A stretch of DNA of 64,000 bases, from contig NZ_JACGVC010000047.1 of NCBI RefSeq assembly GCF_014077005.1, positions 62,001-126,000 of the forward strand, written 5' to 3'. Both the position numbers and the translations under genes were made by a program. Numbering within the stretch: the first letter of the stretch is position 1; every line of letters begins with the position of its first letter. The notes beneath the pieces were generated by a model. It worked only from the letters and a program-made list of their open reading frames with translations, did no database searches and had not been told where the DNA came from. This document shows positions 1 through 64,000 of the stretch, in pieces. The DNA is from Colwellia sp. MB3u-45. GTDB lineage: Bacteria; Pseudomonadota; Gammaproteobacteria; Enterobacterales; Alteromonadaceae.

Positions 1-35
1 TTAGCTTTATATAACATAAAGAGTTCGCAATTCAT
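1..35 (-). CDS. possible start of nuoJ, cut by window edge
   Basis: An ATG at 35-33 overlaps the nuoI stop codon as ATGA, a usual translational-coupling arrangement, and the frame stays open to the window edge ([11 protein letters not shown]). In the canonical nuo order nuoJ follows nuoI. The eleven visible residues do not clearly resemble a NuoJ N-terminus, so the true start may lie beyond the edge. The call rests on gene order only. Confidence 0.25.
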
Positions 36-580
36 GGCATTAATCCTTTAATATCAATGGGTGGCCTTTCCTGCTCTGCTTGTCCCTTGCCTTTACCTGC
101 AATCGCAATACCTGATTGTTGATAAAAACTATAATCTGGATATTTACCTGGACCATTAATCAGTAGGTGCTGTTTTTCATAAACTAAGTTTTGCCTATCG
201 TATTCTGCCAATTCCACATCTGGGGTTAACTGAATGGCATAGGTCGGACAAGCTTCTTCACAAAAACCACATAAAATACAACGTGAAAAGTTAATACGAA
301 AAAAATCAGCACGTTTACGGCCATCGTCATCAACCACTTGTTGCAAGGCAATACAATCAACCGGACAAGCCACCGCACAAAGGTTACAGGCAACGCAGCG
401 CTCTTCGCCATCAGGGTCTCGGGTCAGCACAATGCGACCTCGGTATCTGGGTGCTAAATAAGGTTTTTCTTCTGGATACTGGACCGTATCGGCTTTGGTA
501 AATGTGTGTTTAAGCACTAACCAAATGGTTCGAAGTTGACTAAACATTTTCGCCCCCGTTTGCCTTAAAAGTAACCGCAT
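32..580 (-). CDS. nuoI: NADH-quinone oxidoreductase subunit I (NuoI)
   Basis: This is the ferredoxin-like subunit of the complex I peripheral arm. It carries clusters N6a and N6b, which pass electrons from NuoG to N2 in NuoB. Two 4Fe-4S motifs are visible: C62-x2-C65-x2-C68-x3-C72 with C76 nearby, and C101-x2-C104-x2-C107-x3-C111. The stretches [19 protein letters not shown] and FFRINFSRC are hallmarks of the family. Length (182 aa) matches the E. coli protein (180 aa), and the residues before the R-x-I-W motif fit the E. coli N-terminus, so the first ATG is kept over Met12. It lies 24 bp after nuoH in the nuo operon. Confidence 0.97.
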
Positions 581-604
581 AAGTTTGCCGATAATTAATC
601 ATAG

Positions 605-1579
605 TTATAGCACTCCCGTTAAGCGCAACACCGCGGTGACCAAAAGGTTTAATAACGCTAAAGGCAACATAACGACCCAGCCAAACTTGAGTAGTTGGTC
701 AAAACGTGGTCGTGGCAGCGATGTTCTAAGCAGAATAAAAAACATCACAAAAAACATAATTTTAATAATAAACCACAGCAATGGAGGCAACCATGAAGCA
801 AGCGGCTCTGGCATTAACCAACCGCCAAAAAACAGTACCACTGACATGGCTGATATTAAGGTAACGCTTAAATACTCACCGAGAAAAAACAAGGCAAATT
901 TCAGCCCAGAATATTCGGTATGAAAACCCGCGGTGAGTTCAGTTTCAGCTTCTGGCAAATCAAAAGGCAGTCGATGACTTTCAGCAATACCAGCCACTAA
1001 GAAAATAAAAAATCCAACAAATTGTGATTGAATAAGCCAGCCATCGGTTTGTGCCAACACGATTTCACGCAAATTAAAGCTACCTGTAAGTAGCACCACG
1101 CCCATTACAGACAAGCCCATAAACACTTCATAGCTAACAGTTTGAGCCGCCGCTCTCATGCCGCCTAACAAAGCATACTTAGAGTTTGACGCCCAACCCG
1201 CCAACACCACGCTATAAACAGCGAGCGAAGCCATAGCGAGAAAAAATAGTAAACCAATGTTTAAATCAGAAACGCCAATGCTTGGAGAGAAAGGGACTAC
1301 GGCGAAACTCATTAAGACGCACATAGCACCAATCACTGGTGCTAGCACAAAGACTAAACGATCACTAAAAGGCGGGATCCAATCTTCTTTACCCAGAATT
1401 TTCAATAAATCTGCCAATGATTGTAAAACACCAAATGGCCCAACGCGATTTGGACCACAACGGTCTTGCCATATACCTATCATTCGGCGCTCAACCCATA
1501 CCAACATCGCGGCTATAGGGATAAGCAAGGCGATAATAGTGGTTATTTCAAATAACTTCCAAAGCATGTCAGCCATCAT
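605..1579 (-). CDS. nuoH: NADH-quinone oxidoreductase subunit H (NuoH)
   Basis: This membrane subunit of complex I lies at the junction with the peripheral arm and helps form the quinone-binding chamber. The 324-residue sequence is mostly hydrophobic, with about eight membrane segments. Family landmarks are ERRMIGIWQDRCGPNRVGPFG near residue 30 and AESHRLPFDLPEAETEL near residue 200, followed by GFHTEYSGLKFALFFLGEY. The start overlaps the end of nuoG by 11 bp. An AGGAGG ribosome-binding site lies just upstream, and two adjacent ATG codons (1579 and 1576) are both possible starts. Confidence 0.97.
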   Translation of the reverse strand: MMADMLWKLFEITTIIALLIPIAAMLVWVERRMIGIWQDRCGPNRVGPFGVLQSLADLLKILGKEDWIPPFSDRLVFVLAPVIGAMCVLMSFAVVPFSPSIGVSDLNIGLLFFLAMASLAVYSVVLAGWASNSKYALLGGMRAAAQTVSYEVFMGLSVMGVVLLTGSFNLREIVLAQTDGWLIQSQFVGFFIFLVAGIAESHRLPFDLPEAETELTAGFHTEYSGLKFALFFLGEYLSVTLISAMSVVLFFGGWLMPEPLASWLPPLLWFIIKIMFFVMFFILLRTSLPRPRFDQLLKFGWVVMLPLALLNLLVTAVLRLTGVL

Positions 1580-4500
1580 TCAACCCTCCTGAGAACAGTC
1601 GAATAGGAATGGTTTGATCCTTTATTTTCAAGCTCTCAAGTATGTTTTCTTTACTTTTTTTCGCTGCTATTAACGCATCATTAAATTGAGCAAGATAATC
1701 AGTAACTTCTTGCTCACACGCTAAGGATATTGTCATTTCTAGTTGATGGTGCAGCGACTGACAGAGGGCGAAGTTGCCAAAAACTAAAGTGTCAGGCAAA
1801 TCATTAACAATAAAAATTTGACTGATGACTGTTTGATTAACCCATAGCATTTTTTCGTTTGTCGCTGAAAAAATAATTTTACCCCACTGGCCTTTTGTAA
1901 CCTCGGCTTGCTGAGCTGTCTTAGCATTAATATAGATTCGATTACTTTGTCGCAACATTTGAAATTCAGCGGTGAGCGATGCTTGCCACTCACTGAAATA
2001 AACATTTTTTTGTTGAACATAAATTAAGTGATTAGCCGTTTTATTTTTAGCGACCGTACTGTCAGCAGCCTCACTTTTAAAAGTACTATTTTTAATACTC
2101 TTAGTTAATCGCCAGCAAGGGTTGTTGGCTAATGCACTTGATAGTGGGATAAATACCGCGGCGCTTGCCTTCAATAATTGACCATTAATTTCTGTTTGAA
2201 ATTGGCCAATCGCTTGATTTGAATTCCACCCTGGCGCCCAAGTAAAGGGCATATCGCTACTTTGTCCAGTAGCTTTACCTTCCATTGAAAAAGTAAAGCT
2301 ATCATCAATTTTTTGGGTGGTTTTTGCTTCATGTACCGTGATATTAGCCATTTGAGCTGTTCGGCCACTGGCTCGGTGACTCATTCTCGCAATAGCTTTT
2401 TGCTGGCTCTTATCACGCTGTGTTTTATCTCCCTTTTTTGTTATTAACTTTGGCCATTGAGCATAAGTATCAAGAAAAAATTGATGCAACTGAGTCAGTG
2501 ATTCATAGCGAGTTTTTTTAGCCACAACTTGAGTATAGTAATTTGACTCATGGTCACCTGCATCTGAGGCTTTACTGGTCACTTTTGTACCGACAATATC
2601 GGCAATATTATCTAACCAACGCCAGCTTTCTTGAATTGGCAAAACAGGAGGATGCACTTGAAAAAACTGTTGGGCTCGGCCTTGGTAATTAACATAATGA
2701 CCATCTCCTTCGCTAACCGCCGCAACAGGTAAAACAATATCGGCGATACTTGAAAGTCGGTGTGCTGAATGATCTAGCACAATCAGGGTTTGCGCTGATT
2801 TTCGTAACTGCGTGATTTGAACCGCTGAGAGATTTGCCAGTTCTTGCTCGAGTAAAATCAGTCCTTGATAGCTTTTATCTGGGTCATTAAGCTGTGCTAA
2901 TACTTGCTCAATAGACAAAGATTTTTCATCTAAAATCGATAATAACCCAACACTATTACTGCACGGCGGCACAATAATTAACCTTGGTGCTATCAGCTTA
3001 TTTTGCGCTGTAAACGCCGACATTAAATTGGCAATATTACTCAGTACGTTGGCACAAACACCACTGGTACCTGAAATAAATAACGGCTTAGTGGCTTTAC
3101 GCAAGGCTTTATAAACTGAGGCAATAAAGCCTTGTTCAGTGACGCTCAACTTATCTTGCTCAGCTAAGTGCTTAACGGCTTGTACTAAAGCTTGGTCATT
3201 GTTAATCGTTTGAGCATTGCCCAGTTGTAAAAGCTTTTCCAGTGTCGCTAAACATTTTGATATTTGCTCTACAGGTAAAAGTAATGCTTGCTGACAAACA
3301 TCATCGAGTTTAGTACTGGTACTTTGCAGGGAAAATAACGGTGACAGTAACTTACCGCCAATGGTTCGCACCGCGCTGTCTTGCCATGATGCAATACCTA
3401 TTTTTTCGGCTTTAGTCTTAGCGGCATTACGCAATGCTTGACGCACCGACAACGCCATTCTTGGCGCAGTTTGGCTAATATCTTCAGCAATAATAAAAAC
3501 AAAGTCACTGTCTTCAATCTCAGCAAGGCTAGGTGCTTTGTTTGAGGTCAGTAATTGCGCATGTTGTGCCGCCACTTTCATTTCTTCATCGTTATAGCCG
3601 GGGCTAAATTGCTCAGCGCCAACAATATTTTTTAAATAAAAATTCGCTTCTAATGAGGTACGAGCAGAGCCAATCCCGATAAATTGTTTTTTTCTAAAAT
3701 GCGAGAAAGCTTTAGCAACATCTAATGTAGTTAAGGCTGCAGGTGACTGCTGCGCAATACCTTTAGCTTGTCTGATACGCTGTTCACCATTAACAAATCC
3801 GATACCATAACGACCGCGATCACAGATAAAATAGCCATTAATATCAATGTTGTAGCGATTCATCACCCGACGAACCGAACCATAGCGTTCGCCAATACTT
3901 AAGTTACAACCCACCGAGCAATGACTACAAACCGACGGGGCAGATTGCAAATCCCATTTTCGGGTATAGTGCGATGAAAAAACTTTATTGGTGAACACGC
4001 CGGTTGGGCAAACTTCGACTAAGTTACCGCTAAATTCACTTTCCAAAGCACCATCAGACTGGCGACCAAAATACACTTGGTTTTTCGAACCATAAACACC
4101 AAAGTCCTTACCGCCCGCATAGTCATTGTAGAAACGTGTACAGCGATAACAGGTAATACAACGGTTCATTTCGTGACCTACCAAGTCACCTAAATATTGA
4201 TTAGTGAATGTGCGTTTTGTGCCTTGATATTCTCGTACACTGTGGCCGGTCATTACCGTCATATCTTGTAAATGGCACTCGCCCCCCTCAGCACAAACAG
4301 GACAATCATGAGGATGATTAGTCATCATCGCGGCAATAACTTGTTCGCGAAACTCACTGGCCGCTTTATTTTTGATACTAATGCGCATACCGTCAGTAAC
4401 TGGCGTAATACAAGCCATAACAATGCGGCCCTGTTGATCCGCTTGATCTTGAAACTGCGTAACCGCGCACTGACGACAAGCGCCAACCGAGCCCATGGCT

Positions 4501-4622
4501 GGATGCCAACAGAAATAAGGCAAGTTTAATTTTTGTGATAACACCCCAGCTAGCAAATTGTCTTCAGTGCTGAGCTGATAAGGCATGTCATCAATGAAAA
4601 TAGTGACTTTCTTTTCACTCAT
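1569..4622 (-). CDS. nuoG: NADH-quinone oxidoreductase subunit G (NuoG)
   Basis: This is the large iron-sulfur subunit of complex I. Its N-terminal 2Fe-2S domain has C38, C49, C52 and C71. Next comes the His-Cys 4Fe-4S site (H103, C107, C110, C116) and a further ferredoxin site starting C155-x2-C158-x2-C161. The motif CSHCSVGCNLSIGE with a later Cys in FICDRGR matches the extra N7 cluster known from E. coli-type NuoG. The rest is a molybdopterin-oxidoreductase-like domain with no obvious cofactor role. At 1017 aa it is longer than E. coli NuoG (about 908 aa); the extra length is in the weakly conserved C-terminal third. It starts 1 bp after the nuoF stop. Confidence 0.96.
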   Translation of the reverse strand: MSEKKVTIFIDDMPYQLSTEDNLLAGVLSQKLNLPYFCWHPAMGSVGACRQCAVTQFQDQADQQGRIVMACITPVTDGMRISIKNKAASEFREQVIAAMMTNHPHDCPVCAEGGECHLQDMTVMTGHSVREYQGTKRTFTNQYLGDLVGHEMNRCITCYRCTRFYNDYAGGKDFGVYGSKNQVYFGRQSDGALESEFSGNLVEVCPTGVFTNKVFSSHYTRKWDLQSAPSVCSHCSVGCNLSIGERYGSVRRVMNRYNIDINGYFICDRGRYGIGFVNGEQRIRQAKGIAQQSPAALTTLDVAKAFSHFRKKQFIGIGSARTSLEANFYLKNIVGAEQFSPGYNDEEMKVAAQHAQLLTSNKAPSLAEIEDSDFVFIIAEDISQTAPRMALSVRQALRNAAKTKAEKIGIASWQDSAVRTIGGKLLSPLFSLQSTSTKLDDVCQQALLLPVEQISKCLATLEKLLQLGNAQTINNDQALVQAVKHLAEQDKLSVTEQGFIASVYKALRKATKPLFISGTSGVCANVLSNIANLMSAFTAQNKLIAPRLIIVPPCSNSVGLLSILDEKSLSIEQVLAQLNDPDKSYQGLILLEQELANLSAVQITQLRKSAQTLIVLDHSAHRLSSIADIVLPVAAVSEGDGHYVNYQGRAQQFFQVHPPVLPIQESWRWLDNIADIVGTKVTSKASDAGDHESNYYTQVVAKKTRYESLTQLHQFFLDTYAQWPKLITKKGDKTQRDKSQQKAIARMSHRASGRTAQMANITVHEAKTTQKIDDSFTFSMEGKATGQSSDMPFTWAPGWNSNQAIGQFQTEINGQLLKASAAVFIPLSSALANNPCWRLTKSIKNSTFKSEAADSTVAKNKTANHLIYVQQKNVYFSEWQASLTAEFQMLRQSNRIYINAKTAQQAEVTKGQWGKIIFSATNEKMLWVNQTVISQIFIVNDLPDTLVFGNFALCQSLHHQLEMTISLACEQEVTDYLAQFNDALIAAKKSKENILESLKIKDQTIPIRLFSGGLNDG

Positions 4623-4623
4623 G

Positions 4624-6036
4624 TTATTGCCCTACCTTTGGAGATTGAGGTGACTGAGGTGATTTAACTGACTGATGTTTTTTAATATTTGTTACTTGAG
4701 CTTGCGATACTTTAGTGCGTTTAGCGCTCATTGACGGATTATAATGACAACAGCCATGCTCAATATGCTGCAAAAAATCATCATGAAAATATTTTAAAGC
4801 GCTTCTTAGCGGCTCTACTGCTCCCGGAGCCAAGGCGCAATGGGTTTTACCTATCCACATAAAATCGCAGAGTTTAGCTAAGGTGTCTAAATCTTGTATT
4901 TTACCTTGGCCTTGCTCAATACGTGTTAGTACTTCAACAGCCCAAGGCGTGCCATCTCGACAAGGCGTGCACCAACCACAAGACTCTTGGGCAAAAAAGC
5001 GCATCAAATTTAATACCATAGCCACAGGACAGTTTTTATCATCTAAAACAATCAAGCCACCTGTGCCTAAACGACTACCCACTTTAGCGATAGAGTCAAA
5101 ATCCATTGGTGTATCTAAATGCTCTGCCACTAAAAAGTCAGTCGATGCACCACCCGGTAGTAGCCCTTTAAATTTCAAGCCATCTTGCATACCACCGGCA
5201 TAGTCATATAACACCTCCCCCAAGGTTGGCCCCATAGGAAGTTCCCACAAGCCCGGATTTTTCACCCGCCCACAAGCACTGTAAATTTTACTACCAGCAT
5301 CACTGTTAGGAGAAATAGCCTGAAACCATGCAATGCCATTTTTTAAAATGTGCGGTAAATTACATAAAGTCTCAACATTATTGACTATGGTAGGTTTGCC
5401 AAATAAACCACTGACTTGTGGAAATGGCGGCTTAGCTCGAGGGATTGCACGCTTACCTTCTAGCGCATTTATCAAGGCGGTTTCTTCGCCACAAATATAG
5501 CGACCAGCACTACAATGGATGTATAAATCCATTGAATATGAGCTGCCTTGAATTTTTTCACCAAGCCAATTATTTTGGTACGCTTGGTCAATGGCATCTT
5601 GTAAGCGCTTTGCCGCTAAGTAATATTCACCGCGCAGAAAAATATAAGCTTTGTTCGCACCTATGGTGTAAGCCGCGATAATCATAGCTTCAACCAACTG
5701 GTGCGGCACACCTTCAAGTAATAACCTATCTTTAAATGTCCCGGGCTCCATTTCATCGGCATTAGCGACTAAATATTTATTATCCGGCGCCTCTTCATCA
5801 CCATCAGTAAACATAGGCACAAAACTCCATTTCATGCCCGTAGGGAAGCCTGCACCTCCGCGCCCTTTTAAACCTGAGTTTTTAACGATCTCTAATACGT
5901 CGTTTGGCGAATGTTCTAGCGCTACTTTTGCTCCTTGATAACCACCCGCTTGGCAATATGCATCAAATGACAACGGCTGCTGTAGATTCACCCATTGGGT
6001 TAACGGCTTGATGTTGTTAGATATCGACTCAGCCAT
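4624..6036 (-). CDS. nuoF: NADH-quinone oxidoreductase subunit F (NuoF)
   Basis: This is the NADH-oxidising flavoprotein of complex I. The FMN/NADH site is visible as GRGGAGFPTG (residues 58-67), and the 4Fe-4S cluster N3 ligands as SCGWCTPCRDG near residue 350 plus the Cys in KTHCALAPGA. The frame stays open upstream to 6075, but the ATG at 6036 (MAESISNN) is preferred because AAGGGAGAAG lies just before it; this start overlaps nuoE by 8 bp. The product is 470 aa. The C-terminus has an unusual polar tail of about 30 residues with SPQSPQSPK, beyond the conserved domain, probably lineage-specific and disordered. Confidence 0.96.
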   Translation of the reverse strand: MAESISNNIKPLTQWVNLQQPLSFDAYCQAGGYQGAKVALEHSPNDVLEIVKNSGLKGRGGAGFPTGMKWSFVPMFTDGDEEAPDNKYLVANADEMEPGTFKDRLLLEGVPHQLVEAMIIAAYTIGANKAYIFLRGEYYLAAKRLQDAIDQAYQNNWLGEKIQGSSYSMDLYIHCSAGRYICGEETALINALEGKRAIPRAKPPFPQVSGLFGKPTIVNNVETLCNLPHILKNGIAWFQAISPNSDAGSKIYSACGRVKNPGLWELPMGPTLGEVLYDYAGGMQDGLKFKGLLPGGASTDFLVAEHLDTPMDFDSIAKVGSRLGTGGLIVLDDKNCPVAMVLNLMRFFAQESCGWCTPCRDGTPWAVEVLTRIEQGQGKIQDLDTLAKLCDFMWIGKTHCALAPGAVEPLRSALKYFHDDFLQHIEHGCCHYNPSMSAKRTKVSQAQVTNIKKHQSVKSPQSPQSPKVGQ

Positions 6037-6553
6037 TAACTTCTCCCTTAGCCAAAAGTTTTTGTAGAATATCAACCGCGATTTCTGGACTTAAATACTG
6101 ATAATGTTCGGTGCCAATCATCATCGTGGGCGCTTTATCACAACTGCCTAAACACGCATTAGAAAGTAGCGTGAATTTACCGTCTGCTGTGGTTTGGCCG
6201 TATTCGATATTTAAATGTTGTTTAATCGCGACAAGCACTGAGTCAACGCCAGTTAAATGACAAGCGATGCTGTCACACAAGTGGATAACGTATTGACCAA
6301 CAGGCTGTCGGTAAATTAAATTATAAAAAGTTGCGACCCCTTCAAGTTGCGCAATCGGCATGACTAACATGTCACTAATGGCAAATAAGCTTTCATCACT
6401 GATCCAACCACGGTGTGCTTGCACCACTTTAAGTGCTTCAATACCAGCAGCTTCACGCGTTTCCATAATACTGGCCTCATGCTCAATAACAGCAATTTCA
6501 GTTGCCGTTAAATAATGCTGATAATCAATTATTGTGGTGTTGATTGTTTCCAT
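6029..6553 (-). CDS. nuoE: NADH-quinone oxidoreductase subunit E (NuoE)
   Basis: This thioredoxin-fold subunit carries the off-path 2Fe-2S cluster N1a next to NuoF. The ligand pattern is complete: C93-x4-C98 in HLCDSIACHL and C134-x3-C138 in SNACLGSCDKAP. The preceding EGVATFYNLI is also typical. The ATG at 6553, with AGAGA upstream, is chosen over an in-frame GTG one codon earlier. It is 174 aa, close to family size. A 111-bp gap separates it from nuoCD, and its 3' end overlaps the nuoF start, implying coupled translation. Confidence 0.96.
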   Translation of the reverse strand: METINTTIIDYQHYLTATEIAVIEHEASIMETREAAGIEALKVVQAHRGWISDESLFAISDMLVMPIAQLEGVATFYNLIYRQPVGQYVIHLCDSIACHLTGVDSVLVAIKQHLNIEYGQTTADGKFTLLSNACLGSCDKAPTMMIGTEHYQYLSPEIAVDILQKLLAKGEVNG

Positions 6554-6667
6554 CACTATCTCTTTATTAACGAGTATTGGTTGTCAAAAAAGCTGAAATT
6601 CTTGGTATTACTCACTTAACTATATTTTTCAATATTGAATTTACTGCTATTAAACAAGCATAAAAAT

Positions 6668-8467
6668 TTATCGGTCAACATCTGCCATCACGTAATCAAC
6701 ACTGCCCAGTGTCGCAATAAGATCAGCCACCATTTGTCCTTTGCTAATTAATGGCAACATTTGTAGGTGAGGGAAACTAGGCGTGCGAATACGGGTGCGA
6801 TAACTCATGGTGCTACCATCACTAATAAGGTGATAGGCCATAATGCCTTTTGTTGCTTCAACGCTGATAGACACTTCACCTGCGGGGATCACAGGCCCCC
6901 ATGAAACATTGAGAAAATGCGGTATTAAGGTATCAATATCACGCATGGTCCGATCTTTTAATGGTGGCGTAGTTTGCGGATGTTCAGCTTTATAGGGCCC
7001 TTCAGGCATATTGTTAAGGCACTGTTTAATAATGCGAATACTCTGCCGCATTTCCTCTATACGCACCCGACAACGATCATAGCAATCACCCTTGTGGCCC
7101 AGCGGTACTTCAAAATCAAATTGATCATAACCGCCGTAAGGCCGCTGCTTGCGTAGATCCCATGAAAAACCGGTTGCCCTTAATCCTGGACCCGTTACGC
7201 CCCAGTCAATAGCTTCTTGCGTGGAATAAGCACCAATGCCGACAGTACGTTGCTTTAAAATTGAATTTTGCATGACCATTTTTTCATATTCATCAAGGCG
7301 CTTAGGCAGGTAATTAACGTAATCGCGCACTAACCCCTCCCAACCTATTGGCAAGTCTTGTGCAACACCGCCAATGCGGAACCAACTCGGATGCATGCGA
7401 GCGCCAGTAAAGGCTTCAATAATACCAAAGAGTTTTTCACGATCGATAAACATATAAAATATAGGTGAAAGTGCGCCAAGATCTTGCGCGAAAGTCCCAT
7501 AAAATAGTAAGTGACTAAGAATACGAAACATTTCTGTGGTCATAATACGAATAACTTTCGCGCGATCTGGCACGGTAATACCCGCCAGTTTTTCAACCGC
7601 CATCACATAGGGAAAGTTATTCATTACGCCGCCAAGATAATCAATGCGGTCGGTATAAGGAATATAACTGTGCCAAGATTGTCGCTCGCCCATTTTTTCA
7701 GCACCGCGGTGGTGATAACCGATATCGGGCACACAATCGACTATTTCTTCGCCTTCCATTTGTAACACAATACGAAAGGCACCATGAACACTCGGGTGAT
7801 TGGGCCCAAGGTTTAAGAACATAAAATCGCTGTCTTTACTTTGTCGTTTCATGCCCCAAGCTTCAGGGTTAAATTGTAGCGCGGCTTGTTCTTTATCTTG
7901 TTGATAAGGAGGAAGCGTGAAGGGGTCCATTTCAGTTGCACGTGCAGGATGAGTTTTAAGTAACGGGTGTCCTTGCCAGGTATCTGGCATTAAAATTCGG
8001 CTTAAGTGTGGATGGTTTTTAAAAATAATACCGAACATATCCCACACTTCTCGTTCGTACCAATTGGCATTTGGCCATAAACTACAAACACTTTCTAAAC
8101 TTTTATCTGTTGTGCTCAGCGCAACTTTAATACGAATGTCTTGATTACGTTGATATGAGCGTAAATGGTAGCTGACCGTAAAAGCTTGTGATAACAATGA
8201 TTGATGCTCTCGTTCGCTTTCATCGATAGCGGTAAGATCAAAACACATATCAAACGGCTGATCTAACTCTTGCTTTAATACTTGCATCAATGTCATTAAC
8301 TGGTTTTTTTCTAACCAATAAGAAGGAATATCGTCAACAATGTTTTCAACGGCAGTAACCGGCTGTAAATTGAGCTTAGGTGCAAGGGTAATAATTTCAT
8401 CAAGCAAAGGCACAGTTTGTAGCATCTGCCAATCATTACTCGCTTTCATATTTACTTGTGATGCCAT
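6668..8467 (-). CDS. nuoCD: NADH-quinone oxidoreductase fused subunits C/D (NuoCD)
   Basis: This is a fused NuoC-NuoD protein of 599 aa, as in enterobacteria. The NuoC part (about 1-190) contains [20 protein letters not shown] and ends with [15 protein letters not shown]. The NuoD part (about 210-599) has [29 protein letters not shown] and GDCYDRC, and ends in the conserved ADVDR; it helps form the quinone site with NuoB. The loop reads HPSVHG where E. coli has HPSAHG. RBS AAGGGAAG lies just before the ATG. A 156-bp spacer separates it from nuoB. Confidence 0.97.
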
Positions 8468-8623
8468 CAGCTTCCCTTCACGCTTGCCATTTTTCTTATT
8501 AGTCTGTTTTTACTGGGTTTTAACTTTATTAACACATTGTTTAATGACACTTTTCTTTAATAAAACTTAGTTTTAATAACACTCAGTTTTTAAAAATAAG
8601 TGTTAAAAAACACCAACAGCCGC

Positions 8624-9262
8624 TTAAGTGTGATCGGGTGAATCAAGGTTCGTCACTTGAATACGCTCTTCGTGCTTAATGTCTCGCAATGACGGTTTAC
8701 CAATTTCGCTGACTTGCTGTTCGCCAACCGCCCAGCTTAGCGGTCGTGGCTGATGTTGTATTTTGGTTTGCAACAGCAATAAGGCTTCAAGCAAAGCTTC
8801 TGGCCTTGGCGGACAACCCGGCACATAGACATCAACCGGGATAAACTTATCAACCCCTTGCACAACACTATAAATGTCGTACATACCGCCAGAATTAGCG
8901 CAAGATCCCATGGAGATAATCCAACGAGGTTCTAATAATTGTTCATAAAGGTGTTGGATCACCGGCGCCATTTTTCGAAAGCAAGTACCTGAAATCACCA
9001 TTAAATCAGCTTGTCTTGGCGTTGCACGAATCACTTCAGCGCCAAAGCGAGCAATGTCATGTCGCGAGGTAAAGCTCGTTGCCATTTCGACATAACAACA
9101 ACTTAAACCAAAATTAAACGGCCAGATGGAATTTTTACGCCCCCAATTCACCATGTCATCAAGCTTAGCAAACAGAACAGTGCGCTTTAATTCTGCTTCA
9201 GAAACCCCTTTCATCTCCCCCATGGCGTCATCTAATTTTGCTTTCGTCAGTGACCATTCCAT
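8624..9262 (-). CDS. nuoB: NADH-quinone oxidoreductase subunit B (NuoB)
   Basis: This subunit holds cluster N2, the last iron-sulfur centre before quinone. All four expected cysteines are visible: the tandem C55-C56 in [10 protein letters not shown]121 in [11 protein letters not shown] and C150 in [10 protein letters not shown]; a further SGTCFRKM is typical. At 212 aa it is near the E. coli length. Its ATG overlaps the nuoA stop by one base (TAATG), so the two are translationally coupled. Confidence 0.97.
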
Positions 9263-9750
9263 TATTGCTGTCCTTTAGTTTGATCAAAAAGAGTTTTATC
9301 AAAGAGGCTTTGCTCAACGGGCTGGTTTTCAACTTGTTGCAAACGCTGCAGTTGTGTTGCTCTAAAAGGTTGATGGCGTCGGGTTAACTCTAATGCGCCA
9401 ATACGAATTAAATAAATTAATGCCGCCAGTAATACCGTAATAAAAATACTGGCTTCGATAAAACCTGGCCAACCCACCTCATCAAAAGCAATAACCCAAG
9501 CAAAAAGATAAATGGTTTCTAAATCAAAAATGACAAAAAAAATGGCATATAAAAAGAAGTGGTTAGTAAAGCGGGTTTTATTGTCAGAGACAGAAACAAT
9601 GCCGGATTCATAAGGGGTGTTCTTCGCTCGCTGTTTACCTTTGGGGCCAAGAAAATGGGATAGCAGCATCATCAGAACGAGCATGGCAGCCAAAATAATA
9701 AAGTAAGCCGCAATGGGCCATACTTGTGTCATTTGATCCGATGTTTCCAC
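9262..9750 (-). CDS. nuoA: NADH-quinone oxidoreductase subunit A (NuoA)
   Basis: This is the small membrane subunit of complex I and the first gene of the operon. Three hydrophobic segments are visible, near residues 11-30, 64-90 and 98-120. The family motif YESGIVSV precedes [15 protein letters not shown], in which the acidic FDLE pair is conserved. E. coli has Cys in YECG where this protein has Ser. A polar, Gln-rich tail of about 30 residues follows the last helix. The operon promoter should lie in 9751-9900; I could not pick convincing hexamers. Confidence 0.95.
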
Positions 9751-10367
9751 AAAGCCTCCATTGATAACCTAATGCGTGATAATGCCAAATATCATTGGCA
9801 AACAATTCATTAAACTACAAATCGACAGACAGCAAACTCATCGATACCTACTTATGATACCTACTTAAAATCCATCACCAAGATACTCATCAGCAGCTTG
9901 GCAATCGCATTAAGCCATTAAAAATGTCAATGTTAGTTAGCTAGATTAGATTTCAGTGTCATTCAAATTCATCACACATATTTCATCCCACATTAACAAC
10001 TAAGTAGATGGGACAGACAAAAAGTGTCTGTTCGGTAGCTTAAATACCTGACCTTATAAGGAGCTCACCATTACTGATTGATAAGGTTAACTCGCTGCAT
10101 TTACTTTTTATTGTTGTTATTCCGTTTTCGCTAACATGCTCTCTTCATAAATCCTACTGAGATAGCACCTATAACTAAGTACAAATAGTCAAACTTTGCA
10201 TCATCAATTTCTGAGCGATTTTCGGCTCTAATTTCGGCCCTCACTTCAGCTAGTGTGCTTGGGAAAATATTACGATGAAAAATATTGTTGATAATGCCAG
10301 TATAGAAAAGAATTTAAGTAATGCTTGTTTTTTAAGCGAATACTAACATTTAAACATTTTAACTGGT
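9751..10367. other. long spacer between nuoA and the Lon-like gene
   Basis: This spacer has no convincing complete gene. It must hold the nuo promoter near its left end. Visible items are a repeated GATACCTACTTA near 9855-9875, a short inverted repeat ACAGACA/TGTCTGT at 10013-10031 without a T-run, and a minus-strand open stretch at 10131-10313 listed separately. Confidence 0.5.
10131..10313 (-). pseudogene. possible fossil or unrecognised small membrane ORF
   Basis: The minus strand is open for 60 codons but has no ATG at a useful position; the only Met is near the C-terminus. The reading contains a charged repeat, AEVRAEIRAENRSEIDD, followed by a hydrophobic stretch, YLYLVIGAISVGFM, then KRAC and a stop. 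This order (amphipathic helix, then a membrane segment) looks protein-like, so it may be a truncated gene or one starting at GTG or ATT. I do not recognise the family. Confidence 0.3.
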
Positions 10368-10405
10368 GTAAAAAGCAATAAACACGGCGCTTGCCGTGTT
10401 TATTG
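10368..10405 (-). terminator. intrinsic terminator of the Lon-like gene
   Basis: A perfect 13-bp inverted repeat (10376-10388 and 10393-10405) has a four-base loop. On the minus strand it is followed by CTTTTTAC. It lies about 60 bp past the stop codon of the Lon-like gene. Confidence 0.85.
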
Positions 10406-10467
10406 TTAGAGGAGGTTTTTTACTTAATTATTCAAGCTAACTTATCTTTTAAGCTTATCGTTAAAGC

Positions 10468-12858
10468 TTATTCTTCAGCGCCATTAATGAGCTCTGAAAA
10501 CGCTGACAGTTTATCTAGCACCATACCATGGATTGATTTTCTTGGATAACGGCCAGTACGCGTGATTGCTCCAGCGGGTTGCGCCATTAAAATCTCTATC
10601 GCTTGATCTATATTATCGACTGCATAAATAGCAAACTGTCCATCGGCCACTGCCTGTATCACCTCAGGTGCCAACATCAAATTAATAGTATTGGTTTTAG
10701 GTATAATAACACCTTGTTCGCCCGTTAAGCCTTTGTCCTTGCAGAGACGATAAAAACCTTCTATTTTCTCATTAACGCCGCCAATAGATTGCACTTCGCC
10801 ATGTTGATTCATCGAACCTGTTATCGCGATACCTTGATTTATCGGTAACTTAGCGATAGCGGAAATTAACACACAAAGCTCAGCCATTGACGCACTGTCA
10901 CCATCAATATGGCCATAAGATTGCTCAATGGCAATATTAGCAGAAATAGTCACTGGAAATTTCTGCCCATACTTGTGGCCCAAATAACCAGTTAAAATCA
11001 ACACACCTTTTGAGTGAATAGATTTACCTAAATCAACTTCACGCTCAATATCTGTCACCCCTTGGCTACCAGCATATACGGTCGCCGTTATGCGAGCGGG
11101 CGTACCAAAAACACTATCACCAATCTCTAATACTGTTAGACCATTAATTTTACCTACTTGCCCACCTTCGGTATCAATAAGTAACTGACGCTCTTTAATT
11201 TCCTCTAACCAAGCTTCACTCATGCGGCCGGTACGTCGTTGTTTGGCCGCCAATGCCATGGTGATATGTTTACCGCACAGGTCATTTTTGCCATCTGATC
11301 GCTGCCATAAATAAAAAGCTTCGTCTAATAAGTCATTAACCTCCACTATATTAGCTGATATTTTTTGCTGGTGTTCTGCGCGCCTGAGCGCATATTTAAC
11401 TAACTCAAATACCGCTTCATCTGTCACTTGTGGATAATGGTTACGATGGGCACGCTGACGAATTAAACTGGCGTAGTCATTTAAGTTACTTTGGTTTTTT
11501 TCTAAGTGACGATCAAAGTCTGCCAAAACTCGAAATAACTCAGTAAACTCTTGATCATAATCTTGTAAGGTATAGTAAATTTCAGGATCGCCCAATAAAA
11601 TCACTTTAACATTTAACGGGATTTTTTCTGGTTGCAAACTAAAGGCACCCGGTTGTGCATATTCTGAATGCGGATTTTCGATAGTAATTTGCTGCGACTT
11701 TAGCGCTAGCTTTAAACGCGCCCAAACTAAAGGTTGGGTCAAAAGTTTATCCGCTTCAAGTAATATATAACCGCCATTGGCTTTATGCAGCGCACCGGGT
11801 CTTATTAAACGGTAACTGGTGTAACTGCTGCCTTGAAAACTACCAAAATCAACATGACCAAACAGGTTTTGAAAGGTCGGATTCTGTTCATAAATAACCG
11901 GCGCACCTTCATTGGCTTTTCGGGTCACCAGTAAGTTAGGTAAAAAACGTTCCACCATGAGTTTACGCATATCTTTGTCATTAGGCGCCTCGTTACTTTC
12001 ATCGACCAGTAACTCTAAAACAGCATCAACAACGTGCGCTTTAACTTTAGCTAAGTATTTCTGCACGCCAGTATTACTGGCGAATTCCGTCTCTAATTCT
12101 TTCAAAAAAGGTTGAATACTTTGTGCTGCCGTTTCATGTTTTAACTTACGTAATTTGTCAGAAGAAATACGTTTCCATTGTGGTAATTCAATTAATTTTT
12201 CAGAAAGTAAATCTTCTAATTTGGCCAACAAAATATAAAAATCAGCACGTTTTGGTTCATTGAGTTCAGCAAACTCTTTATCATTAAGTGGCTTACCTTT
12301 AACTAATGGTGAAAAGCCAATTTCACCATTTTCTTCGAGCAACACCACATCATCTTTTAATGCCGCCTTTTCAACCTCAGTAATCGCTTGATCATATTTT
12401 TTATTAAAGTCACGATCAATCGCCGCTTTTTGACGTTGATAGCCAGGGTTATCAAAAATCTCTGGAAACAAATCCATTAACTCATCAATAAAGGTATTCA
12501 TGCGAGTAAGTAATTGCTTACCATCACCTGGGCTAACATAAAGGCTATATGGCGAATTTGGGTCATCAAAATTGTTGATATAACACCATTCATCAGGTGT
12601 GGGTTCTTGACTCGCTGTTGAGGCTAACATTTGCTTGATCAGGGTTTGACGCCCGGTACCATGCTCACCCATGGCGTAAACATTAAAACCTGGCGCATCC
12701 ATCGACAAGCCAAAAGTTAGTGCTTCTTTCGCTCTTTCATGGCCAATAAATACTTGTTCAATTTCTGAGGTCGATGTGGCATTAGCAAATTGTTTAACCG
12801 TTAGGTCTGCGGTTAACTGGCAAGGTTTAAGACGTGTATTTGTTGACACATTTGTCAT
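10468..12858 (-). CDS. Lon protease family protein (LonB/YcbZ type)
   Basis: This is a predicted ATP-dependent serine protease of the YcbZ/LonB-like group in the cytoplasm. The N-terminal AAA-type region has a P-loop GEHGTGRQT (residues 64-72), in which Arg replaces the usual Walker A Lys. A long helical insertion follows (about 130-290), then an AAA region, and a C-terminal Lon protease domain. The catalytic dyad is visible as S655 in DGDSASMAE and K698 in GGVNEKIEG; the 43-residue spacing equals that of E. coli Lon. At 796 aa it is longer than E. coli YcbZ (about 586 aa) but in the range I recall for relatives. It is transcribed alone and ends at a strong terminator. Confidence 0.9.
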   Translation of the reverse strand: MTNVSTNTRLKPCQLTADLTVKQFANATSTSEIEQVFIGHERAKEALTFGLSMDAPGFNVYAMGEHGTGRQTLIKQMLASTASQEPTPDEWCYINNFDDPNSPYSLYVSPGDGKQLLTRMNTFIDELMDLFPEIFDNPGYQRQKAAIDRDFNKKYDQAITEVEKAALKDDVVLLEENGEIGFSPLVKGKPLNDKEFAELNEPKRADFYILLAKLEDLLSEKLIELPQWKRISSDKLRKLKHETAAQSIQPFLKELETEFASNTGVQKYLAKVKAHVVDAVLELLVDESNEAPNDKDMRKLMVERFLPNLLVTRKANEGAPVIYEQNPTFQNLFGHVDFGSFQGSSYTSYRLIRPGALHKANGGYILLEADKLLTQPLVWARLKLALKSQQITIENPHSEYAQPGAFSLQPEKIPLNVKVILLGDPEIYYTLQDYDQEFTELFRVLADFDRHLEKNQSNLNDYASLIRQRAHRNHYPQVTDEAVFELVKYALRRAEHQQKISANIVEVNDLLDEAFYLWQRSDGKNDLCGKHITMALAAKQRRTGRMSEAWLEEIKERQLLIDTEGGQVGKINGLTVLEIGDSVFGTPARITATVYAGSQGVTDIEREVDLGKSIHSKGVLILTGYLGHKYGQKFPVTISANIAIEQSYGHIDGDSASMAELCVLISAIAKLPINQGIAITGSMNQHGEVQSIGGVNEKIEGFYRLCKDKGLTGEQGVIIPKTNTINLMLAPEVIQAVADGQFAIYAVDNIDQAIEILMAQPAGAITRTGRYPRKSIHGMVLDKLSAFSELINGAEE

Positions 12859-12986
12859 AGAAGATCTCTCGGGAGTGCGATTTTAATATCAGGTGAAATA
12901 AATACGGCTACAATAAGCACAGTGTACAGCGACACGCCACTGAACAGCAAAATAATATAAAGAAAAACCATCAAAAAAAGTTGTTT

Positions 12987-13475
12987 TTACGGCGTTAAAC
13001 TCAATCGATCAAAGTCTTGACCACCACAGGTAATACAATCCGTAACAACATTTGGGTGGCTATAAGTAACACAATCTTGGCATGCTTTACATTTTAACTG
13101 ACCAAAACCAACATAATCACCGACATGGTAGCCATCTTGATGTTGAAAATCATCCATCAGCTCCGCCCATTCAACTTGCGACTTATCGGTAATTTGCGCC
13201 AAGCTTGACCAAAGGTTTTCATTAAGTAGCTCTAAATATATTGAATGCTTAATGTCCGCTTGATATTGCTGATAAAAATCCCCCAAGTCGTACTTAAGAT
13301 TAGCGATAAACTGTTTAACTTGCTGCTCAGGAATTTGCTCAGCAGCCATCAATATTGTTTTGGCTTGTTCGAGTAATTCAACAGCCGAGCGAATTTCGTT
13401 ATCCTTGGTGTCTTCCAACCATGTTTGTAACTTTTGATAAAGCTCTTGAATTTGAGATTGCTTTTTTTTCATCAT
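12987..13475 (-). CDS. zinc ribbon-containing protein, DUF1451/YbeL family
   Basis: This is a 162-residue protein of unknown function. Residues 1-100 are predicted helical and rich in Gln, Glu and Leu. The C-terminal part has the fold-defining pattern CKACQDC ... CITCGG, a zinc ribbon with two CxxC knuckles. In E. coli the relative ybeL is also next to leuS, as here, where it diverges from leuS across a 319-bp spacer. The first codons give MMKKKQ, and either Met could be used. Confidence 0.85.
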   Translation of the reverse strand: MMKKKQSQIQELYQKLQTWLEDTKDNEIRSAVELLEQAKTILMAAEQIPEQQVKQFIANLKYDLGDFYQQYQADIKHSIYLELLNENLWSSLAQITDKSQVEWAELMDDFQHQDGYHVGDYVGFGQLKCKACQDCVTYSHPNVVTDCITCGGQDFDRLSLTP

Positions 13476-13651
13476 GCTGCCCTCATTTAAAAATCACTTA
13501 TTAGTCTACTTATTGAGTAGATAACCTCAGCCATTAGCACTTTATTAAAGCATATAACAACGACTAAAGTGGCTTTTATCAGCTATTTAGCTGTTAATGC
13601 GCAATATTTTTCGCTTATCTAGAAAAATTTTCCGCATAGCCCTGCTTTAAC

Positions 13652-13681
13652 TTGTCGCAACGGCTAGAGATAAGGTATCCT
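13652..13681 (+). promoter_or_regulatory. candidate sigma-70 promoter of leuS
   Basis: TTGTCG (13652-13657) and TATCCT (13676-13681) are separated by 18 bp, and transcription would start near 13688. This gives a leader of about 105 nt that contains the hairpin at 13710-13766. The match is moderate. The rest of the 319-bp zinc-ribbon/leuS spacer shows nothing else I can name. Confidence 0.4.
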
Positions 13682-13709
13682 ATCAAGAATATTTTTATCG
13701 CTAAAACCT

Positions 13710-13766
13710 AGCCTTAACATGACAAATTTTATCAAGGTAAAATTGTCAAAAAAGCGGGTTAAGGCT
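13710..13766 (+). promoter_or_regulatory. nested hairpin in the leuS leader
   Basis: The outer stem AGCCTTAAC (13710-13718) pairs perfectly with GTTAAGGCT (13758-13766). Inside it 13721-13731 pairs with 13738-13747 over ten base pairs with one bulged A, closing a loop TCAAGG. The structure ends 28 nt before the leuS ATG. There is no T-run directly after it. It could be a regulatory leader or protein-binding site. Confidence 0.5.
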
Positions 13767-13794
13767 CTTATTTAAGTGTGTTTGAGAAATCTTA

Positions 13795-16386
13795 ATGGAA
13801 TCCATCTACAATCCCCAATCAATTGAAGCCGAAGTTCAGAAATTTTGGACTGATAACGACACCTTCAAAGCTGAAGAGTTACCAGGAAAAGAAAAATTTT
13901 ATTGCTTGGCGATGTTTCCATACCCAAGTGGTCGACTCCATATGGGCCACGTGCGTAACTACAGTTTAGGTGATGTGATTTCTCGTTACCAACGCATGCA
14001 AGGCAAAAATGTGATGCAACCTATGGGTTGGGACGCTTTTGGTTTGCCGGCTGAAAATGCCGCGATTAAAAATAACTCCGCGCCTGCCAAATGGACTTAT
14101 GAAAATATTGATTACATGCGTAACCAATTAAAGTCATTAGGTTTTGGTTACGACTGGAGTCGTGAATTAGCGACTTGTAAAAAAGACTATTACCGTTGGG
14201 AGCAATGGTTCTTCACTCAGCTTTATGAAAAAGGCTTAGTGTATAAGAAAAATGCCACGGTAAATTGGGATCCTGTTGATCAAACCGTATTAGCTAACGA
14301 GCAAGTAATAGATGGTCGTGGCTGGCGCTCTGGCGCGCTAGTTGAGCGTAAAGAAATACCGCAATGGTTCATTAAAATCACAGCTTATGCTGAAGAATTA
14401 ATTAACGATTTAGACCAATTAACCGATTGGCCTGAACAAGTTAAAACCATGCAACGTAACTGGATTGGTCGCTCTGAAGGTGTAGATATGACTTTTCAAG
14501 TGGCCGACTCGACTGAAAGCTTCGATATCTACACCACGCGCCCAGATACCATCATGGGGGTGACTTATGTTGCCTTAGCTGCACAGCATCCATTAGCCTT
14601 AGCTGCGGCTGAAACGAATCCGGCACTAGCGGCATTTATTCAAGGCTGTAAAACTAATAAATCTACTGAAGCCGATATGGCGACAATGGAGAAAAAAGGC
14701 GTTGATACCGGCTTAAAAGCACTGCACCCGATTAGTGGTGAAATAGTACCTGTTTGGGCGGCAAACTTCGTACTAATGGACTATGGCTCAGGCGCTGTTA
14801 TGTCTGTACCGGGTCACGACCAACGCGATTGGGAATTTGCCACTAAGTATGGTCTAGAGATTAAACAAGTTATTGCCAGTGATGAAAGCGCTGACGTTAC
14901 AAAAGCGGCAATTACTGGCAAGAGTTTTTTAGTTAATTCTGGTGAATTTGACGGTTTAAATTTTGAAGAGGCTTTTAAAGCTATTTCAGAAAAATTAATC
15001 GCTGAAAACAAAGGTAAAGTAACGGTAAACTATCGCTTACGTGACTGGGGTGTTTCTCGTCAACGTTATTGGGGTACACCGATTCCAATGCTGCATTTAG
15101 CCAATGGTGAGTCTGTGCCGGTACCGGCAGATCAATTACCTGTTGAACTACCCGAAGATGTAGTGATGAATGGCGTAACCTCGCCAATTAAAGACAACCC
15201 TGAATGGGCTAAAACCACCTTCAATGGTGAAGAAGCATTTCGCGAAACAGATACTTTTGACACCTTTATGGAATCGTCATGGTATTACGCACGTTATTGT
15301 TCACCGAACGACGATACGCAAATGTTAGATCCAGCCAAAGCTAATTATTGGTTACCGGTAGATCAATACATTGGCGGTATTGAGCATGCCATTTTACATT
15401 TACTTTATGCCCGTTTTTTCCATAAATTATTACGTGATGCTGGCTTAGTAGAATCTAACGAACCTTTTAAGAAATTGCTCTGCCAAGGCATGGTATTAGC
15501 TGATACCTATTATCGTGAAGCAGACAATGGCGGACAAGATTGGATTGCACCGACAGACGTTGACGTTGAACGTGATGAAAAAGGCAATGTCACCTCTGCT
15601 ATCAGTAAATTAGATGGCAAACCGGTTATTTCTGCTGGCATGAGCAAAATGTCAAAATCGAAAAATAACGGTATTGACCCACAAGCAGTTATTAATTTAT
15701 ATGGCGCTGATACCGTACGACTATTTATCATGTTTACCTCACCACCAGAGCAAACATTAGAATGGTGTGATGCCGGCGTGGAAGGTGCACATAGATTCTT
15801 AAAGCGGGTTTGGAAACTCACTTATGACTTTACCCAAGTTGCAGAAGTGTCAAAAGCAGCACCCAAGATTGCCAACTTAACGCTTAACTCGGCGCAAAAA
15901 TCATTACGCCTTGAATTGCATAAAACCATTGCTAAAGTCAGTGATGATATTGGTCGTCGAAACACCTTTAATACCGCTATTGCCGCGATCATGGAATTAA
16001 TGAATCATCTAGGTAAAGCGAATATTGCCAGCACTGAAGATCGCGTGGTGATGCATGAAGCTATTCGTGCGGTAGTCTTAATGCTAACACCTATTGTGCC
16101 ACATTTAAGTCATCATTTATGGAACATGGTTGGCGATGGTAAGCCAGTTGAAAATACTGCCTGGCCAGTGGTTGACCCCACCGCTTTAGTGGAAGATGAA
16201 AAGCTTATTATTGTACAAGTTAACGGTAAATTGCGCGCTAAAATTACTGTGTCAGCCGAGGCAACAAAAGAAGCGGTTGAAGAAATCGGTTTTAATGATG
16301 TCAATGTTAGCAAATTTCTTGACGGTAAAACCGTACGTAAAGTGATTTATGTACCGGGTAAGCTATTGAATATTGTTGCTAATTAG
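13795..16386 (+). CDS. leuS: leucine--tRNA ligase (LeuRS)
   Basis: This is a class I aminoacyl-tRNA synthetase that charges tRNA-Leu in the cytoplasm. The catalytic signatures are present: H49-M-G-H52 in [13 protein letters not shown] and KMSKS at 618-622. The editing (CP1) domain lies between, with [12 protein letters not shown] near residue 248 and the [17 protein letters not shown] block near 330-345. The C-terminal anticodon-binding and tRNA-interacting parts follow. Length (863 aa) matches E. coli (860 aa). It heads the conserved leuS-lptE-holA-nadD block and is preceded by a structured leader. Confidence 0.98.
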
Positions 16387-16440
16387 TAGCTTCTATTGTT
16401 ACAGCTGTTAATGATAACTTAATTAAAACAGCGATTTAAA

Positions 16441-16472
16441 AGTGCATAGCTAAAACTTGTCGGCTATGCACT
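16441..16472 (+). other. intercistronic hairpin between leuS and lptE
   Basis: AGTGCATAGC (16441-16450) pairs perfectly with GCTATGCACT (16463-16472) across a 12-nt loop. It is followed by TGATTGAATTTTACC, only weakly U-rich, so it is more likely an RNA-stability or partial attenuation element than a full terminator. Confidence 0.5.
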
Positions 16473-16505
16473 GATTGAATTTTACCTATAAAAAGTGAAC
16501 ACTTT

Positions 16506-17012
16506 ATGCAGCCATTAATAATTCGTCGAGTAAGCAAACTTTTATCCTTTAGCATTGTCTTAATGATGTTAAATGGTTGTGGCTTTCAACTACGCGGCAA
16601 TTATTTATTAGCGCCTGAGCTACAAACCATTATATTTAGCTCGGTTGATCAATATGGTGAACTCACCCGTTTAGTTAAGCAGCACTTAAGCATTAACGAT
16701 GTGACTTTAGTGCGACAAAGTGAAAAAGCTATTCCGCAAATGCGCATACTACAAGACAATTTAGACCGAAGAACGCTATCGGTTTTCCCGAATGGTCAAG
16801 TAGCAGAATACGAGCTTATTTATACCGTACGCTATCAAATTTTAATCCCCGGACAAGATATTCAAAATTTCCGCTTTGAGCTTAATCGTGACTATCAAGA
16901 TGATCCTGATATTGCCCTAGCAAAAAGTCGCGAATTGTCGTTAATGTTACGAGAAATGCGTAAAGAAGCCGCCAATAAAATTTTACGTGACATGGCTAGT
17001 ATTCAGCTCTAG
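16506..17012 (+). CDS. lptE: LPS-assembly lipoprotein LptE
   Basis: This outer-membrane lipoprotein plugs the LptD barrel and helps insert lipopolysaccharide. Residues 1-25 form a lipoprotein signal with lipobox L-N-G-C, followed directly by GFQLRG, a near-invariant LptE start. The 168-residue length and the conserved region around DNLDRRTLSVFPNGQVAEYEL fit the family. It sits between leuS and holA exactly as in E. coli, with holA starting 10 bp downstream. No strong ribosome-binding site is seen before the ATG. Confidence 0.95.
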   Translation: MQPLIIRRVSKLLSFSIVLMMLNGCGFQLRGNYLLAPELQTIIFSSVDQYGELTRLVKQHLSINDVTLVRQSEKAIPQMRILQDNLDRRTLSVFPNGQVAEYELIYTVRYQILIPGQDIQNFRFELNRDYQDDPDIALAKSRELSLMLREMRKEAANKILRDMASIQL

Positions 17013-17022
17013 GTAACTTCAC

Positions 17023-18066
17023 ATGCGCATTTATCATAATCACCTCGAGAAAACCTTAACACAAGGCTTTAAGCCGATATGGTTAGTCTTTGGTGATGAG
17101 CCATGGCAAAAAAATGACGCCTTAGAAAAAATTAAAAATAGTGCTAAAAAACAAGGCTTTGATGAAGTTATTCGTTTTAGCATTGACGATAAATTTAATT
17201 GGGATGAGCTATTCCAAGAATATCAGTCAATGAGTTTGTTTTCATCATTACGCATTATAGAAGTAGAGTTTACCACGGGTAAAATTGGCGATAATGGTGC
17301 GAAAGGTATAGCGCAATTACTCACCCTGTTACATCAAGATATTCAACTCATCTTTCATGGCCCTAAAATTGACGCTGCCACACAAAAACGTAAGTGGTTC
17401 AAAGCGTTAGAAGCTGCTGGTTGCTTTGTGCCTTTATACGATATTGAAGGTAAACAATTAAAACAATGGCTCAGCAATCAAGCCCGGCAGTTGCAATTAA
17501 CCTTACCTGACGATGTTATTAATTTAATGACTGAATTATTTGAAGGTAATTTACCGGCATTAGCTCAAGAGTTGCAAAAACTGTCGATATTATTCTCACA
17601 GCAACCCGTGAGTGTTGAAGAAGCAGAGCAACTTTTAATTAAACAAGCGAGATTTAATCCTTTTCAACTGATCGACACTTTGCTGATTGGCGATCTTAAA
17701 AAGTGCTTAACTATCTTAGATCATATGCAGCATGACGGTAGCGCATTTGGCCAATTAGTTTGGGTGGTTCACAAAGAAATTAGTCAGCTTTATGCCATGT
17801 TAGAACAAATAGCACAAGGCAGCCATATTAACGACATTTTTAAGCAATACCGTATTTGGGAGAAGAAAAAACCCTTATATCAGCATGCGTTAAACAATAT
17901 AAGCTTAAGCAATGCCGAGCAAGCATTAGCGAGGCTAGCGCAAGTGGATTTACTCAGTAAAACCAGTAGCGACTTTAATGCTTTTATTTTGCTCAGTGAT
18001 GTTTTTATCAGCTTATTTCACGATAACATCAGTCAACACTTCAGTTTAGATTATGAGTATAACTAA
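17023..18066 (+). CDS. holA: DNA polymerase III subunit delta
   Basis: This is the clamp-loader wrench subunit that opens the beta sliding clamp. The N-terminal AAA-like fold includes WLVFGDEPWQKNDALEKI near residue 20, where family members have a degenerate P-loop region. FSSLRIIEVEF, LLTLLHQDIQLIFHGPKID and the collar-domain segment NPFQLIDTLLIGDLKKCL are typical. At 347 aa it is close to E. coli HolA (343 aa). Its end overlaps nadD by 14 bp. Confidence 0.95.
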   Translation: MRIYHNHLEKTLTQGFKPIWLVFGDEPWQKNDALEKIKNSAKKQGFDEVIRFSIDDKFNWDELFQEYQSMSLFSSLRIIEVEFTTGKIGDNGAKGIAQLLTLLHQDIQLIFHGPKIDAATQKRKWFKALEAAGCFVPLYDIEGKQLKQWLSNQARQLQLTLPDDVINLMTELFEGNLPALAQELQKLSILFSQQPVSVEEAEQLLIKQARFNPFQLIDTLLIGDLKKCLTILDHMQHDGSAFGQLVWVVHKEISQLYAMLEQIAQGSHINDIFKQYRIWEKKKPLYQHALNNISLSNAEQALARLAQVDLLSKTSSDFNAFILLSDVFISLFHDNISQHFSLDYEYN

Positions 18067-18712
18067 CCAAAAAACGCCAACGCTTATCGCGTTACTTGGC
18101 GGTACCTTCGACCCTATTCATCTCGGTCACATCTTACCTGCCCAAGAAACTGTGCAATGGTTAGGCGCAAAACAATTACATTTAATTCCTGCTCATATTC
18201 CGCCACATAAAGCTGGCACTCATGCCAATGCGAAGCAGCGTACTAAAATGGTGGCTTTAGTCTGTGATAAAAGCCCAGTATTTACCCTTGATACTCGCGA
18301 GCTCAAGCGTTACAGCCCTTCATATACCGTCGATACCTTACAACAAATAAAAACTGAGCAACCTAATGCCGCTTTATATTTTATTATGGGTATGGACTCG
18401 CTCTTATCATTTACCCAATGGCACCGCTGGCAAGACATTCTCACCTTATGTAACTTAGTGGTTAATATTCGCCCAGGCTACCCGCACCTAGCGTTGGAAG
18501 CAGCACTTGAGCCAGCACTAAAGTCTCGTTTAATTTATAGTCTTGCGCAATTACAGCGCCAGCAAACGGGACAAATACTGATCCATGAAAGTAGCCCTGT
18601 GGATATTTCCTCGACCACAATAAGAGCCAAAATTAAAGCGGGCTCAAACGTCAGTCAATACCTACCTGAATGCGTATATGATTATATAGAGCAACATAAG
18701 CTCTATCGATAA
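18053..18712 (+). CDS. nadD: nicotinate-nucleotide adenylyltransferase
   Basis: It transfers AMP from ATP to nicotinate mononucleotide, giving deamido-NAD in de novo NAD synthesis. The nucleotidyltransferase signature GGTFDPIHLGH (residues 16-26) and the C-terminal ISSTTIRAKI motif are both present, as are IPPHK and FIMGMDSLLSFTQWHRW. At 219 aa it is normal for the family. Translation begins inside the last codons of holA, implying coupling. Confidence 0.97.
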   Translation: MSITNQKTPTLIALLGGTFDPIHLGHILPAQETVQWLGAKQLHLIPAHIPPHKAGTHANAKQRTKMVALVCDKSPVFTLDTRELKRYSPSYTVDTLQQIKTEQPNAALYFIMGMDSLLSFTQWHRWQDILTLCNLVVNIRPGYPHLALEAALEPALKSRLIYSLAQLQRQQTGQILIHESSPVDISSTTIRAKIKAGSNVSQYLPECVYDYIEQHKLYR

Positions 18713-18892
18713 CGCCATTATTTTTCAATAACTGCCGCCAAATCACTCATTTTGTATCACTTGGGGAGAAGTTAAGTGAAATAAATCCATTGTTGTGCAA
18801 AAAAACGGCTATTTACTGCATTAGATGGTTAACTGACAAACAAAATAATGCTATTATCGCCGATTATTGTTGTTAATTATAGAGATCCCACT

Positions 18893-19210
18893 TTGCAAAG
18901 TTCAGACCTAATTACTTTTGTTACCGAAAAAATCGAAGATATGAAAGGCCGCGATATCGTTACATTAGAAGTAGCTACAAAATCGAGTTTCACTGACTAC
19001 ATGTTAGTTTGCTCTGGTAACTCAAAACGCCACGTTATTTCCATTGCACAATCACTCACTATTGAATGCCGTGCAGCTGGTATTGAAGCCTTAGGTGTTG
19101 AAGGAAATGATGTTGGTGAATGGTCTTTAGTCGACTTAGGTGATGTTGTTGTACATGTGATGACTGATGAAACTCGTGAGCGTTATCAACTAGAACAACT
19201 ATGGCAGTAG
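18893..19210 (+). CDS. rsfS: ribosome silencing factor RsfS
   Basis: This protein binds ribosomal protein L14 and blocks subunit joining under starvation. The 105-residue form aligns residue for residue with E. coli RsfS (LQSSDLITFVTEKIEDMKG against MQGKALQDFVIDKIDDLKG), so I place the start at TTG 18893 with AGAGA upstream. An in-frame ATG lies at 18848, but its first codons include a promoter-like TATTAT, which argues that they are not coding. Family motifs are KSSFTDYMLVCSGNSKRHV, GVEGNDVGEWSLVDLGDV and VHVM. rlmH follows 11 bp later. Confidence 0.93.
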   Translation: MQSSDLITFVTEKIEDMKGRDIVTLEVATKSSFTDYMLVCSGNSKRHVISIAQSLTIECRAAGIEALGVEGNDVGEWSLVDLGDVVVHVMTDETRERYQLEQLWQ

Positions 19211-19221
19211 TCTAAACAACA

Positions 19222-19692
19222 ATGCGCATTACCTTATATGCCGTTGGTAATAAAATGCCCGCTTGGGTTAGCCAAGGGTTTAGCGAATATTGCCGTAGAT
19301 TTCCTCGTGATATGAGTTTCCATCTAGTGGAGATTTCACCAGGGAAACGCGGTAAAAATGCAGACATTGCCCGCATTCTTGAAAAAGAAGGTGAGCTAAT
19401 GTTAGCGGCTATTCCAAAAGGTAATCGCATTGTTACGTTAGAAGTAGAAGGCAAGCCTTGGACCACTCCTGATCTTGCCAAACAACTGGAACGTTGGCAT
19501 ATAGATAGCCGAGATGTTGCGCTTTTAGTTGGTGGACCTGAAGGGTTAGCACCTGCTTGCATTCAGGCATCTGAGCAAAAGTGGTCATTGTCACCACTGA
19601 CCTTACCACACCCTATGGTGCGAATTGTTGTGGCTGAAAGCCTCTATCGTGCTTGGTCAATCAATAATAATCACCCTTATCATAGAGAATAA
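19222..19692 (+). CDS. rlmH: 23S rRNA pseudouridine(1915) N3-methyltransferase RlmH
   Basis: This SPOUT-fold, SAM-dependent enzyme methylates the pseudouridine at position 1915 of 23S rRNA on assembled ribosomes. The knot region is visible as [11 protein letters not shown], then [19 protein letters not shown] and the conserved C-terminal [15 protein letters not shown]. At 156 aa it matches the family (155 aa). It sits between rsfS and mrdA as in E. coli, 3 bp before mrdA. Confidence 0.97.
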
Positions 19693-19695
19693 ATA

Positions 19696-21675
19696 ATGGC
19701 ACCCAAAAAACGTGTTGTTATTAGAAATCATAGCGCTGAAGCCAATTTATTTGCCCGCCGTACCTTCATCACCTTTGCGGGTATCATCATACTTTCATTA
19801 GTGTTATTTAGTAATGTTTATAATCTTCAAGTTAGCTCATATCAAAAATACCAAACACGCTCAAACTCTAACCGTATTAAACTCTTACCTGTCGCGCCCA
19901 ATAGAGGCTTAATCTACGATAGAAACGGTGTTTTACTGGCTGACAATACCCCCGTTTACAGCTTAGAAGTGATCCCCGAGCAAGTAAATAACATTAAAAA
20001 TCGCTTGTCAGCAGTTAGCCAACTGTTAGATATAAGCCAAGAAAAACAAGACAAACTACTGCAAGCAATGAAGAGTAAACGTCGTTTTAAACCGATAGAG
20101 CTTTATTCACGCTTAAGCGAGCAACAGGTCGCCTTGTTTTCGGTCAATCAGCATAAATTCCCGGGGTTTTTTATTGATGCACGTTTAAAGCGTTATTACC
20201 CTTTTGCTGAGTTAACCACCCACTCACTGGGTTATGTCGCGCGTATTAATGGTAGAGACTCACTCGCGCTAGAACAGCAAGGTTTAGCTGAAAACTATGC
20301 CGCTACGCGCAATATTGGTAAACGCGGATTAGAACGCTATTACCAAGACATTTTACACGGCACCATTGGCCACCAAGAAGTAGAAATTAACAACCAAGGT
20401 CGGATCATTCGTACCTTAGACTTTACCCCACCCATTCCCGGTAAAGACCTGACCTTAACCTTGGATATTGAGCTACAAATGATCGCAAAAAGGGCGCTTT
20501 CGGGTAAACGTGGTGCGATTGTCGCCATTGACCCAAGAGACGGTGGCGTGCTTGCTATGTATTCAAACCCAAGTTTTGATGGCAACTTGTTTGTGCATGG
20601 TATTAGCAGCAAAAAATATAAAAGACTTTTAGCCCCAGAAAGCAACAAACCCTTACTTAACAGAACATTACAAGGCTACCCACCCGCTTCAACGATTAAA
20701 CCGTTATTAGCTATTACGGGTTTAGACGCGGGGGTCATTACGCCAGAAACAGAAATTTATGATCCCGGATTTTATCAACTGCCCGGGATAGAAACTAAGC
20801 GACGTGACTGGAAAAAATGGGGCCATGGCAAAGTCGGTTTATCTAAATCGTTAGAGCAGTCTTGTAATGTTTATTACTACGATTTAGCCTATAAATTAGG
20901 CATTACCCGTATTAGTCAAATGATGAGAAAGTTCGGCTTCGGTGAATATACTGGTATTGACCTACACGAAGAAAGTCGTGCAATTATGCCCAGTATCGAA
21001 TGGAAAAGAGCCCGTTATAATAAACCTTGGTATACGGGTGAAACCCTATCGGTAGGTATTGGTCAAAGTTACTGGTCAGTCACACCACTGCAATTATCAC
21101 AAGCCTTATCTATTCTAGTCAACAAGGGTGAGATTAAGGTGCCACACTTATTAAAAGCAACCACTGAAGTGGTTGTTCACGACAAAGATGCTAGCACAGC
21201 GCAAACCATTGTCACTGAATATGTTGTTGATGAAAAACAGCCTATCGTCTTAAAAGACCAACATAGCTGGGATCTGGTTTTAGACGGTTTACATAATACC
21301 GTGCAAAAATTTGGCGCGACCGGTTATGCCGCATTTAAAGGCAGTAAATACGACGCGGCAGGTAAAACGGGTTCGGCACAAACCGCTAACATCGAACAAG
21401 GTGAAGAATACGATGCGAGTCAAGTTAAAGAAAGTAAACGTGACAATGCCATGTTCATTGCCTTTGCTCCGTACGAAAACCCTGAAATAGTGATTGCGGT
21501 TGCCATAGAGAATGTTGCTGAAGGTGGTGGTGGTACCAATGCCGGACCGGTTGCACGCCAGATTATGGATCAGTATTTTGGTGATCGCGAAATTATCAGT
21601 AAAGACCCGCGCAAGCATCCACATCATAGCAAGGATTTTCATCAAAAAATTAAAAATACAGCAGGTAATCCCTAG
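19696..21675 (+). CDS. mrdA: penicillin-binding protein 2 (rod-shape transpeptidase)
   Basis: This is the peptidoglycan DD-transpeptidase of the elongasome, in the inner membrane with a periplasmic catalytic domain. One membrane anchor lies near residues 23-45. The pedestal domain starts with RIKLLPVAPNRGLIYDRNG. The transpeptidase motifs are all present: SxxK in PPASTIKP (about residue 331), SCN near 395 and KTGSAQ near 556. At 659 aa it is slightly longer than E. coli PBP2 (633 aa). It shares one base with the rodA start and is expected to act with it. Confidence 0.97.
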   Translation: MAPKKRVVIRNHSAEANLFARRTFITFAGIIILSLVLFSNVYNLQVSSYQKYQTRSNSNRIKLLPVAPNRGLIYDRNGVLLADNTPVYSLEVIPEQVNNIKNRLSAVSQLLDISQEKQDKLLQAMKSKRRFKPIELYSRLSEQQVALFSVNQHKFPGFFIDARLKRYYPFAELTTHSLGYVARINGRDSLALEQQGLAENYAATRNIGKRGLERYYQDILHGTIGHQEVEINNQGRIIRTLDFTPPIPGKDLTLTLDIELQMIAKRALSGKRGAIVAIDPRDGGVLAMYSNPSFDGNLFVHGISSKKYKRLLAPESNKPLLNRTLQGYPPASTIKPLLAITGLDAGVITPETEIYDPGFYQLPGIETKRRDWKKWGHGKVGLSKSLEQSCNVYYYDLAYKLGITRISQMMRKFGFGEYTGIDLHEESRAIMPSIEWKRARYNKPWYTGETLSVGIGQSYWSVTPLQLSQALSILVNKGEIKVPHLLKATTEVVVHDKDASTAQTIVTEYVVDEKQPIVLKDQHSWDLVLDGLHNTVQKFGATGYAAFKGSKYDAAGKTGSAQTANIEQGEEYDASQVKESKRDNAMFIAFAPYENPEIVIAVAIENVAEGGGGTNAGPVARQIMDQYFGDREIISKDPRKHPHHSKDFHQKIKNTAGNP

Positions 21676-22790
21676 TGCGTAATACCGGACATGATCAACA
21701 CCAAGAGCGCACTTTATGGCAAAGTTTACATATTGACCTGCCATTATTAATCGGAATTTTAATCTTACTAACACTGGGATTATTTGTTGTCTACAGTGCA
21801 GGTGGGCAAGAGTCTGCCGTGCTAATAAGACATGCAAAGCGTGTTGGCTTAGCATTATTTGTGATGTTTATTGTTGCGCAAATCCCACCCTTGTCTTATC
21901 GAAGATGGGCGGTGCCTGTCTTCATTATCGGCTTAATGCTATTAAGTGCCGTACTACTATTTGGTCATGTTGGCAAAGGTGCTCAACGTTGGTTAGACCT
22001 TGGCTTTACCAAGTTTCAACCCTCTGAAATTATGAAACTTATCATGCCTATCATGATCGCTTGGTATGTTAGTCAATACGATTTACCAATCAAAATATCT
22101 AAAATAATCATCGCTTTTATTTTAGTCTTAATACCCACACTGCTCATTGCTAAACAACCTGACTTAGGCACGTCTTTACTGATCGCAAGCTCAGGCATCT
22201 TTGTAATATTTCTTGCGGGTGCCAGTTGGAAACTTATCGGGGCCTGTGTTGGTTTAGCGTCTGCATTTGCGCCAGTTTTATGGATGTTTTTGATGAAACC
22301 TTATCAAAAACAACGAGTACTAACATTTTTAAATCCTGAACAAGATCCACTTGGCTCAGGCTACCATATTATTCAATCTAAAATTGCCATCGGCTCCGGT
22401 GGTATACAGGGTAAAGGCTGGTTACAAGGTACCCAATCACAACTAGAGTTTTTACCTGAGCGCCATACTGACTTTATTTTTGCGGTATTTAGTGAAGAAT
22501 TTGGCTTAATTGGTGTAGGCTTATTGTTAACAGTATATCTGGCCATTGTTATGCGCGGCTTATGGATTGCGGTCAATGCTCAGCATGCCTTTACTAAGCT
22601 TTTGGCTGGCAGCTTAACACTGACATTTTTTGTGTATATATTTGTTAATATCGGCATGGTTTCTGGTTTATTGCCTGTGGTGGGTGTACCCCTACCTTTA
22701 ATTAGTTACGGTGGCACATCAATGGTGACATTAATGGCAGGATTTGGCATGCTTATGGCAATAAGCACCCATAGAAGATTTAATATCTAG
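21675..22790 (+). CDS. mrdB: rod shape-determining protein RodA (SEDS glycosyltransferase)
   Basis: This polytopic SEDS-family peptidoglycan polymerase is the partner of PBP2 in the elongasome. About ten membrane segments are seen across 371 aa. Typical sequences include KFQPSEIMKL, AKQPDLGTSLLIA, LNPEQDPLGSGYH and LPERHTDFIFAVFSEEFGL, then VVGVPLPLISYGGTSM. The start is GTG, overlapping the mrdA stop as TAGTG, so translation is coupled. rlpA follows after about 100 bp. Confidence 0.97.
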   Translation: MRNTGHDQHQERTLWQSLHIDLPLLIGILILLTLGLFVVYSAGGQESAVLIRHAKRVGLALFVMFIVAQIPPLSYRRWAVPVFIIGLMLLSAVLLFGHVGKGAQRWLDLGFTKFQPSEIMKLIMPIMIAWYVSQYDLPIKISKIIIAFILVLIPTLLIAKQPDLGTSLLIASSGIFVIFLAGASWKLIGACVGLASAFAPVLWMFLMKPYQKQRVLTFLNPEQDPLGSGYHIIQSKIAIGSGGIQGKGWLQGTQSQLEFLPERHTDFIFAVFSEEFGLIGVGLLLTVYLAIVMRGLWIAVNAQHAFTKLLAGSLTLTFFVYIFVNIGMVSGLLPVVGVPLPLISYGGTSMVTLMAGFGMLMAISTHRRFNI

Positions 22791-22892
22791 CAAAAAGAAT
22801 GGCGTATTAAATAATAGCGCATGGAATAATAGCGTATAAAAAATCACCGAATAAACGATTGACGTAAATAATAATAGAGTCTACTGATATTT

Positions 22893-23810
22893 ATGGCGAA
22901 ACTAAACATCAACCACCCTATATACCTATGTGTATTGATCATACTTGTCTCGGCTTGTAGCGCTAACTATGGTCGCTACCAACAAAAAAATGACAGTACA
23001 CCCAGCCGCTTACCTACCGCTAGCGAACTTCATGATGCTACGCCGCGAGCTGAAGCCTTTAGCCTTGGTGGTAATAAACACTATCAAGTACGCGGTGAAA
23101 ACTATCAAGTATTAAACAGTGCAGAAAATTTTAGTCAAGCCGGAACGGCCTCTTGGTATGGTCGAAAGTTTCATGGTCATTTAACCTCGAATGGCGAAAT
23201 TTACGATATGTATGCCATGAGTGCCGCCCATAAGAACTTACCTTTACCTAGCTATTTAAGGGTTGTTAATAATAGCAATGGGCTATCTGTTATTGTTCGA
23301 GTTAATGACCGTGGCCCTTTTCATCAAAGCCGTATTATTGATTTGTCATACAGTGCCGCCTATAAGCTCGATATGCTAAAAACAGGTACTGCCAATGTAA
23401 CCATTACAGCAATCACTGATTTTACGCTTAATGGTTTAGCCAAACTTCAGGCCCGCAATCAGCGCCCCACAGATAACGCAAAAACAATCAAGCCTTTGCC
23501 AAAAACAAGGCTTTCAGTCGCAACTGAAACAATAGCCACGAGAAAAATTGAGCTTGAAACAGTGACACCATCACTATTAAAGGTTACACCTATAGCACAA
23601 TATATTCAGGTATTTGCTAGTAGAAGTCATACTCAAGCGACTAAACTTGCCAAGGGATTAATTAAACAGCATCAAATAAATACCCTATTAGAACAAATAA
23701 ATGGAATTTTTCGTGTGCTTGTTGGTCCGATAGAGCGCAGTGATGAATTATCTAGGTTATTGTTAGCCATTAAAGCAGATGGTTACCCTAAAGCTTTTAT
23801 TCGCCAGTAA
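22893..23810 (+). CDS. rlpA: septal ring lytic transglycosylase RlpA
   Basis: This outer-membrane lipoprotein has a double-psi beta-barrel and a SPOR domain; relatives cleave peptidoglycan strands lacking stem peptides at the septum. The signal peptide ends in lipobox V-S-A-C (Cys 22). The barrel starts at GTASWYGRKFHGHLTSNGE and includes VRVNDRGPFHQSRIIDLS, with the acidic and histidine residues expected for activity. The C-terminal 75 residues (YIQVFASRSHTQATKLAKGL onward) form a SPOR domain. The linker is Thr- and Lys-rich. At 305 aa it is shorter than E. coli RlpA (362 aa), mainly in the linker. Confidence 0.93.
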   Translation: MAKLNINHPIYLCVLIILVSACSANYGRYQQKNDSTPSRLPTASELHDATPRAEAFSLGGNKHYQVRGENYQVLNSAENFSQAGTASWYGRKFHGHLTSNGEIYDMYAMSAAHKNLPLPSYLRVVNNSNGLSVIVRVNDRGPFHQSRIIDLSYSAAYKLDMLKTGTANVTITAITDFTLNGLAKLQARNQRPTDNAKTIKPLPKTRLSVATETIATRKIELETVTPSLLKVTPIAQYIQVFASRSHTQATKLAKGLIKQHQINTLLEQINGIFRVLVGPIERSDELSRLLLAIKADGYPKAFIRQ

Positions 23811-24011
23811 CTTTATTCACTAGTAGCTTTTATGCACGAGTAAAATATTAAGCCCTAAGGTTAACCGTTATTTTTTAGCGAATATGTTTAACGAACAAGT
23901 CATATTACTACGACTGAACGTAGACAAATAATTAGCAAAATTCATCAAAGGTAACAAATTGATGGTAGCACTGATTAGTATTAAAAAAGAAAAATGTTAT
24001 ACTGCACAAAA

Positions 24012-24055
24012 TTTTTATAATTTCCATTAAATGTTTTTATAATTTCCATTAAATG
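24012..24055 (+). repeat. 22-bp perfect tandem duplication upstream of dacA
   Basis: The 22-bp unit TTTTTATAATTTCCATTAAATG occurs twice back to back (24012-24033 and 24034-24055), ending 19 bp before the dacA start codon. Each copy contains a perfect TATAAT hexamer, so the duplication doubles a possible -10 element. A TATACT at 23998-24003 is another possible -10. Confidence 0.85.
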
Positions 24056-24074
24056 ATAGCGCTGTAGGACAATT

Positions 24075-25262
24075 ATGCCCCAAATCAAAGTTACTCGAGT
24101 ACCTAAAAAACCGATAAAGTTATTAACTGTTTTAGGCTCTGTATTATTAAGTGTTTGCTCCCTTTCTCATGCACAAACTATTATCCCACCCGCTCCAGAA
24201 GTAAGTGCTAAAGGCCACATTTTAATAGATTATGCCACGGGTACGGTTATTGCAGAAAGTAATGCCGATATTTTACTTGCGCCAGCAAGCTTGACCAAAA
24301 TGATGACTAGTTACATCATAGGTAAAGAGCTAGATAATGGTAATATCAATAATGATGACCCCGTTAAAATTAGCGAAAAAGCTTGGGCAAAAAACTTCCC
24401 TGAGTCATCAAAAATGTTTATTGAAGTGGGTACAGAAGTATCAGTAAGCTTGTTAAATCAAGGTATTATCGTTGCATCAGGAAATGACGCCTGTGTTGCT
24501 ATGGCTGAACATATTGCCGGTAGTGAAGGTGCATTTGCCCAATTAATGAATGCCCACGCTGAACAATTAGGCATGTATAGTAGCTTTTTTGAAAACAGTC
24601 ATGGCTTAGACAGCAAAGAACACAAAACCACAGCGCGTGATATGGCAACACTGGCCATTGCCCTTATTCGTGATGTACCCGATGAGTACAAGTTGTATCG
24701 CCAAAAGTCTTTTACTTATAACAACATTAAACAATATAACCGCAATAGTTTATTGTGGGATAAAAGTATGAATGTTGACGGTTTAAAAACCGGCCATACC
24801 TCACAAGCAGGCTATAGTTTAGTCACATCGGCTACTAAAGGCGATATGCGCTTAGTCAGTGTCGTTATGGGTACAGACAGCGAGCGCGCTCGTAAAGTAG
24901 AGAGTAAAAAACTACTGAACTATGGTTTCCGTTTTTACGAAACATACACCCCCTATAAAGCCGGTGAAAAATTTGTTAGTGATAGAGTTTGGATGGGCGA
25001 TCGCAAAGAAGTTGACTTAGGTATTATGGTTAATACCCCAATTACCATTCCTCGTGGTCAACGTAAAAACTTACAAGCAAATTTTGAGTTAGACAAGCAA
25101 CTTACAGCGCCACTGCAAAAAGGTGAAGTAGTAGGCAAATTGTTTTTACAACTCGACGGTGAAGATATTGCCCAATACCCATTAGTAACGCTACAAGAAG
25201 TTCAAGAAGGTAGCCTGTTTAATAAATTGATCGACTATGTAAAGCTGCAATTTATTAACTAG
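24075..25262 (+). CDS. dacA: serine-type D-Ala-D-Ala carboxypeptidase (PBP5/6 family)
   Basis: It removes the terminal D-Ala from peptidoglycan pentapeptides in the periplasm. A signal peptide is seen at residues 1-34, ending near SLSHAQT. The catalytic motifs are SxxK in APASLTKMMT, SGN in VASGNDACVA and KTG in GLKTGHTSQAG. The beta-rich C-terminal domain is followed by an amphipathic helix, LFNKLIDYVKLQFIN, the expected peripheral membrane anchor. At 395 aa it is close to E. coli DacA (403 aa). It ends at a strong terminator. Confidence 0.96.
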   Translation: MPQIKVTRVPKKPIKLLTVLGSVLLSVCSLSHAQTIIPPAPEVSAKGHILIDYATGTVIAESNADILLAPASLTKMMTSYIIGKELDNGNINNDDPVKISEKAWAKNFPESSKMFIEVGTEVSVSLLNQGIIVASGNDACVAMAEHIAGSEGAFAQLMNAHAEQLGMYSSFFENSHGLDSKEHKTTARDMATLAIALIRDVPDEYKLYRQKSFTYNNIKQYNRNSLLWDKSMNVDGLKTGHTSQAGYSLVTSATKGDMRLVSVVMGTDSERARKVESKKLLNYGFRFYETYTPYKAGEKFVSDRVWMGDRKEVDLGIMVNTPITIPRGQRKNLQANFELDKQLTAPLQKGEVVGKLFLQLDGEDIAQYPLVTLQEVQEGSLFNKLIDYVKLQFIN

Positions 25263-25299
25263 TTTTAATCACTGTTTTATTGGTTATATCAAACTGCAC

Positions 25300-25327
25300 A
25301 GAAAACTTAGCCTAGGCTAAGTTTTCT
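25300..25327 (+). terminator. intrinsic terminator after dacA
   Basis: This is a perfect 28-bp palindrome with 14-base arms (AGAAAACTTAGCCT and its complement), followed by GCTTTAATT. The hairpin ends in a U-rich arm. It lies 38 bp past the dacA stop, and its symmetry would let it act on both strands. Confidence 0.75.
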
Positions 25328-25583
25328 GCTTTAATTCAGCTGTATTAGAAAATAAAACCATCACCAAACATTGATATTAGTTAATCTCCCCCTCATTTAT
25401 ATCCAATAACTAGCCTCGACTGGTCACATTCGTAACAAATAGTGTTAAAATATCACCAATTGGCACATTCAGCCGCTTAAATTATTACCACATGGATTGG
25501 TTTATTTACCACTAACTCGAATATGCTAGTCATGATTAAACCACCTACAGCATATGGGTTTCTTTACCGATTAAGAGAATAAA
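25328..25583. other. spacer between dacA terminator and ybeD
   Basis: This spacer should hold the ybeD promoter, but I could not choose hexamers with confidence. A ribosome-binding-like AAGAGAA lies just before the ybeD ATG. A sigma-54-like TGGCAC at 25461 lacks the second half at the right spacing. Confidence 0.4.
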
Positions 25584-25847
25584 ATGAATACTAAATTTGA
25601 TGAATTATTAGATTTCCCCACCGTACTAAACTTTAAAGTCATGGGTATCGCGTGTGACGAATTACCAGACCTAGTGGTTGGTGAGTTGCAAAAACACACG
25701 CCTGGTGATTATGCGCCAAAGGTAAAACCAAGCTCGAAAGGAAATTATCATTCAATTTCAGTGGTTGTTACGGTTACCAGTAAAGAACATATTGAAACAA
25801 TATATAAGACCTTGAACGCCATTGAGCAAGTACGTTACGTGCTTTGA
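25584..25847 (+). CDS. ybeD: YbeD family protein (DUF493)
   Basis: This is a small cytoplasmic protein of 87 aa with an ACT-like fold in the E. coli relative; its molecular role is not established. It begins [21 protein letters not shown], the usual family opening, with [19 protein letters not shown] later and the C-terminus VRYVL. In E. coli it lies between dacA and lipB, exactly as here, suggesting a conserved but undefined link to lipoate or envelope genes. Confidence 0.93.
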
Positions 25848-25886
25848 CCCTACTTCTTATCCGGTGTATTCACATTATTATTTAGC

Positions 25887-25892
25887 TATAAT
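25887..25892 (+). promoter_or_regulatory. candidate -10 element for lipB
   Basis: A perfect TATAAT lies 29 bp upstream of the lipB start, placing a transcript start near 25899. The -35 region is poor. The position suggests lipB-lipA can be transcribed separately from ybeD. Confidence 0.35.
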
Positions 25893-25921
25893 ACCCGCAA
25901 TAAAACCTATAGAGATGTATT

Positions 25922-26581
25922 TTGAAAAACACATTGATTATTCGGCAACTGAATAACCTCGACTACGTCGATGTTTGGCATGCCATGCAAAATTTCACCG
26001 ATAATCGAGACGAAAGTACTGCTGATGAACTTTGGCTGGTAGAGCATCCGCCAATATTTACTCAAGGACAAGCAGGTAAAGATGAACACCTACTTATGCC
26101 TGGAGATATTCCAGTGGTAAAAGTAGATCGTGGCGGGCAAGTCACCTATCACGGCCCTGGCCAACAAGTGATCTACTTTATGATCAATCTACGTCGAAGA
26201 AAAATGGGCATAAGAACACTGGTTACGCTAATTGAAGATGGCATAGTAGCCTCAATGGCAGACTTTGGCATTACGGCAAAAGCAAAGCCTGACGCACCCG
26301 GTGTTTATGTTGAAGATAAAAAAATTGCCTCTTTAGGTCTTAGAGTACGTAAAGGCTGCTCATTTCATGGTTTGGCATTAAATGTTAATATGGACTTATC
26401 ACCATTTCTACGCATTAACCCTTGCGGTTACCAAGGCTTAGAAATGATACAAACAATCGATTTACAAGGCCCTGCCACAGTAGATCAAGCGGGTGACTCA
26501 TTGGTTAAACACCTAAGTGAGTTATTAAACACCCAGCATTTATCTTATCAAACGGGATTGGAAACAATACATGACCACTAA
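25922..26581 (+). CDS. lipB: lipoyl(octanoyl) transferase
   Basis: It moves octanoate from acyl carrier protein to target lysines of lipoate-dependent enzymes, the step before LipA. The motif [12 protein letters not shown] (about residue 70), the catalytic lysine in [10 protein letters not shown] and the catalytic cysteine in [13 protein letters not shown] are all present. The start is TTG, with AGAGA upstream; the N-terminus [10 protein letters not shown] aligns well with relatives. At 219 aa it is a normal length. lipA begins 11 bp before its stop. Confidence 0.96.
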
Positions 26582-27539
26582 ATCATCACAAATTACTCCA
26601 GGCACTAAACTACGCGATGCCGAAAAAATGGCGCATATTCCTATTAAGGTTATGACTTCTGAGCGCGAAACCATGCTAAGAAAACCTAATTGGTTACGCA
26701 TTAAACTGCCAAAAAGTTCAGAGCGTATTGATAGTATAAAAGCAGCACTACGTAAACATAATTTACATTCTGTTTGTGAAGAAGCGTCATGCCCAAATTT
26801 ATCAGAATGTTTTAATAACGGTACAGCAACCTTTATGATTTTGGGTGATATTTGTACCCGCCGTTGTCCATTTTGTGATGTTGGCCATGGCCGCCCAATG
26901 GCGGTAAATAAAGAAGAGCCGCGCAAGTTAGCCTTAACGCTAAAAGACATGAAGCTGAAATACGTAGTGATCACTTCTGTTGACCGCGATGACCTTCGTG
27001 ATGGCGGCGCCCAACAATTTGTTGATTGTATTACCGAAATTGCCGAGCATTCACCACATACTAAAGTAGAAATTTTAGTCCCTGATTTTCGTGGCCGTAT
27101 GGATCGTGCTTTAGAAATTTTAAATACCCATCCACCGGGTACTTTCAATCACAACCTAGAAACCGCACCGCGTTTATATACCAAAGCTCGCCCAGGCGCT
27201 AACTACCAATGGTCATTAGATCTATTGAAAAAATTTGGTGAGGCGAACCCAAGTGTACCGACTAAATCTGGTTTAATGGTTGGCTTAGGTGAAACTAACG
27301 AAGAAATTCTTCAAGTGATGCGGGATTTACGTGCTCATGGCGTTACCATGTTAACTATTGGTCAATACTTACAACCGAGTAAACATCATTTACCGGTCGA
27401 GCGTTACGTTCACCCAGATGACTTTGCTATGTTTAAACGTGAAGCAGATAAAATGGGCTTTGATCACGCCGCATGTGGTCCACTTGTACGTTCTAGCTAC
27501 CATGCTGATAAACAAGCCGCTGGTGAAGAAGTAAAATAG
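26571..27539 (+). CDS. lipA: lipoyl synthase
   Basis: This radical SAM enzyme inserts two sulfurs into protein-bound octanoyl groups. The auxiliary cluster motif [12 protein letters not shown] precedes the radical SAM motif CTRRCPFC. Further family landmarks are [24 protein letters not shown] and [13 protein letters not shown]. At 322 aa it matches E. coli LipA (321 aa). It overlaps lipB and ends at a clear terminator, closing the leuS-lipA block. Confidence 0.97.
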
Positions 27540-27595
27540 TACCTACCGCCTAAGTACATACTGCCTAGTTAATTAACCTTAACTAGGCAAAATCA

Positions 27596-27627
27596 AAAAA
27601 GCTAGCCGATAAAATGGCTAGCTTTTT
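27596..27627 (+). terminator. intrinsic terminator after lipA, possibly bidirectional
   Basis: AAAAAGCTAGCC pairs perfectly with GGCTAGCTTTTT over 12 bp across the loop GATAAAAT. A-tract and T-tract flank both sides, so it can serve lipA on the plus strand and the convergent MFS gene on the minus strand. A second inverted repeat, CTGCCTAGTTAA/TTAACTAGGCA, lies just before at 27571-27590. Confidence 0.88.
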
Positions 27628-27684
27628 CGTTACAGCAAAGTAAAACGGTTAACTTATAATCATTGAAATAAATAATCGATCATT

Positions 27685-28854
27685 CTAAGGTAGGCTAACT
27701 TTTCGCTCAATGGGTTTATTACGCAAAAATAGCGCTAAAATCCCGCCAATTAGGGCGGTAATCGCCGCAAAATCAAAGGTTATCACGGCGCCAATACCCT
27801 CTTGCCATAATAAGCCAGCTACATAGGCACCAATCGCACCACCAACACCATAAACACCACCGATATAAATCGCCTGCCCTCGGCTTTGTTGGTTCGCGTT
27901 AAAGTGCTGTTGAATAAAGCTAATACTGGCACTATGGTATAAACCAAAACTTAGCGCGTGGATCAGTTGGGAGAATGCCAATGCCATATCGCTATTGGCA
28001 AAATGTCCGACAATAAACCAGCGAAATGCCGTCAATAATATGCTCATGCTAATTAACGTTTTTAGCGAAAAACTCTTAAAGAAAATAGCGGCAAAAACAA
28101 AAACCCCAATTTCAGCAACCACACCAATAGCGATAAAAATACCAATTAAAAAGCCTGAGTAAGCTAAATTTTTAAGGTATAAAGCAAAAAACACATAATA
28201 AGGCCCAAAGCTCATTTGCAACATTAAGCCGGCAAAAAAGAATAACAAAAAGTTACGGTTGAACACTTTGGCTTTAATAGAGACATTATCAAGGGAGGTT
28301 TTTTTAGCTATTCGAGGTTGCTTGTTGAGCAGTGTCGATATAAAAAGCCCTGCTAATATGACCATACCAATATAACTAAAGGCTTCGGCAGAATAACGCT
28401 CAATGAGTTCACCACTGAGCATAGCAACAATGACAAAACCGATACTGCCCCATAAACGAATACGGGCATATATTTTCGCACTTTTGCGAATAGAGTTCAG
28501 GGTCATCACTTCAATTTGCGGTAATATTGAGGTAATAAAGAGGCTAAACATGGCCAAACTAAACATTAATGGCCAGTAACTGAATGTCCAAATAATCAAA
28601 CTAAAACAACACAACGACAGCAATGCCCCTACTTTCACTATCGTTAGTTGTTGACCTGACTTGTCAGCAAGCTGCGCCCATAATGACGGCGCTACTATTT
28701 TTGTTGCGGTGATCACCGCTAATATTTCACCAATTTCTAGCGAAGTAAAACCTCTGTCATCAAGGAATACCGCTAAAAAAGGCACGATTAAACCTAAGAG
28801 ACCAAAATACCAAAAATAATTTGTCGACAAACGTATGAATTGCTTTGAAGCCAT
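27685..28854 (-). CDS. MFS transporter (HcaT / 3-phenylpropionate permease-like)
   Basis: This is an inner-membrane major facilitator with about twelve hydrophobic segments in 389 aa. The N-terminus FIRLSTNYFWYFGLLGLIVPFL and the stretch FLDDRGFTSLEIGEILAV resemble the HcaT/nucleoside-proton symporter-like group. Domain halves are separated by a polar loop near residues 185-200. The substrate cannot be told from sequence; the phenylpropionate name is a family label only. It lies 40 bp downstream of aroC and may be co-transcribed with it. Confidence 0.8.
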   Translation of the reverse strand: MASKQFIRLSTNYFWYFGLLGLIVPFLAVFLDDRGFTSLEIGEILAVITATKIVAPSLWAQLADKSGQQLTIVKVGALLSLCCFSLIIWTFSYWPLMFSLAMFSLFITSILPQIEVMTLNSIRKSAKIYARIRLWGSIGFVIVAMLSGELIERYSAEAFSYIGMVILAGLFISTLLNKQPRIAKKTSLDNVSIKAKVFNRNFLLFFFAGLMLQMSFGPYYVFFALYLKNLAYSGFLIGIFIAIGVVAEIGVFVFAAIFFKSFSLKTLISMSILLTAFRWFIVGHFANSDMALAFSQLIHALSFGLYHSASISFIQQHFNANQQSRGQAIYIGGVYGVGGAIGAYVAGLLWQEGIGAVITFDFAAITALIGGILALFLRNKPIERKVSLP

Positions 28855-28893
28855 TAGGTTAGGCTACCATCGCTTGGGGATTTACCCGCAAGC

Positions 28894-29985
28894 TTAACGT
28901 TCAATATCTGGCGTTTGACAAATCACATCCATATTTTGTGCACGATGTCTCAAATAATGATCCATCAAGGTCAAGGCTAACATAGCTTCAGCAATCGGTA
29001 CTGCGCGAATGCCGACACAAGGATCATGACGGCCTTTAGTCACAATGTCAGCAGACTTACCCGCAAGATCAACGGTTTTACCACTAACACCGATACTAGA
29101 GGTTGGCTTTAATGCAATCGACGCAACAATAGGTTGGCCTGAAGATATGCCACCTAAAACACCACCCGCATGATTTGACGCAAAACCCTCAGGGGTTAAC
29201 TCGTCTCTGTGCTCAGAGCCTTTTTGATTAACAACAGCAAAACCGTCGCCAACTTCTACCGCTTTCACAGCATTAATGCCCATTAAGGCATGGGCAATAT
29301 CCGCATCTAAACGATCAAAAATAGGTTCACCTAAACCCACAGGCACATTATTCGCTACTACCATCAATTTAGCGCCGATAGAGTCTTTTTTACGCATAAT
29401 GCCACGTAATAATTCATCTAATTGTTCAAGTTTATTCGCATCAGGAAAGAAAAACGGATTTTCTTCAACAATATTCCAATCAATATTTTCAGCACATACG
29501 TCACCAATCTGGGTGACACAAGCTTGAATAGTAATACCAAATTTCTGTTTTAAATATTTTTTTGCTACTGCACCCGCTGCCACACGCATCGCAGTTTCAC
29601 GCGCCGAAGAGCGACCGCCACCACGATAGTCACGAATGCCATATTTTTGCCAGTAAGTATAATCCGCATGTCCAGGACGAAATGTCTTGGCAATATCACC
29701 GTAATCTTGCGAACGTTGGTCGGTATTCTCAATTAATAAACCAATAGGTGTGCCGGTAGTTTTACCTTCAAAAACACCTGACATTATTTTGACTTCGTCG
29801 GCTTCTCGGCGCGCGGTGGTAAAACGCGATGTACCCGGTCGGCGTCGATCAAGGTCGTGCTGTAAATCAGCTTCGTTAAGCTCTAAGCCTGGAGGGCAAC
29901 CATCAATAATGGCCCCTAAGCCTAACCCGTGGCTTTCACCAAATGAAGTAACTGTAAATAACTTACCAAAAGTATTACCTGACAT
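28894..29985 (-). CDS. aroC: chorismate synthase
   Basis: It makes chorismate from EPSP using reduced FMN, the last step of the shikimate pathway. The N-terminus [20 protein letters not shown] is the family signature, so I place the start at 29985 although the frame is open to 30021. [20 protein letters not shown] and the C-terminal [18 protein letters not shown] block are typical. At 363 aa it matches E. coli (361 aa). prmB is directly upstream, as in many gammaproteobacteria. Confidence 0.97.
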
Positions 29986-30046
29986 AATGAATCTTACCCG
30001 TAAAAAATGATGATATACCAAATGCCTTAATGAATTGGTATCAGAG

Positions 30047-30081
30047 TACCCAACAAACTACGCTAGGCAGCTTGTTGGGTA
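30047..30081 (-). other. hairpin between prmB and aroC
   Basis: TACCCAACAA and TTGTTGGGTA form a perfect 10-bp stem across a 15-nt loop directly after the prmB stop codon. On the minus strand it is not followed by a T-run, so it is more likely an mRNA-stability element within a prmB-aroC transcript than a terminator. Confidence 0.5.
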
Positions 30082-31038
30082 TTAATTATTTATTGTCTGA
30101 AAATCTTGCTGATGATTTTCTAGTTGTGCTTTAGTTAAACGAAACACGCCATGACCACCTCGTTCAAACGCCAACCACTGAAATGGCACATTGGGGAAAG
30201 CAGCACTTAAATGGATTTGTGAATTGCCCACTTCACAAATCAACACGCCATTATCATGCAGATGACTCGCGGCTTGCGCCAAAATTTGTCTTACGATATC
30301 TAAGCCATCAAAACCACTGCCTAAGCCCATTACTGGCTCATGTAAATACTCTTGCGGCAATGCATCGACATCCTCTTGATCAACATAAGGCGGGTTTGTC
30401 ACTATTAAATCATAACCTTGCCCTACGAGCCCAGAAAAAACGTCAGATTCAATTGGCATAACTTGTGCTGATAAACCATGACCTTCAATATTGATTTGTG
30501 CGACATTGAGTGCATCAATAGAAAGATCGGCTGCATCAACTTCTGCTTCAGGAAACGCAACAGCACAGGCAATAGCAATACAACCACTACCGGTACATAA
30601 ATCTAAAATTTGCTTTGGCGCATGATCAATTAAACCGGCAAATTTATTATCGATTAACTCACCTATGGGTGAGCGTGGCACTAGCACACGCTCATCAACA
30701 TAAAAGGGCAAGCCACAAAACATTGCTTGATTAGTTAGATATGCTGCAGGTAGCCCTTCAACCATTCGCCGCTCAAACAAGTGTAAAATCGCTATTCGCT
30801 CTTGGGATACCAAACGACATTGCATAAGATCATTGGATATTTCTTGCGGTAAAGCCAGTTGATGCATCACCAAAATAAGCGCTTCATGCCAGGCATTGTT
30901 TGTACCATGGCCAAAATACAACTCAGCCTGATTAAACTGACTCGCACCAAAACGCACATAATCATTAACGGTATGTAACTGTTCGCTTACCTCTACAAAA
31001 TTTATTATTCCCACGCTTTCCTCAGGTTTTATTATCAT
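30082..31038 (-). CDS. prmB: 50S ribosomal protein L3 N5-glutamine methyltransferase
   Basis: This SAM-dependent enzyme methylates a glutamine of ribosomal protein L3. The SAM-binding motif ILDLCTGSGCIAIACA and the glutamine-binding NPPY motif (IVTNPPYVDQEDVD) are clear. YFGHGTNNAWHEA and DERVLVPRSPIGELI are nearly identical to E. coli PrmB. The product is 318 aa. Its start lies 64 bp from the divergent smrB start, so both promoters share that short region. Confidence 0.96.
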   Translation of the reverse strand: MIIKPEESVGIINFVEVSEQLHTVNDYVRFGASQFNQAELYFGHGTNNAWHEALILVMHQLALPQEISNDLMQCRLVSQERIAILHLFERRMVEGLPAAYLTNQAMFCGLPFYVDERVLVPRSPIGELIDNKFAGLIDHAPKQILDLCTGSGCIAIACAVAFPEAEVDAADLSIDALNVAQINIEGHGLSAQVMPIESDVFSGLVGQGYDLIVTNPPYVDQEDVDALPQEYLHEPVMGLGSGFDGLDIVRQILAQAASHLHDNGVLICEVGNSQIHLSAAFPNVPFQWLAFERGGHGVFRLTKAQLENHQQDFQTINN

Positions 31039-31102
31039 AACACTTGTTTTTATTATTATACTTTCACTTGTTATTGTTCGTCGATGTTTTTAAACTTCGC
31101 AA

Positions 31103-31645
31103 ATGAAATCTAAAGACGCACTTAATGTGGAAGAAATAAATTTATTTAAAGATACCATAGGTAAGGTAAAACCTATGGTGCAGGACAGAATACACCCGGC
31201 AAAAAGAAGCAGCAAGCAGAAAACGACTTTAGCAAAACAAAAAGATAAAAAAGCCTTGGCTGAGTTTCATTTCTCTGATGAATTTGAACCCGCGCTGAAT
31301 CTTAATGGTCCTCTAAAGTACGTTCGTGATGGCGTTGATAGTTTTGAAGCTAAAAATTTACGCCGTGGTCAATACGCCCCAGACTTAATTTTAGACTTAC
31401 ACGGCCTTGATCTTTACCAGTCAAAACGTGAAATTGCCGCATTGCTTGCCGCTTGTGAAAAAGAGCATGCACAATGTGTTTGTATTGTTCATGGTTTAGG
31501 TGGCCGCATATTGAAAAATAAAGTGCCGCACTGGTTAGTACAACACCCTGATGTGATGGCCTTTCATCAAGCGCCATTGGAATGGGGTGGCAATGGCGCC
31601 ATACTGGTTTTAGTCGAATTAAAAGACAAGTTTAGTATTGATTAA
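31103..31645 (+). CDS. smrB: endonuclease SmrB (Smr domain)
   Basis: SmrB is a ribosome-collision sensor that cuts mRNA between stacked ribosomes in E. coli. A charged N-terminal region (about 1-85) is followed by the Smr domain, with LDLHGLDLYQSKREIAAL and CIVHGLGGRILKNKVPHWL, carrying the DLHG and HGxG motifs. The C-terminus APLEWGGNGAILVLVEL is typical. At 180 aa it equals the family size. It diverges from prmB, a common arrangement. Confidence 0.94.
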   Translation: MKSKDALNVEEINLFKDTIGKVKPMVQDRIHPAKRSSKQKTTLAKQKDKKALAEFHFSDEFEPALNLNGPLKYVRDGVDSFEAKNLRRGQYAPDLILDLHGLDLYQSKREIAALLAACEKEHAQCVCIVHGLGGRILKNKVPHWLVQHPDVMAFHQAPLEWGGNGAILVLVELKDKFSID

Positions 31646-31721
31646 CCAAAACACTTAACGAGCCATAATCTCAAAAACATCATGGCAACCTAGCGCCGAA
31701 CTTCATTAACTGAAAGCTTCA

Positions 31722-32201
31722 TTAACTGACGACTTGATTAGGTGACATTAAGCGAATAAGCTCGCCATGCATTTTGTCGGTATCATAGTCAATTTGCGCT
31801 ACCGAGCCCGTTTGAAATATCGGCATAGTGTTATCACTGCTCAATTCGGCGACCAAATAACTTACCAAAGGCATATGTGACACTAATAATATTTTCTGGT
31901 ACTGCTCAACAGCGCAAACGGCATCAAGATAATCATGAACATCTTTAGCACTATCTTCTGGTGTAATAATACTTAAGGTTTGCCTTTTACATACATTGCC
32001 TAATTGGCTAATCACGGCATCTGCCGTTTGTTGCGCGCGTAAATATGGGCTAACAAAAACACAATCAAATGAAAGACTGTTTTCTAATAACCATTGTCCC
32101 ATAATTTTAGCTTCTTTGACGCCGTTTTCAGTTAACGGTCTGAGTGCATCAGACGGCGCAATCATTTTAGCTTGTCCGTGACGCATAACAAAAATTTGCA
32201 T
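31722..32201 (-). CDS. sixA: phosphohistidine phosphatase SixA
   Basis: This histidine phosphatase removes phosphate from HPt domains and, in E. coli, from the nitrogen-related phosphotransferase system. The RHG motif is FVMRHGQA near residue 10 of the chosen start. A second histidine lies in LLVSHMPLVS. The frame is open to 32297, but the ATG at 32201 gives MQIFVMRHG, the standard N-terminus, and a 159-aa product matching E. coli (161 aa). Confidence 0.92.
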   Translation of the reverse strand: MQIFVMRHGQAKMIAPSDALRPLTENGVKEAKIMGQWLLENSLSFDCVFVSPYLRAQQTADAVISQLGNVCKRQTLSIITPEDSAKDVHDYLDAVCAVEQYQKILLVSHMPLVSYLVAELSSDNTMPIFQTGSVAQIDYDTDKMHGELIRLMSPNQVVS

Positions 32202-32447
32202 AAACACCTTAATTTCAACACAATTTTCAATATTGTTGATTGTAGGTCTAAACAAGATGAATCTTATATATTCAAGTGGTTTAGCCCTAGTTCTCAATAA
32301 TTTTGGCTATAGTAAACGAATTGTTTAGCTTTTTATAACATCTAATAAGAATAAAATGGACTCACCTTATTCCTTAAGGTAATTTAGAAAGATTATCAAT
32401 AGAGCATAGCCACGCCGAGCAACAGCATAAATTGTGCGGGAGTAACC

Positions 32448-35243
32448 GTGAAACAAAGCCCGAATGACGCTAAACACTATCAAACCATCACCTTAGGCAA
32501 TGGCTTAAGAGCTTTATTAATCCATAACCCTGAATCAAATAAATCTGCCGCTGCTTTAGCCGTTAACGTGGGTCATTTTGATGATCCTAATCATCGACAG
32601 GGACTTGCTCATTTTCTTGAGCACATGCTATTTCTTGGCACCAAAAACTTTCCTGATGGCAGTGAATATCAGAAATTTATTAATCAACATGGTGGTAGTA
32701 ATAACGCTTGGACAGCAACAGAACATACCTGTTTTTTCTTTGATATAGGTTATCAACATTTTAGCGCGGCAATAGCACGTTTTGGCGAGTTTTTTACTAT
32801 GCCGTTATTATCTGAAGAATTTGTTAACAAAGAACGCAAGAACATTGACGCCGAATTCAAACTCAAGCTTAAAGACGATATTCGACGGCTTTACGACGTT
32901 CACAAAGAAACCATTAATCAAGCTCACCCTTTCGCAAAGTTTTCTGTCGGTAGCAGTGAGACCTTAGCCGATAAAGTCGGTTACAATTTACGCGATGAGT
33001 TGTGTGAGTTTTTTCAAAAGCATTATCAAGCACATTTTATGACCTTAGTGTTAGAAGGGCCACAAACGCTCACCGAATTAGAAAATTTAGCCCATGAACA
33101 TTTCTCTAAAATCAACACTAATGGCATGGCTAAAACAAAAATTAGTGAGCCGCTTTACTTGGCCCAGCATCAACAAAAATTGATCACAGTGCAGCCAGTT
33201 AAAAACGATCAACAACTGATCATTAGCTTTGCCATGCCAAGTATTGATCAATTTTATCGTCAAAAGCCTGAAGCTATTCTGGCCTACTTAATTGGTCATG
33301 AAGGTCCGGGTAGCATTTTATCATTATTAAAAAGTAAACAATGGGCGCTGGCTTTAACGGCTGGCTCAGGCATAAATGGCTCTAATTTTAAAGATTTCAA
33401 TATTAGTATCTCACTTTCTGAATTAGGTACACAGCACATCACTACCATTGTCAGTATCGTATTTTCATATCTAAATTTACTTAAGCAAGCACCAATTAAT
33501 CAACAGTATTATCAAGAAAAAAAAGCCTTAGCTGAGTTATCATTTTCTTACCAAGAAAAACTATCACCTCTGAACTCTGTCAGCCAACTTGTGATCAATA
33601 TGCAACATTATCCAGAGCAAGATTATATTTTCGGTGATTACGTTATGGAAGGTCAAAATCAATCAACACTAAATACCTTACTTGGCTTAATGGTTGCGAC
33701 TAACATCCGCATTATTTCTATCGATAAAAATGTTCCTCAACAGCCCCATATCAACACCAGTAAATGGTATCAAGTTCCCTACTCGGTCAAGGATATTAAA
33801 CCCGAGAAAATTGAACAATGGCAAAATGCCCCCAAGATAAACGCGCTTTTTTTACCCAGTAAAAACCCTTATATAGTGTCCCGGCCTAAGCTGATCAAAA
33901 ATGATAATACAGAAAATGGCCCGCTGACACCGCCCAAAAAGATTTGTCAGCAAAATGGTTTAAATGTTTGGTTTAAACATGACACTAGTTTTAATACCCC
34001 TAAAGGCTATATCTATCTCTCTATAGACTCTCCAGCCGTAATAGAAAGTGCTAGCACGATAGCAATGACACGTTTATTTATTGACCTTTACAGCGACGCT
34101 GTTATTGAGGAGCACTACAACGCCGAATTAGCGGGCATTCACTATCACCTATATTCTCATCAGAGTGGCCTAACGCTAAAATTATCAGGTATTAGTACAA
34201 AACAAGAAAAACTATTGCCGCTATTGTTAGCTAGTTTAATGCAGGGAAAATTTTGTCCGAATAAATTCGCATTATTTAAGCAAGAACTGCTCAGTCACTG
34301 GCAAAATGCAGAAAACAGCAAATCAATTTCACAACTATTTGCCAACCTTAGCGCCACAATGCAACCCAAAAGCCCCAGTAACCAAAGTTTAATTAATGCC
34401 CTAGAGAAGATATCGTTTCAAACGTTTACAAATTTTGTAGCCCATATTTTTGAAAACACCGCGGTCAATTTACTCATTCATGGCAATTGGTCCCGACAAT
34501 CTGCTGACCATATTATGACCAAGGTTAAACAAGTTTTTGATGGCAAGTTATCTCAAGATAACCAAGTTGAAATTCCATGTCTAGATCTTCAGGGCCTAGG
34601 CCCATTAACACTAACAATGGAGTTACCAGAGCATGATCACGCCGCTTTACTCTATTACCCCATGCCAAATAAAGATTTGCGCACAATCGCGTTAACCATG
34701 TTAACTAATCAATTATTGTCGCCTATTTTCTTCCAAGAAATGCGCACAGAAAAACAATATGGCTATTTGGTTGGTGTCGGTTTTATACCGATTAATTGCT
34801 ACCCAGGCATTGCTTTTTATATTCAATCGCCGCACACCGATTCAGTAACCTTAACAGAGGCCATGAATGACTTTATCGCTCGAACAAATAATTACATTAT
34901 AAACTTGCCTGCTGAGCACTGGCAGCATTTACAATTTGGCCTAGCAAGTCAGTTACAAGAAAATGATACGAACTTGAGAATTAAAAGTCAGCGTTACTGG
35001 GCCGCTATTTGTAATAAAGAAGCCTCTTTTGACCAAAAGCAAAAACTCATTGCAATGATTAAAACTATCTCAATAGATAATGTAGCTGAATTTATCCAAC
35101 AATATTTTAATGGCGCAGAGCTAAAAGATCGCTTGTCGTTATTAAGTTATGAAAACAAAACACAGTTAGATAAAATGACCAAGAATGTAACCATTAATGA
35201 CAATATCGAATTTTTATTAAAAAAATGTCAAAGAAAATATTAA
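32448..35243 (+). CDS. M16 family (insulinase-type) metallopeptidase
   Basis: This zinc peptidase resembles protease III/insulysin. The inverted zinc motif H55-F-L-E58-H59 in GLAHFLEHMLFLGT is intact, and a downstream glutamate lies in NIDAEFKLKLKDDIRRL about 76 residues later. Two M16 halves can be traced; the C-terminal half includes QEMRTEKQYGYLVGVG. At 931 aa it is near E. coli PtrA (962 aa) but lacks a visible signal peptide, so it is probably cytoplasmic. The start is GTG. Substrate unknown. Confidence 0.92.
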   Translation: MKQSPNDAKHYQTITLGNGLRALLIHNPESNKSAAALAVNVGHFDDPNHRQGLAHFLEHMLFLGTKNFPDGSEYQKFINQHGGSNNAWTATEHTCFFFDIGYQHFSAAIARFGEFFTMPLLSEEFVNKERKNIDAEFKLKLKDDIRRLYDVHKETINQAHPFAKFSVGSSETLADKVGYNLRDELCEFFQKHYQAHFMTLVLEGPQTLTELENLAHEHFSKINTNGMAKTKISEPLYLAQHQQKLITVQPVKNDQQLIISFAMPSIDQFYRQKPEAILAYLIGHEGPGSILSLLKSKQWALALTAGSGINGSNFKDFNISISLSELGTQHITTIVSIVFSYLNLLKQAPINQQYYQEKKALAELSFSYQEKLSPLNSVSQLVINMQHYPEQDYIFGDYVMEGQNQSTLNTLLGLMVATNIRIISIDKNVPQQPHINTSKWYQVPYSVKDIKPEKIEQWQNAPKINALFLPSKNPYIVSRPKLIKNDNTENGPLTPPKKICQQNGLNVWFKHDTSFNTPKGYIYLSIDSPAVIESASTIAMTRLFIDLYSDAVIEEHYNAELAGIHYHLYSHQSGLTLKLSGISTKQEKLLPLLLASLMQGKFCPNKFALFKQELLSHWQNAENSKSISQLFANLSATMQPKSPSNQSLINALEKISFQTFTNFVAHIFENTAVNLLIHGNWSRQSADHIMTKVKQVFDGKLSQDNQVEIPCLDLQGLGPLTLTMELPEHDHAALLYYPMPNKDLRTIALTMLTNQLLSPIFFQEMRTEKQYGYLVGVGFIPINCYPGIAFYIQSPHTDSVTLTEAMNDFIARTNNYIINLPAEHWQHLQFGLASQLQENDTNLRIKSQRYWAAICNKEASFDQKQKLIAMIKTISIDNVAEFIQQYFNGAELKDRLSLLSYENKTQLDKMTKNVTINDNIEFLLKKCQRKY

Positions 35244-35439
35244 GTTAGCCGATACAAACAAGTGAATATATTAATAACCGGAATATCACCACACAATGCC
35301 GACACAATAACAGCAAAGATTGACTTAGTTCCTCACATCCATTGTAATAGGGCGTAGCATCCAGAAATAATCAAAATATATGGCATACCTAATAAGCTAA
35401 ATCATTAAGGTATAGGTTTAACTAAAAAGGGTTGTATTA

Positions 35440-38400
35440 GTGCTTTTGCTTTTTTTCAAAAAAAAATTAATTTCTCAATTTCGTGCCATGTTTGCTGTCT
35501 TGGCTCTAGTGACTCTCCTGTACCCTTATGGCAAAATTTTAGCGTCAGAAAATAATATTAATACCCCCCCACTGAAATTTGAACGCATCTCAATTGCCGA
35601 AGGTTTATCACAGAGCTATGTTTACGATATTATACAAGACAACAATGGCTTTATATGGATAGCTACACAAGACGGTTTAAATCGTTATGATGGCAAAAAC
35701 TTCGTTTATTATCGTCACGACAGTACCGATAAAAGCTCTATTGCTGGCAACTTCATTCGCAAACTTTTTATAGATAAGCAAAATATAATGTGGGTTGGAA
35801 CAAACGAAGGATTAAGCCGTTACAACGAAGCATTAGACAGTTTTGACAACTTCTTTCATAAAACCAACGACAGTAACTCGCTCAAAGACAACGAAATTTG
35901 GGACATTTATCAAGACCAACAAAATGATATTTTAGTATCCACCAAAGAGGGTCTACATAAATACGACCAAAACAATAAAAACTTCTCTCGAATAAGAATT
36001 CGAGGTTTTGATTCGGCTTTAAGAGAAATTAAAACCATCTTTCAAGACAACAAAGGTAATTATTGGCTTGGCACTTATGATAAAGGGATATATTTAGCCA
36101 ATAGTGCACTCTCATTCGCTATTTCTTTAAGCGAGGACAATAAATGGGATTTAAAGCTCAAAGCAAATGCTCTTTATGATCTAAAGCTTATTGATAACCA
36201 ATATTGGTTAGCGACCGATAATGGACTTTATATCGTTTCAAAAGATTACAAAGTCATTAAACAATACAATGCGAACAATTTAGACAGTTCAAATAAAATT
36301 CTTTCAAACAAAGTTCGTTCTATAGCACAACTTGATAATTCAACTATCTGGCTGGGGACACCAAACGGTTTGAATAGTATCAACTTGCTTACTGGTGAAA
36401 TTACGGCCTATCAAAGTACACCACATGAAAACTCTTTATCGTTCGACCTTATTTTGAAAGTATTTAAAGACAGCTCTGACAAAATGTGGATTGGTACCAA
36501 TGGTGGTGGTATTAATACCTTCAGCTCTTTACAATTAAAAATCCACCACGGTTTATTTGATTATAATAATTCAGGTCAAGCAGTATATGCCTTTGCCGAA
36601 ACATCTGATGGGACCGTTTGGTTTACGACCGACGATGGCCAACTCAATAAAATTGATAAACTTGGTAAAATTCATCAAGCTAAGATGAAAAATGACCAAC
36701 CCATTTTTCATCTACTTGTTGATGAAAAAGATAATTTTTGGTTAAAAACAGAGCAAAGTACACCTTCTGAACCTGGACACTTATATTATTATCAAACAAT
36801 AACAGAAAAACTGACTGAACATAAAGCATGGCAAAAAAAGTCAACATATAATGATTTTAGTGATTTAATACTTGCAAATGAGCAATTGTGGTTTATTGAT
36901 AAAACAAAAAATCTATCATCTTTTAACTTAAAAAACAATAACCTACGAGAAATACAAGGCGAAAATAAAAAACATTTCACTGCAATAAAATATGATAATA
37001 ATGACAAGTTGTGGCTAGTTACTGAAGATAAGCAAGTATTATATTACAGTATTTCAACAGAAAGTTTTTCTAACACAATTACAAGTATTCCTTCAAATTT
37101 ACAATTGGGTAGCATAACAAGTATTGGCTTATCAGAGGATTGGATTTGGCTTGGGACCAGAGGACAGGGTATTGCAATTATTAATAAAAAGTCTGAGTCG
37201 ATATCAATCATAAACGAAAGTAAGCAGTTAAGTAATAACTTCATAGCCGACATTATTATAGATAATCAACAGATTGCTTGGGTATCAACCAATCGGGGAG
37301 TAAATACGGTTGACCCAAAAAACAATATAGTAAAGTCATTCAATCAAGACCTGCTTTTAGATAATAATGAATTCATGAGTGATAGCGCTATTTTGACAAG
37401 TAACGACATAATCTATTTTGGTGGGATCTATGGTTTTCATTCATTTATCCCCAGAGAGTTACTTGCCATAGAGCAAAAATTATCAGCACCTTACCTTACT
37501 GACATTTTAGTTGCCAATAAAGAAATCAGTATTTCAAATGTAGAGATTAATCGAGCAGGGGCACCTTTTACTCTGACTAGATCACCTAATATTTTGAAGG
37601 AACTAAACTTAACACATAGCCAATCTCCATTTAGTATTGAGTTCATAACACCTAATGTTAAATTATTAGGCCATTTAAAGTATCGATATCGTCTTACAGG
37701 GCTAGAAAAGCATTGGATTGATGCGGGTAAAAATAACCTACGTGCCACCTACACCAATTTAAGCCCCGGTGACTATACCTTTGAAGTACAAGCATACGAT
37801 TTACAAAACAAGCAAGAAAGTGCAATAAAAACGCTCAATATTACCATAATGCCGCCATGGTGGCTGTCAACTAGCGCCATATTTTTCTATAGCCTTATTG
37901 CGCTATTAATCTTCGCCTACATATTGCAACAGATACGCCATAAGCGTCTTTATCACCTACAAATAAAGATAAGTGAAGAACGTCTGAAGCTATCTCTTTG
38001 GGGCAGCGGTGATGAAATGTGGGATTGGAACATTAAAAGTGGAAAAATATTTCGCTCAAATATATGGGGAGTTTTAGAATTCCCGCAAGATGGTAAGCGC
38101 AATGTTGGAGCAGATCAAACCAATATTCACCAACACGATATCCCACGAGTACGGGAAGCTTTAAACCAGCATATGGAAGACAATAGCGAACACTTTGAGG
38201 CGACCTATCGTGTTAAAGATAAAGACGAAAAATGGATCTGGGTGCTCGACCGTGGAAAAATTGTTGAACGAGACGAAAAAAACAAACCTAGCCGAATGAC
38301 AGGGACCTTAAAAGATATTAGTCAAATTAAACGCGCCGATGAGCGTTTAAAACTTTTTGCAAAATGTATCGAGAATATTTCAGACGCGATTGTTATTTAT

Positions 38401-40026
38401 GACCGTCAATTTACTGTCGTAGATATCAATCAAGCATTTCAAAATATAACCGGTAAAAATAAGTTACAAATGCAAGGGACTTTACTTAATTTTGATCAAT
38501 ATCCTGATAGCTTTAATCAAAAGGTTAAACAACATTTAATGACCAAAGGTAATTGGCACGGTGAAATAAAAAGTAAACGTGACAATGGCGAGATTTATTC
38601 AACTGACTTTAATATCGATATAATTCGTGACGACAGTGGCAATATATCGCACTTTGTCGGCGTTTTTTCTGATATAACCAAGCGCAAGCAAACAGAAGCA
38701 GAATTAAGAAAACTTGCCAATACCGACACCCTAACTGGGTTACCGAATCGTGCTTATTTTCAAGTCAATCAACAAAAATTAGTGAGCAGTAAAGTCCCAC
38801 ATGCCTTACTGGTGTTTGATTTAGATAACTTTAAAAAAGTAAATGACTCATTAGGTCATGAAGTTGGCGATGTTTTGCTATGCAAAGTGGCCGAACGCAT
38901 TAAAGTTCTAGGCCGAAATCAAGATACGGTTTATCGTTTAGGTGGCGATGAATTTAGTTTAATTGTTGAGAACACCAATGATCTTCATACCATCACCCAC
39001 ATCGCTAAAGAAGTTTTAAAAGCTATTGCACTACCGCTTAGGCTTAAAAGCCAAGAAATTGTGCTTTATAGTAGTATTGGCATCGTAATTTATCCTGAAG
39101 ATGGCGCGAGTCCACAAGAGCTCCTTAAAAATGCCGATACGGCCATGTACCATGCGAAAAATACGGGTGGTAATAAATACCAATTTTTCAGCGACTCAAT
39201 GAATAAAACCGCCGTTAAACGCCTGCAAATAGAAAGCTTAATTCGGCACGGATTAAAAGAAGATTTATTTTCGGTTTTTTATCAACCAAAAATCGAGATT
39301 GCAACAGGAAAAATAGCAGGTATGGAGGCCTTAGTTCGCTTTGAAACACCGAATAAAGGCATAATAAGCCCAGTCGTCTTTATCCCTGTGTCAGAAGAAA
39401 CAGGGCAAATTATAGATATTGGTGAGATAGTTTTGCGCAAAGCATGCTTTGCCACTAAAAAGTGGGTCGATACCGGACTTTTTGACGGACGTGTGGCGGT
39501 TAACCTTTCGGCGGTGCAGTTTACCCAACCAAATTTGGTGGCAATGATTGCTGATACGTTAAAAGAAAGTGGCTTACTGGCAAAATATCTTGAGCTAGAA
39601 ATCACTGAAGGCACGGTAATGGACTCACCACAAAAAGCGATTGATACTATGTTACAAATTCGTGCGATGGGCATCCATTTATCACTGGACGATTTTGGTA
39701 CGGGTTATTCTTCACTGGCCTATTTGAAAAAATTCCCCTTAAATACGCTAAAAATAGACAAAGCTTTTGTTGATGATATAGAAACCTCAGAGCAAGGACG
39801 GAATATGGTGGCAACAATAGTGACTATCGCGCATAACCTAGGTATGCAAGTGGTCGCAGAAGGCGTTGAAACCAATCAGCAATTGAGCTTTTTGTCTGGC
39901 TTACGTTGCGAGCAATTACAAGGCTACCTTTATAGTAAACCGCTACCTAAAGGTGACTTCCAAAAGTATTTGCTTTCTTTTCAAATTGCCAATAAATCTA
40001 CTTCATTTGGAAAAAATGCCATTTAA
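35440..40026 (+). CDS. two-component-propeller sensor with PAS, GGDEF and EAL domains
   Basis: This is a 1528-aa membrane sensor for cyclic di-GMP turnover. An N-terminal hydrophobic segment (about 17-35) acts as signal or anchor. Residues about 45-690 are propeller repeats of the type IWIATQDGLNRYDGKNF, MWVGTNEGLSRYN and MWIGTNGGGINTF. A Y_Y_Y domain (about 725-800) includes YRLTGLEKHWIDAG. A membrane helix lies near 806-830. Two PAS domains follow (about 844-965 and 969-1085), then GGDEF with intact GGDEF near 1167, then EAL with EALVRFE near 1294, DDFGTGYSSLAYL and AEGVET. Both catalytic domains look intact. The start is GTG. The domain layout suggests a periplasmic ligand controlling cyclic di-GMP; the ligand is unknown. 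Confidence 0.93.
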   Translation: MLLLFFKKKLISQFRAMFAVLALVTLLYPYGKILASENNINTPPLKFERISIAEGLSQSYVYDIIQDNNGFIWIATQDGLNRYDGKNFVYYRHDSTDKSSIAGNFIRKLFIDKQNIMWVGTNEGLSRYNEALDSFDNFFHKTNDSNSLKDNEIWDIYQDQQNDILVSTKEGLHKYDQNNKNFSRIRIRGFDSALREIKTIFQDNKGNYWLGTYDKGIYLANSALSFAISLSEDNKWDLKLKANALYDLKLIDNQYWLATDNGLYIVSKDYKVIKQYNANNLDSSNKILSNKVRSIAQLDNSTIWLGTPNGLNSINLLTGEITAYQSTPHENSLSFDLILKVFKDSSDKMWIGTNGGGINTFSSLQLKIHHGLFDYNNSGQAVYAFAETSDGTVWFTTDDGQLNKIDKLGKIHQAKMKNDQPIFHLLVDEKDNFWLKTEQSTPSEPGHLYYYQTITEKLTEHKAWQKKSTYNDFSDLILANEQLWFIDKTKNLSSFNLKNNNLREIQGENKKHFTAIKYDNNDKLWLVTEDKQVLYYSISTESFSNTITSIPSNLQLGSITSIGLSEDWIWLGTRGQGIAIINKKSESISIINESKQLSNNFIADIIIDNQQIAWVSTNRGVNTVDPKNNIVKSFNQDLLLDNNEFMSDSAILTSNDIIYFGGIYGFHSFIPRELLAIEQKLSAPYLTDILVANKEISISNVEINRAGAPFTLTRSPNILKELNLTHSQSPFSIEFITPNVKLLGHLKYRYRLTGLEKHWIDAGKNNLRATYTNLSPGDYTFEVQAYDLQNKQESAIKTLNITIMPPWWLSTSAIFFYSLIALLIFAYILQQIRHKRLYHLQIKISEERLKLSLWGSGDEMWDWNIKSGKIFRSNIWGVLEFPQDGKRNVGADQTNIHQHDIPRVREALNQHMEDNSEHFEATYRVKDKDEKWIWVLDRGKIVERDEKNKPSRMTGTLKDISQIKRADERLKLFAKCIENISDAIVIYDRQFTVVDINQAFQNITGKNKLQMQGTLLNFDQYPDSFNQKVKQHLMTKGNWHGEIKSKRDNGEIYSTDFNIDIIRDDSGNISHFVGVFSDITKRKQTEAELRKLANTDTLTGLPNRAYFQVNQQKLVSSKVPHALLVFDLDNFKKVNDSLGHEVGDVLLCKVAERIKVLGRNQDTVYRLGGDEFSLIVENTNDLHTITHIAKEVLKAIALPLRLKSQEIVLYSSIGIVIYPEDGASPQELLKNADTAMYHAKNTGGNKYQFFSDSMNKTAVKRLQIESLIRHGLKEDLFSVFYQPKIEIATGKIAGMEALVRFETPNKGIISPVVFIPVSEETGQIIDIGEIVLRKACFATKKWVDTGLFDGRVAVNLSAVQFTQPNLVAMIADTLKESGLLAKYLELEITEGTVMDSPQKAIDTMLQIRAMGIHLSLDDFGTGYSSLAYLKKFPLNTLKIDKAFVDDIETSEQGRNMVATIVTIAHNLGMQVVAEGVETNQQLSFLSGLRCEQLQGYLYSKPLPKGDFQKYLLSFQIANKSTSFGKNAI

Positions 40027-40105
40027 ATAAAGTCGTCAACTTTATGACGCTGTAATTTTTATGTAAAAAACGTGTTAAGAGCCTTGTAAATTAAGACTTT
40101 TATTA

Positions 40106-40122
40106 TTGGCACGATTTTCGCT
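40106..40122 (+). promoter_or_regulatory. sigma-54 promoter upstream of the repeat-peptide gene
   Basis: TTGGCACGATTTTCGCT matches the RpoN consensus TTGGCACG-N4-TTGCW at every position except one T to C. The invariant GG (40108-40109) and GC (40120-40121) are correctly spaced. Transcription would start near 40133, 41 nt before the first ATG. Activation would need an AAA-type enhancer-binding protein; none is encoded nearby. Confidence 0.78.
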
Positions 40123-40134
40123 TTATTCTTGTTG

Positions 40135-40154
40135 AATTTAATTTAATTTAATTT
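40135..40154 (+). repeat. (AATTT)x4 pentanucleotide repeat at the predicted transcript start
   Basis: Four exact AATTT units lie directly downstream of the predicted sigma-54 start site and before the ribosome-binding site AAGGA (40164-40168). Slippage here would change the leader length. Confidence 0.8.
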
Positions 40155-40173
40155 AATAACAATAAGGAATACC

Positions 40174-40425
40174 ATGCTTAGTTCATTAATTTTATCTTTT
40201 GCAATGTCTACCACTCCTGCTGCAAATGTTGACACATTCACAATTGAAGAAGTTGGCACAAGACGTACTCAAGTTCGCATCAACACTCAAAAATTGACGG
40301 TTGATGAAGTTGGCACAAGACGTACGCAAGTTCGCATCAACACTCAAGAATTGACGGTTGATGCAGTTGGCACAAGACGTACGCAAGTTCGTATTGGCAC
40401 CAGACGCACCCAAGTTCGCATATAG
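40174..40425 (+). CDS. small internally repetitive basic protein with GTRRTQVRI cores
   Basis: This is an 83-residue protein I do not recognise. Residues 1-20 include a short hydrophobic stretch (SSLILSFAMSTTPAAN) that could be a leader or weak membrane-targeting segment. The rest is built from a 19-residue unit starting EVGTRRTQVRI: two full units (26-44, 45-63), one partial (64-74) and one bare core (75-83). The four cores start at G28, G47, G66 and G75. They are identical in protein and nearly so in DNA. It has a good AAGGA ribosome-binding site and a sigma-54 promoter, and is followed 8 nt later by a second small ORF. It could be a secreted or processed peptide precursor, a nucleic-acid-binding peptide, or a structural peptide; nothing decides between these. 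Confidence 0.72.
   Translation: MLSSLILSFAMSTTPAANVDTFTIEEVGTRRTQVRINTQKLTVDEVGTRRTQVRINTQELTVDAVGTRRTQVRIGTRRTQVRI
40249..40422 (+). repeat. in-frame 57-bp tandem repeats inside the small protein
   Basis: Two 57-bp units (40249-40305 and 40306-40362) are nearly identical. They are followed by a 33-bp partial unit and a 27-bp core. Third-position changes are few in the first three cores and more frequent in the last (GGCACCAGACGCACC), suggesting recent duplication of the first units. Confidence 0.85.
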
Positions 40426-40433
40426 GAGGCTTT

Positions 40434-40538
40434 ATGATTAATTTAATTAAATCATTATTTATGACTGCGAAGACTGAAAACACTATTGCGGCAAGCATCG
40501 AAATAAAAGAAATGCCTGCAAGTACTTGGTGGAATTAA
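40434..40538 (+). CDS. 34-residue peptide ORF downstream of the repeat protein
   Basis: This short ORF starts 8 nt after the repeat-protein stop. A perfect AGGAGG (40424-40429) lies 4 nt before its ATG, a strong sign of real translation. The product begins MINLIKSLFMTAKT, an amphipathic, slightly basic segment, and ends MPASTWWN. It has no internal repeat and no family that I know. The pair probably shares one sigma-54 transcript. Confidence 0.6.
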   Translation: MINLIKSLFMTAKTENTIAASIEIKEMPASTWWN

Positions 40539-40548
40539 GACCTTATAA

Positions 40549-40650
40549 AGCCTGTTGATTTTTATAAAGATTATTAGACACTACGCTACAAGGAAGTTAG
40601 CGTCTTTATAAATTAAAAGTTACTGACATTAAAACAGGCTATATTTTTTA
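40549..40650 (+). terminator. nested inverted repeats with U-rich tail after the small ORFs
   Basis: AGCCTGTT (40549-40556) pairs with AACAGGCT (40633-40640). Inside it TTTATAAAGA (40561-40570) pairs with TCTTTATAAA (40603-40612), and CGCT (40584-40587) with AGCG (40599-40602). ATATTTTTTA follows. The layout fits a structured 3' end or terminator. The outer stem is separated from the inner ones by an asymmetric loop, so the fold needs checking. Confidence 0.45.
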
Positions 40651-40854
40651 TTATGCTGGAAATAACAAGCAATCAAAACCAAAACGCTGGTATATCTTTA
40701 CACGTTTTTTCATGCAGAACATGGGCCAAACAAAAGGACCAAACATTAAACCGGCTATTGCCCATCGCTTTATACCTAAGCCACTACTGATGGCCTGGCA
40801 ATAAAAAAACAAAGAAAAAACAACGCTTAATACCCCGCTGAATAACAAAATCAT
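40651..40854 (-). CDS. small two-helix membrane protein of unknown function
   Basis: This is a 67-residue ORF converging on the sigma-54 locus. Residues 2-22 (ILLFSGVLSVVFSLFFYCQA) and about 30-48 (WAIAGLMFGPFVWPMFCM) are hydrophobic. They are separated by SGLGIKR and followed by a basic tail, KKRVKIYQRFGFDCL. The positive-inside pattern predicts both ends in the cytoplasm. The sequence resembles small conserved hypothetical proteins of marine gammaproteobacteria as I remember them, without a known role. The ribosome-binding site is weak. Confidence 0.6.
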   Translation of the reverse strand: MILLFSGVLSVVFSLFFYCQAISSGLGIKRWAIAGLMFGPFVWPMFCMKKRVKIYQRFGFDCLLFPA

Positions 40855-40992
40855 GCTCTACTCACTTTGAAAAATTAGACTTGAAAAGTAAAAAAACCAA
40901 CACGCCTAGTTATTTTAACAAGTTTAGAGTAATTATTCAAAAACTATGTATTTTATTGTGAGCTTATTATCTCAAATTAATAGCCCCCTATT

Positions 40993-41029
40993 TCAAAAAA
41001 AAATAAAAAAAGAGGCAATAAATTGCCCC
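40993..41029 (-). terminator. intrinsic terminator of the fadIJ operon
   Basis: On the minus strand GGCAATTTATTGCC forms a short hairpin (41014-41027) followed by a T-rich run. It lies about 70 bp past the fadJ stop. A second inverted repeat around CGGTAAATAAATACCG sits between, at 41058-41073. Confidence 0.7.
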
Positions 41030-41100
41030 TTAGTAAATTAATTATCACTACCTTAGCGGTAAATAAATACCGCACAAGGTAATGTTAGCCAGAGTATAGG

Positions 41101-43254
41101 CTAATTATAAAAGCTTTCATTTTGCTCTGCCATTTTCACTAAGGCATCACAAGGCGTAAATCGCTCACCAAATTCAGCTTGCCATTGGGTTAATTTACTC
41201 ACTAAAGTTGCCGCGCCAATCTTATCCATATATTTGAAGGGTCCACCAAGGAAAGGCGGGAAGCCTATACCAAAAATAGCGCCAATATCGCCGTCACGGG
41301 CATTGCGGATAATATCTTCATCTAAACAACGAGCTGCTTCATTAAGCATCATATAAACACAGCGCTCAGCTTGTGCGTCAGTAACCGTGGTATTACTAAC
41401 CTTAAGCCCTAGCAAGGCGTATACACTTTCATCGACTAATTTTTTCTTACTTTTAGTATTATATTGATAAAAGCCTTTTTTAGTTTTTTTACCTAAACGG
41501 CCATCATCAATTAATTTAGAGAATGCCGTTGGTGGAGCAAACCTATCCCCTAATTCTGCTTGTAGAATTGGACCGATTTTAGCACCAACGTCAAGACCCA
41601 CTTCATCTAATAGTTGCATAGGTCCAACGGGAAAACCAAATTTAACCATAGCTTTATCAAGCGCTTTAATAGAGCAACCTTCAAGCAATAACGTCGCGGC
41701 TTCATTTAAATAAGGCGCTAAAATACGGTTAACATAAAAACCAGCTTTATCTTTTACCACAATCGGTGTTTTGCCTTGCTGCTTGGCAAATGCGACGGTA
41801 GTCGAGATAGTTTGATCAGAGGTTTTATCGTGGGCGATAATTTCCACTAACGGCATTTTGTCAGCCGGTGAAAAGTAATGTAGACCAATAACATTTTCAG
41901 GTCGTAAAGCGTGCTCTGCTATTTGGCCTATTGGCAAGCTTGAAGTGTTACTGGCGAAAATAGTACCTTCTTTACAATGGCTTTCAATATCCGCCAGCAT
42001 TTTTTGTTTTAAGGTTAAATCTTCAAACACCGCTTCAACAACAAGATCAACATTGCCAAAACCAGTATATTCTGTCGTACCAGTTATTAGCGCTAATTGA
42101 CTTTGCATTTCGCTATGACGCATAAAACGGCGTTTAACTTTTTTGTTTAACAAATCATAACCATATTTTAAGGCATGGCTGATACCTTGATTTGAAATAT
42201 CTTTTATCCGCACAGGTAATTTAGCTTTTGTTGCTGTGACAAAAGCGATACCTCCACCCATCAAACCGCCACCAAGCACTGCGGTATTAGTTATTTTTTT
42301 AGGCGCCACACCTTCAACTCCCTGCTCTTTTTTCATATCTGTGGTCGCAAAAAATAGTTGTCTAAGCTGAACAGAAACATCACTCATCACTAATTGACCA
42401 AAATGATCAGCTTCCACTTGATAACCTTTTGAAGCAGCTTGCTCAACACCGGCACGAATACAGTCAATTATTTTTAAAGGCGAAGGGTAGTTACCTTTAG
42501 TTTGACCTAATACCATTTTTGTCGCTTTAGAAAATAAAACATTTCGGCCTACGCTGTTACCTTCAAGTAACTTATCCATTATGGATAATTGGCGAGCTTT
42601 AGGTTTTACCTTGCCAGAAAGCGCCAGCTGCTCTGCAGTTTTCAGCAAAATACTCTGCGGCACTACATCATTTACCAAGCCCGATTTTAATGCTTGCTTA
42701 GCACGTAATTGCTTACCGGTTAGCATCATATCTAATGACTTTTGAATACCAACACGTTTGGGTAATCGTTGTGTGCCACCACCACCTGGCAGTAAACCTA
42801 ATTGCACTTCAGGCAAGCCTAGGGCGGTTTTTGAACTGTCACTACAAACGATGGCATGACACGCCATAGCAAGTTCTAATCCGCCACCTAAACAAGCGCC
42901 ATGCACTGCAGCAACAACCGGGATTGATAAGTTTTCCAGTTGATCAAAAATCATTTGCCCTTGACGTGACAAAGCCGTGGCTTGTGCAGCAGAAGTACAA
43001 TTGGCCAACATATGCACATCAGCACCAGCGACAAACGAATCCGCTTTACCACTGGCTAATACTAAGCCAGTAATTGACTTGTCTTCGCGTATCTCTTTTA
43101 ATATTTCCGCTATTTCATCAGAAAATTCAGCTTTCAAAGTGTTCATAGAGTCGCCTTTAACGTCCATGATCAAATGCGCTATACCATTTTCTTGGCGAGC
43201 TAAACTAAAGGTTTTATTATTTTCTGCTTGTTCACTATTTGTTACATCAGTCAT
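41101..43254 (-). CDS. fadJ: fatty acid oxidation complex subunit alpha FadJ
   Basis: This bifunctional enoyl-CoA hydratase / 3-hydroxyacyl-CoA dehydrogenase forms a complex with FadI. The hydratase half has FVAGADVHML and GACLGGGLELAMACH. The dehydrogenase half starts with the NAD-binding motif GGGLMGGGIAF near residue 315 and has the catalytic-histidine region GLHYFSPADKMPLVEI. The product is 717 aa, like E. coli FadJ (714 aa). The ATG at 43254 is preferred over an open upstream extension, because it gives a TAATG overlap with the fadI stop. Confidence 0.95.
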   Translation of the reverse strand: MTDVTNSEQAENNKTFSLARQENGIAHLIMDVKGDSMNTLKAEFSDEIAEILKEIREDKSITGLVLASGKADSFVAGADVHMLANCTSAAQATALSRQGQMIFDQLENLSIPVVAAVHGACLGGGLELAMACHAIVCSDSSKTALGLPEVQLGLLPGGGGTQRLPKRVGIQKSLDMMLTGKQLRAKQALKSGLVNDVVPQSILLKTAEQLALSGKVKPKARQLSIMDKLLEGNSVGRNVLFSKATKMVLGQTKGNYPSPLKIIDCIRAGVEQAASKGYQVEADHFGQLVMSDVSVQLRQLFFATTDMKKEQGVEGVAPKKITNTAVLGGGLMGGGIAFVTATKAKLPVRIKDISNQGISHALKYGYDLLNKKVKRRFMRHSEMQSQLALITGTTEYTGFGNVDLVVEAVFEDLTLKQKMLADIESHCKEGTIFASNTSSLPIGQIAEHALRPENVIGLHYFSPADKMPLVEIIAHDKTSDQTISTTVAFAKQQGKTPIVVKDKAGFYVNRILAPYLNEAATLLLEGCSIKALDKAMVKFGFPVGPMQLLDEVGLDVGAKIGPILQAELGDRFAPPTAFSKLIDDGRLGKKTKKGFYQYNTKSKKKLVDESVYALLGLKVSNTTVTDAQAERCVYMMLNEAARCLDEDIIRNARDGDIGAIFGIGFPPFLGGPFKYMDKIGAATLVSKLTQWQAEFGERFTPCDALVKMAEQNESFYN

Positions 43255-44573
43255 TAATCTGTCTCCACAATCATAGCCGCGCCTAAACCACCAGCTGCAC
43301 AAGCTGTGGTTAAGCCAACACCGCCGCCACGACGGTTTAATTCATTCAATGTTTGTACAATCAATCGAGTACCTGTTGCCGCAAACGGATGACCATAGGC
43401 TAACGAACCACCCATGACATTGAATTTGTCCATATCGATTTCACCAATGGCTTTATCACGCCCTAAATGCGTTTGAGCAAACTTGTTACTGGCAAACATT
43501 TTCACGTTGGCCAACGCCTGTGCCGCAAAGGCTTCATGCATTTCAATTAAATCTACATCGGCTAAATTCATGCCGGCACGCTGTAAGGCGATTGGCGAAG
43601 CATAACTTGGCCCCATTAGCATATCTTCCCAAACATCAATCGCGGCAAAGCCGTAACTGCGAATGTAGCCTAAAGGTTTATAACCGAGTTCTTTAGCTCG
43701 ACCTTCACGCATCATTAAAATGGCCGAAGCGCCATCGGTTAGCGGCGTACTTGTCGCCGCTGTTACCGTACCGTGTTTGCGATCAAAAACGGGGCGTAAT
43801 TTTGCATAACTGGCTAGCTCTGAGTTTTCACGAATACAATTATCTCTCTCGATAAATGACTTGTAGGGTTCGCTATGCGCGGTCATCACCTCACCGGCTA
43901 GCTTACCTTCTTGCCAGCTTTTCGTGGCTAAGGTATGTGAGCGATGCGCTAATGCATCTTGTGCTTCACGGGTAATACCATGTGTTTTTGCCATTTGTTC
44001 TGCGGTATGCCCCATTGACAAACCAGAAGAATATTCGGCAACAGCCGGAGGTACAGGTAATATATCCTTAAAGTTAAGCTGGCGAATAAGCGCCATTTTT
44101 GCTCCAAATGAGCGGGCTTTACTTAAATCTAATAAAGTGCGAGCAAATTTCTTCGAGACACCAATGGGCGCAACAGACGAAGAGTCAGCACCACCGGCAA
44201 TACCGACATCAACAAAACCCGCCATAATTGACTCAGCAACATTAACCGCAGATTGAAAACTAGTCGCACAAGCACGAGAAACACTATAAGCATCCGTATG
44301 AACATTCATCCCAGTACCTAGCACAATTTCACGGGCAATATTGGGCGCTTCTGGCATTTGCACCACTTGCCCAAACACTAACTGGTCGATAATTTTTGGG
44401 TCAACGTCATGCTTTTGTAGTAATTCATTGACAACAATTTTGCCTAAGTCGACAGCAGGAACGCCATGAAAAGCCGTCGCTTGTTTTGCAAACGGCGTAC
44501 GTAAGCCCGCGACTATAGCTATGCGCTCTCCACTGCCGGTTATTAATTTTGATTTTGTCATTTTTAATTCCAT
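43254..44573 (-). CDS. fadI: acetyl-CoA C-acyltransferase FadI
   Basis: This is the thiolase of beta-oxidation. The acylated cysteine lies in [15 protein letters not shown], with later catalytic motifs [22 protein letters not shown] and [11 protein letters not shown]. It is nearly colinear with E. coli FadI (436 aa) and has 439 aa. An internal ATG at 44561, preceded by GGA, is an alternative start. It heads the fadI-fadJ operon, behind a promoter and a FadR-like palindrome. Confidence 0.96.
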
Positions 44574-44588
44574 CTTGTTGCAACACTC

Positions 44589-44605
44589 AAGAGGTCAGAC
44601 CTCTT
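44589..44605 (-). promoter_or_regulatory. FadR-like operator of fadIJ
   Basis: AAGAGGTCAGACCTCTT is a perfect 17-bp palindrome around a central A. Its core GGTCAGACC equals the core of the E. coli FadR site (consensus CTGGTCNGACCAG). It lies about 7 bp downstream of the predicted start site and 16 bp before the fadI ATG, a position suited to repression that acyl-CoA would relieve. Confidence 0.75.
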
Positions 44606-44618
44606 CGGATTTGTGATA

Positions 44619-44646
44619 ATTCTAACCAACTATAGAAATAATTCAA
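44619..44646 (-). promoter_or_regulatory. sigma-70 promoter of fadIJ
   Basis: On the minus strand TTGAAT (44646-44641) and TAGAAT (44624-44619) are separated by 16 bp. The transcript start would be near 44612, just upstream of the operator palindrome. Confidence 0.6.
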
Positions 44647-44785
44647 TCATTAGCTTCAAAATATAAGCAAACTTATACTAAGAAGATACCAAGAACACAC
44701 CAAGTAACTAAAAAGCTAAAGAAAAAACCCTACAATTTTGTCCTGATGGTTGTTTTTTTAAAAGCTGAACCTTATATCAACTTAT

Positions 44786-44800
44786 GTGTCAGACCTGCTG
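44786..44800 (+). promoter_or_regulatory. partial FadR-like half-site upstream of moxR gene
   Basis: TGTGTCAGACCTGCT shares GTCAGACC with the fadI operator but its left arm is imperfect. It is about 36 bp before the MoxR gene. It may be a weak second site or chance. Confidence 0.25.
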
Positions 44801-44835
44801 ACTTAAACTTTTTTAATCAATAAGAACGATAAACT

Positions 44836-45792
44836 ATGGCTATTGAACACTTTTCCTCATTAAAAGAACATTTATCTTCACAAATTATTGGACAGCACGC
44901 CCTTGTTGAAAACTTACTGATAGCGCTTTTAGCTGATGGACATCTTATTGTAGAAGGTCCTCCGGGTTTAGCAAAAACTCGTGCGGTTAACGCATTAGCG
45001 CAAGGTATCGAAGCAGACTTTCATCGCGTTCAGTTTACCCCTGATTTATTACCAGCAGATTTAACCGGCACAGATATCTATCGCCCTGAAGATGGTACCT
45101 TTGTTTTTCAACCCGGACCATTATTTCGTAACCTAGTCTTAGCCGATGAAATAAACCGCGCGCCGGCAAAAGTTCAGTCTGCCTTATTGGAGGCGATGGC
45201 GGAAGGCCAAATTACGGTCGGCCGCAATACTTATCCCTTACCTGAATTATTTTTAGTCATGGCAACACAAAACCCGATTGAGCAAGAAGGCACTTATCCA
45301 CTGCCTGAAGCGCAACTTGACCGTTTTTTAATGCATGTTGAAATCGATTATCCTGATGCCGCTAGTGAGTTAGAAATTTTAAAACTTAACCGCGGTGAAG
45401 CATTAAAAGTAGCAACAAAAGCCATTGAAAAAATGACTCAGGCTGATATTTTTTCTGCTCGCAAAGAAACCATGCAAATTCATATGGCGCCAGCGGTGGA
45501 AAACTATATCGTTGATTTGATCATGGCAACTCGTCATCCAGAAAAGTACGATGACAAATTAAAACAATGGCTTGCCTACGGTGCTAGCCCGCGCGCTACT
45601 ATCGCACTTGACCGCTGTGCACGAGCAAGAGCTTGGCTAAATAACCGAGACTTTGTTAGCCCTGAAGATGTTCAAGCGGTTTTTCACAACGTATTGCGTC
45701 ACCGAATAATAATGACTTATCAAGCTGAAGCAGAAGGTATCAGTAGTAATCAACTACTTGATCACTTACTCAGCTTAGTGGCGGTTGCCTAA
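44836..45792 (+). CDS. MoxR family AAA+ ATPase
   Basis: This is a chaperone-like AAA+ ATPase, usually working with VWA-domain partners. Walker A is GPPGLAKTRAVN (near residue 41) and Walker B LVLADEINRAP. MATQNPIEQEGTYPLPEAQLDRFL contains the sensor 1 and arginine-rich parts, and GASPRATIALDRCARA the sensor 2 region. At 318 aa it is typical. It is the first of six genes (44836-51976) on one strand that are tightly spaced or overlapping. Confidence 0.95.
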   Translation: MAIEHFSSLKEHLSSQIIGQHALVENLLIALLADGHLIVEGPPGLAKTRAVNALAQGIEADFHRVQFTPDLLPADLTGTDIYRPEDGTFVFQPGPLFRNLVLADEINRAPAKVQSALLEAMAEGQITVGRNTYPLPELFLVMATQNPIEQEGTYPLPEAQLDRFLMHVEIDYPDAASELEILKLNRGEALKVATKAIEKMTQADIFSARKETMQIHMAPAVENYIVDLIMATRHPEKYDDKLKQWLAYGASPRATIALDRCARARAWLNNRDFVSPEDVQAVFHNVLRHRIIMTYQAEAEGISSNQLLDHLLSLVAVA

Positions 45793-45807
45793 GCGCAAGT
45801 TACCTTT

Positions 45808-46821
45808 ATGTGGTTTAATCAAAAAAAATCGACCGAGCAAAACAACCCGCAATTGTTGCTTAATGAACTGGTCAGTAATGGCATCGAATTAACCATTGAA
45901 GAGTTAATTCGTTATCAGGCTAAAAGCTCACTGATTAATTTAGCCGCCTCGAAAAGTTTACGTGGCAAAATGTCAGGCAATTATCTCGCCCGCAGCAAAG
46001 GCCGAGGCATGGAGTTTGATGAAGTTCGCCATTATCAAAATGGTGACGACATTCGCGCTATTGACTGGCGGGTAACGGCTCGCACAGGAAAAACACACAC
46101 AAAATTATTTCATGAAGAAGTGGAACGCCCCGTGCTTATTGCCACCGACTTAAGCACCAGCATGCTTTTTGGTAGCCGTTTACTTTTTAAATCAGTGCAA
46201 GCAGCGCATGTTGCAGCCTTAGTGGCTTGGCATGCCAAGTCACGCGGCGATCGCATTGGCGGTATTGTCTTTAACCAACACAGTCACCAAGAATTAAAAC
46301 CCCGTAGCAGGCAACAAGGTGTTTTGCATTACTTGCATGCGTTAGTTACGAAACACGCTGATTCTTTAACTATTGCTAGCGAGCCCTTAGACCGTGAACA
46401 AGCAATATTAGCCTTTGAACAAAACTGTGCGCGCCTTCGCCAACTCGCTAAACCCGGTAGCTTAGTGTATCTGATCACCGATGCCTTTAATCTCACGGAT
46501 GAAGCGGTGCGCCATTTAGCTCATATTACGCGACATTGTGAATTAGTCGTTTGCTTGCTCAGCGATCCACTCGAACAAAAACTGCCAGAGAGTAAACAGA
46601 AAATTAGCGTTGGCATCACTAATGGTGATGATAGTGATGAGCGTCAACAATTAATACTCGGTGACCCTGCACTGGCTGAAAAATATCATCAACAAGCCCT
46701 GAGTTTAAGTAACACCAAAGAAGAAAAACTAACCAAAGCTGGCGTGCGCTTACTGCACTTTTGTGCCAGTGAAGCACTCGAAACTCAATTACATCGCGGA
46801 GTAGCGTCATGGATCCGCTAG
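45808..46821 (+). CDS. DUF58 domain protein
   Basis: This is a VWA-like protein of the MoxR/Bat clusters, function not established. The DUF58 core is visible as FDEVRHYQNGDDIRAIDWRV near residue 70, followed by KLFHEEVERPVLIATDLSTSM, whose D-L-S-T-S resembles a MIDAS metal site. No membrane segment is seen, unlike many relatives. The product is 337 aa. Its last 13 bp overlap the next gene. Confidence 0.9.
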   Translation: MWFNQKKSTEQNNPQLLLNELVSNGIELTIEELIRYQAKSSLINLAASKSLRGKMSGNYLARSKGRGMEFDEVRHYQNGDDIRAIDWRVTARTGKTHTKLFHEEVERPVLIATDLSTSMLFGSRLLFKSVQAAHVAALVAWHAKSRGDRIGGIVFNQHSHQELKPRSRQQGVLHYLHALVTKHADSLTIASEPLDREQAILAFEQNCARLRQLAKPGSLVYLITDAFNLTDEAVRHLAHITRHCELVVCLLSDPLEQKLPESKQKISVGITNGDDSDERQQLILGDPALAEKYHQQALSLSNTKEEKLTKAGVRLLHFCASEALETQLHRGVASWIR

Positions 46822-47387
46822 CACAATTAAGTGATATTCATCTACCGGCCAATGTGCACGGTTATCTTATCGCACCAGGTTGGTGGCTTTTAGCCGTTAT
46901 TGTTTTAGCCTTAATCATTTATGGCCTATTAAAACTGCGACAAGCCATGATTAAACGTCAGGCGAAAAAAATGGCACTCAAACAATTATCAACAGCGACT
47001 GACATCAGCGCTATGGTAGCCCTACTAAAATGGGCGGCTTTACAATACTTTCCACGATCACAAGTCGCACACTTAACTGGCAATGCTTTTAAAAGCTTTT
47101 TAATCGCCACATTACCCCCTAAGCATCAGCAAGAATTTACTGAACTTAGCGCCGAACACTTTGTTTCTGTTTACCAAAGTACTGCGGTAAGTACTACAGC
47201 AAATATAATATCGGCTGAATTTTCAAGCGCAGCGAAATTATGGCTTAGCCATGCTTTACCACCCAAAAAAGAGTTAGCTAGGTTAGCGGCTGCAACAATT
47301 AATAACACAAACACTGGCTTGCATAACAGCCCAGCAGCAGATAAATCAGCTAACGTAGTGATTGAAAATGATGGAGCAAAATCATGA
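46809..47387 (+). CDS. DUF4381 domain membrane protein
   Basis: This small membrane protein of the Bat cluster starts with MDPLAQLSDIHLPANVHGYL, the family opening. One helix is seen near residues 25-45 (PGWWLLAVIVLALIIYGLL), followed by a basic cytoplasmic region. ALLKWAALQYFPRSQVAHLTG is the conserved core. It overlaps both neighbours (13 bp before, 4 bp after), implying strict co-translation. Its role is unknown. Confidence 0.88.
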   Translation: MDPLAQLSDIHLPANVHGYLIAPGWWLLAVIVLALIIYGLLKLRQAMIKRQAKKMALKQLSTATDISAMVALLKWAALQYFPRSQVAHLTGNAFKSFLIATLPPKHQQEFTELSAEHFVSVYQSTAVSTTANIISAEFSSAAKLWLSHALPPKKELARLAAATINNTNTGLHNSPAADKSANVVIENDGAKS

Positions 47388-48403
47388 TACATTTTGATTT
47401 CCTCTGGGCCTTAATCGCCCTACCGCTGCCGTTACTTGTCTATTGGTTACCGGCTAAAAAACAAGTACAAGCCGCGCCACTTAGAATGCCCACCATCATT
47501 AAAGGTATTCAGACACAAGAGTTTGCCCCCGAAAAGAAAAAGTCATCAATACTCATACTCAGCCTTATTTGGCTGTTACTGGTTCTGGCGAGCACTCAGC
47601 CACAATGGCTAGGTGAATCCGTCAATGTGCCCACTGAAGGGCGCGAGATGATGATCGCGGTTGATTTATCCGGCAGTATGCAAGTAGAAGATATGAGCCT
47701 TAATGGCCGCAGCGTTAATCGTCTTGATATGTTAAAACAATTACTGGGTGAATTTATCGCACGACGCAGCGGTGACAGGTTAGGTTTGATCTTATTCGGT
47801 GACGATGCCTATATGCAAACGCCGATGACCTTTGATCGTAAAACTGTGCAACAAATGCTTGATGAAACCGTGTTGGGCTTAGTCGGCAAAAAAACCGCAA
47901 TTGGTGACGCTATCGCACTTGCGGTTAAACGCTTTGATGAAAAAAAAGAATCGAATAGGGTTTTATTGTTACTCACCGATGGTCAAAATACCGCGGGTAA
48001 AATTACCCCCGACCAAGCGCTTGAATTAGCCGTGGCAAAAAAAATCACCATATACACTATTGGTATTGGCGCTGATGTTATGGTGCAAAACTCATTATTT
48101 GGCGCTCGTCGCGTCAACCCTTCAAGTGATCTTGATGAAGAGTCTTTACAACGTCTGGCTGATGAAACCGGTGGTTATTATTTTCGCGCTCGCGCCAGTG
48201 AAGACATGAGTGAAATTTATCAACTATTGGACGCTCTTGAACCCGTAGAACAAGAACAACAACAGATGCGACCTTTAACCGCTTTGTTCCACTGGCCTTT
48301 AGGCTTAGCGTTACTGATAAGCTTACTCACGCTGTTAACTAAGAGCATCTCCAATGGGCAATTTTTCCTCAGCAAAAAAGCAGCAACTGGAGTGACGGAT
48401 TAA
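47384..48403 (+). CDS. VWA domain membrane protein (BatA-like)
   Basis: This protein has hydrophobic segments near residues 5-20 and 55-72, a periplasmic or cytoplasmic VWA domain and a C-terminal helix (about 302-320). The MIDAS motif is intact: VDLSGSMQVEDM (D-x-S-x-S), followed by a Thr in QTPMTFDRKTVQ and an Asp in LLLTDGQNT. In Bacteroides fragilis Bat genes affect aerotolerance; in gammaproteobacteria an envelope-stress role has been suggested. The product is 339 aa, 1 bp before the next VWA gene. Confidence 0.92.
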   Translation: MIHFDFLWALIALPLPLLVYWLPAKKQVQAAPLRMPTIIKGIQTQEFAPEKKKSSILILSLIWLLLVLASTQPQWLGESVNVPTEGREMMIAVDLSGSMQVEDMSLNGRSVNRLDMLKQLLGEFIARRSGDRLGLILFGDDAYMQTPMTFDRKTVQQMLDETVLGLVGKKTAIGDAIALAVKRFDEKKESNRVLLLLTDGQNTAGKITPDQALELAVAKKITIYTIGIGADVMVQNSLFGARRVNPSSDLDEESLQRLADETGGYYFRARASEDMSEIYQLLDALEPVEQEQQQMRPLTALFHWPLGLALLISLLTLLTKSISNGQFFLSKKAATGVTD

Positions 48404-48404
48404 T

Positions 48405-50294
48405 ATGGCTGACTTTCATTTTATTCGCCCACTCTGGCTATTAGCTATTATTGGCTTATTTTTAATGCTGTTTATGTTAAAAAAATTGCGTGTTAAGCAG
48501 TCAGGCTGGCAGCAACTGTTACCGGCACATTTAGCAAAAGTATTAGTGCAAGGTAACGCTAAAGCAAAATCTAACTCATTGCTGTTACCGTTTTTAATCG
48601 GCTTACTGTCAATTTTAGCCATGGCAGGACCGAGTTGGCAAAAACTACCACAGCCAGTGTATCAAGTAGCACAAGGCTCAGTGCTGATCATGGACATGTC
48701 GTACTCAATGTATGCCACCGACGTTGCTCCTAATCGCCTGACACGCGCACGTTATAAAGCCATAGATTTACTCGATAGTATTAAAGATGGTGAAATCGGT
48801 CTGATTGCCTATGCGGGCGATGCTTTTAACATTAGTCCGTTAACCGATGACAGCAATAATATAAAATTACTTTTACCCTCATTAAGCCCCGAACTTATGC
48901 CGGTACTGGGTAGCAACCCATTTGCCGCATTGGCACTGGCCAATGAAATGTTAATCAATGCCGGTCATAAAGACGGCGATATTTATTGGTTCACTGACGG
49001 TATCGATAATATTGATATTCAAGATATAACCCAATGGTCACGCGATCATCCTTATCGGCTTAATATTCTTGGCATTGGTACAAAAACGGGCGCGCCCATT
49101 AAACTCAGTAATGGCGAACTGATGAAAGATGACAATGGCGCGATTATTGTGCCTAAGTTAACAGTACAAGCATTGCAGGGCTTAGCTCAACGCGGTAGAG
49201 GCAACTACGCTACCCTGACCCAGAACAACAAAGATATTGAACGACTGACCTTCAAACCGCTCAGCACTGACATAGACACAGACAACACCAAAGCCAGTGA
49301 AAATACCGGCGATCAATGGCAAGAGTTTGGCCCCTACCTGCTGTTATTAATTCTGCCAATGGTGTTAAGTTATTTTAGACGTGGCGCACTACTGGCAACC
49401 CTGCCGTTCGCTTTCATGTTAATACCCAATAACCAGGCTCAGGCTGATATTTGGCAAGATCTTTGGAAAACTAAAGATCAACAAGGTCAAGCGTACTTTA
49501 ACAGTGAGCAATATCAGCAAGCAGCAGAACAATTTAAAAACCCACTATGGCAAGGTAGTGCCTACTACAAAGCCGGTGATTACCAACAAGCCTTAGCCGC
49601 ATTTAAACAAGAAAACACCGCAGAGGCGCTATTTAATCAAGGTAATGCTTTAGCTAAATTAGAAAAATTTGACGACGCGATAGCGGCCTATGAACAAGCC
49701 TTACAGCGTGATCCAAACTTAGCCGATGCAAAAGCGAATAAAGCCTTGCTTGAAAAGTTAAAGCAACAACAAGAACAGCAAGAACAAGAATCAGGTGACG
49801 AACAACAGCAAAATGATCAACAAAACAACGACCAGCAAGACAATGATCAGCCGGGTGAAAACCAAGACGGTGAGAGTCAAGACAGCCAAAACGAAAATAG
49901 TGACAGCAAAGACAGCGAACAGCAGCAAAGTCCACAGAACTCAGAAGAACAAGAGCCAGGCGAACAAGATGAATCTTCTGCGCAAAAAGATGCTGAAGAA
50001 GGCCAAGAGCAAAAAGATCAGCAAGAAAATGACCGCGATAAACAACAGCAATCAGAACAACAGCAAGCTAAAAATGCACAAGAAGCGAAAAGCCCTGAAG
50101 ATTCAAGCGATGCACAAAGCCTAGCAGCTAAAGAGCTAGCTGAACAATTGGCCAAAGAAACCGAACAAAAACATCAACAATTACTCAACAAAGTCACTGA
50201 TGACCCCTATATGTTACTGAGAAATAAAATGCAGTTAGAGTATCAAAAACGTAGTCAAGATCGTCGAAATGTAGGAGTTAAGAAAAAGTGGTAA
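48405..50294 (+). CDS. VWA and TPR domain protein (BatB-BatC fusion-like)
   Basis: Residues 1-330 form a second VWA membrane protein with MIDAS motif MDMSYSMYATD and TM segments near 10-25, 60-75 and 310-345. Residues about 350-450 hold TPR-like repeats (QAYFNSEQYQQAAEQFKNPL, LFNQGNALAKLEKFDDAIAA, YEQALQRDPNLADAKANKAL). Residues about 450-590 are a Gln/Glu/Asp/Ser-rich low-complexity stretch, and the end is a charged helix. Separate BatB and BatC genes of other bacteria are thus joined here. At 629 aa it overlaps the next gene by 7 bp. Confidence 0.92.
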   Translation: MADFHFIRPLWLLAIIGLFLMLFMLKKLRVKQSGWQQLLPAHLAKVLVQGNAKAKSNSLLLPFLIGLLSILAMAGPSWQKLPQPVYQVAQGSVLIMDMSYSMYATDVAPNRLTRARYKAIDLLDSIKDGEIGLIAYAGDAFNISPLTDDSNNIKLLLPSLSPELMPVLGSNPFAALALANEMLINAGHKDGDIYWFTDGIDNIDIQDITQWSRDHPYRLNILGIGTKTGAPIKLSNGELMKDDNGAIIVPKLTVQALQGLAQRGRGNYATLTQNNKDIERLTFKPLSTDIDTDNTKASENTGDQWQEFGPYLLLLILPMVLSYFRRGALLATLPFAFMLIPNNQAQADIWQDLWKTKDQQGQAYFNSEQYQQAAEQFKNPLWQGSAYYKAGDYQQALAAFKQENTAEALFNQGNALAKLEKFDDAIAAYEQALQRDPNLADAKANKALLEKLKQQQEQQEQESGDEQQQNDQQNNDQQDNDQPGENQDGESQDSQNENSDSKDSEQQQSPQNSEEQEPGEQDESSAQKDAEEGQEQKDQQENDRDKQQQSEQQQAKNAQEAKSPEDSSDAQSLAAKELAEQLAKETEQKHQQLLNKVTDDPYMLLRNKMQLEYQKRSQDRRNVGVKKKW

Positions 50295-51976
50295 AAGTTA
50301 TAATTTCTTTGTTGGCTATTTTATTATCATGTCATAGCTACGCATTAACAAAAGTCAGCGCATCGGTTGATAAAAGCCTGACCATGGCTAATGAATCAAT
50401 AATATTAACCATTACCGCCGATGATGATGTTAACGCAAACGCCTTAGATACATCAGCACTATTAACTGACTTTATTGTCGGTAGAACATCGGTTAGCTCA
50501 CAAACGAGCATGATCAATTTTGACACCACACGCACCACGACATGGAATACAGTGTTAATACCTCGAAGTTCAGGTGAGCTAGTGATACCCGCGTTTGACA
50601 TTAATGGTTTCAAAACCCAAATCATCACCATTAATTCACTAGCGGCAAACGAATCAGCCACTTCAAACCAGCAAGACCTGTTTATCACCACACAAGCCTC
50701 TGCCACCGACTTATACGTACAACAGCAAATCACGCTAACCGTAAGGCTACACTTCGCTGCAGAATTAAAGCGTGGCAGTTTGAGTGAGCCAAGCCTGGTC
50801 AGCGCGAATATTTTACAAATCGGCAAAGACCAAGAATCAGAAAGTATTATCAAAGGCAAACGTTATCGGGTTATTGAACGCGTGTACGCCATTAGCCCAC
50901 AAAAAAGCGGTGATATGATATTAAAAGCACCGGTTTTTTCTGGCGAGATCATCATAGCCTCGGCAAGGCGATCTAACTTTTTAAGTTTTGCCGATACTAA
51001 ACCGGTTAGTGTTGTAGGTGACGATATAGCGTTAACGGTTAACGCTATTCCAGCACAAGTTAGCGGGCTATGGTTGCCCAGCGAATTATTCGCTTTACAG
51101 CAAGAGTTTCAACCCGCGCCAAGAAAATTTAAAGTGGGTGAGCCGATCACTCGCACCATTACGCTCACCGCAGTCGGGCTTTCAGAGGAGCAACTACCTG
51201 AAATTAACATGCAAGTTCCGCAAGGACTTAAAGTGTACCCAGATCAAGCTAAACTGCATACTGGCCTAAACAATGAACGTTTAGTCAGCCAAAAAGTGGT
51301 TAACTTTGCCATTGTTGCCAGTAAAGCCGGTGAATATCAGTTACCCGAAATTAGTATTCCTTGGTGGAATACCGTCACTAATAAAGCAGAAATAGCCACA
51401 ATAGCAGGGCAAAAAATCATCATATTACCCAACGCTGATATAGCACCAAGTACTATGCAGCAGCAACCACCGCGTATTAATCTTGAAAACCCAACAACAC
51501 CCAGGGTTGTAGAAAGCGTAATCATTCAGCAAAACAGCTTCTTGCAATGGCTATTTCTAGCCTTATGGTTACTCACCTTATTAGCTTGGTATATAACAGC
51601 AAAGCGCCCTTTTAAGCCTAAGCAAGCCAATAGTGAAACTAACACCAAGGTCAATAATGCTCATCTTGCTATCTTAGCTGCCTGTAAGAAAAATAATGGC
51701 GAATTAGCCTTAGCATGTTTGCTGCCATGGGCACGCTATCAATCAAAGCAACAATCATTAGACAATAATCAAAGCCAAGTACTAACAACACTTGACTCAT
51801 TGCACGATTATTTTAACGACCCCGCACTGTCTAACGCTATTATTGAGTTGCAACAAAGCTATTATGGAAAAAATCCAAGTGCTTGGTCAGGCAACAAGCT
51901 GAGCCTTGCCATTCAAGCATTGAATAAAAGCAAATTCAGCAAATCATCCGTGGTTGATATCAGCATTAATCCTTAG
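50288..51976 (+). CDS. BatD family protein
   Basis: This is a large envelope protein closing the Bat operon. Residues 1-19 form a signal peptide (VIISLLAILLSCHSYALT). The body (about 20-410) is beta-rich, with NESIILTITADDD, LYVQQQITLTVRLHF and KVGEPITRTITLTAVGL, typical of BatD. A membrane helix lies near 418-437 (WLFLALWLLTLLAWYITA). A cytoplasmic tail of about 125 residues follows. The start is GTG (50288). A hairpin terminator follows about 60 bp later. Confidence 0.9.
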   Translation: MVKVIISLLAILLSCHSYALTKVSASVDKSLTMANESIILTITADDDVNANALDTSALLTDFIVGRTSVSSQTSMINFDTTRTTTWNTVLIPRSSGELVIPAFDINGFKTQIITINSLAANESATSNQQDLFITTQASATDLYVQQQITLTVRLHFAAELKRGSLSEPSLVSANILQIGKDQESESIIKGKRYRVIERVYAISPQKSGDMILKAPVFSGEIIIASARRSNFLSFADTKPVSVVGDDIALTVNAIPAQVSGLWLPSELFALQQEFQPAPRKFKVGEPITRTITLTAVGLSEEQLPEINMQVPQGLKVYPDQAKLHTGLNNERLVSQKVVNFAIVASKAGEYQLPEISIPWWNTVTNKAEIATIAGQKIIILPNADIAPSTMQQQPPRINLENPTTPRVVESVIIQQNSFLQWLFLALWLLTLLAWYITAKRPFKPKQANSETNTKVNNAHLAILAACKKNNGELALACLLPWARYQSKQQSLDNNQSQVLTTLDSLHDYFNDPALSNAIIELQQSYYGKNPSAWSGNKLSLAIQALNKSKFSKSSVVDISINP

Positions 51977-52038
51977 CAGCGTCTAGCAATTAAGCTGCTC
52001 TAAATTAACGTTATTGAAATCACCTGTTCAACATAAAT

Positions 52039-52065
52039 AAAGCCGAGCTATTCAAGGTCGGCTTT
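52039..52065 (+). terminator. terminator after the Bat operon
   Basis: AAAGCCGA (52039-52046) pairs with TCGGCTTT (52058-52065) across an 11-nt loop, ending TTTTGTG. It lies about 60 bp past the batD-like stop. Confidence 0.7.
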
Positions 52066-52093
52066 TGTGTCAAAGATAGTTAAATTTTATTTA

Positions 52094-52186
52094 ACTTAAT
52101 GGACTAAAGTCCAATCTACAGAAAAACTTCGAGTGAGAATGCAATCTTGGCCAATTTTTTGTCGATCGGACTTCAGTCCGTTAAGC
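52094..52186. repeat. REPIN-like repeat, full copy 1
   Basis: This is a pair of short palindromes in opposite orientation: ATGGACTAAAGTCCA at the left and CGGACTTCAGTCCG at the right, about 50 bp apart. The whole stretch aligns with the reverse complement of 57486-57580, including the linker words AATGCAA, CTTGG and TTTTGTCGATCGGA. A GTTAAGC 7-mer repeated three times (52180-52200) abuts the right end. The spacer from here to 52397 otherwise shows only AT-rich sequence. Confidence 0.75.
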
Positions 52187-52397
52187 GTTAAGCGTTAAGC
52201 AAACGATTAACCCCGTAGAGCCAAAAAACCTAGCGCTAATAACTTAACACTAAAAACCTACCACTAAAAAACATCACTTTTGACTTGAAAATTTTTTAAC
52301 AACAGCTACATCTAGAAAAAGTTAATTCAATTAAATTTCAAGCAGTTATTTGAGCTATAGTGGGACTATGTAAATAAATGCTTTTGTGTGAAATAAA

Positions 52398-52940
52398 ATG
52401 ACAAAGCCTCAGGTCTTTTACAACATGGCGACAAAACAAGTTAGATACGAAGCACTCGTTAAAGCATTACATGCAGATTTATATCGATATGGCTACTGGT
52501 TATGCCACGATAAGCATATTGCCGAAGACTTAGTGCAAGAAACATTTTTACGTGCATGGCGCGCGCTTGACTCGTTGAAAGACGAAAAGGCGGCAAAGTC
52601 ATGGTTAATCACTATTTTGCGCAGAGAAAACGCTCGTCGTTTTGAGCGTAAGCGTTTTGACATGAGCGAATATGAAGAAGCCACTATTTCCGATGTCAAA
52701 GCCACCAGTAGCGAACAGGAAATTGAAAACTACTGGTTACGGGAAAAAATAGCAAAAATGCCTGAAGAATATCGTGAACCCTTAGTTTTACAGGTAATTG
52801 GTGGTTTCAGTGGTGAAGAAATTGCCGGCATCTTGTCACTCAATAAAAATACCGTGATGACACGATTATTTCGTGCACGCAATCAATTGAAAGAGGCCGT
52901 AGACGACGAGCCAAAATTAAGAGGTCTACACAATGGATGA
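52398..52940 (+). CDS. ECF-type sigma-70 family RNA polymerase sigma factor
   Basis: This is a 180-residue sigma factor with regions 2 and 4 only. Region 2 includes DLYRYGYWLCHDKHIAEDLV and QETFLRAWRALDSL. Region 4 includes MPEEYREPLVLQVIGGFSGE and EEIAGILSLNKNTVMTRLFR, a helix-turn-helix for the -35 element. The short linker between is charged (RRENARRFERKRFD). It overlaps the next gene by 8 bp; that gene, with a single membrane helix, is a plausible anti-sigma factor. Target promoters are unknown. Confidence 0.93.
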   Translation: MTKPQVFYNMATKQVRYEALVKALHADLYRYGYWLCHDKHIAEDLVQETFLRAWRALDSLKDEKAAKSWLITILRRENARRFERKRFDMSEYEEATISDVKATSSEQEIENYWLREKIAKMPEEYREPLVLQVIGGFSGEEIAGILSLNKNTVMTRLFRARNQLKEAVDDEPKLRGLHNG

Positions 52941-53646
52941 CTTAAAATTTAGACGCAGTATGCTAGCAGAGCCAAATAACCGTGATGATGCTATCAAGGC
53001 CGCGATTAAAAGTGATTCCGCAAAACAAAAATTTTCGCAAGAACTTGACACATTAGAACATAAAATCGCTCAAGCCATGCATATCCCCGTGCCTGAAGAT
53101 TTAGCTAATAAGTTAATTTTACGCCAAACTTTTGCTAGCCATCAGCAACAAAAACGTAAAACACGTGTGCGTTTGTCGATGGCAGCATCTGTTGCACTGG
53201 TGATGGGCTTAACCGTTAACTTTATGATGTTTTCTAACACCTATAAAAACTTGGGTGACTATGCTATTGCGCATGTTAATTATGAAGCATCGCACTTCTC
53301 TAACAATGATCAACCAAGGGTAACACTGGCCTCATTAAATGAGAAAATGGCGACATTTAAGGGCAGTTTTGATAGTACCTTGGGTAACTTAATCTTCGCT
53401 GATTATTGTCGCTTTAATGGCAGTAACAGCCTGCATTTAGTGTTTCAAGGTCAATCAAGTCCGGTCAATATTTTTATTTTACCCGATGACAAAGACATTA
53501 AGTTTGTTGCTAATTTTGCTAATGATAAGTTACAAGGTCGGTCATTAAACTTTAATCATTCAAATATCATTGTAGTAGGAGATAAGAACGAGCCTATAAA
53601 GCAATGGCAAGAACGAGTGAGTGATCATATTACTTGGTCAATTTAG
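52933..53646 (+). CDS. DUF3379 family protein, candidate anti-sigma factor
   Basis: This 237-aa protein follows the ECF sigma gene, with its start inside the sigma gene end. The N-terminal 70 residues are charged and helical (MDDLKFRRSMLAEPNNRDD). A single membrane helix lies at about 82-100 (LSMAASVALVMGLTVNFMMF). The C-terminal 130 residues would be periplasmic. Topology and gene pairing suggest an anti-sigma role, but the typical zinc-binding HxxxCxxC motif of many anti-sigma factors is absent, so the assignment is inference. The family name DUF3379 is from memory. Confidence 0.8.
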   Translation: MDDLKFRRSMLAEPNNRDDAIKAAIKSDSAKQKFSQELDTLEHKIAQAMHIPVPEDLANKLILRQTFASHQQQKRKTRVRLSMAASVALVMGLTVNFMMFSNTYKNLGDYAIAHVNYEASHFSNNDQPRVTLASLNEKMATFKGSFDSTLGNLIFADYCRFNGSNSLHLVFQGQSSPVNIFILPDDKDIKFVANFANDKLQGRSLNFNHSNIIVVGDKNEPIKQWQERVSDHITWSI

Positions 53647-54190
53647 TCGTCAAACTGATACTCATGCCAATAAATCCTTTACCACTTAGCCAACTTAAAA
53701 AAACTTAGATTACAGGTTCGTCGTTTCAGACTGAACCTGAATACCTACATCCATGTGTTGATTGCTGCAGACATTGATAGCTTGCATCTGAGGCCAATTA
53801 GAGCGGTTACCCAAACTTCATCAAGATAATAGTTATGCTCGTTCACTCCTAATACGTTGCCCCAATGTTCTTCACCCTTTGTACATCAACGTACTAGTGT
53901 TGTGCCGCTATGAGTGGCTAATAACAAGCTTGTTAGCTCCTTATCAAATAGTAAATACCGCATATTAAGTCGCCTTTAAACTCGCTCTTATGCCGTTCCC
54001 TCGCGCTTCGATAACCGCCCATAGTTTTCTTGCATAGGTAGTCACTATACAAAATGCTATTTATTCTAAAAGCTCTGGCAAGCGCTAAGTGAGAGCTAAC
54101 TTAATGGCTTGGGTTTAAATTCCACGATTTAACAATAGATAGAGATTAAAGCCGTCAGCTTAAAAAACTATTACTCAAAAAGAAAAATAA
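53647..54190. other. spacer with decayed coding remnants
   Basis: No intact gene is seen. On the minus strand, protein-like fragments appear in shifting frames: KLWAVIEARGNGIRASLKAT ending near 53970, then 53963-53745 (MRYLLFDKELTSLLLATHSG, broken by TGA at codon 26), and a fragment ending MDVGIQVQSETTNL at a stop at 53710. The pattern suggests a frameshifted fossil, perhaps of a mobile or repeated element; I cannot name it. Confidence 0.35.
53710..53963 (-). pseudogene. frameshifted, stop-interrupted ORF remnant
   Basis: Reading leftward from ATG 53963 gives 25 codons, a TGA, then 46 further open codons containing GNVLGVNEHNYYLDEVWVTA. A neighbouring frame carries an overlapping open fragment, QMQAINVCSNQHMDVGIQV, to a stop at 53710. 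The family is unknown and the evidence is limited to frame continuity. Confidence 0.3.
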
Positions 54191-54191
54191 C

Positions 54192-54223
54192 AAAAAAAAG
54201 CCGTTAACATGAATTAACGGCTT
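54192..54223 (-). terminator. intrinsic terminator after putP
   Basis: AAGCCGTTAA and TTAACGGCTT form a perfect 10-bp stem with a six-base loop. On the minus strand it is followed by a run of eight T. It lies about 105 bp past the putP stop. Between it and putP sits an AGCTGACAGCT-type word repeated in several spacers here. Confidence 0.85.
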
Positions 54224-54327
54224 CTATAACTTACTTAAAACTACTTAAATTTTTTACTGACAGCTGACAGCTAATAACTTAAAACTCAAAGCTCTCTCTA
54301 TCAGCTTATTTTAGTTTTTAGCTATAG

Positions 54328-55815
54328 TTAACTATGCTTAGCAACAACCTCATCAAATAACTTTTCGATTTCTGGTTGCTCTTTGGTTGTTAAGCGACTA
54401 ACCAATACAATAGCGATACTTGCCATAATAAAGCCAGGTACAATTTCATACATCACGTCACTAAGATGCTGACCATTTAGCGTTATAGGCGCATATATCC
54501 ACACTAAAACGGTAATAGCTCCGGTCAACATACCGGCTAATGCACCATGTCGATTCATTTTCTTCCAATACAAACTCATAATAACCAAGGGTCCAAATGC
54601 AGCACCGAAACCGGCCCAGGCATTACTGACTAAAGTTAATATTGAGCTTTCTCTATCGTAAGCAAGAAAAATAGCGACAATAGCTACCAAGGCAACTGAT
54701 ATTCGGCCAACCAAGACTAGTTGCTTTTCACTAGCGTTCTTATTCAAAAAGGCTTGATAAATATCGCCCGTTAATGAACTTGATGTCACCAATAATTGCG
54801 AAGAAATGGTGCTCATAATCGCCGCTAGAATCGCCGCAAGAATAAAGCCAGCGATAAGAGGGTGAAACAGTACCTGCCCTAATAAGATAAATATTGTTTC
54901 CGCATCATCAACTACCAAGCCTACTTTAGCCGCGTAAGCCACACCGGCAAGACCAGTAGCCATAGCACCACACAATGAAACGATCATCCAACTCATACCA
55001 ATTCTTCTGGCTGCCGGTACATCTTCTACCGAACGAATAGCCATAAAGCGTACAATAATATGAGGCTGACCAAAATAACCTAATCCCCATGCCATGGCAG
55101 AAATTATGGTGATAACAGTGACACCACTAAATAAGTCTATGAAGGCAGGGTCGACCTTTTCAATAGCTTGCATCATAGCGTCAGTACCTCCAACATCAGA
55201 GATCGCGACAATGGGCACAAGCACCAAGGCAACAAACATAATACAGCCTTGTACAAAATCAGTCAGACTCACGGCTAAAAAACCACCAAAAAGTGTATAA
55301 AGTACAACAACACCCGCGGTAATGTATAAACCTACTTCATAGGTTAGGCCAAACGAACTTTCAAATAATTTACCACCGGCAACAATGCCTGAAGAAGTAT
55401 ATAAGGTAAAAAATAAAATAATAACAATCGAAGAAGTGATGCGAAGTGCGTGTGAGCTATCAGCAAAGCGATTTTCGAAAAAATCGGGCAAAGTAATCGA
55501 ATCATTTGCCATCTCGGTATAAGTTCTTAATCTTGGTGCTACGATAAGGTAATTTAAATAAGCACCTAGGACTAAACCAAAAGAAATCCAAGCACTGCTC
55601 AAGCCTACTGTGAACATTAACCCGGGTACACCCATTAGCATCCAACCGCTCATGTCAGAGGCCCCGGCAGAAAGCGCTGTTACCCCAGGTCCTAAACTAC
55701 GTCCCCCAAGCATAAAACCAGATACATCGCTAGTTGATTTTCTATAGGCATAAATACCTATTCCCAACATAACAACAAAGTATAGTGCCAATGAAATCAT
55801 CGTTCCTACAGCCAT
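54328..55815 (-). CDS. putP: sodium/proline symporter PutP
   Basis: This is an SSS-family transporter with about thirteen membrane helices that imports proline with Na+. Family landmarks are GGRSLGPGVTALSAGASDMS, PGLMFTVGLSSAWISFG, AWGLGYFGQPHIIVRFMA and ILAAIMSTISSQLLVTSSS, the last carrying the Na+-site Ser/Thr residues. At 495 aa it matches E. coli PutP (502 aa). No putA is in the window. It is transcribed alone; its 290-bp upstream spacer is AT-rich and shared with the divergent EAL-HDOD gene. Confidence 0.93.
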   Translation of the reverse strand: MAVGTMISLALYFVVMLGIGIYAYRKSTSDVSGFMLGGRSLGPGVTALSAGASDMSGWMLMGVPGLMFTVGLSSAWISFGLVLGAYLNYLIVAPRLRTYTEMANDSITLPDFFENRFADSSHALRITSSIVIILFFTLYTSSGIVAGGKLFESSFGLTYEVGLYITAGVVVLYTLFGGFLAVSLTDFVQGCIMFVALVLVPIVAISDVGGTDAMMQAIEKVDPAFIDLFSGVTVITIISAMAWGLGYFGQPHIIVRFMAIRSVEDVPAARRIGMSWMIVSLCGAMATGLAGVAYAAKVGLVVDDAETIFILLGQVLFHPLIAGFILAAILAAIMSTISSQLLVTSSSLTGDIYQAFLNKNASEKQLVLVGRISVALVAIVAIFLAYDRESSILTLVSNAWAGFGAAFGPLVIMSLYWKKMNRHGALAGMLTGAITVLVWIYAPITLNGQHLSDVMYEIVPGFIMASIAIVLVSRLTTKEQPEIEKLFDEVVAKHS

Positions 55816-56105
55816 TTAACCTCCGAAAAACATTATACCAATCGAACCAATTTATTTTATCACTTAACGGTCATTGATTTGTTTGGTATTAAAACTGTTC
55901 AAATATATAGCACATTGCTACTCAATTGAACGTGAACAACAATAATAGGCTTAGTTAATAATTGATTCCATGTTTTTCGTAAGTATTAACAATTATTTGT
56001 GTTATAAATGAATCAGCTAATGTGAAAATTAAGTTAACTAAACAATAATACTAAATAAAAAAACTAAAATTATTTTTTATAACATAGGATTAATTAGGAA
56101 TTTGA

Positions 56106-57326
56106 ATGTACTTTTACGCAGCTAGGCAGCCAATATTAGATATAGATAAAAATCTATTTGCCTACGAATTGTTGTTTCGCGATAGCATCATCAATGTTTT
56201 CCCCGATATTGATGGTGACGAAGCGACAACAAAAATTATTGAAGCCAGTAACTTTAATCTTGGCATTAGTGAATTTACTGGCAATAAACCTGCCTTTATT
56301 AATTTTACTTTAGAAACCCTCATTAAAGGTTATCCAGAAACATTAACACCAGAAGAAGTGGTTGTTGAAATTTTAGAGACCGTAAAGCCAGGTAAAAAGT
56401 TATTATCGATATGCAAAGATTTACATAAAAAAGGCTATACTATCGCGTTAGATGATTATATTCATCAATCTGTATGGCAGCACTTTTATCCTTTTATACA
56501 CATCATTAAAATTGACTGGCAAATCACCACATTAGACACCATAGAAATTGTAAAAGCTGCCATTAAAGATTTTCCGCACATTAAATTGCTGGCAGAAAAA
56601 GTTGAAACCTACGAAGAATATAACCAAGCATTAGCGTTAGATTTTGAATTATTTCAAGGCTTCTTTTTCGCTAAGCCTGAGATGATAAAAACCAAAAGTC
56701 TATCGCCATCACAAATAGCAATGGCAGAACTCCTCTATGAAACCTCAAAAAAAGAGTTAGACCTTGCCAGTATTACATCAGTTTTTGAACGCGATGTTAC
56801 TTTGTCCTACAAACTACTGCGTTATGCTAACTCAGCAATTTTCAAACGTCGCACTGATATTTCAACGATTAAACAAGCACTTGTTATATTAGGCTCAGCT
56901 GAATTAATACGTTTTCTGGGTTTAATGTTTGCAGCAAATATTAATCCTGATAAGCCATCTGAACTTATTAACGAGGCTATGATCCGAGCAAAATTTTGTG
57001 ATTTAATGGCCAGTGAAATTAAATCACCACTAGATAGCTCAATTGCCTTTTTAACCGGTTTATTGTCGTTAATTGATGCCATTGTTGACGAAGACTTAGC
57101 CAATATTCTCACCAAGTTGCCACTAGCTCAAGAAATCAAAGACACGTTATTAACCCGTAAAGGTGATATGGCGGCCTTAATTATGCTGTTAGAGTTTATT
57201 GAACGAGCCGAGTGGTCAAAAACCAACATAGTCATGGCCAAGCTTGGCTTAAACAAAGCCACTGTCCTTAAAAGCTATAATCAAGCAATCGCTTGGGCAG
57301 ATGAACAAAAACTTGCCAATTATTAG
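56106..57326 (+). CDS. EAL and HDOD domain protein
   Basis: This is a 406-aa signalling protein of the CdgJ/YuxH type. The N-terminal EAL domain (about 1-200) begins FAYELLFRD, so the signature is ELL. IALDDYIHQSVWQHF lacks the FGTGYSSL loop of active phosphodiesterases, and the later AEGVET motif reads AEKVET. It is therefore probably not catalytic. The C-terminal HDOD domain (about 205-400) includes DLASITSVFERDVTLSYKLL and ALVILGSAELIRFLGLM. Relatives control motility or biofilm through protein binding. It is alone and diverges from putP. Confidence 0.92.
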   Translation: MYFYAARQPILDIDKNLFAYELLFRDSIINVFPDIDGDEATTKIIEASNFNLGISEFTGNKPAFINFTLETLIKGYPETLTPEEVVVEILETVKPGKKLLSICKDLHKKGYTIALDDYIHQSVWQHFYPFIHIIKIDWQITTLDTIEIVKAAIKDFPHIKLLAEKVETYEEYNQALALDFELFQGFFFAKPEMIKTKSLSPSQIAMAELLYETSKKELDLASITSVFERDVTLSYKLLRYANSAIFKRRTDISTIKQALVILGSAELIRFLGLMFAANINPDKPSELINEAMIRAKFCDLMASEIKSPLDSSIAFLTGLLSLIDAIVDEDLANILTKLPLAQEIKDTLLTRKGDMAALIMLLEFIERAEWSKTNIVMAKLGLNKATVLKSYNQAIAWADEQKLANY

Positions 57327-57485
57327 TCATCACTTAACAAAAATTTAAAGGCGTGGCATAGATAGCTGTCAGTAAAAATAGCGATCAGCTTTCAGTTAAC
57401 TCTCTTTGGCACAAATGACGACTGAAAAAACAAGACTCAGCTGTAAATGGTTGATTGCCGATCACGTAAATCAACTGCTTAACAG

Positions 57486-57580
57486 CTGACGGACTGAAAT
57501 CCGATCGACAAAACAACCGCCCAAGGTTGCATTATCACCTGTATTTTTTATGTAGGTTGGACTTTAGTCCATCGAGTTAA
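57486..57580. repeat. REPIN-like repeat, full copy 2
   Basis: CTGACGGACTGAAATCCG lies at the left and TTGGACTTTAGTCCA at the right, in opposite orientation about 50 bp apart. The stretch aligns over its full length with the reverse complement of 52094-52186. It occupies part of the 428-bp spacer after the EAL-HDOD gene. The remainder of that spacer (57327-57485) has several AGCTGTCAG/AGCTTTCAG-like words and no gene. Confidence 0.75.
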
Positions 57581-57754
57581 ATGCAATTTAACTACCTGTG
57601 GCATAAATACTAATCAAGAATAAACAGTGTTTGGTTATTCAAAAAGGCTATTCAAAAATATCAGATTTTTAAAGACATATAAATATCCACGTCTTCTTCA
57701 GCGTTAAATTTAAGATAGTATTTAGATAAAATAGCCTCGTCAAAGCTTATAGAC

Positions 57755-58861
57755 TTAAGTTGACGAGTATTGCTCTGCTATCCAATTTTGGTATGAGCCA
57801 TCCATCACACTCTGCCACCAGGATTCATTATCTAAATACCAAGCAACCGTTTTAGCGATACCGGTTTCAAATGATTCTTTAGGTTGATAGCCTAACTCAT
57901 TATTGGTTTTAGTCGCGTCAATAGCGTAACGACGGTCATGGCCAGGCCGGTCTTTGACATAAGTAATAAGTGATTCAGTATTTTGCTCAATGGCCGCTTT
58001 TGCATTCGGAAAACGTGTTGCTAAAGCTTTATTTTTAATAAATTCTTGTTCTACCAGTTTTGAAATGGTTTTAACAATATCAATATTTGCCCATTCATTA
58101 TCGCCACCAATATTATAGTTTTCACCCACTCGACCATTTTGTAAGACTAAATCAATGCCATAAGCGTGGTCTTCAACGTATAGCCAGTCACGAATTTGTT
58201 GGCCATCACCATATATTGGCAAAGCTTTATTATGCAAAATGTTAGTAACCACTAAAGGAATAAGCTTTTCAGGAAAATGAAACGGCCCATAATTGTTTGA
58301 ACAGTTACTCGTGGTAACATTTAAACCATAAGTATGGTGATAAGCACGTACCAAATGATCACTTGCCGCTTTGCTGGCAGAATAAGGCGAATTGGGGGCG
58401 TAAGCAGTATCTTCTGTAAAAGCAGGATCGGTCGCTAAAAGCGTGCCGTACACTTCGTCTGTAGACACATGATGAAACCTATGTCCTTCAAGAATACTTT
58501 TGCCGTCTAACCAAACTTTTTTCGCCGCTTTAAGTAAGCTATACGTACCCATAATATTGGTTTCAATAAAAGCATCAGGGCCAGTAATTGAGCGGTCAAC
58601 ATGAGATTCTGCCGCAAAATGCACCAAGGTATCAATACCCTGTTCAATCAGTAGTGCTTCAACTAACGCTTGGTCGCAAATATTGCCATGCACAAAAGTG
58701 AAGTTTCCTTCATCCTTTACACTATCTAAATTAGCCATATTGCCGGCATACGTTAGTGCATCAAGTACAACAACTTTATCGGCTGGATACTTTGCCATCC
58801 AGTAGTGTACGAAGTTAGCCCCTATAAAACCTGCACCACCTGTAACTAATAATTTTTTCAT
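57755..58861 (-). CDS. rfbB: dTDP-glucose 4,6-dehydratase
   Basis: This SDR enzyme makes dTDP-4-keto-6-deoxyglucose, step two of dTDP-L-rhamnose synthesis. The NAD-binding motif [14 protein letters not shown] (residues 8-21), THE region [11 protein letters not shown] with the catalytic Thr-Asp-Glu, and the [20 protein letters not shown] motif with Tyr and Lys are all present. At 368 aa it is typical. It is the last gene of the rfbA-C-D-B set; a 69-bp gap separates it from rfbD. Confidence 0.96.
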
Positions 58862-58930
58862 AACAACTCTCTAAAAAATTTGATATATAAGCGCTTAACA
58901 CTCAGCAATACATAATAAATAAACAATAAA

Positions 58931-59806
58931 TTAAGACTGCTCTGCTTTTAACGCATGCATCATAGTGGCCAACTGTGCTTGCCAGTGAACAAACGAAAGC
59001 TCAGGCAAGGCAAACATTAAACTGCTCTTATCTAACACACTATAATGTGGCCGTTTGGCCGGCGTTGGGTATTGGGCAGTGGTTATCGGTTTGATGGGTA
59101 TTTTTTTAGTTAATAAACCCAGTTCATAGCCCATATTTTGAATAGCGACAGCAAAATCAAACCAACTAGCAACACCCGTATCGGTATAGTGATGAATACC
59201 TGTGATATTGTGCGTTAAGCTTGCAATACAAGCTGCAGCCAAGCCCTTCGCGTAAGTAGGCGACCCTATCTGGTCACTAATAATGCCAAGTTCAGGCTTG
59301 GTATTCATTAAGTTCAGCATAGTTTTTACAAAGTTATTACCGTGTGTTGAATACACCCAAGACGTGCGAATAATGGTGCTTCGCTCTGGGTAAACCTGGG
59401 TAATTAACTGCTCACCTTGGGCTTTACTCGCGCCATAAATCCCTAAAGGCCGTATTTCATCCTCAGGTAAATAAGGCGCGCCTTTATCACCATGAAAAAC
59501 AAAGTCTGTCGATATATGCACAAAAGACACAGATAAAATTTTACACGCCTGCGCTAAATTACCTACCGCTTTGGCATTAAGGGCATAGGCATTTTCAACA
59601 TCACTTTCAGCCTTATCTACGCCGGTATAGGCAGAAGCATTTATAACACCTGCAGCTTTATGCAGCTGTAAACTATGAGTGATTGCTGCAATATTTTGCA
59701 AGTCAATATCATTGCGCCCTAAACAGAGTATTTCATGCTCAGGAGATGAAAGCTGACTTAACTCCCAAGCTAATTGACCCGACTTGCCTATAACAATTAT
59801 TTTCAT
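58931..59806 (-). CDS. rfbD: dTDP-4-dehydrorhamnose reductase
   Basis: It reduces dTDP-4-keto-L-rhamnose to dTDP-L-rhamnose, the last step of the pathway. The N-terminus has the cofactor motif GKSGQLAWEL. VINASAYTGVDKAESDVENA, HISTDFVFHGDKGAPY and the catalytic YGASKAQGEQLI (Tyr-x3-Lys) follow. At 291 aa it is normal. It lies 14 bp after rfbC. Confidence 0.95.
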   Translation of the reverse strand: MKIIVIGKSGQLAWELSQLSSPEHEILCLGRNDIDLQNIAAITHSLQLHKAAGVINASAYTGVDKAESDVENAYALNAKAVGNLAQACKILSVSFVHISTDFVFHGDKGAPYLPEDEIRPLGIYGASKAQGEQLITQVYPERSTIIRTSWVYSTHGNNFVKTMLNLMNTKPELGIISDQIGSPTYAKGLAAACIASLTHNITGIHHYTDTGVASWFDFAVAIQNMGYELGLLTKKIPIKPITTAQYPTPAKRPHYSVLDKSSLMFALPELSFVHWQAQLATMMHALKAEQS

Positions 59807-59820
59807 GGTTTTATCTGACG

Positions 59821-60393
59821 TTACCTATATAAAGAAGTAAACGAAGCAGTAAACGCGGGGGCATCTTTAAACAACAACCCCACTTCATCTTTTGCGGCTA
59901 ACACAGGCGCTTTACCATCAACCAGCGGCCACTGAATATTTAACGCTGGATCATTCCACAATAGTGATACTTCATGCTCTGGCGCATAATAATCTGTGCA
60001 TTTATAAACAAACTCTGCTGACTCACTCATAACATAGAAACCATGGGCAAAACCTTCAGGTACCCATAGTTGACGCTTATTTTCACCAGAAAGCACCACG
60101 GCGACATGCTGACCGAAAGTAGCCGACGATTTACGCATATCAACCGCAACATCATAAACCTCACCTGAGGTAACACGTACTAACTTACCTTGAGTATTTT
60201 TCAGTTGGTAATGCAAGCCGCGCAAAATACCATGGCTCGATTTACTGTGGTTGTCTTGTACGAAAGCATGTTCAGAGCAATGCTCATTAAACGTATCAAC
60301 ACGGAAGGTTTCCATAAAAAAACCACGTTCATCACCAAATACTTTCGGTTCAATAATTTTAACGTCGGCTATTTTAGTATCAATATAATTCAT
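59821..60393 (-). CDS. rfbC: dTDP-4-dehydrorhamnose 3,5-epimerase
   Basis: This cupin-fold epimerase is step three of dTDP-rhamnose synthesis. The family blocks are DERGFFMETFR, FVQDNHSKSSHGILRGLHYQ with the catalytic His, VYDVAVDMRKSSATFGQ with the catalytic Asp, and WVPEGFAHGFYVMSESAEF. The pattern YKCTDYYAPEHE holds the active-site Tyr. At 190 aa it matches relatives. A 232-bp spacer with an inverted-repeat element separates it from rfbA. Confidence 0.95.
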   Translation of the reverse strand: MNYIDTKIADVKIIEPKVFGDERGFFMETFRVDTFNEHCSEHAFVQDNHSKSSHGILRGLHYQLKNTQGKLVRVTSGEVYDVAVDMRKSSATFGQHVAVVLSGENKRQLWVPEGFAHGFYVMSESAEFVYKCTDYYAPEHEVSLLWNDPALNIQWPLVDGKAPVLAAKDEVGLLFKDAPAFTASFTSLYR

Positions 60394-60425
60394 AAAATCC
60401 CATCAAAACTTCAAAATCAACTTAT

Positions 60426-60495
60426 GTAGGGGCGAATTCATTCGCCGTGGCAAAACCTAATTATGAATCCAAAAAGCGACTAAAGTCGCCCCTAC
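60426..60495. repeat. 70-bp inverted-repeat element (REPIN-like, second type)
   Basis: The ends GTAGGGGCGA and TCGCCCCTAC are exact inverted repeats. Next to them are two inner palindromes, GCGAATTCATTCGC and GCGACTAAAGTCGC. The layout is that of a REP doublet. It lies between rfbC and rfbA; unrelated in sequence to the longer repeats except for a shared GACTAAAGTC core. Confidence 0.7.
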
Positions 60496-60625
60496 AAGGA
60501 GATAAAATAAAAACCAAAAGCTCTTTTGTTAAAAACCTCATTCCCTTCTCATTGTTTCCTTCCTGTCAAAAATAAAAGCATATCTCACAGGGATAAATGA
60601 AGGAGAACAGCAGGAGAAAAACGCT

Positions 60626-61504
60626 TTAAAATACCCGCTCTTCAATCAGCTTGATCAAATATTCGCCATAGCCACTTTTAAGTAAAGGCTGGGCAATTTC
60701 ACGCAGCTTTGCTTCAGTTAACCAACCATTACGAAAGGCAACCTCTTCAGGGCAGTTAACCTTTAAACCCTGGCGCTTATCAATAGTAGCAATAAACTGT
60801 GCTGCAGCGAGTAGGTCGTCATGCGTACCGGTATCAAGCCAAGCCGTGCCACGGCCCATAATTTCGACCTTCAATTCACCCGCTTGCAAATACTGCTCAA
60901 TCACATCAGTAATCTCTAATTCACCGCGCGCTGAAGGCTTAACATTTTTAGCTAATTGCACTACGCGAGCATCAAAAAAGTACAAACCAGGTACCGCATA
61001 ATTTGACTTAGCCACTTGAGGTTTTTCTTCAACAGATATTGCCGTTCCGTTCGCGTCAAACTCCACCACACCATATGATCTTGGATTCGACACATGGTAG
61101 CCAAATACAGTACCACCACTTAATTGTGCATTAGCATTTTTAAGTGACTTGACCAAATCGTGGCCATAAAACATATTGTCACCAAGTACTAAAGCCGCCG
61201 CAGAGCCATTAAGAAAATCTTCAGCTAATATAAAGGCTTGGGCTAAACCATCTGGGCTAGGTTGAATTTTATAAGAGAGGGTAATACCAAAATTTGAGCC
61301 ATCACCTAATAGTTCTTCAAAACGATGGGTTTCTTCTGGTGTTGATATGATGAGTATTTCTTGGATACCTGCTTGCATTAGTGTCGCAAGTGGATAATAA
61401 ACCATAGGTTTATCGTAAACAGGCATCAGCTGCTTACTAACAACTTTCGTGAGTGGGTAAAGTCGTGTGCCACTGCCGCCGGCTAAAATTATTCCTTTAT
61501 GCAT
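60626..61504 (-). CDS. rfbA: glucose-1-phosphate thymidylyltransferase
   Basis: It joins glucose-1-phosphate and dTTP to give dTDP-glucose, the first step of dTDP-rhamnose synthesis. The nucleotide-binding signature [20 protein letters not shown] (residues 7-26) is complete. [31 protein letters not shown] and [14 protein letters not shown] are typical. At 292 aa it matches E. coli RmlA (293 aa). Its upstream spacer (61505-61827) carries repeats rather than a gene. Confidence 0.96.
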
Positions 61505-61554
61505 AAATCGTCCTTGTTTATAATAAATTCAGTACAGTAATTATTGTGCTTTAA

Positions 61555-61622
61555 AAACATGACCTAAAGTTGCATTATCACCCATAGGCTATATCTAGCT
61601 TGACTTTAGTCCATCAAACTTA
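61555..61622. repeat. partial copy of the REPIN-like repeat
   Basis: The words AAAGTTGCATTATCACC and TTGACTTTAGTCCATC appear in the same order and orientation as in the 57486-57580 copy, about 25 bp apart. The left palindrome is missing, so only the right half remains. Confidence 0.6.
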
Positions 61623-61717
61623 AATACAGCTGTCAATAAAATAGCCATTAGCTCTCAGTTATTCATCTGCCAAGCGTACTAATATCTACTTGGTTTTACT
61701 GAAAGCTGACAGCTGAT

Positions 61718-61793
61718 AGCTAAGAGCTTCACTTCTAGCTAACAGCTTCACTTCTAGCTAACAGCTTCACTTCTAGCTAAGAGCTTCACGTCG
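61718..61793. repeat. four tandem 19-bp repeats
   Basis: The unit AGCTAACAGCTTCACTTCT, or its variant with AAGAG, occurs four times end to end; the last copy has diverged at its 3' end. The array follows GAAAGCTGACAGCTGATAGC, a word type also seen near 54260 and 57370. It lies in the 323-bp spacer between the galE 3' end and the rfbA start, which holds no gene. Confidence 0.85.
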
Positions 61794-61827
61794 AATTAAA
61801 ATCAGTAGCTTAGCTATTAAAAATTAA

Positions 61828-62838
61828 CTATTCAAAACCATTGGGGTTTTTAGACTGCCAGCGCCAAGTATCTGTAATCATAGTAGCTAAATCAAGTTTT
61901 GCATGCCAGTCGAGTAAGGTTTTCGCAACACTTGCATCAGCGTAAACGGTGCCAATATCACCGGCTCGGCGTGGCGCAATGTTATAAGGGATATCTTGTC
62001 CTGAAATCTCTTGAAAGGTGTTAACAATCTCTAACACCGAGGTACCATTACCTGTGCCTAAATTAATCGGTACACAGCCTTTAATGTCACTTAATGCCGC
62101 TAACGCTTTAACATGCCCTTGGGCCAAGTCTACTACATGAATATAATCTCTAACGCCTGTGCCATCGGGGGTCTGATAATCGTCACCAAAAACTTGTAAT
62201 TGCGCTAATCGGCCAACAGCCACTTGTGACACGTAAGGCAATAAATTGTTCGGAATACCATTAGGGTTTTCACCAATAAGACCCGATTCGTGTGCGCCAA
62301 TCGGATTAAAATAACGTAAACAGGCGATTGACCATTGCTCATCACTGCGTGCGAGATCAAAGAGGATATTTTCGATCATCAGTTTGGTTTGACCATAAGG
62401 ATTGGTCGCAGACGTTGGCATAGTTTCATCAAGTGGCGAGGGATTATTTTCACCATACACAGTTGCTGATGAACTAAACACTAAGTTTTTAACGTTATGC
62501 TCTGCCATAACTTGCAACAGTGTTACCGAACCAGAGACATTATTATGATAATAACTTAATGGCAAAACACTCGACTCACCCACAGCTTTTAAACCGGCAA
62601 AGTGCACTACAGCTTCAATGTCATGTTGCTCAAATACTTGCTTTAGTGCTTGGCGATCACAAATATCAGCTTGAATAAAGGTTACCGACTTGTCTGTTAT
62701 TTGTTTAATACGGTCCAGCACTAATGTTGAAGAGTTTGATAAATTATCAACAATAACAATGTCTTTATCTAGCGCCAGTAATTCAATAACGGTATGGCTA
62801 CCAATAAAACCCGTTCCGCCTGTGATCAACAAACTCAT
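61828..62838 (-). CDS. galE: UDP-glucose 4-epimerase
   Basis: This SDR enzyme interconverts UDP-glucose and UDP-galactose. The NAD motif GGTGFIGSHTVIEL (residues 7-20) and VDNLSNSS are followed by FSSSATVYGENNPSP and the catalytic NPYGQTKLMIENIL (Tyr-x3-Lys). YFNPIGAHESGLIGENP is characteristic of GalE. At 336 aa it matches E. coli (338 aa). It lies 53 bp downstream of the DHH gene and supplies sugar precursors for the same surface polysaccharides as rfbABCD, by inference. Confidence 0.95.
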   Translation of the reverse strand: MSLLITGGTGFIGSHTVIELLALDKDIVIVDNLSNSSTLVLDRIKQITDKSVTFIQADICDRQALKQVFEQHDIEAVVHFAGLKAVGESSVLPLSYYHNNVSGSVTLLQVMAEHNVKNLVFSSSATVYGENNPSPLDETMPTSATNPYGQTKLMIENILFDLARSDEQWSIACLRYFNPIGAHESGLIGENPNGIPNNLLPYVSQVAVGRLAQLQVFGDDYQTPDGTGVRDYIHVVDLAQGHVKALAALSDIKGCVPINLGTGNGTSVLEIVNTFQEISGQDIPYNIAPRRAGDIGTVYADASVAKTLLDWHAKLDLATMITDTWRWQSKNPNGFE

Positions 62839-62891
62839 CTTTAAATCCTTATAAGGTTAATGCTATTTATTTTTGAATACCCGAAAGTAAA

Positions 62892-63848
62892 CTATTGATA
62901 ATATTTTGACACCAACGCAATGAATTTACCAAGTTTTTCTTTTGGTAGTTGATTGATGCCCGCCGCGGCCGCTCGACCACCACCGGTGTCAAATTGTGCA
63001 CAAAGTTCACCAGCGCCCACTTTATTATTAATAGGGGCACGAAGGCTTACCGTGTAACTCGCATCAATATTTAAGGTGATCACCGCATGCGCTTTATCAG
63101 GCTCCTGATTGGCTAATTCATTACCATAAACCCCACTGACTCTGCGCGACCAAGCGGCATCTTCAAGCTCAATGAGCTGCAAAGCTGCATCATCATGCAA
63201 TACGCTCGCCTGTTTAGCTTGTGCCATATCGCTTAAGTAGGCTTGCTCAAGAATGGCAAAAATAGAGTTGGCTTCGTTAATCAAGGTAAAGGGGTCTGGA
63301 TAACCCAATAAAGTAGTAAATAAAACATCAGGGGCAATATGTAAATCATCAACCGTGCGACCGTAGCCGTTATAGTTAATATAAATCCCTAAATTTTTCA
63401 GCTGTGTTTTTTCGTTATCTGACAAACCAGCTTGCTGCGCTAACTGCTCGGCCGCTGTTAACATATTATCGCCAAAAGCCCCAACAATAGCCCATAAAGC
63501 ATATTTGCCAGTTAAATATTGATTGACCAATAAACAGGTGCAAGTATTGGCGTCAATATCTATAATTTTATCTAAATGCGCAGAGGTCGGTATTTCACCC
63601 GTGCGATGATGATCTACATAAAACACCTCAACATTATTGGCAAGCAAGGCCTCTAAAGCGACAATGTTTTTTTCCATAGAAATATCAAGCACGGTAACAG
63701 AAGTTGCCTGGTCTACAGGTACTTGCTGTAATAATTGAATGTCGCGTTTAACGCCAGTGATCAGTGTTGAGGCTTTCGGTTGAGCCAAGCGCAGTTGTAA
63801 CAAGGCAATAATGCCATCAGCATCGCCATTAAAAACATCATAATGCAT
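62892..63848 (-). CDS. DHH superfamily phosphohydrolase-like protein
   Basis: This 318-aa protein has DHH-superfamily features: DVFNGDADGIIALLQLRL at the N-terminus (D-x-D-A-D-G metal site) and VFYVDHHRTGEIP near residue 77 (the DHH motif). Toward the C-terminus GGGRAAAAGINQLP matches the DHHA1 substrate-binding loop. Family members cleave phosphodiester or phosphoanhydride bonds, for example short RNA or cyclic dinucleotides; the substrate here is unknown. Similar genes are sometimes labelled acetyltransferase without clear basis. It is first in the run leading to galE. Confidence 0.7.
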   Translation of the reverse strand: MHYDVFNGDADGIIALLQLRLAQPKASTLITGVKRDIQLLQQVPVDQATSVTVLDISMEKNIVALEALLANNVEVFYVDHHRTGEIPTSAHLDKIIDIDANTCTCLLVNQYLTGKYALWAIVGAFGDNMLTAAEQLAQQAGLSDNEKTQLKNLGIYINYNGYGRTVDDLHIAPDVLFTTLLGYPDPFTLINEANSIFAILEQAYLSDMAQAKQASVLHDDAALQLIELEDAAWSRRVSGVYGNELANQEPDKAHAVITLNIDASYTVSLRAPINNKVGAGELCAQFDTGGGRAAAAGINQLPKEKLGKFIALVSKYYQ

Positions 63849-63903
63849 GCAAAAATCTCCTATATAAATTGTTTACCGATAAAGTTAGCATAAGTTACTT
63901 GTA

Positions 63904-64000
63904 AGTTTGATCTAGCTTGGATTTTAGTCCATCGGGTTAATCGCCGGCTATCAATCATGTTAATCGCCTGCTGAGAGTTGACGGACTAAAGTCCGACCTA
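63904..64000. repeat. REPIN-like repeat at the right edge
   Basis: TCTAGCTTGGATTTTAGTCCATCGG lies at the left in the orientation of copy 2's right half, and GACGGACTAAAGTCCGACC at 63980-63999 in opposite orientation. The linker differs from the full copies. It may run past the window. Confidence 0.6.

Follow-up and report, generated by a model that had tools for sequence, protein, structure and literature searches.

A predicted sigma-54 two-peptide unit in Colwelliaceae and a proposed peptide ligand for the adjacent propeller GGDEF-EAL sensor

Introduction

What is the function of two very small peptides that are encoded one after the other behind a predicted sigma-54 promoter, and which protein do they work with? 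This question is raised by a locus of Colwellia sp. MB3u-45 that lies within a stretch of 64,000 nucleotides, referred to here as the window. The promoter, the two open reading frames (ORF1 and ORF2), and their gene neighbourhood were compared among relatives. The large sensor gene upstream is the likely partner of the peptide pair and gives it a likely function. The features described below lie on the plus strand unless stated otherwise.

The sigma-54 site and its conservation

The predicted sigma-54 (-24/-12) promoter is located at 40106..40122 (TTGGCACGATTTTCGCT) and ends 51 nt before the ATG of ORF1 at 40174. It has the GG and GC dinucleotides of a sigma-54 site at the -24/-12 spacing in a TGGCAC/TTGC context, with one mismatch to TGGCACN5TTGCW. 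The sequence agrees with the earlier note on this DNA, which had described an RpoN site with one mismatch and exact GG/GC spacing ahead of an 83-aa repeat ORF. Judged from the window alone, the match is within chance. The window contains 44 matches with at most two mismatches (42.2 expected), and the stricter pattern TGGCACN5TNGCT, which was picked after the site had been seen, has one match (0.15 expected) and was equalled in 13 of 100 shuffles. Conservation therefore had to decide.

A total of 116 fetched loci had an ORF2 match, many of them being the same place fetched twice. Ten loci were removed because ORF1 or the site was not recognised by the rule (contig edge, Ns, or another start), and the removal of duplicate sequences left 68 distinct loci, nearly all from Colwelliaceae, for which GG and at most three mismatches were required and GC was not. 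All 68 loci have the site, ORF1, and ORF2 in that order. The GC, which was not a selection criterion, is exact in all of them, and TGGCA is present in 63. The site has one mismatch in 34 loci, two in 24, and three in 10; shuffled upstream windows reached three mismatches or fewer in 0.7% of trials. The distance from the site to ORF1 is 52-90 nt with a median of 61. This conservation at the sequence level settles the question and confirms the predicted site as real. The earlier note had proposed a sigma-54-type promoter before a two-peptide unit and had held that relatives lacking the joint conservation of promoter and ORFs would speak against it; in these relatives the three elements are kept together.

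The palindrome CGTCA-N6-TGACG at 40034..40049 (no strand assigned), found by eye, is a candidate activator site, and several relatives have it in the form TGTC-N8-GACA (by eye). The genome of the window encodes 11 Sigma54_activat proteins, and the candidate activators include relatives of FlrA, FlrC, PrsR, GlrR, NtrC, and PspF (names by our reading). The target site of QseF/GlrR is TGTC-N10-GACA (PMC8745638). The half-site spacing here is N8, and QseF/GlrR was rejected as the activator by the published motif. The combined pattern of palindrome and sigma-54 site, searched in eight genomes, found the ORF1 locus in two (G007 and G474) and one other place in G163, and a reversed control matched once in G467. 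Five of the eight genomes, among them that of the window itself, gave no match because their palindromes deviate, and no regulon emerged from this search. Many relatives also have a second hairpin (AAAGCCTTATAAACAAAGGCTTT type, by eye) immediately 5' of the -24 element, which is probably the terminator of the sensor gene.

The two peptides

ORF1 (40174..40425) encodes the 83-aa repeat peptide that is the proposed ligand precursor. It consists of MLSSLILSFAMSTTPAANVDTFTIEEV and then four copies of the unit GTRRTQVRI, located at 40255..40281, 40312..40338, 40369..40395, and 40396..40422. Acidic spacers separate the first three units, and units 3 and 4 adjoin. Basic units with acidic spacers occur in ORF1 of many species, and the repeat itself changes completely among relatives (GTRPGTVRI, GKSHGKVRI, ARRNVRM, SQKRRESRI, AKGRGVKV, GDNRIRIQPA, and others). 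The number of units varies from one (L061; genus g13) to eight (L208), and ORF1 of L061 is 47 aa long with one full unit. The N-terminus stays hydrophobic. Its first 14 residues are uncharged in 64 of the 68 loci, and export of ORF1 therefore appears less certain in Colwelliaceae than elsewhere.

Units were compared within 16 genes of the genus (216 unit pairs; the single-unit L061 contributes none). A unit was counted if it fitted GT[RK]xxxxR[IL], which excludes tails such as DTSRNEISI. The pS between units of one gene is 0.375, and all counted units of one gene have the same amino acids; the within-gene pN of 0.004 comes from multi-step paths between arginine codons and not from amino acid differences. 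The pN between the first units of different species is 0.248. These substitution patterns indicate that the repeat units are under protein-level selection, constant within species and changed between species. The synonymous sites differ while the unit protein is identical, so the copies are not simply recent duplicates.

ORF2 (40434..40538) encodes a conserved 34-aa peptide that ends in STWWN (MINLIKSLFMTAKTENTIAASIEIKEMPASTWWN). Its Shine-Dalgarno sequence AGGAGG (40424..40429) overlaps the stop codon of ORF1, and its start lies 8 nt past that stop, as the earlier note had described. The pN/pS of ORF2 is 0.157 among 17 species, which points to selection at the protein level for this peptide also. 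Five loci of genus g52 (L123, L124, L125, L126, and L129) have ORF2 twice in tandem 3' of ORF1.

With a cut-off of E<=0.001, the ORF2 profile matched 61 of the family's 196 genomes; within the genus, ORF2 was found in 17 of 17 genomes. One of the 61 (G058) is doubtful, and its weak match, which lies far from its sensor, was treated as chance. A search of named genomes gave 34 loci from Colwellia, Cognaticolwellia, Thalassotalea, Thalassomonas, Litorilituus, Pseudocolwellia, and some bins named only Alteromonadaceae. One of these loci (L091) is labelled uncultured Oligoflexia and has the Colwelliaceae gene order with the pair; the label is probably a binning error. In an order-level sample of 295 genomes, the profile found no ORF2 relative outside the family better than E 0.005. 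ORF2 was seen only in Colwelliaceae and in family f20, where an ORF2-like peptide was found by its position, so the profile misses distant ORF2 relatives.

The earlier note had known no family for either peptide, and likewise no Pfam or NCBIfam family was found above cut-off for ORF1 or ORF2. A weak NCBIfam match was the TQQ peptide NF050041 (E 0.013). It scored 15.4 bits, below the curated cut-off of 50 bits, and identity with the TQQ RaS-RiPPs was rejected.

The upstream sensor and the gene neighbourhood

The gene at 35440..40026, which the earlier note had passed over, encodes a sensor of 1528 aa that is the proposed receptor. Its layout, taken from Pfam, AlphaFold2 (AF2), and membrane segments identified by eye, consists of an N-terminal signal or anchor, a periplasmic double beta-propeller with Y_Y_Y, a membrane segment, and PAS, GGDEF, and EAL domains. 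The Pfam domains over cut-off are Reg_prop, Y_Y_Y, PAS, GGDEF, and EAL, and inspection by eye found both the GGDEF and the EAL motif intact. The AF2 model of residues 26-812 has a pLDDT of 88.3 and a pTM of 0.85. Its best PDB match is the periplasmic domain of BT4663 (4a2m/4a2l), with a query TM of 0.75-0.77, a target TM of 0.79-0.81, and 26-27% identity. By its Pfam domains and its fold match, the protein is a Reg_prop/Y_Y_Y periplasmic sensor (HTCS-like). The periplasmic placement of the propeller follows the precedent of the family. The proposed ligand-specificity region is the hypervariable stretch of the propeller (aa 281-762, 36280..37725), and the cytosolic PAS-GGDEF-EAL part (aa 850-1501, 37987..39942) is the proposed c-di-GMP output, which also served as the control in the tree tests below.

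The gene order M16 peptidase, sensor, peptide pair, fadJ, fadI, and moxR is stable. Among the 34 named loci, the sensor is directly upstream in 31, fadJ is present in 33, and the M16 peptidase in 26. Two of the three sensor-less loci (L079 and L083) are cut off at their start by a contig edge. The third (L086, Colwellia sp. C2M11) is a real exception, with the pair and fadJ and no sensor in 8 kb upstream, and is the one such case among the 32 loci with enough upstream sequence. A 67-aa ORF resembling a membrane protein (KRWAIAGLMFGPFVWPMFCMKKR) lies on the minus strand at 40651-40854 between ORF2 and fadJ; it has a counterpart in 23 of the 31 named loci examined and no Pfam or NCBIfam family.

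The gene of the M16 (insulinase family) peptidase lies just 5' of the sensor (L061 79-2910 and counterparts). This peptidase could degrade or trim the peptide; its gene also adjoins fadJ in places without sensor and peptide. No maturase or peptide exporter was recognised among the conserved neighbours of the 34 named loci, as judged from cluster sequences of which only some are annotated. This absence bears on the alternative that the pair is a modified ribosomal peptide (RiPP) or a bacteriocin with its maturation genes elsewhere. The conserved leader-like N-terminus, the repeated cores, and the weak match to NF050041 would suit such a product, whereas the missing neighbours and the unreached cut-off of that family speak against it, and we consider it improbable.

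Distribution of the peptide and the sensor

The sensor was found in 92 of the 196 genomes of the family (propeller query, E<=1e-60). In genera without a convincing ORF2, the DNA 3' of the sensor has a sigma-54 site (one or two mismatches) and a peptide of 44-64 aa in 14 of 14 genomes. These peptides mostly have a signal-peptide-like start (MLKAYAMALVLTTAAPVADKA..., by eye) and often end in KPGSVRI, RPGTIRI, or GVRAGTVRF; in the Alteromonas-type genera (g5, g9, g14, g24) it is the C-terminus that varies. One of the genomes (G015) has no fadJ in the 1.8 kb 3' of the peptide. Seven further genomes of the family that were taken later have the peptide in five, and the two without it belong to genus g3.

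The converse was examined in 25 genomes listed without a sensor match, in 24 of which fadJ was located. Six of the 24 have the cytosolic end of the sensor beside fadJ (52-67% identical), and four of these six have the site and a peptide, with repeats in two of them (five copies of ISKPGGVIR in G031 and two copies of KKGWKRGGVIRLP in G019). The other two (G026 and G028) have neither site nor peptide. The 18 fadJ genomes without such a sensor showed no such peptide behind a sigma-54 site at up to two mismatches in the fadJ flank, of which about 1.5 kb was covered (less in G016 and G035). A sigma-54-like site with two mismatches is present in three of the 18 (G045, G017, and G035), with no such peptide after it, and another three (G010, G053, and G203) have the M16 peptidase gene in the fadJ flank instead, as if sensor and peptide had been gained or lost together.

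Outside the family, the two genomes of f20 have the sensor, the site, repeats of RVIIRY or RIPVRF, and the ORF2-like peptide, which ends in WWA. Two genomes of f7/g129 have the sensor followed by repeat precursors with RGTKVDPQSxLA or ARGVDPRLATAHN (L173 658-1336; L198 3' of the sensor). In the complete case (G431), the RGTKVDPQSxLA repeats follow a signal peptide that looks canonical by eye, and there is no sigma-54 site; the other precursor runs off its contig and its start position is ambiguous. The peptides of Alteromonas-type genera and of f7 look exported from their N-termini, and this compartment fits a periplasmic propeller. A class-level search of 369 genomes with the propeller profile (E<=1e-70) matched three, each of them from the same family, and found nothing further. 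Sensor matches in f12 and f14 end in AraC-type domains and were rejected as orthologues. The second sensor-like gene of G101 and the contig end of G189 have no such peptide.

Among the sensor loci examined in those genera of the family that do not bear ORF2, 23 of 27 have a peptide. The peptide gene is conserved beside the gene of the proposed receptor, with the exceptions of G002, G088, G026, G028, and three genomes of f7/g58 in which no peptide was recognised. Gene content across these genomes indicates that the peptide tracks the sensor more closely than it tracks fadJ.

Matched evolution of unit and propeller

Differences among Colwelliaceae affect on average 57% of the positions in the propeller and 10% of those in the EAL domain. 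The window and its nearest relative L061 have 89-99% DNA identity over 16 kb except in the propeller and ORF1, with 51-66% in the propeller core and 41% (length gap included) in the ORF1 bin. L061 and a third species (L063) have propellers with 94-97% identity, whereas the two are 64-92%, mostly 80-90%, identical elsewhere. The near-identity of these propellers against a divergent rest indicates that propeller cassettes have moved between species.

L061, L062, and L063 have no Q at position 6 of the unit and have one type of propeller in common. These three species had been seen before the Q label was chosen, and G163 and G007 were then predicted to join L062. Both did so. G163 / L208 is closely related to L062 in any case, which makes G007 the more telling test; the three other new species carried no prediction.

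Maximum-likelihood trees of the propeller and of the cytosolic part were compared for 17 species of one genus. The Q/not-Q character requires one change on the propeller tree (support 100/100), and 0 of 500 shuffles were as low. It requires four changes on the cytosolic tree, where 88-93 of 500 shuffles were as low and a single clade was rejected (AU p 2.5e-6). Parsimony over all variable unit positions needed 22 changes when the propeller tree was used, against a mean of 27.4 in shuffled data (p=0.001), and 27 changes, as in shuffled data, on the cytosolic tree (p=0.51); the difference between the two trees has p=0.004. The unit GTRKDQVRI is the same in L065 and L217, and their propellers, which differ by 23%, are related. 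The cytosolic part of L217 is nearest to that of L062 (2%), yet their propellers differ by 44%. The distance tests were weaker. A whole-unit test of 11 taxa gave r=0.11 (p=0.17), a test of 17 taxa given the cytosolic distance gave p=0.094 (Hamming) and p=0.037 (BLOSUM), and the tree-based tests followed after these weak or absent signals. In the sensor, 48 positions distinguish Q-type and not-Q-type species completely, and every one of them lies in aa 281-762; 29 are in loops, 14 in strands, and 5 in helices, against a background of 237, 213, and 32. Unit type and propeller type are thus inherited together against the rest of the gene in one genus, as judged by the trees and more weakly by the distances.

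These results bear on the alternative that no functional link exists, the gene order being simply old and the tree match a product of recombination by linkage. The order from the M16 peptidase through the sensor and the pair to fadJ and fadI is indeed old and stable, and the sensor occurs without the peptide in four genomes of the family. However, the cytosolic coding region lies between the propeller and ORF1 and follows a different tree, so simple linkage does not explain the match, and no such peptide was seen next to fadJ in any of the 18 genomes that lack the sensor at this place. This alternative appears very improbable.

A second alternative is that ORF1 is a surface or matrix repeat protein that co-varies with the sensor since both face phages or competitors. 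The matrix is often under c-di-GMP control, and the basic units with acidic spacers of many species would fit such a protein. The 47-aa ORF1 of L061 with its one full unit and the single-motif peptides elsewhere fit it poorly, as does a switching that is matched to the propeller specifically, and we give it a low probability.

Discussion

The simplest reading of the sensor and ORF1, as suggested by the comparison of their sequences, is that of a receptor and its ligand. ORF1 is probably the precursor of a peptide ligand that is read by the propeller and that would couple a species-typed peptide to c-di-GMP. The precursor with its four copies of GTRRTQVRI would be expressed from the sigma-54 promoter, delivered to the periplasm or beyond, and processed into single units. 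The hypervariable part of the double beta-propeller would recognise the peptide, and binding would set the balance of the GGDEF and EAL activities of the sensor and hence the c-di-GMP of the cell. The peptide and the propeller specificity would evolve as a matched pair that is exchanged between species, like the pherotypes of peptide quorum sensing.

The same adjacency and co-inheritance would be expected if ORF1 were a periplasmic subunit or brake of the sensor of the same cell that is not released, with the repeats providing avidity. This is a same-cell version of the ligand reading, so the likelihoods given to the two overlap. Types that pass from one species to another are typical of signalling between cells, which speaks against a subunit, and the identical units in copy numbers of one to eight fit release as single units at least as well. 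A precedent for a subunit is found in DbfQ, which acts in this way for DbfS (PMC12714742), and the lack of a peptide exporter among the conserved neighbours also favours it. We regard a subunit as rather unlikely.

A wider form of the ligand reading is that of a Gram-negative peptide pheromone, in which a sigma-54 precursor with several peptide copies would serve a double-propeller receptor that lies outside the inner membrane and itself makes and breaks c-di-GMP. A linear peptide would then be read without a kinase or a response regulator, and species would swap pherotypes when the propeller cassette and the repeat gene recombine. We put this wider form forward tentatively, as less likely than not.

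Agr and ComQXPA have a hypervariable sensor domain matched to a hypervariable peptide, a conserved output domain, and an exchange of alleles between strains; they are histidine kinase systems with dedicated peptide-processing enzymes. The locus in this work is similar in its variable sensor domain with a matched variable peptide and a conserved output, and differs in that no dedicated processing enzyme was recognised beyond the M16 peptidase gene that adjoins the sensor. Phr peptides re-enter the cell and target the cytoplasmic Rap proteins of Gram-positives, whereas the proposed receptor here is a membrane double-propeller GGDEF-EAL protein. The Rap-Phr systems of the Bacillus subtilis group are likewise composed of a short peptide gene with its receptor gene, and they diversify and move horizontally, and some of their precursors carry several identical or similar autoinducer copies (PMC5199041). 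DbfQ of Vibrio cholerae (PMC12714742) is a small periplasmic protein that is encoded beside its sensor and binds the sensory domain, in a pathway that affects biofilm and c-di-GMP; the small gene beside a sensor gene is common to both loci, and DbfQ acts on a two-component histidine kinase, unlike the proposed peptide here. The abstract and section headings of that paper mention neither repeats nor species-typing. The likeness concerns working for Rap-Phr and position for DbfQ, and the locus is not known to be homologous to either.

The nearest solved propeller relatives sense glycans, heparin and heparan sulphate in the case of BT4663 according to its PDB entry title, which counts against a peptide ligand. 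The modelled periplasmic part resembles BT4663 (PDB 4a2l and 4a2m) in fold, and the protein differs from this hybrid two-component protein in its GGDEF-EAL output and in the neighbouring peptide gene. No description of this peptide-sensor module was found in open-licence papers.

If the ligand reading is true, an otherwise odd sigma-54 two-peptide unit would be explained, and a ligand would be proposed for a group of propeller GGDEF-EAL sensors. The natural matched and mismatched pairs would let the specificity be mapped. Peptide signalling is known mostly from Gram-positives, and the module would then represent family-wide peptide signalling in marine Alteromonadaceae that is wired straight to c-di-GMP.
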